Below are positions 1 through 32,435 of a DNA stretch of 32,435 nt, piece after piece. The stretch is from an uncultured Chloroflexota bacterium (lineage in GTDB: Bacteria > Chloroflexota > Anaerolineae > Aggregatilineales > Phototrophicaceae), in assembly GCA_937870805.1 (NCBI GenBank), contig CALMZT010000806.1, forward strand, positions 1-32,435. The letters run 5' to 3'. Below the pieces are notes generated by a model. That model was not told the origin of the DNA. It saw nothing but the letters and a program-made list of their open reading frames with translations, and ran no database searches. The position numbers were made by a program, and so were the translations under genes. Position 1 is the first letter of the stretch, and every line of letters begins with the position of its first letter.

Positions 1-36
1 CTTATCAAATTTTTTCATTTATTTTCAAAAATGCTA

Positions 37-64
37 TTGTGCTATTGTGAAATATCTATATTAT
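37..64 (+). promoter_or_regulatory. Candidate sigma70-like promoter upstream of the 125..778 ORF (TTGTGC-16 bp-TATTAT)
   Basis: TTGTGC at 37-42 and TATTAT at 59-64 with a 16-bp spacer; AT-rich upstream sequence. Confidence 0.4.
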
Positions 65-124
65 GAAGTCATGCGCTGAATACAACGCATATTTAACGAA
101 ACCTACTTAAAAGGGAACTGAATC

Positions 125-778
125 ATGAAAACCGAAATAATCAACGCTGTAATGTCTGCAAACGCTCAATATATCACCCGCAAAGGTGCAACCGCTAACC
201 TGAATAAATCGGGCATTAATCCCGATTTACAAAAAGCTTTAGATATTGTGCGCGATATTCCCGACGGTCAATTTGTAGCGATTAAAAAGCTTGAAATTGA
301 AACCCGATTAATTGACGGTATCAAAAGCGCTACTAATACGAAAAAACCCATGAGAATCATGCAAGCTCTGTTATTTACTATTAGCGGTAACGGGGTTTTT
401 CTCAAGTCTAGCGCGAAGACTTTTATTCTTGAGTTTTGCGGTTTAGTAATTGGTAACGCTAAAACCCGCGAAGCTTTAGCATTCAGCGCTACGGGCAAGG
501 GCAATGAGAACACCAGCGATGAGATTAGAATTGCGAAAGCGCGCGCTATACAAAAAGCATTCGGGCTCATATCTGCACAAAGCGAACAGACGCAGAATAG
601 TGTTAGCTTTAGTGCGGGTGGTATCGCTGACACATTGGGCATTGCTACTAAAGAGAAGCGCACGGGTATGCCCGTTGTGAACCTAGACAACAAGGTAGCG
701 CAAGCGCTTGATGCGATGATTAGCGCGATGACTGACAGCAAGCTTCAGTTGATTGTTGCCCAATCAACGGGTAAATAA
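125..778 (+). CDS. hypothetical protein (217 aa)
   Basis: Long ORF with ATG start preceded by a purine-rich aaaaggga; no family recognised. Confidence 0.75.
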   Translation: MKTEIINAVMSANAQYITRKGATANLNKSGINPDLQKALDIVRDIPDGQFVAIKKLEIETRLIDGIKSATNTKKPMRIMQALLFTISGNGVFLKSSAKTFILEFCGLVIGNAKTREALAFSATGKGNENTSDEIRIAKARAIQKAFGLISAQSEQTQNSVSFSAGGIADTLGIATKEKRTGMPVVNLDNKVAQALDAMISAMTDSKLQLIVAQSTGK

Positions 779-786
779 CTAAGTCA

Positions 787-825
787 CGTTCAACCTAGAC
801 CGATTAAATCGGTCTAGGTTGAACG
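787..825. terminator. Perfect 19-bp-arm inverted repeat (cgttcaacctagaccgatt-a-aatcggtctaggttgaacg), probable terminator or structured element
   Basis: Arms checked base by base; lies just after the stop of 125..778; no strong U-tract. Confidence 0.55.
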
Positions 826-842
826 ATAAACATTTAACCTAT

Positions 843-1049
843 ATGAGACGCTATACCATGCAGATTAAACCGCACATTGACTTTATACTGTCGCCCTATG
901 CTATTCGTAATAATATCAACGGGTATGATGTAGACGAATGGGAGATTGAACATATCGAACTAGCGCCCATTCGGGCTAGTGGTGATGACAGTAGCGAAGA
1001 TAGAACCGCGTTCTATTCATTCGGTACTATTGACACCGACTATTTTTGA
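843..1049 (+). CDS. hypothetical small protein (start 843 or 858, not the TTG at 819)
   Basis: In-frame ATG at 843; the track start at 819 lies inside the palindrome. Confidence 0.5.
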   Translation: MRRYTMQIKPHIDFILSPYAIRNNINGYDVDEWEIEHIELAPIRASGDDSSEDRTAFYSFGTIDTDYF

Positions 1050-1149
1050 TTTAACAATTGAGAATCATTCCCGTCTAGGGTGGTGTACCTTAGAAGGGAA
1101 ACGAAGCCCCGATGCCCATCACCAATTATTTTTCCACACTCCCAAACCC

Positions 1150-1361
1150 GCCTTACACTTCCAGCCAGGCAGCTAGGAGCGACCCTCCTTATACTTCCGC
1201 GTTCACCCGAGCCAGGTGTTCGCGGATTGTGGACAAGCGCTAAAGTTGAACAGGCTCACTTAAACCAAAGCAAAAGTGTTCCGAACAAAAAGGAGAATGA
1301 CCCAATTGTGTAAAGGATGAGTGAAAATTTCTCAATTGACATACTTGCTCCTTACACTTCT
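1150..1361. repeat. Three direct copies of CCTTAYACTTCY (1151-1162, 1187-1198, 1350-1361) in mostly non-coding DNA
   Basis: Direct reading: ccttacacttcc, ccttatacttcc, ccttacacttct. Confidence 0.4.
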
Positions 1362-1365
1362 CTAC

Positions 1366-1653
1366 TTATCCGATTCGACCTTGTAACTCAGAAGTGTCAC
1401 AAGGTATCTCCAACTCAATTTCAGTCTCAAAGCAGCGCCTAAACCCAATGTGCAGGTGTGAACCGAAAGCATTCATCAGTACCCACAGCTGCCACTTGCT
1501 CCAGCCCTCTGCATCCTCTACGGGCGGAATATATTTGGGCGCTCTAAGCTGACCCCCGAATTTGGCCCAGAACGTGTAGTGATCGGCTTTGTGTACGGCT
1601 CTGCCGTGATCTGTCAGCCGAACGCGAACTGTGTCATTGATATTGAATTTCAC
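1366..1653 (-). CDS. hypothetical phage protein (95 aa, begins MKFNINDTVRVRLTDHGR)
   Basis: ORF in the leftward gene block; N-terminus resembles small phage proteins with a VRVRLTDHG segment. Confidence 0.7.
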   Translation of the reverse strand: MKFNINDTVRVRLTDHGRAVHKADHYTFWAKFGGQLRAPKYIPPVEDAEGWSKWQLWVLMNAFGSHLHIGFRRCFETEIELEIPCDTSELQGRIG

Positions 1654-1666
1654 GATTTATCCTAAG

Positions 1667-2584
1667 TTACCAAGTCGCCCAGTCTGTGTCGTAGTCTGGC
1701 TCGGTCGGTTTTTTCTGAGCGGTATAAAGTTGACCATCCGGGCCTTTCGATAGGGGCCATTGACATTGAGTGTCGAGCGCTTCGCGCGAAGATGAGTCTT
1801 CCGCCGATTCATCTTCGATCATCCAGACTGGGGTGTGCAGTTTGGAGAGCTTTGTACCGAAGTGGGTATCGACCAAATGCGCCCCATGCAGGGATGAATG
1901 CTCTCTCTCAATAATTTCTAGAAGCTGGCAAGCGGTGGCTTCGCTAAAGTGATGACTTATAAGCTCGCTGTACGAGGGCGCAATAAAAGAGCCGTCAGGT
2001 TCCTGATCTAGCCTACTGAGGTTAGCCAGTGAGCCGATGTTTGGCTCAAAGTCGATACGGTGAAGAATTGCCGACAGCGCAGCGGACCAGTGCGGAGGTC
2101 GAATATCGGAAAAATTGTCTAGCGCAAGGATGAAATCGACCAAGCGCTCCATTTCTTTGAGCGACAGCTTTTTAAGATCGGCGAGCTTCTTTGGTTCTGC
2201 TGCAAGAACGGGTTCGGGCTTCGGTTCTGGGTTAGGTATCCCAAGAAACTCATTGTTTGCAAAGACAATTCTGTCTTCAAGCTTCTTGAGAAGCGTCGGC
2301 GATATATGGCCTGTCACGATTTCAGGCGTGAGACTTCCGGAGATGCTTAACTTGCGTAAGAGCTCTTTACGCGCGCCAAGGTCTTCGATATCGGGCTTGA
2401 AATCAACGCGGTCCATGATGCAAAGAAAAATATCCCTGAAGGTGCTCTCTTTCCAGCTGCCGGGCACAGCATCCTCAAGAATCACATATCGCTTGGCGGA
2501 AATCTCGTTCAGCCACGCGCGAATGCCATCGCGACTTAAGCGTGGCGGCTCGATCTTCTTAAATTTAATAGCCTTAACGTCCAC
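1667..2584 (-). CDS. hypothetical protein (305 aa)
   Basis: Long ORF co-directional with its neighbours; the opposite-strand ORF 2115..2597 looks like a shadow. Confidence 0.75.
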   Translation of the reverse strand: MDVKAIKFKKIEPPRLSRDGIRAWLNEISAKRYVILEDAVPGSWKESTFRDIFLCIMDRVDFKPDIEDLGARKELLRKLSISGSLTPEIVTGHISPTLLKKLEDRIVFANNEFLGIPNPEPKPEPVLAAEPKKLADLKKLSLKEMERLVDFILALDNFSDIRPPHWSAALSAILHRIDFEPNIGSLANLSRLDQEPDGSFIAPSYSELISHHFSEATACQLLEIIEREHSSLHGAHLVDTHFGTKLSKLHTPVWMIEDESAEDSSSREALDTQCQWPLSKGPDGQLYTAQKKPTEPDYDTDWATW

Positions 2585-2602
2585 TCAGGTTCCCTAGTCA
2601 AA

Positions 2603-2624
2603 CAAGCCCGCGTTTGCGGGCTTG
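2603..2624 (-). terminator. Hairpin terminator candidate (caagcccgc-gttt-gcgggcttg)
   Basis: 9-bp GC-rich perfect stem directly after the leftward ORF ending at 2627; T-rich on the minus strand. Confidence 0.5.
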
Positions 2625-2626
2625 GG

Positions 2627-2812
2627 TTAATTTGTAAATCCGATAGCGTTCTGGCGCTCTTCGGGATCATCTAACTCCTCCATGATAACTGGCATATCCC
2701 GCAGCAGCAGAAGTCCAAGCATTGCAAGGGGGTTCGCTGTAACGATGCCCATCATGCCGATCATAATCACGATTGCAATGTTAAGTAGCAGGGAGGGGAG
2801 CATTGGGTTCAT
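2627..2812 (-). CDS. small hydrophobic, probably membrane protein (about 61 aa; the track start at 2824 is alternative)
   Basis: Hydrophobic segment LLLNIAIVIMIGMMGIVTANPLAMLGLLLL; ATG at 2812. Confidence 0.5.
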   Translation of the reverse strand: MNPMLPSLLLNIAIVIMIGMMGIVTANPLAMLGLLLLRDMPVIMEELDDPEERQNAIGFTN

Positions 2813-2825
2813 TATAGTCACCAAG

Positions 2826-2843
2826 TAAGTTATGAGTGACTAA
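2826..2843 (-). promoter_or_regulatory. Dyad motif copy (minus-strand reading TTAGTCACTCATAACTTA)
   Basis: Matches TAAGTCACNNNTGANNTA dyad; orientation follows leftward genes. Confidence 0.5.
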
Positions 2844-2851
2844 AGATTACA

Positions 2852-4366
2852 CTATGCCGCGCGTTTAACAAAGCCCAACCCGACAAAATCAAAATCCTCG
2901 ACAATGTTCTCGGCAAATCCTGGCGTAGACTCGATGATTGAACGACGCTGCTTGTAGTGCCCCTTCAGGTGAGTGTTGCCGTCATCGGCAAAGTCCACAA
3001 TAAATGCGACGTTGGGCATTCCGTTCTTTTTCTCGCGCAGACCGCGACCGATGCGCTGACGCATCGCAACTTCCGCCTTGCCCCCGCCCGCAAGAATCAC
3101 CATCCCGACAGCGGGCACGTCTACGCCTACGTCGAGAATGGTTGAGCCGATCAACACATCGATCGTACCGCCTTTAAGCTTGTTCAGAGACGCCTTGCGC
3201 TTTACTTGGTCATCTTCACCGTAAATGTAAGTGGCGCGCAGCCCTGCCCCCTTCATGAGCGTGTTGAGGGTCTTCCCATGCTCTTTATGCTGCACCAGAA
3301 CCATTACCGACATCCCGTAGCGCACGGCGCGGAGACATTCGACAACAATATGCTTGTTGCGCAGTTCGAACTCTGAAATACCGATTTTATAGGCACGCTG
3401 CCAAGGGGTGCTGCGATATAGCTTTGCGGGCTTTTCCTTCATGGTGACAAATTTAAAGTAGGGCTTCGCTAGAATGCCGCGCTCGATCAGCAGCTGTTCC
3501 GATACGGTAATCGCAATAGGTCCGGAAGAGGCCATCAGTCGCATATTGGCCTCTTCGCTGTCGCGCATGAATGGCGTCGCGGTGAGTGCCAGACGATAAT
3601 GTGCGCTCTTGCAATGCTGAAGAATCTCGTAATAGCTGTTGCCGGAAGCTTCGTGCGCCTCTTCGAGAATGACCAGCTCGAACATGCCGAGCACTTCTAT
3701 CATTTTCGCCTTGCGCTTAATCTGACGAGTTCGCGCCTCGTTGGACATTTCTGGGTCGGGCTCTTTCAGCCAGGACACAATCGTTTGCACCATCCCGCAG
3801 GTTACTTCTTTGGACACCTGAATATTGCCATCGCCAAGAATCGCAACACGCTTACCCAACGAAGCAAAGCTTTCGGCCATTTGATACATCAGCACGCCGC
3901 GCGTAGTCAGAAACAGGGTGGGGCGTGCAATGCGGGCTGTTGCGAGCTTACAGATACGCGATTTACCGCCACCCGTTGCCACCTGGGCGATCATTGCGCC
4001 ATGACGCAGCAGCTTGTCAACGGTGTGACGCTGATAGTCATAGCGCGGGTCTTCTGGGAAATCATCAACGACAGGGTGCTCCGGCCCCAGCGGTGCAGGA
4101 AAGGGTTTTCTGACGACGCTTACCTTGTAGCCGCAGTTCGTCAGATGCTGCTTCACCATATGCACAAAGCCACGCGGAAATGTAGCCTCGGTGAACGCGA
4201 AGAAGCTCGAACGACCGTCCCAGCCGCCTCGCGCAAACGCGGCCATATGCTCAACCCCATCCACGCGATACGACAGAATGCGCTGCGTTTCAAGTAACGC
4301 CTGACGGTCCGCGCCTATGAGCTTTCCGGTTACTGCGTTATGTGCGATTTGAATGGTTGCCGTCAT
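2852..4366 (-). CDS. SF2 DEAD/DEAH-type helicase, UvsW-like
   Basis: Walker A-like QVATGGGKSRICK, LVILEEAHEA (DExH), LALTATPF (motif III), QRIGRGLR (motif VI). Confidence 0.85.
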   Translation of the reverse strand: MTATIQIAHNAVTGKLIGADRQALLETQRILSYRVDGVEHMAAFARGGWDGRSSFFAFTEATFPRGFVHMVKQHLTNCGYKVSVVRKPFPAPLGPEHPVVDDFPEDPRYDYQRHTVDKLLRHGAMIAQVATGGGKSRICKLATARIARPTLFLTTRGVLMYQMAESFASLGKRVAILGDGNIQVSKEVTCGMVQTIVSWLKEPDPEMSNEARTRQIKRKAKMIEVLGMFELVILEEAHEASGNSYYEILQHCKSAHYRLALTATPFMRDSEEANMRLMASSGPIAITVSEQLLIERGILAKPYFKFVTMKEKPAKLYRSTPWQRAYKIGISEFELRNKHIVVECLRAVRYGMSVMVLVQHKEHGKTLNTLMKGAGLRATYIYGEDDQVKRKASLNKLKGGTIDVLIGSTILDVGVDVPAVGMVILAGGGKAEVAMRQRIGRGLREKKNGMPNVAFIVDFADDGNTHLKGHYKQRRSIIESTPGFAENIVEDFDFVGLGFVKRAA

Positions 4367-4387
4367 ATTGTTGCCTTGCTTATCCTG

Positions 4388-4416
4388 TTGGAGTATAGTC
4401 AGTAGTGACTTATATT
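4388..4416 (+). promoter_or_regulatory. Candidate promoter TTGGAG-17-TATATT with a dyad motif copy (4395-4412) in the spacer
   Basis: Hexamers at 4388-4393 and 4411-4416 with a 17-bp spacer; lies between divergent helicase and ParB-like genes. Confidence 0.55.
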
Positions 4417-4431
4417 AACGCACATTACTAC

Positions 4432-5079
4432 ATGCCCAAAATTACAATGTCCGAAGTGCCGATCAGGTCACTGACGCCGAATGTCTTCAACACTAACGCT
4501 GTTTCCCCAGAGTCTGAAATCAAGCTTGAAAATAGTCTCAAGCGATTCGGGGTTTACAAGCCAATTATCTGTCGCGAGCTAGATGACGGACGCCTAGAAA
4601 TTATTGGTGGCGAACATCGCTGGCGTGCGGCAAAGAAACTTGGCTACGAAACTGTTCCGATTGTCAATCTTGGCATCGTTCCCGACGCGAAAGCGAAGGA
4701 AATCATGCTGGTAGACAACGGGCGTTACGGCGAAGACGATACGCTGGCGCTGGCAGAGCTGCTACAAGACCTCGGTAACGCCGATGAGATTCTGAGTTTT
4801 CTGCCAATGTCGTCCAGTGAGCTTGATGCGATCTTCTCAAGCACAAGTATAGCCCTCGATGATCTGGATTCTGATTCAGACGACCTCCCTGACCTAAGCG
4901 CCGCCAGTTCCGCGCCTCTCAAAACTCACCAAATCATGCGTTTCAAGGTTCCCTTCGAGGACTCTGAGCGAATCCAAAAACGCATCGAGTACGTCATGAA
5001 GACTCAAGGATTTACCGAAGACGATTCAATGACCAATGCCGGCAACGCGCTGGTACATCTGTTAAAGGAAGAAAAGTAA
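4432..5079 (+). CDS. ParB-like nuclease-domain protein (ParB/Srx fold), copy 1
   Basis: VPIRSLTPN...EIIGGEHRWRAAKKLGYETVPIV matches ParB N-terminal motifs; GTG at 4405 lies inside the dyad, so ATG 4432 is preferred. Confidence 0.8.
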   Translation: MPKITMSEVPIRSLTPNVFNTNAVSPESEIKLENSLKRFGVYKPIICRELDDGRLEIIGGEHRWRAAKKLGYETVPIVNLGIVPDAKAKEIMLVDNGRYGEDDTLALAELLQDLGNADEILSFLPMSSSELDAIFSSTSIALDDLDSDSDDLPDLSAASSAPLKTHQIMRFKVPFEDSERIQKRIEYVMKTQGFTEDDSMTNAGNALVHLLKEEK

Positions 5080-5243
5080 TGACAAACCGTTTCCCCGAGT
5101 GTGAAGACTGCGCTTTTAATGGAGTTGAGCCCGCAATCTGTGACGAATGTTACGACGCGGACCAATTTGAGTATGGCGAAACGGAAGACAGCGGAGTACG
5201 AGCAACCCCGATCTACTTTCGCGACTGGAAGAACGCAGCATGA
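5079..5243 (+). CDS. 54-aa CxxC...CxxC putative zinc-binding mini-protein (not in the ORF track)
   Basis: Translation MTNRFPECEDCAFNGVEPAICDECYDADQFEYGETEDSGVRATPIYFRDWKNAA; TAATG overlap with the upstream gene. Confidence 0.7.
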   Translation: MTNRFPECEDCAFNGVEPAICDECYDADQFEYGETEDSGVRATPIYFRDWKNAA

Positions 5244-5419
5244 CCTTCGTATCGGCGCTGCGACACAAAAATGGCAAAAAGAACCTTCTTCACATCAATA
5301 ACGCAAAGTCTTTCGAGGAGGCGGTCATGGCAGTACATGCTACTTATCCAGGCGCAACAATCCTCGTTGCCTGCGCCCCAAAGTCCGAAGCTATCCTTAC
5401 CGAGAAAGTGCAAGCATGA
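5240..5419 (+). CDS. 59-aa hypothetical protein (not in the ORF track)
   Basis: Translation MTFVSALRHKNGKKNLLHINNAKSFEEAVMAVHATYPGATILVACAPKSEAILTEKVQA; 4-nt ATGA overlaps at both ends. Confidence 0.65.
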   Translation: MTFVSALRHKNGKKNLLHINNAKSFEEAVMAVHATYPGATILVACAPKSEAILTEKVQA

Positions 5420-6075
5420 GTGATTCTGAAATCAGAATGGAATACTGGCCCATCGATAGTATCGTGCCCTATGAGCTCAACTCTAAAAAGCATGATAAGG
5501 AGCAGGTGGGAAAAATCGCCACTTCCATTCAACGCTTCGGGTTTGACCAGCCTATTGTAGTGGACAAGGACGGCGTCATCATCAAAGGGCACGGTCGTCG
5601 CCTTGCTTGCATTCAGCTTGGGCTGAGGGTGGTTCCGGTGCTGGTCCGTGCCGACCTCACTGCCGAGCAAGTCAAGGCAGCGCGCGTTGCCGACAATCGC
5701 GCGGCGGTTGGAGATATTGATACCGCAATGCTGAAGCTTGAGCTCGAAGGCATTGATCTGGACGATCTGCGGGGCATCTTCGATGACAAGGAGTTGGAAT
5801 TCCTTGATGCGGACATGACCGAAATGAGTGAAGACGCCTTTGCTGATGATCTTGACCAGGCATTAGCCGCCCAGGATGTTGCAACGCAGGAAAAGATGCA
5901 AGTAGCCGCCGATAAACGGGTTCCCATCGCAAAGGCGCTGGGTTTCAAGGACATTGCCGGGGCTGACCTGATTTATGTAAACAGGTTGATGGCGCAGTTG
6001 GAAGCGCAATATGGCGCACGGGGCGAAGGCGCCTTCGTGGGGTTCGTAAAAAGTCTCGTGGGTGATAAGTCATGA
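5416..6075 (+). CDS. ParB-like nuclease-domain protein, copy 2
   Basis: WPIDSIVPYELNSKKHDKEQVGKIATSIQRFGFDQPIVVDKDGVIIKGHGRRLACIQLGL is typical of phage ParB-like proteins. Confidence 0.85.
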   Translation: MSDSEIRMEYWPIDSIVPYELNSKKHDKEQVGKIATSIQRFGFDQPIVVDKDGVIIKGHGRRLACIQLGLRVVPVLVRADLTAEQVKAARVADNRAAVGDIDTAMLKLELEGIDLDDLRGIFDDKELEFLDADMTEMSEDAFADDLDQALAAQDVATQEKMQVAADKRVPIAKALGFKDIAGADLIYVNRLMAQLEAQYGARGEGAFVGFVKSLVGDKS

Positions 6076-6425
6076 ATGACGTATATCGGGGAATACCTAA
6101 GCTGGTCCGGGTTGGGTGCTTCCAATTCAAGGTTGAAATTGGCGACCTTGAAGATCATGAGGTGGAGGCTAACTTCGGGCACTGCAACCTTGTGAGTCAA
6201 AAAATACGGTTGCGACCCGGCATGAGCGCGCAAAACCTGGCGAACACGTTTATTCACGAAGTCATGCACGCAATCCACTGGTTTCATGACCTGAAGGACA
6301 GCGACACCGAAGAAGACTTTACTACCCGTGGCGCAAATGGCCTAGTCGCCTTCTGGCAGGACAACCCGAAAGCCGTCGCATGGTGGAGTCGTACCCTGCT
6401 GCTCAAAGACAGGGATCAGCCATGA
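6072..6425 (+). CDS. putative zinc metallopeptidase-like protein (HEVMH)
   Basis: FIHEVMHAIHWFHD HExxH motif; ATGA overlap. Confidence 0.65.
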   Translation: MNDVYRGIPKLVRVGCFQFKVEIGDLEDHEVEANFGHCNLVSQKIRLRPGMSAQNLANTFIHEVMHAIHWFHDLKDSDTEEDFTTRGANGLVAFWQDNPKAVAWWSRTLLLKDRDQP

Positions 6426-6667
6426 ATCAGACGCGCCTGGGCTCCTTTATAGAATCCTTGATGAACATCGTTATTGGGTTCGTCGTGGCACTGATTTCTC
6501 AGACCATTATTTTCCCAATGTTTGATATTTACGTATCCATGACGACTCACCTGGCGATCAGCGCCTGGTTCACGGCGATCAGCCTGGTGCGTAGCTACAT
6601 TATTCGCCGCTGGTTTAATGCACGTCTGAGAGCTACGGCCCAAAAGCTTGCGGGAGTGACGGCATGA
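6422..6667 (+). CDS. small phage membrane protein (about 81 aa)
   Basis: MNQTRLGSFIESLMNIVIGFVVALISQTIIFPMF...SLVRSYIIRRWFN, resembles common small phage membrane proteins; ATG 6422 overlaps the upstream stop. Confidence 0.65.
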   Translation: MNQTRLGSFIESLMNIVIGFVVALISQTIIFPMFDIYVSMTTHLAISAWFTAISLVRSYIIRRWFNARLRATAQKLAGVTA

Positions 6668-7371
6668 AGTACATCATCGATAAGCGCTTCACATCGCGGG
6701 TAGGGCGCTCTGACCGCATCCTTGAGGTGGCTGAGTCTTTTGGCATCGGGCTGGAAGAGAAGGAGTTTGTGGTATTCGACAAGCTGGAGCTTGAAGTCAA
6801 CCGAGGAGACGTGGTGTATATCACCGGACAGTCTGGTTCCGGCAAGAGCTTGTTGCTAAAGGAGCTGGAGCGACAGATGGGAGAGGAGGGGCTAAAGGTC
6901 GCCAATCTCGACCAGATCGAGCTGCTTCCCATTCCGCTGATTGACCAGATCGGAAAAGATACCAATGACGCCATTCGGTTGCTGGGCTCTGCCGGGATCA
7001 ATGACGCCTACCTGTTCGTTCGCAAGCCGTCTGAGCTGTCTGACGGACAACGGTATCGCTTCAGGCTGGCAAAGGCCATTGAAACCGATGCTGACGTGTG
7101 GGTTGCTGATGAATTCCTGGCCGTGCTTGACCGCATCGCTGCGAAGGTTATTGCCTATTCGCTTCAAAAGACAGCCCGCCGTAATGGCAAAACGGTAATC
7201 GTGGCAACCACCCACACCGACATGGTGCCCGACCTCGGACCCGACATTTATATCGAGAAGCGCTACCGGGAAAAGCTCCGTATTGACGTAATTCATGACG
7301 CGGCAAATCAGGCTGGAGAACGCGTGGTTACGCGGGATGAGCTCAACAACATGCTCTTAAAGGCGATGTGA
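6664..7371 (+). CDS. ABC-type ATPase domain protein (soluble, non-transporter)
   Basis: Walker A GQSGSGKS, signature-like LSDGQRYRFRLAKAI, Walker B-like VWVADEFLAVLD, H-loop region VIVATTHTD. Confidence 0.85.
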   Translation: MKYIIDKRFTSRVGRSDRILEVAESFGIGLEEKEFVVFDKLELEVNRGDVVYITGQSGSGKSLLLKELERQMGEEGLKVANLDQIELLPIPLIDQIGKDTNDAIRLLGSAGINDAYLFVRKPSELSDGQRYRFRLAKAIETDADVWVADEFLAVLDRIAAKVIAYSLQKTARRNGKTVIVATTHTDMVPDLGPDIYIEKRYREKLRIDVIHDAANQAGERVVTRDELNNMLLKAM

Positions 7372-7499
7372 TGAACACACTTATGGACTTCATTAAGGCG
7401 GCTCTTGCACCGGCGCTCATCGCCGTTGCTTTATTCCTAGCGTGGCTATCAAACAAGAACGACGATGATGACTGGCCGCAACATGGTGCCATGACATGA
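7371..7499 (+). CDS. 42-aa single-TM mini-protein (not in the ORF track)
   Basis: Translation MNTLMDFIKAALAPALIAVALFLAWLSNKNDDDDWPQHGAMT; overlaps at both ends. Confidence 0.6.
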   Translation: MNTLMDFIKAALAPALIAVALFLAWLSNKNDDDDWPQHGAMT

Positions 7500-8548
7500 G
7501 ACTCGGAAAAAGAATCCCTACCCCAGTCGGGGAAGAGGCGCTGTGGGAGCTGATTCCAGACCCGACAATCATTCTCGAAACAGACGAGATTGTTATTAAG
7601 CGAATCCCAAGGGCGGGAAATCACGCCCTATCGATCCTTAAGGATATCTATGTCGAGAAGGGCACGATGGACGATTGGAAGACCCTCTGTGAGCTGCACT
7701 ACAAGGGCCATACGCTCGCCGCAGGGTCCAGATTCTACCGATGCGTCTACGAGCAGAATGGCGTACCGTCACCGATTGGGATCATGGTCTTTGCGAACCC
7801 ACGACCGCTCGACCGCGACCGTATGCGGGTGTTTCCCCATATGAAGCCCAACCAGACCGGCAAGGACACAACGATGATGAACAAGCATCGTATCCGCGAG
7901 GGGCTGAATAAAGATTTCACGTGGAACAACCGCACGGTGCTCGACACGATGTATCGGTCCGGAGGCATCGCCTATCGGTTCAAAAATCTTGCCTATCGCA
8001 TGTACTGCTGCGAGTATGGAAAGAGAGTTGTCGAAAGCCGTTCGTCGATGGGCAAGTTCAACCCATTCTCAATCAAAGCCGGGATGAAGTTCACCACACC
8101 CACTTCAGCGAACGCGCTGCAAGCCGGTATCGAGTTCTTTCGGTCCAACTTCATAGCGTCGCCACACGACGTAGTGGCGCTGCTGGAAGAGCTTGCGGCC
8201 ATGCCGGAGGGCATTCGTGTGTTTACCGAGCGCAAGCTGCGGGAGTTCTATTACCGTCATAGCTCGATGGAGAAATCGGGCGACAAGCGAATGCTGGGAA
8301 CCTCGCGCGTGGATGCGCTGGATATCGGCTATGTGCTGCGCCAGGTGCAACAGCTGGTATTTGGGGCGACCGTGTACTGGGTCTGGATGAATCCCGATAT
8401 CACTTATGAAAAGATCAACGGCAGACGCACGTTGCGCTTTGCCAAACTTCCCAGTCGTTTGCCACTTTTGACATTCGACAACCAGGGTCCAAATGAGCCA
8501 CTGCGGCTCGACTTAATCAACGGAGTAAAAGATGCACCTAACCTCTAA
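7496..8548 (+). CDS. GNAT-like / Mom-like putative acyltransferase (350 aa)
   Basis: Segment SSMGKFNPFSIKAGMKF resembles the YNPFxEKAGM segment of GNAT domains paired or fused with soluble ABC ATPases; sits beside the ABC ATPase. Confidence 0.5.
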   Translation: MRLGKRIPTPVGEEALWELIPDPTIILETDEIVIKRIPRAGNHALSILKDIYVEKGTMDDWKTLCELHYKGHTLAAGSRFYRCVYEQNGVPSPIGIMVFANPRPLDRDRMRVFPHMKPNQTGKDTTMMNKHRIREGLNKDFTWNNRTVLDTMYRSGGIAYRFKNLAYRMYCCEYGKRVVESRSSMGKFNPFSIKAGMKFTTPTSANALQAGIEFFRSNFIASPHDVVALLEELAAMPEGIRVFTERKLREFYYRHSSMEKSGDKRMLGTSRVDALDIGYVLRQVQQLVFGATVYWVWMNPDITYEKINGRRTLRFAKLPSRLPLLTFDNQGPNEPLRLDLINGVKDAPNL

Positions 8549-8849
8549 GCAGCTCAACGTGTTGGGCGTCATTGTGAACGGAAATGGCACGCAGAATGGA
8601 GTCTTTATCCCCTGTGACCTTGACCAGATTATCGAACGCGTTGAGTACAAGCCAACAAAAGCGGCCATTCATTTCTCCATTCGCAACCTGATTCGCAAAG
8701 GATTGATTGAAAAAGTCAGCACTGAGCTACGCCGGGACCGCAGACGGGTGATTATCGCGCCGACGGAACTGGGTCGGTCTTCGTACAATTCGGGAGCAGA
8801 TTTGTCCTACATAGCGGACGAAGACGACACTTTTGGGGTCGAATCTTGA
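8532..8849 (+). CDS. winged-helix DNA-binding protein (105 aa)
   Basis: MHLTSKQLNVLGVI...AAIHFSIRNLIRKGLIEKV...RRVIIAPTELGR reads as a wHTH. Confidence 0.6.
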   Translation: MHLTSKQLNVLGVIVNGNGTQNGVFIPCDLDQIIERVEYKPTKAAIHFSIRNLIRKGLIEKVSTELRRDRRRVIIAPTELGRSSYNSGADLSYIADEDDTFGVES

Positions 8850-8898
8850 TTCTAAAATTAAAAACTAAGGTGGCTTATAACAGAATCAACGTGGGCGT

Positions 8899-8930
8899 TT
8901 ACTGTAAAGTCACTAGTGACTTTACAGTAA
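8899..8930. promoter_or_regulatory. Perfect 32-bp palindrome ttactgtaaagtcactagtgactttacagtaa, strongest copy of the dyad
   Basis: Equals its own reverse complement; core AAGTCACTAGTGACTT. Confidence 0.85.
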
Positions 8931-9015
8931 GTCTCTAAAACTGTCAAGCGCGTCATTTACATTAGCAAACACTTATATAGAAGGTAGTTTTTAACAGTCA
9001 AAATGCACACCATTT

Positions 9016-9086
9016 CGTATCCCGCGATTATAGTTTTAATTCATTTAAATTATAAAAATCAAAGAGATAGTCGTATCCCGCGATCT
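9016..9086 (+). repeat. Short direct repeat cgtatcccgcgat, two copies
   Basis: cgtatcccgcgattatag and cgtatcccgcgatcttcag. Confidence 0.5.
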
Positions 9087-9121
9087 TCAGATTTTAGACC
9101 TATATTAGATAAATCTTATGA

Positions 9122-9229
9122 ACTAAGGTAGTTTTTGGTTTCCCTTTATAAATACAGATTTCAAAAATACCTTTATAAGTTATAAGTTACTTATTAGGAA
9201 AAATTTTGAAAACCAAAAACTACCTTAGT
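9122..9229. repeat. 20-bp perfect inverted repeat actaaggtagtttttggttt (9122-9141) / aaaccaaaaactaccttagt (9210-9229)
   Basis: Exact reverse complements; partial copies near 8857 (aaaaactaaggtgg) and 8981 (aaggtagttttt). Confidence 0.8.
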
Positions 9230-9303
9230 CCTACAGACATGAAAAGGCGAAAGCAAATGCAGCGGAAATATAAACACACGACGGATTCGTTGACTTCAAA
9301 AAA

Positions 9304-9321
9304 TAAGTCAGTAGTGATTGA
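9304..9321 (+). promoter_or_regulatory. Dyad motif copy TAAGTCAGTAGTGATTGA
   Basis: Matches consensus; followed by TTGACA-17-TACATT. Confidence 0.5.
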
Positions 9322-9377
9322 CATTTTGGAAAAAGACATATACATTCACACCCGTAGTCTCCTAGTTGGTTCTCCTC

Positions 9378-9412
9378 ATATGGACGCGCTTTCCCTCGCG
9401 TCCATATTTTTT
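9378..9412 (+). terminator. Rho-independent terminator (atatggacgcg-ctttccct-cgcgtccatat-ttttt)
   Basis: 11-bp perfect stem, 8-nt loop, T-tract. Confidence 0.85.
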
Positions 9413-9428
9413 GCCTGAGAAGTCGAGA

Positions 9429-10070
9429 ATGGCTGAAGCAAAAACCGTTGCACCTAAAAGAAGAAAAGGCACCCGTCGGGGCAAGCAGCTAACACCAGCC
9501 GAAAAGGCAGAAGCTATCGCGCTCTGGCGTAACGGATCAACCACGCTCGATGAGCTCGCAGCCCGCTTTGATCGTGACAGAACGACTTTCATACGTCTGT
9601 TCAACGCTGCGGGCGTAACCAAGGGCGAGGCGAGCGCAGAACTAGCGCGCAAGGTCACAGAAGCGGTCGATAGTAGCGCGGTGAACGACGCGGGCGTTTT
9701 AGCTGAACGGATTCGCGAAACCAAAGAAGACCATTACAAGATGATCCGGAGCATGTCAAAACTGACATGGTCCACACTTGCTGCCGCAAAGACCGAAAAG
9801 CGCCCCCTTGCAACCACCATCAACGACTTGAAGGCGATTCAAACCGCCGCACAGATTTTTAAAATCTCGCGGGAGGAGTGCTTTGCTCTATTGGGGCTGA
9901 ACGACAAGGATCGGGAAGATGATACGCCTATGCCCGACTTGGTTCTCCGCGAGCTGACGGCTGACCAGGTTAAGGAAATGACGAATGCTCGCGTCGAGGA
10001 GGACGATCTGGGCATTGCGGCTGGCGCGCCAGAGATGGAGGATTACGACGATGGGAGTCTGCCGCAGTGA
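9429..10070 (+). CDS. terminase small subunit
   Basis: HTH-like N-terminus (AEAIALWRNGSTTLDELAARFDRDRTTFIRLF) immediately upstream of TerL; ATG at 9429. Confidence 0.75.
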   Translation: MAEAKTVAPKRRKGTRRGKQLTPAEKAEAIALWRNGSTTLDELAARFDRDRTTFIRLFNAAGVTKGEASAELARKVTEAVDSSAVNDAGVLAERIRETKEDHYKMIRSMSKLTWSTLAAAKTEKRPLATTINDLKAIQTAAQIFKISREECFALLGLNDKDREDDTPMPDLVLRELTADQVKEMTNARVEEDDLGIAAGAPEMEDYDDGSLPQ

Positions 10071-12370
10071 GTCGGCATTCGCCATCGGTAATTTACCTTC
10101 ATCCGAAGCAGATGGAGGTTTACCGTACCGAGTCCAGGTTCAAGGTTGTCGTGGCGGGTCGCCGGTGGGGGAAAGCGCTGGCTCTTGATACGCCTATACC
10201 AACTCCGCTTGGTTGGACCACGATGGGCGACCTAAAACAAGGCGACTTGGTGTTCGATGAAGCTGGCAAACCATGCAAGGTTGTCTACGCGCACGACGTA
10301 ATGTACGACCGTCCGTGTTACGAAGTTGAGTTTTCGGATGGCGAAAAGGTTATCGCGGACGGCGAGCACCTGTGGTCAACGTGGACTCACGCTGCTAGGA
10401 AAAACTCGCGGCGTAATCCCAAAGCGGGTTACGGCCCCTCCGTTTGCACTACCGAAGAGATTGCAAAAACGCTGACGATAGGAGTGCGCGAAGATTCGAA
10501 TCACAGCATTCAGTGCGCTCTGCCGGTAGAGTATTCAGAGGCAAATCTTCCAATCGACCCGTACATCTTCGGAATGTGGCTTGGGGATGGCGACAGTCGA
10601 TGCGCCGCGATAACGTGTGGCAGTGACGATCTTGAGCACGTATTGAATCAGGTCGAAATGGCGCTTGGCGCTAGACCGTCGTCACTGACGCAGGATGGGC
10701 GGTCGAAAGCGTGGCGCGTTTCTCTCACCACGGGTCGCGGGTGCGAAAGTGGAATTCAAAAGCATCTTCGCGACTTGGACGCATTGGGCAACAAGCACAT
10801 ACCGCGCAACTATTTGGAGTCTTCTGTTGAGCAGCGCATCGCACTTTTGCAGGGACTGATGGACTCAGACGGAACTTGCAACGGCCATGCGGGGAACTGT
10901 GAATTCACATCTACCAGCGCAGCGTTAGCATCAGGCACGCTCGAACTTGCTTTGTCACTCGGCATTAAGGCGACAATGACAGAGGGTCGCGCAACGCTGT
11001 ATAGCACGGATTGCGGTGCGAAGTATCGAGTGAAATTCTCGACTGATTTGCCAATCTTCAGAATGGAGCGAAAGCTTGCGAGGCTTCCTAAAACCAGAAG
11101 GTTTCGTATCGATCACAGATTCATAAAGGCAGTGCGCCTCGTAGCGTCCGTGCCTGTTCGCTGCATTACCGTGGACAGTCCGAACAGCTTATATCTCTGC
11201 ACTCGCTCGTTCATTCCAACGCATAACACCCAGCTAGCTAAAACCGCGATGCTGAAGTATGCCCGCGTGCGCAATCGCCTGATCTGGTATGTCGCGCCCA
11301 GCTACCGCATGGCAAAACAGATTATGTGGCCGGAGTTGATTGCTTCGATTCCGAAGCGGTGGATTCAGAAAATCAACGAAACGACCTTGTCGATCAAGCT
11401 GGTCAACGGAACGCGTCTCGAACTGAAGGGCGCCGACAATCCCGACTCGCTGCGCGGGGTGGGTATCCACTTTCTGGTAATGGACGAAGTGCAGGATATC
11501 GACCGGGAAGCCTGGTCCAAGGTGCTGCGTCCGACGCTAGCGTCAACGGGCGGTCATGCGCTGTTTATCGGTACGCCTAAAGCCTACAACTTTCTGTATG
11601 AGCTTTATGCGCTGGGGCAGATTGAGAAAAACCAAATCGCAAAACAGTGGCGAAGCTGGCAATTCCCGACCATGACCTCGCCCTTCATTCCGCTTGAGGA
11701 AATTGAAGCCGCGCGCGACGACATGGATGAGAAGTCGTTCAATCAGGAGTTCAATGCGAGCTTCGAAACGATGAGCGGACGGGTGTATCACTCCTTCGAC
11801 CGCAAGCTGCATCTCAAGAAGTGCGAGTTCAATCCCGCCTTGCCGATTTGGATTGGGCAAGACTTCAACATTGATCCAATGTCGTCGGTCATCATGCAGC
11901 CACAGGAAGACGGCACGGTCTGGGCGATAGACGAAATTGTGCTGTTTGGCTCCAATACGGAAGAGGCGTGCGACGAAATCGAACGCAAGTATTGGCGTCA
12001 CAAAGACAATATCGTTTTGTTTCCGGACCCTGCGAGCCAATATCGACAGCACGCACGCGGAGAGTCCGACCTGGATATTTTCAGAGAGCGTGGCATCAAG
12101 AAGCAGAAGTTCCATCGCAAGCACCCCGCAGTTGCCGACAGGGTAAACGCGGTGAACCGCATGTTGAAGTCGGCAAAGGGCGCCATTCGATTTTACGTCG
12201 ATCCTAAGTGCAAGCACTTGATTCAATCGCTCGAGCAGACGATTTACAAAAAGGGCGGACGCGACATCGACAAGGACGCAGACATTGAGCATAGCGGTGA
12301 CGCGCTTGGATACTGCATTGAGTTCATGTTCCCGGTTCGCAACGTCGAGATTATTGGCGTATCAATTTGA
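10067..12370 (+). CDS. terminase large subunit with an in-frame intein
   Basis: Extein: VVVAGRRWGK...TQLAKTAMLKYA (split Walker A), VMDEVQDIDREAW (Walker B-like), nuclease-like C-terminus with IGQDFNIDPMSSVIM. Confidence 0.9.
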   Translation: MSRHSPSVIYLHPKQMEVYRTESRFKVVVAGRRWGKALALDTPIPTPLGWTTMGDLKQGDLVFDEAGKPCKVVYAHDVMYDRPCYEVEFSDGEKVIADGEHLWSTWTHAARKNSRRNPKAGYGPSVCTTEEIAKTLTIGVREDSNHSIQCALPVEYSEANLPIDPYIFGMWLGDGDSRCAAITCGSDDLEHVLNQVEMALGARPSSLTQDGRSKAWRVSLTTGRGCESGIQKHLRDLDALGNKHIPRNYLESSVEQRIALLQGLMDSDGTCNGHAGNCEFTSTSAALASGTLELALSLGIKATMTEGRATLYSTDCGAKYRVKFSTDLPIFRMERKLARLPKTRRFRIDHRFIKAVRLVASVPVRCITVDSPNSLYLCTRSFIPTHNTQLAKTAMLKYARVRNRLIWYVAPSYRMAKQIMWPELIASIPKRWIQKINETTLSIKLVNGTRLELKGADNPDSLRGVGIHFLVMDEVQDIDREAWSKVLRPTLASTGGHALFIGTPKAYNFLYELYALGQIEKNQIAKQWRSWQFPTMTSPFIPLEEIEAARDDMDEKSFNQEFNASFETMSGRVYHSFDRKLHLKKCEFNPALPIWIGQDFNIDPMSSVIMQPQEDGTVWAIDEIVLFGSNTEEACDEIERKYWRHKDNIVLFPDPASQYRQHARGESDLDIFRERGIKKQKFHRKHPAVADRVNAVNRMLKSAKGAIRFYVDPKCKHLIQSLEQTIYKKGGRDIDKDADIEHSGDALGYCIEFMFPVRNVEIIGVSI
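10175..11227 (+). other. Intein (351 aa) with LAGLIDADG-type endonuclease in the TerL Walker A motif; predicted class 3
   Basis: Starts ALALDTPIPTPLGW, ends FIPTHN before T; block B GEHLW, block F VPVRCITVDSPNSLYL, DOD motifs FGMWLGDGD and LLQGLMDSDGT. Confidence 0.88.
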
Positions 12371-12372
12371 TC

Positions 12373-12401
12373 TTGCATATAAGTCACTAGTGAGGTATCT
12401 T
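12373..12401 (+). promoter_or_regulatory. Candidate promoter TTGCAT-17-TATCTT with dyad copy (12380-12397) in the spacer
   Basis: Hexamers at 12373-12378 and 12396-12401; very close to portal ATG 12408. Confidence 0.45.
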
Positions 12402-12407
12402 ATAGGA

Positions 12408-13937
12408 ATGGCTAAATCAGACGAACTTCAGCAAAAGAAACTCAAGCGGTTTCTTGAGCGCCGACACCCAGAATACAAGGACACCCTGACGCATTGGGAG
12501 TTTTTGGAATCCTGTTATGAGGGTGGTCGCGCTTGGTTCTCCAAGAATATATTTCGCTACATTAAGGAAGGCGACGTTGAGTTTACCGACCGCGTAAGCA
12601 GGGCCTATCGATTCAACCACACACGCGAGGTTGTTGACTTGGTGGACAAGCACCTGTTTAAGCAGGCGGTCGCGCGCTCCGAGGATGCGCCGGCATCTGT
12701 TAAAAAGTTTTGGGAAAAAGCGACGCTGAACAAGCTCGGGATCAAGGACTTCATGCGTCGCGTGTCGTCCAAGTCATCGATCCTTGGTCGCGTCTGGATT
12801 GTCGTGGATAACACCCACTCGAACGGCGTTGTCTCGGTCGCGGAAGCCCGGCAGACAGACTCCCGTACTTATGCTTACGTGGTGACTCCGAAGCATGTTC
12901 TTGATATGAGTTACGACAAGCAGGGCGGTCTGAATTGGATTTTAATTCACGAGCAGGTTCGCGAAGACGAAGACCCGCTTGAGTCCAGCGGTGATATGGT
13001 CAATCGATATCGGCTCTGGACTCAAAATGAGTGGACGCTTTTCACTGCCAGAAGCGATGGCCGCAAGGTTGTTGTGGAGCAGGATGGCCCATACGAGCAC
13101 GGTCTAGGTGTGGTTCCTGTATTCCCAGCCGATAACGTAATTAGCGATGAGCTATATGTTGCTCCTGCGTTAATAGACGATATCGCCTACCTTGACCGTG
13201 CTGTGTCAAATTACCTTTCAAACCTGGACGCGATTATTCAGGATCAGACTTTCTCTCAGCTTGCTATGCCGGCGCAGGGAATTGCTCCCGGAGAGGACGG
13301 GCACGATAAGCTCATTGACATGGGCACTAAGCGAATTTTCACCTATGACGGCGAAGGCGGCGCTGCCCCGTTCTTTCTGTCGCCTGACGTAAAGCAGGCG
13401 CAGCTTATTCTGTCGGTGGTCAACAAGATTATCGGCGAGATTTACCACACAGTCGGCCTTGCCGGTGAGCGCACCAAGGACGACAACTCCCAAGGTATTG
13501 ATAACAGCTCTGGGGTCGCTAAGGCTTATGACTTCGAGCGCGTTAATTCCCTGTTGGCGGCAAAGGCTGACTCGCTTGAGGTAATCGAAAACAAGCTCGC
13601 CTGGATGGTTGCGAAGTGGAATGGCGAGGAGAAGCAGCTTGAGGGTAGACGCGCAGTTAGCTATCCGGACGACTTTGACGTGCGTGGGTTGCACGACGAA
13701 TTTGAGATTGCGGCAAGACTTGCGCTGATCGAGTCACCGGACTCTGTTCGTCGCCGTCAAATGGAAACCGTTATCGACAAGCTTTTTCCGCAGCTTAAGA
13801 AGGAGCTTCGCGACAAAATGATTGCGGAATTAAAGAATTGGCCTCCCGAGATTGATTTGCTCGGAGACCCGCAAGGTTCCAACCCCATCAAGGCGGAAGG
13901 AAAAAATTCGCTAGCAAACAGACTAGTGAAATCGTAA
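12408..13937 (+). CDS. portal protein
   Basis: Follows TerL; size and composition typical of a portal; ATG 12408 preferred over the track start at 12285. Confidence 0.8.
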   Translation: MAKSDELQQKKLKRFLERRHPEYKDTLTHWEFLESCYEGGRAWFSKNIFRYIKEGDVEFTDRVSRAYRFNHTREVVDLVDKHLFKQAVARSEDAPASVKKFWEKATLNKLGIKDFMRRVSSKSSILGRVWIVVDNTHSNGVVSVAEARQTDSRTYAYVVTPKHVLDMSYDKQGGLNWILIHEQVREDEDPLESSGDMVNRYRLWTQNEWTLFTARSDGRKVVVEQDGPYEHGLGVVPVFPADNVISDELYVAPALIDDIAYLDRAVSNYLSNLDAIIQDQTFSQLAMPAQGIAPGEDGHDKLIDMGTKRIFTYDGEGGAAPFFLSPDVKQAQLILSVVNKIIGEIYHTVGLAGERTKDDNSQGIDNSSGVAKAYDFERVNSLLAAKADSLEVIENKLAWMVAKWNGEEKQLEGRRAVSYPDDFDVRGLHDEFEIAARLALIESPDSVRRRQMETVIDKLFPQLKKELRDKMIAELKNWPPEIDLLGDPQGSNPIKAEGKNSLANRLVKS

Positions 13938-14001
13938 GCGGTAAGTGAATGCCGCTATTTCCAACTAAAGGTCAAGAGAGTGACCCAAAGGAGTGTTAAA
14001 T

Positions 14002-14880
14002 ATGTCGTTGTATCTACGTAAATTGATGGCCCGTGGCGGTTATATGGATTCCGCCGATGACAATGGTGGGGCTGGCGGTGGTGGGGCGTCTGGCGATAAA
14101 GGCGGTGAGGGTGACGGCAATACGGCATCTGACAATAAAGGTGGCGAGGGTGACGGCAATACAGCGCCCGACAACAAGGGTGATGGAAAGACCAAGCCCA
14201 CCGATGAAGAGGCAAAGCTTCTGAAGGAGCTGATGAGTAAAAAAACTGCCCTTAAGGACGCGCAGGCAAAGCTGGATGCGGCAAGCGCACTCGCGGCTCA
14301 GCTTGAAGAGCTGGGTGGACTGGATTCGATTAAGGAGCTCGTCAAAACCAAGAAAGACGCCGAGCAGAAAAAGCTGGAAGATAAAGGCGAGTGGGATCGT
14401 TTGCGCGCGCAGATGGCCGAAGAGCACACGAAGGAAATCAAAGCAGTCAAGGACGCAGCCGAAGCCGCCAATGGTGAGAACGCGAAGTTGCGTGGAACGA
14501 TTGCGGAGCTGACAGTCGGGGCAGCGTTTGCCATGTCGTCATTTATCAAGGAAGACCTGACGATGCCGGTTTCAAAAGTGCGTGCGCTCTATGGAACGCA
14601 CTTTGAGTTTAACGACGGTCAGATCGTTGCCTATGACAAGCCTGCGGGAGCAGCGGAGCGCACCATGCTGGTTGACGGCAAGGGCGATCCCTTATCGTTT
14701 GAGGAGTCGATTAAGAAGATCATCGATGCCGATGCCGACCGCGACCAGCTGATTAAAAGCAAAACGAAGCCCGGTGCTGGCAGCGTGACGACCGGCAAGG
14801 GCGCGCCTCCCAAAACCGAAACAAAAACAAGCATTGATAAAATCTCTTCGGGATTAGCCGTAAGCCTATTGAAAAAGTAA
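14002..14880 (+). CDS. scaffolding-like protein
   Basis: Position between portal and MCP; charged coiled-coil composition. Confidence 0.65.
   Translation: MSLYLRKLMARGGYMDSADDNGGAGGGGASGDKGGEGDGNTASDNKGGEGDGNTAPDNKGDGKTKPTDEEAKLLKELMSKKTALKDAQAKLDAASALAAQLEELGGLDSIKELVKTKKDAEQKKLEDKGEWDRLRAQMAEEHTKEIKAVKDAAEAANGENAKLRGTIAELTVGAAFAMSSFIKEDLTMPVSKVRALYGTHFEFNDGQIVAYDKPAGAAERTMLVDGKGDPLSFEESIKKIIDADADRDQLIKSKTKPGAGSVTTGKGAPPKTETKTSIDKISSGLAVSLLKK
14098..14187 (+). repeat. Imperfect in-frame repeat (DKGGEGDGNTAxDN unit, about 2.3 copies)
   Basis: gataaaggcggtgagggtgacggcaatacggcatctgac / aataaaggtggcgagggtgacggcaatacagcgcccgac. Confidence 0.7.
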
Positions 14881-14897
14881 GTCACTAGTGATATAGT
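14869..14897 (+). promoter_or_regulatory. Candidate promoter TTGAAA-17-TATAGT with dyad copy (14878-14895) in the spacer
   Basis: Hexamers at 14869-14874 and 14892-14897, spacer exactly 17 bp; upstream of MCP. Confidence 0.6.
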
Positions 14898-14991
14898 GGC
14901 GCGCATTGGAAGGCTTTCTCTAAGTGAATTGAGCAAGTCGCCTAAACGAGAAGTTTGTTTGGAACGATTCAATTCACAAGGAGTAGTTTAA

Positions 14992-15924
14992 ATGCCGTTG
15001 CTTAAAGCTGAAGCCGATAAGCTGTCCAACAACGAACTGGTTGCTGGCGTTATCGAAGAAATTATCGAAAAAGACGACCTGTTCTCCGTGCTGCCTTTTA
15101 TGCGCGTGAACAGCAAGGCTTATGTCTATAACCGTGAAGACGAAGGTGCGCAGAACAACATCACCGCAGGCGCTGGTATGCCCGCGTTCGTTGATCCTAA
15201 CGACACCATCACCGAAGGCGCCGTGCCTTTCGTTGAAGTTATTGCCAAGCTGCGCATTCTGGCTGGCGATGTTGATGTAGATAAGTTTCTGCAAGAAACT
15301 GAGTCTGACACGAACAGCCAGCTTTCTGTGCAGATCGCAAAGAAAGCCAAGGCGGTCGGTCGGATGTACCACAGAACGCTAGCTACTGGTGATGCCACCG
15401 CAAACCCCAAGTCGTTCGATGGTATCAGCAAGCTGGTTTCTACCGGCCAAACCCTTCTTGCTGGCACTAACGGTGCTGCATTGACTCTGTCCATGCTGGA
15501 TCAGTTGCTTGACCAAGTGCCTAATGGTGCCGACGCTCTGGTGATGCGTCGCGGAACGCTGCGTGCTTTCCGTAACCTGCTGCGTGTTGCTGGGGGCACT
15601 ACTGCTTCCGAGTACATGATGGAAGCCTTCGGTAAACCGATGCTGACGCATAACGGCGTGCCCATTCTGGTAAACGACCACCTGCCCAGCAACGAAGTTG
15701 TGGGTTCGTCTGGCGCGGTTTGCGCTTCGGTTTACGCGGTTCGCTTGAACGAAGCTGACGGTATGCATGGCCTGTACGGCGGTGCAGAGGCAGGCATTCG
15801 TATCGAGAACGTGGGCACCGTGCAGAACAAGGATGCTGATCGCATTCGTGTGAAGTGGTACTGCGGCCTTGCTCTGAAGAGCACCAAGTCTATCGCTCGC
15901 TTGAGTGGCGTTACCAACGTCTAA
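14992..15924 (+). CDS. major capsid protein
   Basis: 310-aa phage capsid-like protein after the scaffold; strong RBS aaggag. Confidence 0.85.
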   Translation: MPLLKAEADKLSNNELVAGVIEEIIEKDDLFSVLPFMRVNSKAYVYNREDEGAQNNITAGAGMPAFVDPNDTITEGAVPFVEVIAKLRILAGDVDVDKFLQETESDTNSQLSVQIAKKAKAVGRMYHRTLATGDATANPKSFDGISKLVSTGQTLLAGTNGAALTLSMLDQLLDQVPNGADALVMRRGTLRAFRNLLRVAGGTTASEYMMEAFGKPMLTHNGVPILVNDHLPSNEVVGSSGAVCASVYAVRLNEADGMHGLYGGAEAGIRIENVGTVQNKDADRIRVKWYCGLALKSTKSIARLSGVTNV

Positions 15925-15933
15925 TAGCTAAAA

Positions 15934-15951
15934 TAAGTCACGAGTGATATA
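15934..15951 (+). promoter_or_regulatory. Dyad motif copy TAAGTCACGAGTGATATA
   Basis: Matches consensus; between MCP stop and a terminator. Confidence 0.55.
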
Positions 15952-15955
15952 TACT

Positions 15956-15982
15956 AAGGGCACGGGCGACCGTGCCCTTTTT
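15956..15982 (+). terminator. Rho-independent terminator (aagggcacgg-gcga-ccgtgccctt-ttt)
   Basis: 10-bp perfect stem, 4-nt loop, T-tract, just after MCP. Confidence 0.9.
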
Positions 15983-15996
15983 CACAGGAGCAGCAA

Positions 15997-16506
15997 ATGA
16001 AGATTCGATTGATAGACGACGGCTATACGCAATTTACCGGACTATTTGGTACGGTCGAATTCAAGGATGGCGTATCGGTTGGTGAAGTGGCAGCGCGCGA
16101 CGCGCGGCAGTTGGCGGCAGTGCTTGGCGTTGCCGTGGTCGGCGGCGATACCGATCTTAGCGCCTCCGCAGAATTTCAGGCAGCAAAAGATGTACCGGCA
16201 AGCACTACCAATCTACCTACGCTTGCTGAGCTGATCGAGCGCGGTGAGATAGAAGTCGAGGCTGCCCCCACTAAGCAAGAGGTCACGGTTCCGCCCGTGT
16301 ATACCCGAGAGGATTTGGAGAAGATCGCAGATAAGGGCGGAATTGCTGCATTGCGTGCCATCGGTGACCCATTGGGGGCTCGTGCAAATAGCATTGCGAA
16401 CCTGATTGTGGCGATTATGAAGGCCCTTGCGCCGCCCGAGCCGGAAGCTGCACCCCTCGAAGAAGGGCAGCCTGACTCCACCAAAGCCGACGCGACCCCG
16501 GAGTAA
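15997..16506 (+). CDS. hypothetical virion-region protein (169 aa)
   Basis: ORF with RBS caggag in the head module. Confidence 0.7.
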   Translation: MKIRLIDDGYTQFTGLFGTVEFKDGVSVGEVAARDARQLAAVLGVAVVGGDTDLSASAEFQAAKDVPASTTNLPTLAELIERGEIEVEAAPTKQEVTVPPVYTREDLEKIADKGGIAALRAIGDPLGARANSIANLIVAIMKALAPPEPEAAPLEEGQPDSTKADATPE

Positions 16507-16510
16507 TTGA

Positions 16511-17308
16511 ATGCAAGCCATTCTGGGTGGACAGGCGGCAACTTGGGTCATCCCCCTTGAAAGTGAAGGGGGCGTACAACTGTCCGCTACGGGGATACAG
16601 TACCGCGTAACAAAGCAGGACGGCACGGAGCTGCTTGCAAAAACACCCTTGGTGGGCTATGTGGCGGGAGACGTTACTGCGACTGTCACCGTCAGCGCAT
16701 TGGTCAACACGCTTGCCAATGCGACCGCTGGTAGGGAGCTCAGAATGATCGAGCTCTTTGTCACCACTGCCGACGGAATTGTCAAAGTGGAATATAGCTA
16801 TGTCATCGAAGCTGAGGCGCTGTTGGCAGTGGGCGTGAACTCGTTTCAAAGCTACGGATCAGCGCTGATGACTGCGTATGAGTTGCCTAATGTCGAAGGC
16901 TGGAATCAGGCAGTCAAGCTGAACCGCGTCAATGCATTGATCGCGGCGTGGCGAAACATCGGCAAGCTTCATCTTCAGGATAGTGTTGTCACTGCAATGA
17001 ACCGTCTGGGCGCTTCGCAATTGATGCCTAACGAAAACGTTACCGCAATGACTGCCGACGAGTATTCGACCTTAAGTCTGGAGATGCGCAATGCGTTATC
17101 GCGCGCGCAAATTCTGGAAGCGGATTTCTTGCTGGGCGGGGATGAGGTTGGCGACATACGACGCTCGGGCATTATGTCTGCCACGGTGGGCGAATCGTCT
17201 CAGTTTTTTCGTCCTGCAAAGCCGCTTGAAGCAGCAGTGTGCAAGCGAGCCATGCGGGAGCTCTCGGCGTATATTCTTTCGCCCAGACGGGCTTTGGCGC
17301 GCAACTAG
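16511..17308 (+). CDS. hypothetical head/connector-region protein (265 aa)
   Basis: Long ORF in syntenic position between MCP and tail genes. Confidence 0.7.
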   Translation: MQAILGGQAATWVIPLESEGGVQLSATGIQYRVTKQDGTELLAKTPLVGYVAGDVTATVTVSALVNTLANATAGRELRMIELFVTTADGIVKVEYSYVIEAEALLAVGVNSFQSYGSALMTAYELPNVEGWNQAVKLNRVNALIAAWRNIGKLHLQDSVVTAMNRLGASQLMPNENVTAMTADEYSTLSLEMRNALSRAQILEADFLLGGDEVGDIRRSGIMSATVGESSQFFRPAKPLEAAVCKRAMRELSAYILSPRRALARN

Positions 17309-17310
17309 TC

Positions 17311-18054
17311 ATGCTTGATCATGCCAAGTTAGATGCTGCGGCTGAGCTCGTTACCAGTAATTATCAATTAATGCTGGGCGCGATGTCGGGGAGTCTGGCG
17401 CAGGTTCTTGACGCGCCCGACCCCACATCTCAGGCGGCAAAGACGCGCTTGCGTCTGGCGCTGGCTATGAATCAGCTGTCATTTGTGAGAAATGCGCAAT
17501 CTGAGTTTGGGCCACTAGTCAGTTTCACTGAAGAGTTTATGGCAAACGGTGTTGCAGATGCAAAGGGCGACATTAGCGGTCCGCTTGACCCGTCCCTTGT
17601 GCAGCACGTCTCAGACATATTGGAATCACTACAGGGCACCTTGCAGCTTTGGGCGTCGCGCGACTCCCAGACAGTTGAGCGTGAGCTGCGCAAGGTAGCG
17701 CTACAGGTCGATTTGTTGCGAGCCAGCGGGTCAAGCTACGCAGGCGCGCTCATCAAGGCAAAATTTGGCAAGGTTCGCAATCTGAATCTGGTTCAAGTGG
17801 ACAGCATTGGGCGCAAGCGCGTTTCCTCCGAGTTTGTGCGCTCGCTGGTTAGGTGGCATTTTGTGACCACTTATGCGGATTCGTTTCTATTTACGCACGT
17901 AAAGAATGGATACGACCTCGCGAAGGTGGTGTACCAGAATGGCAAAGTAGAAGAGGTCTTTTCGATCACTGGCGAAACCCCCGGCTACGTGACCTACGCC
18001 GAAATTGAGCGGGCATTTCATCCCAATACCACAGCAAGTCTGGAGACGGCGTAA
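17311..18054 (+). CDS. hypothetical head/connector-region protein
   Basis: ATG 17311 follows the upstream stop; track start at 17239 overlaps the upstream gene. Confidence 0.65.
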   Translation: MLDHAKLDAAAELVTSNYQLMLGAMSGSLAQVLDAPDPTSQAAKTRLRLALAMNQLSFVRNAQSEFGPLVSFTEEFMANGVADAKGDISGPLDPSLVQHVSDILESLQGTLQLWASRDSQTVERELRKVALQVDLLRASGSSYAGALIKAKFGKVRNLNLVQVDSIGRKRVSSEFVRSLVRWHFVTTYADSFLFTHVKNGYDLAKVVYQNGKVEEVFSITGETPGYVTYAEIERAFHPNTTASLETA

Positions 18055-18395
18055 TGGTCATTTTTGGCGTCAAATGCAAAGTCGTCAAGATGTCTGGGCG
18101 CGACGTTTATGGGCAAGAAATTCGCGGATCGGTTACGAACGAAAAATGTGCCGTCGTCAAGCTGAAGCAGACAAGTCAGCACACGACCGTTCGAGTAGAC
18201 AGCGGTGCGACCAGGGCTGGGGCAGACGAGTTGGCGTCAAGCGTGGTGCTCTTAATGCCCCTAAGCACAAAGGCACTTGTTGATGACATGATCGAAATGG
18301 CAACTGGTGAAAAGCTGCGAGTTATCTCCAAGCGTCTTCGCTATACCGTTTTGGGCAAACTCGACCACTACGAAATAGGTTGCGAAACCGACTGA
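18054..18395 (+). CDS. hypothetical head-tail connector candidate (113 aa)
   Basis: Size and position. Confidence 0.6.
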   Translation: MVIFGVKCKVVKMSGRDVYGQEIRGSVTNEKCAVVKLKQTSQHTTVRVDSGATRAGADELASSVVLLMPLSTKALVDDMIEMATGEKLRVISKRLRYTVLGKLDHYEIGCETD

Positions 18396-18847
18396 TGCGC
18401 GGGTCTACGGTCAAGTGCGATGTTGGCGGAATACAGGCGGCGATTCGTCAGGTGGGCGACCGCGCTGTTAAAGGCGTCTCTGGGGTCATGCGGGACTTCG
18501 GTGAAATTATCGCGCATCAGGCAGAAATGAATGCGCCGCGAGACACCGGGGCGCTCGAAGACGCGATACAGGTGAAGATGGATCGCGACAGTAACGGGCG
18601 CTTGGTGGTGAAGATTTACGTGAGTCGGACGGCAATGAACGAAGGTGGCTATCGCGTTGCCGACTATGCGTATCAAATGGAAACGGGGCTCGCTCCCTTT
18701 GGTACAGGCGAGTACCAAGCAGGGCAGGGCACCGTCGCGAAGGGGCCGCAAGCCGGTGGTCGGTATCTGGAGCGGGCGGTACAACAGCATAGACAGGAGC
18801 TGCTACAGCGTGTAGCGCGCATTGTTAGAAAGGCGGTTGGTCGATGA
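18395..18847 (+). CDS. HK97 gp10-like tail completion protein
   Basis: IAHQAEMNAPRDTGALEDAIQVK...YAYQMETGLAPFGTG pattern; ATG 18395 overlaps the upstream stop. Confidence 0.7.
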   Translation: MRGSTVKCDVGGIQAAIRQVGDRAVKGVSGVMRDFGEIIAHQAEMNAPRDTGALEDAIQVKMDRDSNGRLVVKIYVSRTAMNEGGYRVADYAYQMETGLAPFGTGEYQAGQGTVAKGPQAGGRYLERAVQQHRQELLQRVARIVRKAVGR

Positions 18848-19227
18848 ATCTGGAAAGCGTAGCAGAGAGGCTAGAGTTGGATGGCGTGGGTTGGCGCGGT
18901 AGTGACATTTTCGTAAGCCATCTGCCTACCGAGGTCGAGCGCGGAATCTTGCTTCGGCATTCGTATACTGGAACGCCAATTGATCCCGAGTTGCCCGGTT
19001 ATCGCAACACGCGGTTTAGCGTAGCCACTCGGGCAAAGACGTATAAAGAAGGCGTTGATTTGATGTGGGCCGTCATCAATTCGATCACGGTGGCACGAGT
19101 GCAAATGACAAATATGGACGTGAAGCTCATTCGTGCGCGCACTGAGCCTATTCCGTTCCCTATGTCACCGGCTGGAATGTTCGAGTTTCTGGTGATTTTC
19201 GAGGCAGTTTATGTTATAGTCGGGTAA
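18844..19227 (+). CDS. tail terminator-like protein
   Basis: Size and position immediately before the major tail protein. Confidence 0.55.
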   Translation: MNLESVAERLELDGVGWRGSDIFVSHLPTEVERGILLRHSYTGTPIDPELPGYRNTRFSVATRAKTYKEGVDLMWAVINSITVARVQMTNMDVKLIRARTEPIPFPMSPAGMFEFLVIFEAVYVIVG

Positions 19228-19242
19228 GTCACTCATGACTTA
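19225..19242 (+). promoter_or_regulatory. Dyad motif copy TAAGTCACTCATGACTTA
   Basis: Followed by TATTAT at 19241-19246; upstream of major tail protein; overlaps upstream stop codon. Confidence 0.55.
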
Positions 19243-19268
19243 TTATCCCCTTTGCAAAGGAGCTTTAA

Positions 19269-20153
19269 ATGGCAAGTAATACCCGTAATGTGAAGCTTGG
19301 CGTGTGCCAGGTCTTCTTGAAAGGTCAAGACCTCGGCTACACCAAAGGTGGTGTTGAAGTGTCCGTGACTACCGAAACGCACGAAGTAAACATCGACCAG
19401 TTTGGCAAAACTGCGATTAATCAGCTCATTATGGGTCGCGATTTAAAAGTTAAGGTTCCGATGGCCGAAACCACGCTTGAAAATCTCGTGCTGACCATGC
19501 CGGGCACTACGCTAGTGGAGACTGGCGGAACGGCTGCTACTGGCACGATCACTATTGCCACCAACCCCGCGACCTCTGACACTATCATCGTCAATGGCAC
19601 CACTGTTACTTTCAAGACGACTACCGCCGACGCGACTAAAAATGAAGTTTTGATTGGCGCGACCGCATCTGACACCGCTGCGAACTTAAATAAGTTCCTG
19701 AACGAATCGAACGACCCCGGTATCGCCGCTGCCACCTATACGGTAGCGGCTGCTGTTGTGTCTGTGAAGTACGGTAACGTGACGATCTATGGCACTACCG
19801 GCATGAAGTCTACCGAAGGCAATGCGTTTACGCTTGCAACTGGTACTGCGGGCGTCAAAGTTACAGTGAGTGGCGCAACCCTGTCTGGTGGCGCTAATTC
19901 GACCGGCAAAATGCTGACTGCGGAAACCGGCGTTGGTCTTGAACTGCTGTCGCGTGCTCGCGAGTTGCGTCTGCATCCTGTTGACAAAGTGGCGTCCGAC
20001 CTCAGCGAAGACTTTATCGTTCCCCTGGCTGGCACTGCGGGCGCACTGAGCTTTGCTTACAAGGTAGATGACGAGCGCGTTTATAACGTCGAATTTACCG
20101 GCTATCCGGACCCCGTCACCAAGCGTTTGTTCACCGTAGGCGGTCGCGCATAA
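19269..20153 (+). CDS. major tail protein with an inserted beta-rich domain
   Basis: Position before G/T chaperones; strong RBS; insertion at about residues 91-210. Confidence 0.8.
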   Translation: MASNTRNVKLGVCQVFLKGQDLGYTKGGVEVSVTTETHEVNIDQFGKTAINQLIMGRDLKVKVPMAETTLENLVLTMPGTTLVETGGTAATGTITIATNPATSDTIIVNGTTVTFKTTTADATKNEVLIGATASDTAANLNKFLNESNDPGIAAATYTVAAAVVSVKYGNVTIYGTTGMKSTEGNAFTLATGTAGVKVTVSGATLSGGANSTGKMLTAETGVGLELLSRARELRLHPVDKVASDLSEDFIVPLAGTAGALSFAYKVDDERVYNVEFTGYPDPVTKRLFTVGGRA

Positions 20154-20171
20154 TAAGTCACCAATGAGCTA
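20154..20171 (+). promoter_or_regulatory. Dyad motif copy TAAGTCACCAATGAGCTA
   Basis: Matches consensus; follows MTP stop. Confidence 0.5.
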
Positions 20172-20215
20172 ACTTGCAGATTCATCTGCTCGTTAGCCGC
20201 AACAAGGAGCAACAT

Positions 20216-20563
20216 ATGAAAACCTTAAACCTGGACGCTCTCGCAAAATCCAACCGCACCCTAACGCTGAATGGCAAAACCCATAACGTGTTGGAAATGA
20301 CGGTCGAGAACTTCATTGAAACGACAAAGGCCGCTGACGAGCTGGGCGAAGATGCATCGGCACCTGTGCAGATGGAGGCCACGATCAAGATGATTTCCCG
20401 CTCGGTTCCATCGGTCGAGCCCGCAGAGCTGCGCAAGCTGACGTTGGAACAGCTCACCACTATTATCAAGTATGTGCGTGGCGACTTTGATAATGCTGAT
20501 GATGGTGTGCCCGCAAGCGAATCTCCGACTGAAGGTGAGCCGGGAAAGCCGCAAACCCCGTAA
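20216..20563 (+). CDS. tail assembly chaperone (lambda gpG analogue)
   Basis: Size, position, and 3' slippery sequence; ATG 20216 with aaggag RBS. Confidence 0.8.
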   Translation: MKTLNLDALAKSNRTLTLNGKTHNVLEMTVENFIETTKAADELGEDASAPVQMEATIKMISRSVPSVEPAELRKLTLEQLTTIIKYVRGDFDNADDGVPASESPTEGEPGKPQTP

Positions 20564-20877
20564 AGTCGATTGATTTTGGCTATGTGTTCTGTAGAGTCTG
20601 TCACCACTATTCGGTGAGCTATCGGGAGGCCATGAGCCTCCCGATTCGCGCATTCTGGCTGATGAACTCAAATATAGGCAGGCTACTCGCAGAACGCGAT
20701 TTACGGGGTCTGAGCCTTGCCACTGCGGCCCAAAGCGGCGAGGGCACACAAGAGATAAGACAGCACCTTGTTATTGAAATGGGCGATGTGGGTAAGTGCG
20801 AGAATGACGATGCGCTGACCGCCAAGCGCGACCAGCAGGGGGTTGATGAACTGAAATCGCTTTCAGCGTTAATGTAA
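20216..20877 (+). CDS. tail assembly chaperone G-T fusion via -1 programmed frameshift
   Basis: GGGAAAG at 20542-20548 in register X XXY YYZ; -1 frame open from 20539 to 20877. Confidence 0.85.
20542..20548 (+). other. Slippery heptamer GGGAAAG (-1 programmed ribosomal frameshift)
   Basis: Zero frame ..G GGA AAG; identical to the lambda G/T slippery sequence. Confidence 0.88.
20621..20645 (+). other. Hairpin atcgggaggc-catga-gcctcccgat
   Basis: 10-bp perfect stem with 5-nt loop inside the T reading frame, about 70 nt after the slippery site. Confidence 0.6.
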
Positions 20878-20892
20878 GTCACGATTGAAGTA
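20875..20892 (+). promoter_or_regulatory. Dyad motif copy TAAGTCACGATTGAAGTA
   Basis: Upstream of tape measure; overlaps T stop codon. Confidence 0.5.
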
Positions 20893-20906
20893 TTGAAAGG
20901 CGGCGT

Positions 20907-23900
20907 ATGAGCACTGAAGGCGTAATTTCGATTGACCTCCGGCTGGAGAATGGGCAGTTCACTGCCACAGTCGCAAACACCGGACAAGTGTTGCGCAGAC
21001 TGCAATCGGACCTTACGCGTACAGCCGACGCAGCGAATAGTACGTCGCGCCACTTCAACTCATTCTCGGGGCACTTCAGAAGCTTCATGACGACAGTGGC
21101 GGCGACGCGTTTCGCCCTGCTGGATATTCACCAAGTATTTTTGGCATTGCCTGCCGCATTCGTAAAGTCTTCGGGCGAAATCGAGCGCATGACGATGCTG
21201 ATGACAGGGCTAAGCAAACAGTCCGACGAGCTGAAACGGAAGCAGGAGGGAATTGCTGACACTAAATTTGTATTTAGTCTGGCACAAAACGCACCGTTCG
21301 AAGTTGCGGCGCTGAGCGATTCATTCGTAAAGTTAAAGGTTGCGGGACTTGATCCGACGAACGGCTCACTCAAGACGCTTGTTGACTCCATCGCTAAGTT
21401 TGGAGGCACTTCGGAGCAGCTTAAGCGAGCATCCGTAGCAATTCAACAGATGACGGGCAAGGGCGTCATCTCGATGGAAGAGTTGAGACAGCAGCTTGGC
21501 GAAGCAGTCCCGTCAGCTATGCAGGCGATGGCTACAGGCACGGGTCTGTCGATGGCGGAACTGGTCGATAAGATATCAAAGGGCACAGTCGAGGCGAAGT
21601 CTGCACTTGAGCGCATGTTCGCCGTTTTAAAGGTAGAAAACGACGGCGCTGCACTCAAGATGATGGATTCCTGGGTTGGTCAGCTCGCGGTACTGAAGAC
21701 CAACTGGACGCTATTTAGCAATGAAGTCGGAACGAGCGGCGGATTTTTCAAGGAAATGAAAGTTCAGCTTGAGCAGCTGAATGCTGAATTCTCCAAACCC
21801 AACATGCGGATATTCGCTCACGACCTTTCAGCTGGTCTTGCGGCAACGGTTAGGGGCATCGCAGACCTCGCATCGTTCGTCAGAAAATATTCTGATGAAA
21901 TAGCGCTTGCCGGAAAGGTGATGCTGACCATTTGGGCAGGCGGCAAGATCGTCAGCGCAATCGGCGGTGTAAGCAACGCGATGCGCGGTTTCTTTGCCAT
22001 GTATATCGGCGGGAGGGCGGCGTCTGCGGCGGCAGATAGGGCAAGCTTGGGCGGCATCCGGGGCATTATCGCAGCCGAAAGAGAGAAGGCCGCTGCGCTA
22101 ACCGCGAATGCGGCGCAGGAGCTCAGTGTGAAGCGCGCGGCGGTTCTTGCAAACGGCATTGAGAACCAGAAGAAAATCGTCGCTGACCGCGCAGCGGCAG
22201 CTGCGGAAATAGCTGCCGGAAAGGCAAAAAATGCCGCATTGCTTGCCGACGCTGCAAGATACTGGGCGCAGCACGATGCCGCCGACAAGGTTGCAACCAC
22301 ACGTCGCCTCGCGAATGGCCGCTTTGCGACTGCTGCTGAAATAGCGAACGCGAAGGCGCTGAAAGTAACCTACGCAGAGAATGCAAACGCGGCAGAGATT
22401 GCCGCCGCGAAAATCAGAAGAACTTACGCAAGTCTGAGCGCATCGCACACGGCGATGATGGCGCAAATGCGTGCAAATACAATCCAAACAACTGCGGAGT
22501 TATCAAAGCTCGGCACCACCACGGTCGCAACGGCGTCTAAGATTGGTATTCTAAGGGGTGCGGTCAGCCTGCTTGGCGGCCCCATTGGCATTATCACAAC
22601 CCTGCTTACTGCTGGGGTGTTTGCATGGATGGAATGGGGGAATGCCGCGAAGAAGGCAGCGGACAAGGCAAATGATGCCTTGGCGAGAACCAAAGCGGGC
22701 TATAACGATCTTGCAGACGTTCAAACGCAGGTAGATCAAATTGCCGCCAATGATAGGTTGATTGCTCAGAAAAAAGCCGATTTGTCACGCGTGCGGACGG
22801 ACGAGGTAGGCGCGACTGTCGCTGAGAGAATTAAGAAGGAAATTGCCGCACTCGAAGCGAAGCAGAAAGACTTTCGCGCGAATCTCGGAAAGGCGCGGAT
22901 TCAGGGCATTGAAGGCTCGATACAGGATTCCGTTTCGGCGGTTGCGCGTGAGTCCGAGCGATTGATCGCTGAGAGAAAAGCGAAGGTCAATACCGAAATC
23001 GTAAAAGAGCGCGAGCTTCTTGATAAGAAGTTTGCCGCCAAAGAAATTGATGCGAAGAAGTACGCTAAGGCCACCAGTGAGCTAGCAAGAAGGCAGGGCG
23101 AGAGTGACGCTAAGGCCGAGGCGGCAGTGTATGCGCAGAAGTGGAATAATGCCCGCGTTGCCATGCAGAAAATGGAGCAGGCAAACGCCCCCAACTTCAA
23201 GAAATCAGCCCTCTATCTTGGCTACGAGCGACAACTGGCGGAAATGGAAACCAAGCGCAAGGCTGCGCTGGAGGGGCTTTCGTCTGCGAGCAAGATCGGC
23301 ACAGAGCCCGATTATAACGTCAAGCAAGGAAAGGGTGGAGGTAAGACGGGCTCTACTGGCAAGGTAAAGGAGCTCAGTGAATACGAGAGGCTGATGAATG
23401 CCCTTCAACAGCGTATCGCCGGTGTAAATGCGGAACTCGACAAAGAAGGCTCTGGGACGCTTGCCAAGCTGCTTGAGGGCTATGAGCAGAAACGAGCCAA
23501 CGGGCTTATATCGGACAAGCAGCTTGCCAATTTAAAAGAGGCATCGATGTCTCTGCGCTCGGGCATGGAAAACCTGGACGCTGAAAAGGCGCTCGATGGT
23601 GCAAGACAGTACCTGGCGGGACTGAAAGAAGAAGCAGAGGGCGGCTCTTCTGCGCTGGGCAAAATGAAGACCAAGCTTGAAGAACTGCTTAAGGTAACGC
23701 AGGGCGACAAGGCCAAGGGCATGATTCGTGAAGCCCTCAATGCAGCCGATGAGGCAAAGGCAATTGAGGGGGCAAAGGCGCTTACAAAGAGCAAAGAATT
23801 AGCCGACGACTACCGCGCCGCAGCGAGAGAGATTGAGATCGGCATGGTCGATGATCGACGCATTGCGTTACGGATGCGTTATGACCTTGAGGTTGCGGCT

Positions 23901-24707
23901 GCTCAGCGCGAGATTGAGCTGCGTAGAAAGCTGAACCCGTCGAATGTGGCTGGATATGAAGCCGAGGTTGAAGGGTTCGCGGTCAAGCAGCAGGCGATGC
24001 TTGCGAAGCTTGCCCGCGACTCTGAGTCGCCTATGCAAACAATGTTGCGTCAGTGGCAGGACGTTAGCGGCGCGATGGAGCAATCTACTGCGCAGTGGCT
24101 GGATCAGGGCACCGATGCCTTTATTGAATTCGCAGCAACGGGCAAATTTCAGTTTAGGGATTTGACCATCTCGATTCTGAAAGACATTGCCAAAATTCAG
24201 ATGCGTAAGGCGATTGCCGGAATGATGAACATGGCAATCGGGGCGTTGGGCGGCGGTGGAGATTTCGGGGCAGGTGCCGCGACCAGCACCGCAATGGGCT
24301 CGCTTGGAACAAGCGCATTTTCACAGCAATCGATGCAGCTTGCTGGGCAGGTGTTCGCAAACGGCGGCATTATGACCGAATACGGTCCTGCGACCCTGCG
24401 GAAATATGCAATGGGCGGCATTGCCAATAGTCCGCAGATCGCGCTCTATGGAGAGGGCTCGATGGCGGAAGCATTTGTTCCGTTACCTGACGGTCGCAGT
24501 ATTCCCGTCAGCTTTGAAAATGGCGGCAGCGGGGGCACTAATAACGTCATCATCAACATCACGGTAAATAAGGATGGCACAGAGGCGACCGGCGCGAATA
24601 CCAGCGGTGATGATGCCCGCGCATGGAGGCAAATGGCTGACAGGGTGAAGGGCGTGGTTAGACAAGAGCTTGCTGAGCAAACTCGACCTGGCGGTATGAT
24701 ATACTAA
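20907..24707 (+). CDS. tail tape measure protein (1266 aa)
   Basis: Longest tail ORF but J; tape-measure N-terminal pattern (FEVAALSDSFVKLKVAGLDPTNGSLKTLVDSIAKFGG), Ala/Lys-rich coiled coil, lambda-like C-terminus. Confidence 0.92.
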   Translation: MSTEGVISIDLRLENGQFTATVANTGQVLRRLQSDLTRTADAANSTSRHFNSFSGHFRSFMTTVAATRFALLDIHQVFLALPAAFVKSSGEIERMTMLMTGLSKQSDELKRKQEGIADTKFVFSLAQNAPFEVAALSDSFVKLKVAGLDPTNGSLKTLVDSIAKFGGTSEQLKRASVAIQQMTGKGVISMEELRQQLGEAVPSAMQAMATGTGLSMAELVDKISKGTVEAKSALERMFAVLKVENDGAALKMMDSWVGQLAVLKTNWTLFSNEVGTSGGFFKEMKVQLEQLNAEFSKPNMRIFAHDLSAGLAATVRGIADLASFVRKYSDEIALAGKVMLTIWAGGKIVSAIGGVSNAMRGFFAMYIGGRAASAAADRASLGGIRGIIAAEREKAAALTANAAQELSVKRAAVLANGIENQKKIVADRAAAAAEIAAGKAKNAALLADAARYWAQHDAADKVATTRRLANGRFATAAEIANAKALKVTYAENANAAEIAAAKIRRTYASLSASHTAMMAQMRANTIQTTAELSKLGTTTVATASKIGILRGAVSLLGGPIGIITTLLTAGVFAWMEWGNAAKKAADKANDALARTKAGYNDLADVQTQVDQIAANDRLIAQKKADLSRVRTDEVGATVAERIKKEIAALEAKQKDFRANLGKARIQGIEGSIQDSVSAVARESERLIAERKAKVNTEIVKERELLDKKFAAKEIDAKKYAKATSELARRQGESDAKAEAAVYAQKWNNARVAMQKMEQANAPNFKKSALYLGYERQLAEMETKRKAALEGLSSASKIGTEPDYNVKQGKGGGKTGSTGKVKELSEYERLMNALQQRIAGVNAELDKEGSGTLAKLLEGYEQKRANGLISDKQLANLKEASMSLRSGMENLDAEKALDGARQYLAGLKEEAEGGSSALGKMKTKLEELLKVTQGDKAKGMIREALNAADEAKAIEGAKALTKSKELADDYRAAAREIEIGMVDDRRIALRMRYDLEVAAAQREIELRRKLNPSNVAGYEAEVEGFAVKQQAMLAKLARDSESPMQTMLRQWQDVSGAMEQSTAQWLDQGTDAFIEFAATGKFQFRDLTISILKDIAKIQMRKAIAGMMNMAIGALGGGGDFGAGAATSTAMGSLGTSAFSQQSMQLAGQVFANGGIMTEYGPATLRKYAMGGIANSPQIALYGEGSMAEAFVPLPDGRSIPVSFENGGSGGTNNVIINITVNKDGTEATGANTSGDDARAWRQMADRVKGVVRQELAEQTRPGGMIY

Positions 24708-24713
24708 ATAAAA

Positions 24714-24731
24714 TAAGTCACAGGTGACGTA
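24714..24731 (+). promoter_or_regulatory. Dyad motif copy TAAGTCACAGGTGACGTA
   Basis: Between tape measure and M-like gene. Confidence 0.55.
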
Positions 24732-24737
24732 CTTATC

Positions 24738-25133
24738 ATGATTATTACTTCCGACAGTTCGGCCCTCGCCAGCTCGACGTTTACGTCGGATGGGTACGGT
24801 ACGGAAACGTTTGTGTGGTTCCCCGATGTCGGAAGCTCGTTGAGCATTAAGCCTGCGGTTGAAACGACCAAGTTCGGTGACGGCTATGAGTTGCGGACAT
24901 CTTCATCGATCAACACGATGCCGGATAAGTGGTCGCTTACCTTTACTCGGGCAAGCGCGGAAGCAAAATTGATTCTGGATTTTTTGAAGACGCATGGCGG
25001 GAAAACTGCTTTCTTTTGGGTGACGCCTCACGAAGAGGCAAAGAAATTCGTGTGTCGGGAGTGGTCGGCAACCAGAATGAATGGTGGATCGATGGCGATT
25101 ACCTGCTCATTCGAAGAGATGTTTGAAGCATGA
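24738..25133 (+). CDS. minor tail protein M-like
   Basis: TFVWFPDVGSSLSIKPAVETTKFGDGYELRTS...TFTRASAEAKLILDFLKTHGGKTAFFWVTP. Confidence 0.85.
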   Translation: MIITSDSSALASSTFTSDGYGTETFVWFPDVGSSLSIKPAVETTKFGDGYELRTSSSINTMPDKWSLTFTRASAEAKLILDFLKTHGGKTAFFWVTPHEEAKKFVCREWSATRMNGGSMAITCSFEEMFEA

Positions 25134-25825
25134 GCATAGCCGAAGAGATTCAATCGTTATCGCCGTCGGCGATTATCGAGCTGTTCGTGCTTGATCTAAC
25201 CGGATTGCCCGGTGGCGGCGGGTTAATGCATTTTCATGCAGGGACCAATGCGCTGAACCTTCCGATATATTGGCAGGGCGTTGAGTACACGCCTTTGCCA
25301 ATTGAGGCAGAGGGTTTCGATATGTCCACTCAAGGTACGCTACCAAGACCTAAGATCAGAGTGGCAAACGTTGATGGATTGTTATCAGCAGCTGTCGCCG
25401 AAAGCGATGACCTTATCGGTGCCACCGTTACGCGCAAGAGGACATTCGCGAAGTATCTGGACGCGATCAACTTCCCAGGCGGTGTAAACCCTGACGCCAA
25501 TCCAGCCCAGCAATTTCAGGATGACGAATGGTATGTCGATCAGAAGATAGGAGAGACGCGCTATGTTATCGAGTGGGAGCTTGCGTCCGCAACTGACTTA
25601 CAGGGTGTGACGCTGCCATCCAGGCAAGTAATTCAGAATACCTGCTGGTGGGCGTATCGCAGCCCCGAATGTGGCTATACAGGTACGCCATTTGACGCAA
25701 ATGACGCACCTTGCGCCACAGCGCAGGATTCTTGCGCCAAGCGATTTAACTCATGTCGAGTGAGGCACCCTGCCGGGGTGCCGGTGCCCTTCGGCGGATA
25801 TCCGGGATCGACAAGAAGTGGTTAA
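25130..25825 (+). CDS. minor tail protein L-like (cysteine-rich C-terminus)
   Basis: NTCWWAYRSPECGYTG...PCATAQDSCAKRFNSC; order M-L-K-I-J. Confidence 0.88.
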   Translation: MSIAEEIQSLSPSAIIELFVLDLTGLPGGGGLMHFHAGTNALNLPIYWQGVEYTPLPIEAEGFDMSTQGTLPRPKIRVANVDGLLSAAVAESDDLIGATVTRKRTFAKYLDAINFPGGVNPDANPAQQFQDDEWYVDQKIGETRYVIEWELASATDLQGVTLPSRQVIQNTCWWAYRSPECGYTGTPFDANDAPCATAQDSCAKRFNSCRVRHPAGVPVPFGGYPGSTRSG

Positions 25826-26564
25826 TCGCGAAGAGCTGATCGCCGCGATGAAGACTGCGGGCGCCTCCAGATACCCCAACGAAGCTTGCGGGCTGATTGT
25901 TGCAGCTGGCAAAAAGTCGGTTGTCATCGAGTGCGAAAACATTTCTCCGACCCCTCGCGACAGGTTCATGATCGGCACTGCCGACTATTCGAAGGCGTCA
26001 GATATGGGTGAAATCATCGGCGTATGGCATACCCATACCGATGAGCCCCCAACGCCGTCCGATGGCGACAAGGTGGACTGCGAGAAGTCTGAAGTGCCTT
26101 GGTTCATTCTTGGGGTTTCGAAAGACGAATCGGGCGAATTTCAATACAGCGAACCCGTGATGTTCGAACCGTCGGGCTTCGAAATGCCCTATCTGGGCCG
26201 TCCGTATGTCATGGGAGTGCTCGACTGCTACACACTGCTACTGGACTTCTACAAGCGCGAATACGGGATTCACATAAACGACTACCCGCGCATCGAAGCT
26301 GACGGACGACTGGGATCGAGCCTTTTCGTTGATCGCTACGAACAGGAGGGCTTTGTCAGACTGATTGATAAAGATGTGCAGATCGGCGACGTGTTTCTGA
26401 TTCAGGTTCCAACCGAGAACACTCCGGCACACATTGCCATTTACATAGGCGACGACCAGATTATGCACCACTGTCACGGAAGACTTTCAAAGCGCGACAT
26501 TTATGGTGGCGGATACTGGCAAAAACATACTACATATCATTTGAGGCATAAGACAAAATGCTAA
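25818..26564 (+). CDS. tail assembly protein K-like: JAMM/MPN plus NlpC/P60 domains
   Basis: NEACGLIV, HTHTDEPPTPSDGD (JAMM), VLDCYTLLLDFY and AHIAIYIGDDQIMHH (NlpC/P60); GTG start. Confidence 0.9.
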   Translation: MVNREELIAAMKTAGASRYPNEACGLIVAAGKKSVVIECENISPTPRDRFMIGTADYSKASDMGEIIGVWHTHTDEPPTPSDGDKVDCEKSEVPWFILGVSKDESGEFQYSEPVMFEPSGFEMPYLGRPYVMGVLDCYTLLLDFYKREYGIHINDYPRIEADGRLGSSLFVDRYEQEGFVRLIDKDVQIGDVFLIQVPTENTPAHIAIYIGDDQIMHHCHGRLSKRDIYGGGYWQKHTTYHLRHKTKC

Positions 26565-27133
26565 CTAAAGTCATTTTGGAAGGCCCGATGGGCAAGGCGT
26601 GCGGGCGCACCTGGGCGTTTGATATCTCTTCTCCATCCGAAGCATTGCGTATGGTTGACGCTAATAGACCAGGCGTCTTCAACTGGATAAGAAATAACCT
26701 TAAAAAATACGAAGCCTACCGAGTAGTGTGCAGGTACGAAGATGGCAAAACCGAAGAGTTGGACCAAGGCTCTTACACGTTAATGAATAAGCCGGTTGAG
26801 ATTCGCTTTGTGCCGATTGTTCAGGGCTCAGGCAATGCGGGGCGAATTATTCTGGGGGCAGTTCTGGTAATTGCTGGCGTGTGGTTCCAACAGCCATGGT
26901 TGATTCAAATGGGGGCAGGGTTGATAGTTGGTGGCGTGATTGGGCTTTTAACCCCTCAGCCAAAATTGAATAGTAGCGATGAGAAAGAGTCCAAAAATAA
27001 AACCTCGCACTTTTTTGATGGCCCTGTAAACACCACCGAGCAGGGTGTGCCGGTGCAGCTTATTTACGGCGAAACAGTTCTGGTGGGCTCGCACGCAATC
27101 TCGGCAGAAGTCAGCATCGATCAGCTAATGTAG
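26558..27133 (+). CDS. tail assembly protein I-like
   Basis: Gly/hydrophobic segment AGRIILGAVLVIAGV...GAGLIVGGVIGLLTPQP and C-terminal GVPVQLIYGETVLVGSHAISAEV. Confidence 0.85.
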   Translation: MLTKVILEGPMGKACGRTWAFDISSPSEALRMVDANRPGVFNWIRNNLKKYEAYRVVCRYEDGKTEELDQGSYTLMNKPVEIRFVPIVQGSGNAGRIILGAVLVIAGVWFQQPWLIQMGAGLIVGGVIGLLTPQPKLNSSDEKESKNKTSHFFDGPVNTTEQGVPVQLIYGETVLVGSHAISAEVSIDQLM

Positions 27134-27141
27134 GTGTATAA

Positions 27142-27159
27142 TAAGTCATGAGTGACGTA
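27142..27159 (+). promoter_or_regulatory. Dyad motif copy TAAGTCATGAGTGACGTA containing the J start codon
   Basis: ATG 27148-27150 lies inside the motif. Confidence 0.5.
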
Positions 27160-30100
27160 ACAGTTAAGCCAGACAGTGCGATTGCGGGCGCAGGTGGGGG
27201 AGGCTGCTTTCGTGCGGGCGCACAGATTCAACTACAAGGCGGCAAAACTGTTGCCATTGAGTCGCTGAAAGAAGGCGATGAGGTACTTGCGTTTGATGAG
27301 CAGGGCGAAATTCATCTGGCGAAAGTCACCAAGGTTCACTACCATGCCGACCCGCAACCGATTCTGAAGGTCAAGTTCTGGCGCGGCGAAACCTATATCA
27401 CGCCTAACCACTGGGTACTAAACCAGTACGGCTCGTTTGTCGAAATGGGAAGTCTGACCGACCACGACGCGCTGGTGGACGGCATGGGGCACCTTCGACC
27501 AATTATCGGCGCTGAATTAATCGGACATGAGCCCGTATGGAATCTCACTGTTGAGCCGCACCATACGTTTATCTGTGATGGCGTGCGAGTACATAACGGT
27601 GGGCATCGTGAGCGTCACCCGGTAATCGCGGGCGCAGGTGGCGGAGGCAAACCCAAAGGTGGCGGGGGCAGGGCAGCGGTTGAAGCCGATGACAGCCTTC
27701 AGTCTCGCGCAATGGTTTCGCTGCTGGACTTACTGGGCGAGGGCGAAATCGGAGGATTGGTAGCGGACGCTCAGACGATCTTTCTGGGCGACGTGCCCCT
27801 ACAAAACGCTGACGGAACCTATAACTTTAATGGCGTATCGTGGGACTACAGAAACGGCACTCAAGATCAGTTGCCCATTAATGGTTTCGCCGATGTTGAG
27901 ACGCCCTACGTTGTAGGCACGCGGGTCAAGACAGATTTATCCAAAACTGTTTCGATCACAAACCCGAACGTCGATAGCGTTCGGGTGATAGTCACGCTGC
28001 CCGCGCTGAGCAGTCAAAATCCTGAGAACGGAGATATCAACGGCTCCTCTGTTCAATACAAATTTCAGGTATCCAAAGACGGAGGCCCGTTTACAGACGT
28101 AAATGCTGGGTATACAGCGACCCCGGTTGCCGCGACCGTTACGCCGGAAGGAACCTCTACCTCTAGCACCGCTGTTTCCGTAACAACGACGGACGTAGGT
28201 AATGTGGGTATGGAGATGACGGTCAAGCTCGCATCAACTACAGCGCCTGTCAGAACGCCAGTTTCGATAGTTCTACAGCCGCAAACGTATGTGGGCGCAG
28301 CGTGGGTAGATTATGGCCGTCAAATCGCGATCAATAGGAGCGCCACTTCTGGAAGCGGAAGTGCGGTAGGTTTTATTAAAATAGTTACAGATGCGGTAAT
28401 TAGCCAGCTTGGGGCAGGCACATACTATTCGATAGAAGGACACAGTAAAGTCAGGTTTCGCGTCATTAGCGCAACCCATCCATCTACGCTGACGATTGAA
28501 AATGTCAAAAAGCTCGATGGTGCCCCAATCGTCACCGTAACGGGCAAGGCGCGGTCAAGGTATCAGCGGCACCATCTCATCAAAATGCCAAAGCCGGGGT
28601 CCACCTGGCAGCTGCGCATGATACGAATCAGTCCAGATTCGACCAGTGCGGCGACTGCAAATGAAACCTACTTCGATAGCTACGTAGAGATTGTCGATGC
28701 GATGCTCTCATACCCTAACTCGGCGCTGGTTGGGTTAAGAATCGACTCTGCGCAGTTCAATCAAATTCCGAGTCGGTCTTATCTGGTGAAGGGGCTCTAT
28801 ATCAGAACGCCCTCGAACTACGATCCGATCACCAGAACCTACACCGGCACTTGGGATGGCACGTTTGTTTATCGAGTGTCCAGTAACCCCGCGTGGATTT
28901 TGTATGACCTGCTGCTGCACAAGCGGTATGGCTTGGGCCGGTTCATTCGCGAGGATCAGGTAGATAAAGGAAAGCTATACCAGATAGGTCGCTATTGTGA
29001 CGAGCAGGTGCCTGATGGCTTTGGCGGAATGGAGCCCAGATTCGCTATCAATACCGCGATTCAAACGCTCAGTGAGGCATACAGACTAATCTCCGAGATA
29101 TCTTCGGCGTTTCGCGGAATGATGTACTGGGGCGGCAGCATGGCCGCATTCACCCAGGACAGCCCCGCCGATTCCAGTATGGAATTTAGTCAAGCGAACG
29201 TTGTAGATGGCTTGTTTCACTACACAGGCTCTTCGAGAAAAGACAGGCACTCTGTTGTGCTGGTGGGATGGAATGACCCAGAAGAAAGATTCAAGCGCAA
29301 GCTTGAATATGTCGAAGACCCTGAGCTGATAAAGCGCTACGGGATTCGAAAGCTCGAAACCGTTGCATTCGGCTGCACCAGTCGTGGGCAAGCTGCGCGG
29401 GTTGGCCGATGGATTTTGTATACCGAACGCGACGAGTCTAACCTGATTAGCTTCAAGGTCGGTATTGACTCCGCACTTGTGCTCCCCGGCGAAATCATCA
29501 AAATTCACGATCAGTTCAAATCCGGCAAGCGCATGGCAGGACGGCTAGTTTCAGTTACCCTGACATCCGCGACGCTTGATGCGCCTTTGAAGATCGCAGC
29601 TGCTGGCGCAACGATATCGATTCGCGCAGCCGATGGAACCTTCTACGAAAGGTCGCTAATACAGTCGGCTGGCGAGTATACGGCGGTAAGCTGGACATCG
29701 CCGTTGCCCGCACTACCCGTACCAAATGCGATATGGATGGTGACGGAACCCAGTCTCAACCCGGTTCTCGCGCGTGTGGTCAAGGTTGCTCAGGATGGTA
29801 TGTCAAAGAGCACCTTTGCCATTTCCGCCATTGAGCACAACCCGGCTAAGTATGCGGCAATCGAGAACGGGCTTGTGTTGGAGCGCCCAAAGACGAGCAT
29901 TGTAAGTGCGCGTCCCGGTGTAGTTACGGACCTGATCGCATTAACGGAGATGGTAGAGCTGAACCCAGGCATCTTTGGTGCCCAAATCGCCGTGAGCTGG
30001 GCTGCGCCGTCGCTTGCGACCAATTACAAAATATTCTGGCGGCTTGGCAGCGAGAACTGGAAAGAGGCGACTTCCGATATACCGTCATACGACATCAAGA

Positions 30101-31731
30101 ATGTCCCAGTTGGTACATATACAATCAAGGTTGCCGCCACAAACGCGCTGGGGCTACTGGGTGATGCGCTTACTATAACCCATACCGTAGCGACCTCGGG
30201 CGTGTCTCCTGATGTCGCAAACCTGCGTGCAAACCCAGACTTCTTAGGTAAAGACCTTCAGGTTGCGTGGGACGCCCTCTCTGGCGCTCAAAGCTATATC
30301 GTTCAGGTTAAAACCACTGCCGACGTTCTTCTGAGAGAAGAGACGGTTATCACTACAGGTTACAGCTATAGCTACGCGAAGAATCTGAATGATGGCGGTC
30401 CGCGTCGTGATGTAAAAATTCTGGTAAAGGCAAAAACGGTCGTGGGTCAGTCCGCAAACTGGACGACCATGACGTTTAGCAATCCCGCACCCGGCGCTCC
30501 AACGGGAGTGACGCTTGAGGCGGGGCCTGGGCAGGTCGGCATTTCTGCGATTCGCCCCGCAGATCAGGACCTCGCTGGGATGATCGTCTGGATGAGCTCT
30601 GACCCGACCGTGCCGATGAATTCGGGAACGGAAATTTACAAAGGCTCAAACAACGCGTACATGAAGACCGGGTTGCAACCCGGCGTGGCAATGAACTTCA
30701 GGGTGGCGTTTTACGATGAGTTCGGGACCGCAGCGCTGACGCCCTCAACACCGTTTGCAGCGACGCCAACCGCAACGGGTGGGATCGTCATGGTGACGAC
30801 GCTTCCTGCGAACCCCGCAGCTGTCGATGGTCAGACCGCCGTTTTTCTTGACGTGGTGGACGCGAATGTACGCGGGCTTTATGGCTGGGACGGGTCTGCG
30901 TGGAAGTTCACACGAGACGGCGGGTATCTGGTTGCAAACTCAGTAACGGCAGATCGCATGAATGTGACGAATCTGTCTTCGCTAAGTGCAAACCTCGGCA
31001 CCATGACGGCGGGCAACATCACGCTCGACGCGTCGGGGTTTATTCGTGGCGGGTCGACCGGGTATTTAACTGGTACTGGGTTCTGGGTGGGCAACCACTC
31101 CGGGACTTATAAATTACATATTGGTGATCCAACCGGGCAGTACTTGGCATGGACGGGCTCCGGGCTCACGATCAATGCGGGTGGAACGTTTAGCGGGGCA
31201 CTGTCAGCAGCGTCGGGTACGTTTGCAGGAAGTTTGAGCGCAGCTACAGGTAGTTTTTCCGGAACGCTTAGCGCAGCGACCGGGACGTTTTCAGGCACGC
31301 TCACGGCCTCCGCGATCAACGCGGTGAATACGATCAATATCGCGGGCAATGCGGTGACGATTCCTGTGTTCGCATATGCAGCCGGCCCTACGATGTTCTA
31401 CTGGGCTGGCGGCGCATATGTGCCAATGGTATCGGCGGCAATCGATAGTGCAGGCGGGATGATTGTTATCCAGGGAGGATTTAGCGGCCCTGGGTCCTAT
31501 AGTGATTCCGGGGCTAGCAATATTGTCGTCGTGCAGAGAGACGGGGTCGTTATTTACTCCGTTGGCGGCTATTCGGCAGGGCCTGTTCATTTTATATATT
31601 CAGATACGCCTGGCGCTGGCGCACACACATATACGCTAGGAATAAGCGCAAATATCGTAAATAACGGAAGCGGAGTGCCTGGTCCAGTTTACGAAAAGAT
31701 GTCTTTATTTTTACTGGAAGCTAAACGATGA
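27148..31731 (+). CDS. tail tip / host-specificity protein J-like with Hint domain near the N-terminus
   Basis: J-like core (PNSALVGLRIDSAQFNQIPSRSYLVKGLYIRTPSNYDPITRTYTGTWDGTF..., PDGFGGMEPRFAINT, AFGCTSRGQAARVGRWILYTE). Confidence 0.92.
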   Translation: MSDVTVKPDSAIAGAGGGGCFRAGAQIQLQGGKTVAIESLKEGDEVLAFDEQGEIHLAKVTKVHYHADPQPILKVKFWRGETYITPNHWVLNQYGSFVEMGSLTDHDALVDGMGHLRPIIGAELIGHEPVWNLTVEPHHTFICDGVRVHNGGHRERHPVIAGAGGGGKPKGGGGRAAVEADDSLQSRAMVSLLDLLGEGEIGGLVADAQTIFLGDVPLQNADGTYNFNGVSWDYRNGTQDQLPINGFADVETPYVVGTRVKTDLSKTVSITNPNVDSVRVIVTLPALSSQNPENGDINGSSVQYKFQVSKDGGPFTDVNAGYTATPVAATVTPEGTSTSSTAVSVTTTDVGNVGMEMTVKLASTTAPVRTPVSIVLQPQTYVGAAWVDYGRQIAINRSATSGSGSAVGFIKIVTDAVISQLGAGTYYSIEGHSKVRFRVISATHPSTLTIENVKKLDGAPIVTVTGKARSRYQRHHLIKMPKPGSTWQLRMIRISPDSTSAATANETYFDSYVEIVDAMLSYPNSALVGLRIDSAQFNQIPSRSYLVKGLYIRTPSNYDPITRTYTGTWDGTFVYRVSSNPAWILYDLLLHKRYGLGRFIREDQVDKGKLYQIGRYCDEQVPDGFGGMEPRFAINTAIQTLSEAYRLISEISSAFRGMMYWGGSMAAFTQDSPADSSMEFSQANVVDGLFHYTGSSRKDRHSVVLVGWNDPEERFKRKLEYVEDPELIKRYGIRKLETVAFGCTSRGQAARVGRWILYTERDESNLISFKVGIDSALVLPGEIIKIHDQFKSGKRMAGRLVSVTLTSATLDAPLKIAAAGATISIRAADGTFYERSLIQSAGEYTAVSWTSPLPALPVPNAIWMVTEPSLNPVLARVVKVAQDGMSKSTFAISAIEHNPAKYAAIENGLVLERPKTSIVSARPGVVTDLIALTEMVELNPGIFGAQIAVSWAAPSLATNYKIFWRLGSENWKEATSDIPSYDIKNVPVGTYTIKVAATNALGLLGDALTITHTVATSGVSPDVANLRANPDFLGKDLQVAWDALSGAQSYIVQVKTTADVLLREETVITTGYSYSYAKNLNDGGPRRDVKILVKAKTVVGQSANWTTMTFSNPAPGAPTGVTLEAGPGQVGISAIRPADQDLAGMIVWMSSDPTVPMNSGTEIYKGSNNAYMKTGLQPGVAMNFRVAFYDEFGTAALTPSTPFAATPTATGGIVMVTTLPANPAAVDGQTAVFLDVVDANVRGLYGWDGSAWKFTRDGGYLVANSVTADRMNVTNLSSLSANLGTMTAGNITLDASGFIRGGSTGYLTGTGFWVGNHSGTYKLHIGDPTGQYLAWTGSGLTINAGGTFSGALSAASGTFAGSLSAATGSFSGTLSAATGTFSGTLTASAINAVNTINIAGNAVTIPVFAYAAGPTMFYWAGGAYVPMVSAAIDSAGGMIVIQGGFSGPGSYSDSGASNIVVVQRDGVVIYSVGGYSAGPVHFIYSDTPGAGAHTYTLGISANIVNNGSGVPGPVYEKMSLFLLEAKR
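27181..27648 (+). repeat. 24-nt direct repeat flanking the J Hint domain (27181-27204 and 27625-27648, 22/24 identical)
   Basis: attgcgggcgcaggtgggggaggc vs atcgcgggcgcaggtggcggaggc; both encode IAGAGGGG. Confidence 0.8.
27205..27597 (+). other. Hint (intein-like) domain, about 131 aa, in J
   Basis: CFRAGAQIQLQGGKTVAIESLKEGDEVLAFD ... TPNHWVLN ... VWNLTVEPHHTFICDGVRVHN followed by G. Confidence 0.85.
31183..31311 (+). repeat. In-frame tandem repeat of GTFSGxLSAAx units near the J C-terminus
   Basis: GTFSGALSAASGTFAGSLSAATGSFSGTLSAATGTFSGTLTA. Confidence 0.75.
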
Positions 31732-32153
31732 AATATTTTACAGTCTACAACACCACAACCGGCGAAATCCTACGCACCGGCCAAGTACCCGACGACATGC
31801 TGACAATTCAGGCACAAACTGGCGAAACGGTGGTAGAGGCGATAGCCAATCCAGCAACCGAGTATTACTCTGCGGGCGTGAAGACCGCCCGCCCACTGCT
31901 CACCACGGTCGCCACCTGGGATGTTACGTCCATCATTGCCAACGGTACATTCAAAGCCACGCTGGGGGCAACGCTGCCCAACCCGACTACGGTGTCGGTT
32001 AAGCCCCCGGCAAATTCCGGCATCGCAGCGATAGCTGACCAAACAGTCACTGACGGCACATTCACGCTTGCGACCACCGTTGCTGGCGCATACGTTGTCA
32101 CTGCCAAAGCCTTCCCCTATCAGGATTACACGGTGACAATCAATGCCACTTAA
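31728..32153 (+). CDS. hypothetical distal tail protein (141 aa)
   Basis: ATGA-overlapped ORF downstream of J; beta-rich Ig-like C-terminal composition. Confidence 0.6.
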   Translation: MKYFTVYNTTTGEILRTGQVPDDMLTIQAQTGETVVEAIANPATEYYSAGVKTARPLLTTVATWDVTSIIANGTFKATLGATLPNPTTVSVKPPANSGIAAIADQTVTDGTFTLATTVAGAYVVTAKAFPYQDYTVTINAT

Positions 32154-32435
32154 TTTATCGATTACGCCTGTTCCCGCGCCGACACTGACTGGGCTGACCG
32201 TTACTGCCACACTGAAGGGCATTTTAATCGCCTGGGATGCGCTGAAGGACTCGACACTGTTCGCTGCCGAAATCTGGTCATCGGCAACCAATGATCGTTC
32301 GACTGCCACGTTGCTTGCGACTGTCACGGGCAATTACTACCTGCATACCGGACTCGCAAGCAACGCCACTCGATTCTATTGGGTGCGCTCTAAAAACACC
32401 TTCAATCGTACCGACGGCGCATGGACGCCACTCTC
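32143..32435 (+). CDS. partial distal tail protein, runs off the window end
   Basis: Translation MPLNLSITPVPAPTLTGLTVTATLKGILIAWDALKDSTLFAAEIWSSATNDRS... with fn3-like character. Confidence 0.6.
   Translation, partial: MPLNLSITPVPAPTLTGLTVTATLKGILIAWDALKDSTLFAAEIWSSATNDRSTATLLATVTGNYYLHTGLASNATRFYWVRSKNTFNRTDGAWTPL

Follow-up and report, generated by a model that had tools for sequence, protein, structure and literature searches.

An overlapping ParB, ABC ATPase and GNAT operon beside phage terminase genes as a candidate DNA-modification system

What would a phage gain from an operon that combines ParB-like proteins, a soluble ABC ATPase and a GNAT-like protein directly upstream of its terminase genes? 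We addressed this question for a cassette in a 32,435-nt contig assigned to an uncultured Chloroflexota bacterium (the whole stretch is referred to here as the window). An initial annotation had read the cassette as ten overlapping genes, joined mostly by ATGA or TAATG, and had suggested a Mom-like role in DNA modification.

Operon architecture and conservation

The proposed architecture stood up to an ORF analysis of the window. Ten open frames occupy positions 4432-8849 of the plus strand and overlap at all nine junctions, six by ATGA (4 nt) and two by TAATG or TGATG (1 nt), with a 17-nt overlap between the GNAT and wHTH genes. Most gene calls are backed by family searches (Pfam, PHROG); the same profile searches gave no curated family match for the 54-, 59- and 42-aa ORFs. 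The features are as follows.

2852-4366, minus strand: SF2 helicase, UvsW-like in relatives; invariant divergent neighbour that marks the limit of the cassette
4397-4410, no strand: operator-like palindrome AGTCAGTAGTGACT, exact match, in the gap between the helicase gene and the operon
4432-5079, plus strand: ParB1 (ParB_N, 6e-15; phrog_723, 6e-63)
5079-5243, plus strand: accessory CxxC mini-protein, 54 aa; same-slot homologues in 55 of 98 loci
5240-5419, plus strand: accessory small ORF, 59 aa; homologues in 3 loci only
5416-6075, plus strand: ParB2 (ParB_N, 2e-6; phrog_930, 5e-79)
6072-6425, plus strand: accessory HExxH (HEVMH) zincin-like protein (phrog_1233, 6e-14)
6422-6667, plus strand: small membrane protein, DUF7220 (PF23858, 1.2e-26)
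6664-7371, plus strand: soluble ABC ATPase (ABC_tran, 9e-13; phrog_293, 2e-45)
7371-7499, plus strand: accessory single-TM mini-protein, 42 aa; homologue in L044 only
7496-8548, plus strand: GNAT-fold protein, 350 aa, predicted acyltransferase (phrog_886, 8e-94)
8532-8849, plus strand: winged-helix (wHTH) protein, final operon gene (phrog_900, 1e-16); homologue in all relatives
8899-8930, no strand: perfect 32-nt palindrome, centred on the second operator-like site AGTCACTAGTGACT, in the gap between operon and TerS
9306-9319, no strand: third operator-like site, 1 mismatch, upstream of TerS
9429-10070, plus strand: terminase small subunit-like gene (TerS), invariant downstream neighbour
10067-12370, plus strand: terminase large subunit (TerL) with an intein-like insertion, downstream of TerS

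In a 79-row alignment of ParB1, conserved residues fall in the GGEHRWRA and DNGRYG stretches; for ParB2, the ParB domain that phages fuse to methyltransferases is a relative (phrog_498, 4e-36). Translation of ParB1 may begin earlier, at an in-frame GTG at position 4405. Among the genes identified, no ParA-type gene adjoins the operon; RHEph10 carries a separate ParA elsewhere. The HEVMH protein has homologues in 33 of 98 loci, with H62, E63 and H66 conserved, and reached a SprT-like profile at 0.0025 only, below the cutoff.

The order ParB-ParB-ABC-GNAT-wHTH-TerS-TerL-portal proved to be an invariant core module of the ~110-kb SSU5/Nickievirus/RHEph10-like phages and phage-plasmids. The window, in which a divergent helicase gene precedes the same series, is a further member of this group. 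Scored at loci with enough flanking sequence, the order was kept on the upstream side in 69/69 and on the downstream side in 72/72 (accessory-gene counts refer to 98 loci). Because every such relative keeps the core order, the cassette is far beyond chance. Moreover, when phage records are ranked by TerL similarity, the top 30 coincide with the 30 in which the GNAT gene occurs. The window GNAT shares 34-43% identity with those of the isolates and up to 71% with those of metagenomic contigs, and the window differs from SSU5-type phages in its extra accessory-slot genes (CxxC protein, HEVMH protein, DUF7220 and TM mini-protein). The cassette was absent from 97 other genomes searched in the host's family, so the contig is either mobile or mis-binned.

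In about two thirds of the relatives an operator palindrome, AGTCAnnnnTGACT, lies upstream of both the ParB/ABC/GNAT operon and the terminase operon; the helicase-operon gap has such a site in 51 of 77. The window contains 8 operator-like sites at one mismatch or fewer, against 0.73 expected. The longer 32-nt palindrome was rejected as a conserved element, since relatives share its core motif only. The motif is common to cassette, packaging and tail genes, and its presence before both the operon and the terminase operon implies co-expression with packaging.

The invariant position beside TerS and TerL could instead mean a packaging role. The ParBs and the ABC ATPase would then recognise or condense the genome for terminase, and the GNAT would modify a protein of that machine. 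TerS/TerL do always come immediately after the cassette, often with a common operator, and the SSU5 and Cyrano records both end between wHTH and TerS, which suggests a cos or pac site there. We nonetheless consider such a packaging or genome-maintenance module unlikely, as homologous ABC-GNAT proteins occur away from terminase and without ParB in Porphyromonas and Nonlabens phages, and as ABC-GNAT swaps with a Mom homologue (see below).

The GNAT-fold protein and the soluble ABC ATPase

The 350-aa protein encoded at 7496-8548 had been called GNAT-like from its letters, and structure prediction agrees. The AlphaFold model (pLDDT 85.6) has a GNAT fold rather than an unrelated one. Foldseek matched it to 15 PDB entries at E<=0.001, every one a GNAT enzyme or a complex that contains a GNAT; Mu Mom is among them (8bv8, E 8e-4). 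On this model, we take the product to be a GNAT-fold enzyme. Its motifs comprise HY at 68-69, the acetyl-CoA motif A (R/Q-x-x-G-x-G/A) as R154-x-x-G157-x-A159, and a motif B region at 185-199, to which the KFNPFSIKAGM segment singled out earlier corresponds. R154 is present in 82/82 family members and G157 in 80/82, with position 159 mostly A and in some S; nine of the 82 match Acetyltransf_10 weakly.

In the ABC ATPase, Walker A, the SDGQ signature, the DE of Walker B, the D-loop and the H-loop are invariant across 29 sequences. GenBank and PHROG names make these proteins parts of an ABC transporter, and the names are all that favours that label. Family searches and the GNAT structure revealed no transporter membrane domain beside the ATPase; both it and the 350-aa protein lack a permease domain, and the operon encodes no permease subunit. 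The so-called 'ATP-binding subunit' is the GNAT-fold protein, which has no ABC domain, and the small membrane proteins adjoining the ABC gene are not conserved across relatives. We therefore rejected a transporter, which is very improbable.

Fused homologues and the comparison with Mom

The initial annotation stated that soluble ABC ATPases paired with or fused to GNAT domains exist in other genomes. Fusions were indeed found, in either domain order, and both window halves are homologous to them. ABC-GNAT fusions occur in unrelated phages, often directly 3' of a ParB gene, and match the window ABC ATPase (hhalign E 3e-29, with a common DEFxxVxDR motif) and GNAT (hhalign E 9e-7). The reverse order, GNAT-ABC, was found in a 720-aa bacterial protein (genome G039; ABC blastp E 1e-33, GNAT hhalign E 9e-8). 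In this one genome the fusion sits in a run of DrmE, DrmA and DrmB genes, a DISARM-like defence locus. Just outside the locus is an N6-adenine methylase-like gene, and for that reason we do not claim that GNAT-ABC replaces the DISARM methylase. Judging from a name for which the annotation of phage Cyrano is the sole source (MK0520), the G039 protein may be of the COG2401 type; its GNAT and ABC domains both have counterparts in the window proteins, but it is cellular, reversed in domain order and adjoins DrmE, DrmA and DrmB. We found no further GNAT-ABC fusion in 393 genomes of the same class and, among the plasmid matches listed, the SSU5-type ABC gene only. A search of the window's own assembly, only about 76% complete, did not find DrmA, and the bacterial homologue is the operon's only tie to DISARM. 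Literature on MK0520, COG2401 and DISARM with an ABC ATPase yielded nothing useful.

The best functional clue is a swap in Mu-like phages. Across ten related Porphyromonas phages, the right-end slot that holds mom in Mu contains ABC-GNAT in five, a Mom homologue in four and nothing in one. The Mom-like role suggested at the outset thus gains real but indirect support. The swap involves the fused phage relative and not the split window version. Additionally, a Mom-like gene and a ParB gene overlap in phage Antuna. Mu Mom (PF25680; PDB 8bv8, a methylcarbamoylase) and the window GNAT have in common the GNAT fold and an HY motif near the domain start, whereas Mom acts in Mu without the ABC and ParB partners that the window GNAT has beside it. 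Membership in the Mom family was rejected: Pfam and PHROG searches gave no PF25680 or phrog_1384 match, and profile comparison was not significant (hhalign E 0.014). A conserved Ser after strand 5 was considered as the counterpart of a Mom catalytic residue and dropped. It is in the motif-A region that the inactivating S124A substitution of 8bv8 falls (residue S114 when the 231-aa sequence is numbered), so we claim no residue-level mechanism.

A probable late DNA-modification module

Our combined findings suggest that the operon probably specifies a late, acyl-type modification of DNA bases that counters restriction, Mom-like in role but outside the Mom family. This reading draws on the GNAT fold, intact ABC motifs and homology to fusions in two domain orders; the invariant linkage to ParB and terminase genes and their shared operator; the Porphyromonas swap; the match of the ParBs to ParB-methyltransferase fusions and the Antuna overlap; and the DrmE, DrmA and DrmB neighbours of the bacterial fusion. 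Several points count against it: GNATs often acetylate proteins, the profile comparison does not tie the protein to Mom, the swap involves the fused relative, the DISARM-like association comes from a single genome, and the position by terminase would also suit packaging. The cassette could instead encode an acetyltransferase that modifies a host protein during takeover, as phiKMV Rac does with RNA polymerase, its activity being controlled by the ATPase; the GNAT fold fits, and a protein substrate is predicted for many phage GNATs (PMC7824862). Yet the linkage to ParB and terminase, the operator common to packaging and tail genes, the swap with Mom and the bacterial homologue in a DISARM-like locus all make host takeover quite improbable.

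DNA modification by GNAT plus ABC is not a new idea, and its publication lends the reading further support: Iyer et al. (2013) predicted acyl DNA modification for GNATs coupled to ABC ATPases, as restated in PMC7824862. The system outlined there (phrog_11143; Tenacibaculum phage pT24) has an ABC ATPase and a GNAT both homologous to those of the window, and a ParB gene adjoins the fusion in several phages. The window type differs in its separate ABC and GNAT genes, two ParBs, wHTH and small accessory genes, and in its fixed place beside terminase.

Under DNA modification, the operon would be expressed late, and its two ParB-domain proteins may load onto phage DNA or select it, a role that ParB domains may also have when fused to phage DNA methyltransferases. 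The GNAT enzyme would use a CoA donor to attach an acyl-type group to a base of phage DNA. The ABC ATPase, as its obligate partner subunit, would link the binding or hydrolysis of ATP to engaging the DNA or gaining access to the base. DNA so modified would then be packaged and would resist host restriction or defence nucleases. Somewhat short of an even chance, in our estimate, is the bolder proposal of a new base mark, made just before packaging by an ATP-driven, ParB-guided acyltransferase complex that is an alternative to Mom and core to a phage-plasmid lineage.

SSU5-group phages such as SSU5 and Nickie make DNA modification by this operon directly testable. If it is true, ATP-dependent acyl modification would join the known DNA marks, and some 900 plasmid records (Klebsiella, Escherichia, Acinetobacter and others) as well as hundreds of viral contigs would carry an unrecognised DNA-modification system that at present bears the label of an ABC transporter. 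Such a system could help explain how SSU5-type phage-plasmids evade restriction.

The ten-gene cassette in its phage lineage

The ten overlapping plus-strand open reading frames (4432-8849) proposed as an operon in the initial annotation are real, with overlap at all nine junctions. Family matches were obtained for ParB1, ParB2, DUF7220, the ABC ATPase, the 350-aa protein and the wHTH protein, while the HEVMH protein, in which HExxH is kept, matched an uncharacterised PHROG. Terminase, portal, scaffold, major head and tail genes mark the window as an arm of a tailed phage. It is 1 contig out of 1354 in the assembly, and the cassette was not found in the 97 other genomes of the host family searched.

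Relatives were found in 30 phage records, 905 plasmid records, 274 IMG/VR stretches and 14 loci in bacterial genomes. Among loci gathered via the GNAT gene, two ParBs, the ABC gene and a divergent helicase gene lay upstream in 69 of 69 (at least 5 kb of upstream sequence), and wHTH, TerS, TerL and portal downstream in 72 of 72 (at least 4 kb of downstream sequence). Conversely, when phage records are ranked by their TerL match, the top 30 (58-64% identity) are the same 30 that carry GNAT, and the next TerL reaches 42%. Inside the SSU5-type lineage, the cassette is core rather than cargo.

The terminase large subunit (10067-12370) carries an intein-like insertion close to its Walker A motif (GRRWGKALALDTPIP...PTHNTQLAKT); TerL is likewise interrupted by large insertions at two other compared loci, L094 and L100. 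A HINT-like segment lies near the N-terminus of the large tail-tip-like protein at 27148-31731 (GGGCFRAGAQIQLQGG...VRVHNGG).

A GNAT-fold protein and its probable ABC ATPase partner

The 350-aa product of 7496-8548 had no Pfam match, and 9 of its 82 relatives weakly matched a GNAT domain. The GNAT fold suggested for it was borne out by an AlphaFold model (pLDDT 85.6; input alignment of 82 sequences), whose Foldseek matches in the PDB were GNATs: dopamine N-acetyltransferase (1e-4), NAT10 (1.4e-4) and Mu Mom (8e-4). Against viral models, the second match was a Mom (4.5e-5). GNAT motif A (R154-x-x-G157-x-A/S) and the motif-B-like SSMGKFNPFSIKAGM are strongly conserved in the family, and H68, Y69 and K70 are invariant. 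Membership of the Mom family itself is not supported. In the ABC protein, Walker A, the signature (SDGQ), Walker B, the D-loop and the H-loop are present without exception in 29 relatives.

Fusions of ABC ATPases with GNAT domains, mentioned in the initial annotation, do exist in other genomes. Searching with the ABC protein (tblastn) recovered phage ABC-GNAT proteins outside the lineage; their ABC part matched that of the window at E 3e-29, sharing a DEFxxVxDR motif, and their GNAT part at E 9e-7. A bacterial protein of 720 aa is arranged the other way round, as GNAT-ABC (blastp E 1e-33 for its ABC part; profile E 9e-8 for its GNAT part). Fusion in two opposite orders argues for a physical or functional complex of the two proteins. 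This class is not new: acyl modification of a DNA base by an ABC ATPase-coupled GNAT was predicted in 2013 by Iyer and colleagues, as they state in PMC7824862, and the window is one more member. In the sources consulted we met no earlier description of the Mom swap, the operator or the DISARM-like neighbourhood described below.

Mom, ParB and DISARM-like contexts

Ten related Porphyromonas phages, one of which was read at its left end and is Mu-like there (transposase, MuB, Gam), have a right-end slot in common; in phage Mu, the right end is where mom lies. ABC-GNAT occupies the slot in 006a, 007a, 008a, 009a and 011a, a Mom homologue does so in 012a-015a, and in 010a it is empty. The Mu-like Porphyromonas phage loci that show this alternation are L110, L115 and L120-L125. 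The left flanks of 008a and 013a share 91% identity across 4.4 kb; on the right, identity is 81% across 93 bp. A formyltransferase-like gene follows ABC-GNAT in the three slots read (006a, 008a, 011a), a possible clue to the chemistry.

The ParBs encoded in the window have matches to the ParB domain of phage proteins in which it is fused to a DNA methyltransferase (phrog_498; ParB2, 4e-36). In Microbacterium phage Antuna (L116, 3469-4621), a Mom-like gene is overlapped by a ParB-domain gene; ParB is thus paired with Mom-type enzymes as well. In one case, the bacterial GNAT-ABC gene is followed by DrmE, DrmA (9e-154) and DrmB (6e-58), with a methylase-like gene just past this run. This bacterial locus (L129 6100-17964, and L131) has genes for NYN-HTH, GNAT-ABC, DrmE, DrmA, DrmB and a phospholipase-D-like protein, which makes it a DISARM-like system whose first gene is unusual.

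An operator-like palindrome and the packaging region

Repeats associated with the cassette and downstream genes
4397, 8908, 9306, 19227, 24716: operator-like motif AGTCAnnnnTGACT, preceding the operon as well as TerS and tail genes
8899-8930: perfect 32-nt palindrome around an exact AGTCAnnnnTGACT copy, wHTH-TerS gap
9015, 9071: 14-nt direct repeat, 579-bp gap upstream of TerS
9122-9141/9210-9229: perfect 20-nt inverted repeat, same 579-bp gap

With at most one mismatch, the palindrome occurs 8 times in the window (0.73 expected); exact copies precede ParB1, lie in the wHTH-TerS gap and stand 42 bp upstream of a tail gene. Of 77 relatives, 51 have a site in the helicase/ParB gap; for the wHTH/TerS gap the figure is 58 of 93, and for both gaps 39 of 72. 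These gaps contain 126 sites in 77 kb, versus 279 in about 1306 kb elsewhere; SSU5 has none. The motif is conserved in many relatives and probably marks a phage-wide regulon; the wHTH protein is a candidate for binding it.

Packaging is the main rival to a Mom-like role. The SSU5 and Cyrano records end in the wHTH-TerS gap, so the 579 bp before TerS may hold a cos/pac site. Beyond the lineage, the fusion is overlapped by a ParB gene and then followed by terminase in Pasteurella Pmp13 and Leptospira LE3, is preceded by ParB in EastWest and followed by terminase in Gordonia AnClar; in Nonlabens P12024S and the Porphyromonas phages, neither adjoins it. The Mom-like role put forward in the initial annotation is still the best reading of the cassette, and a moderately probable one. 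The shared palindrome suggests that the operon is co-expressed with packaging and tail genes, which would fit modification of the DNA shortly before it is packaged.
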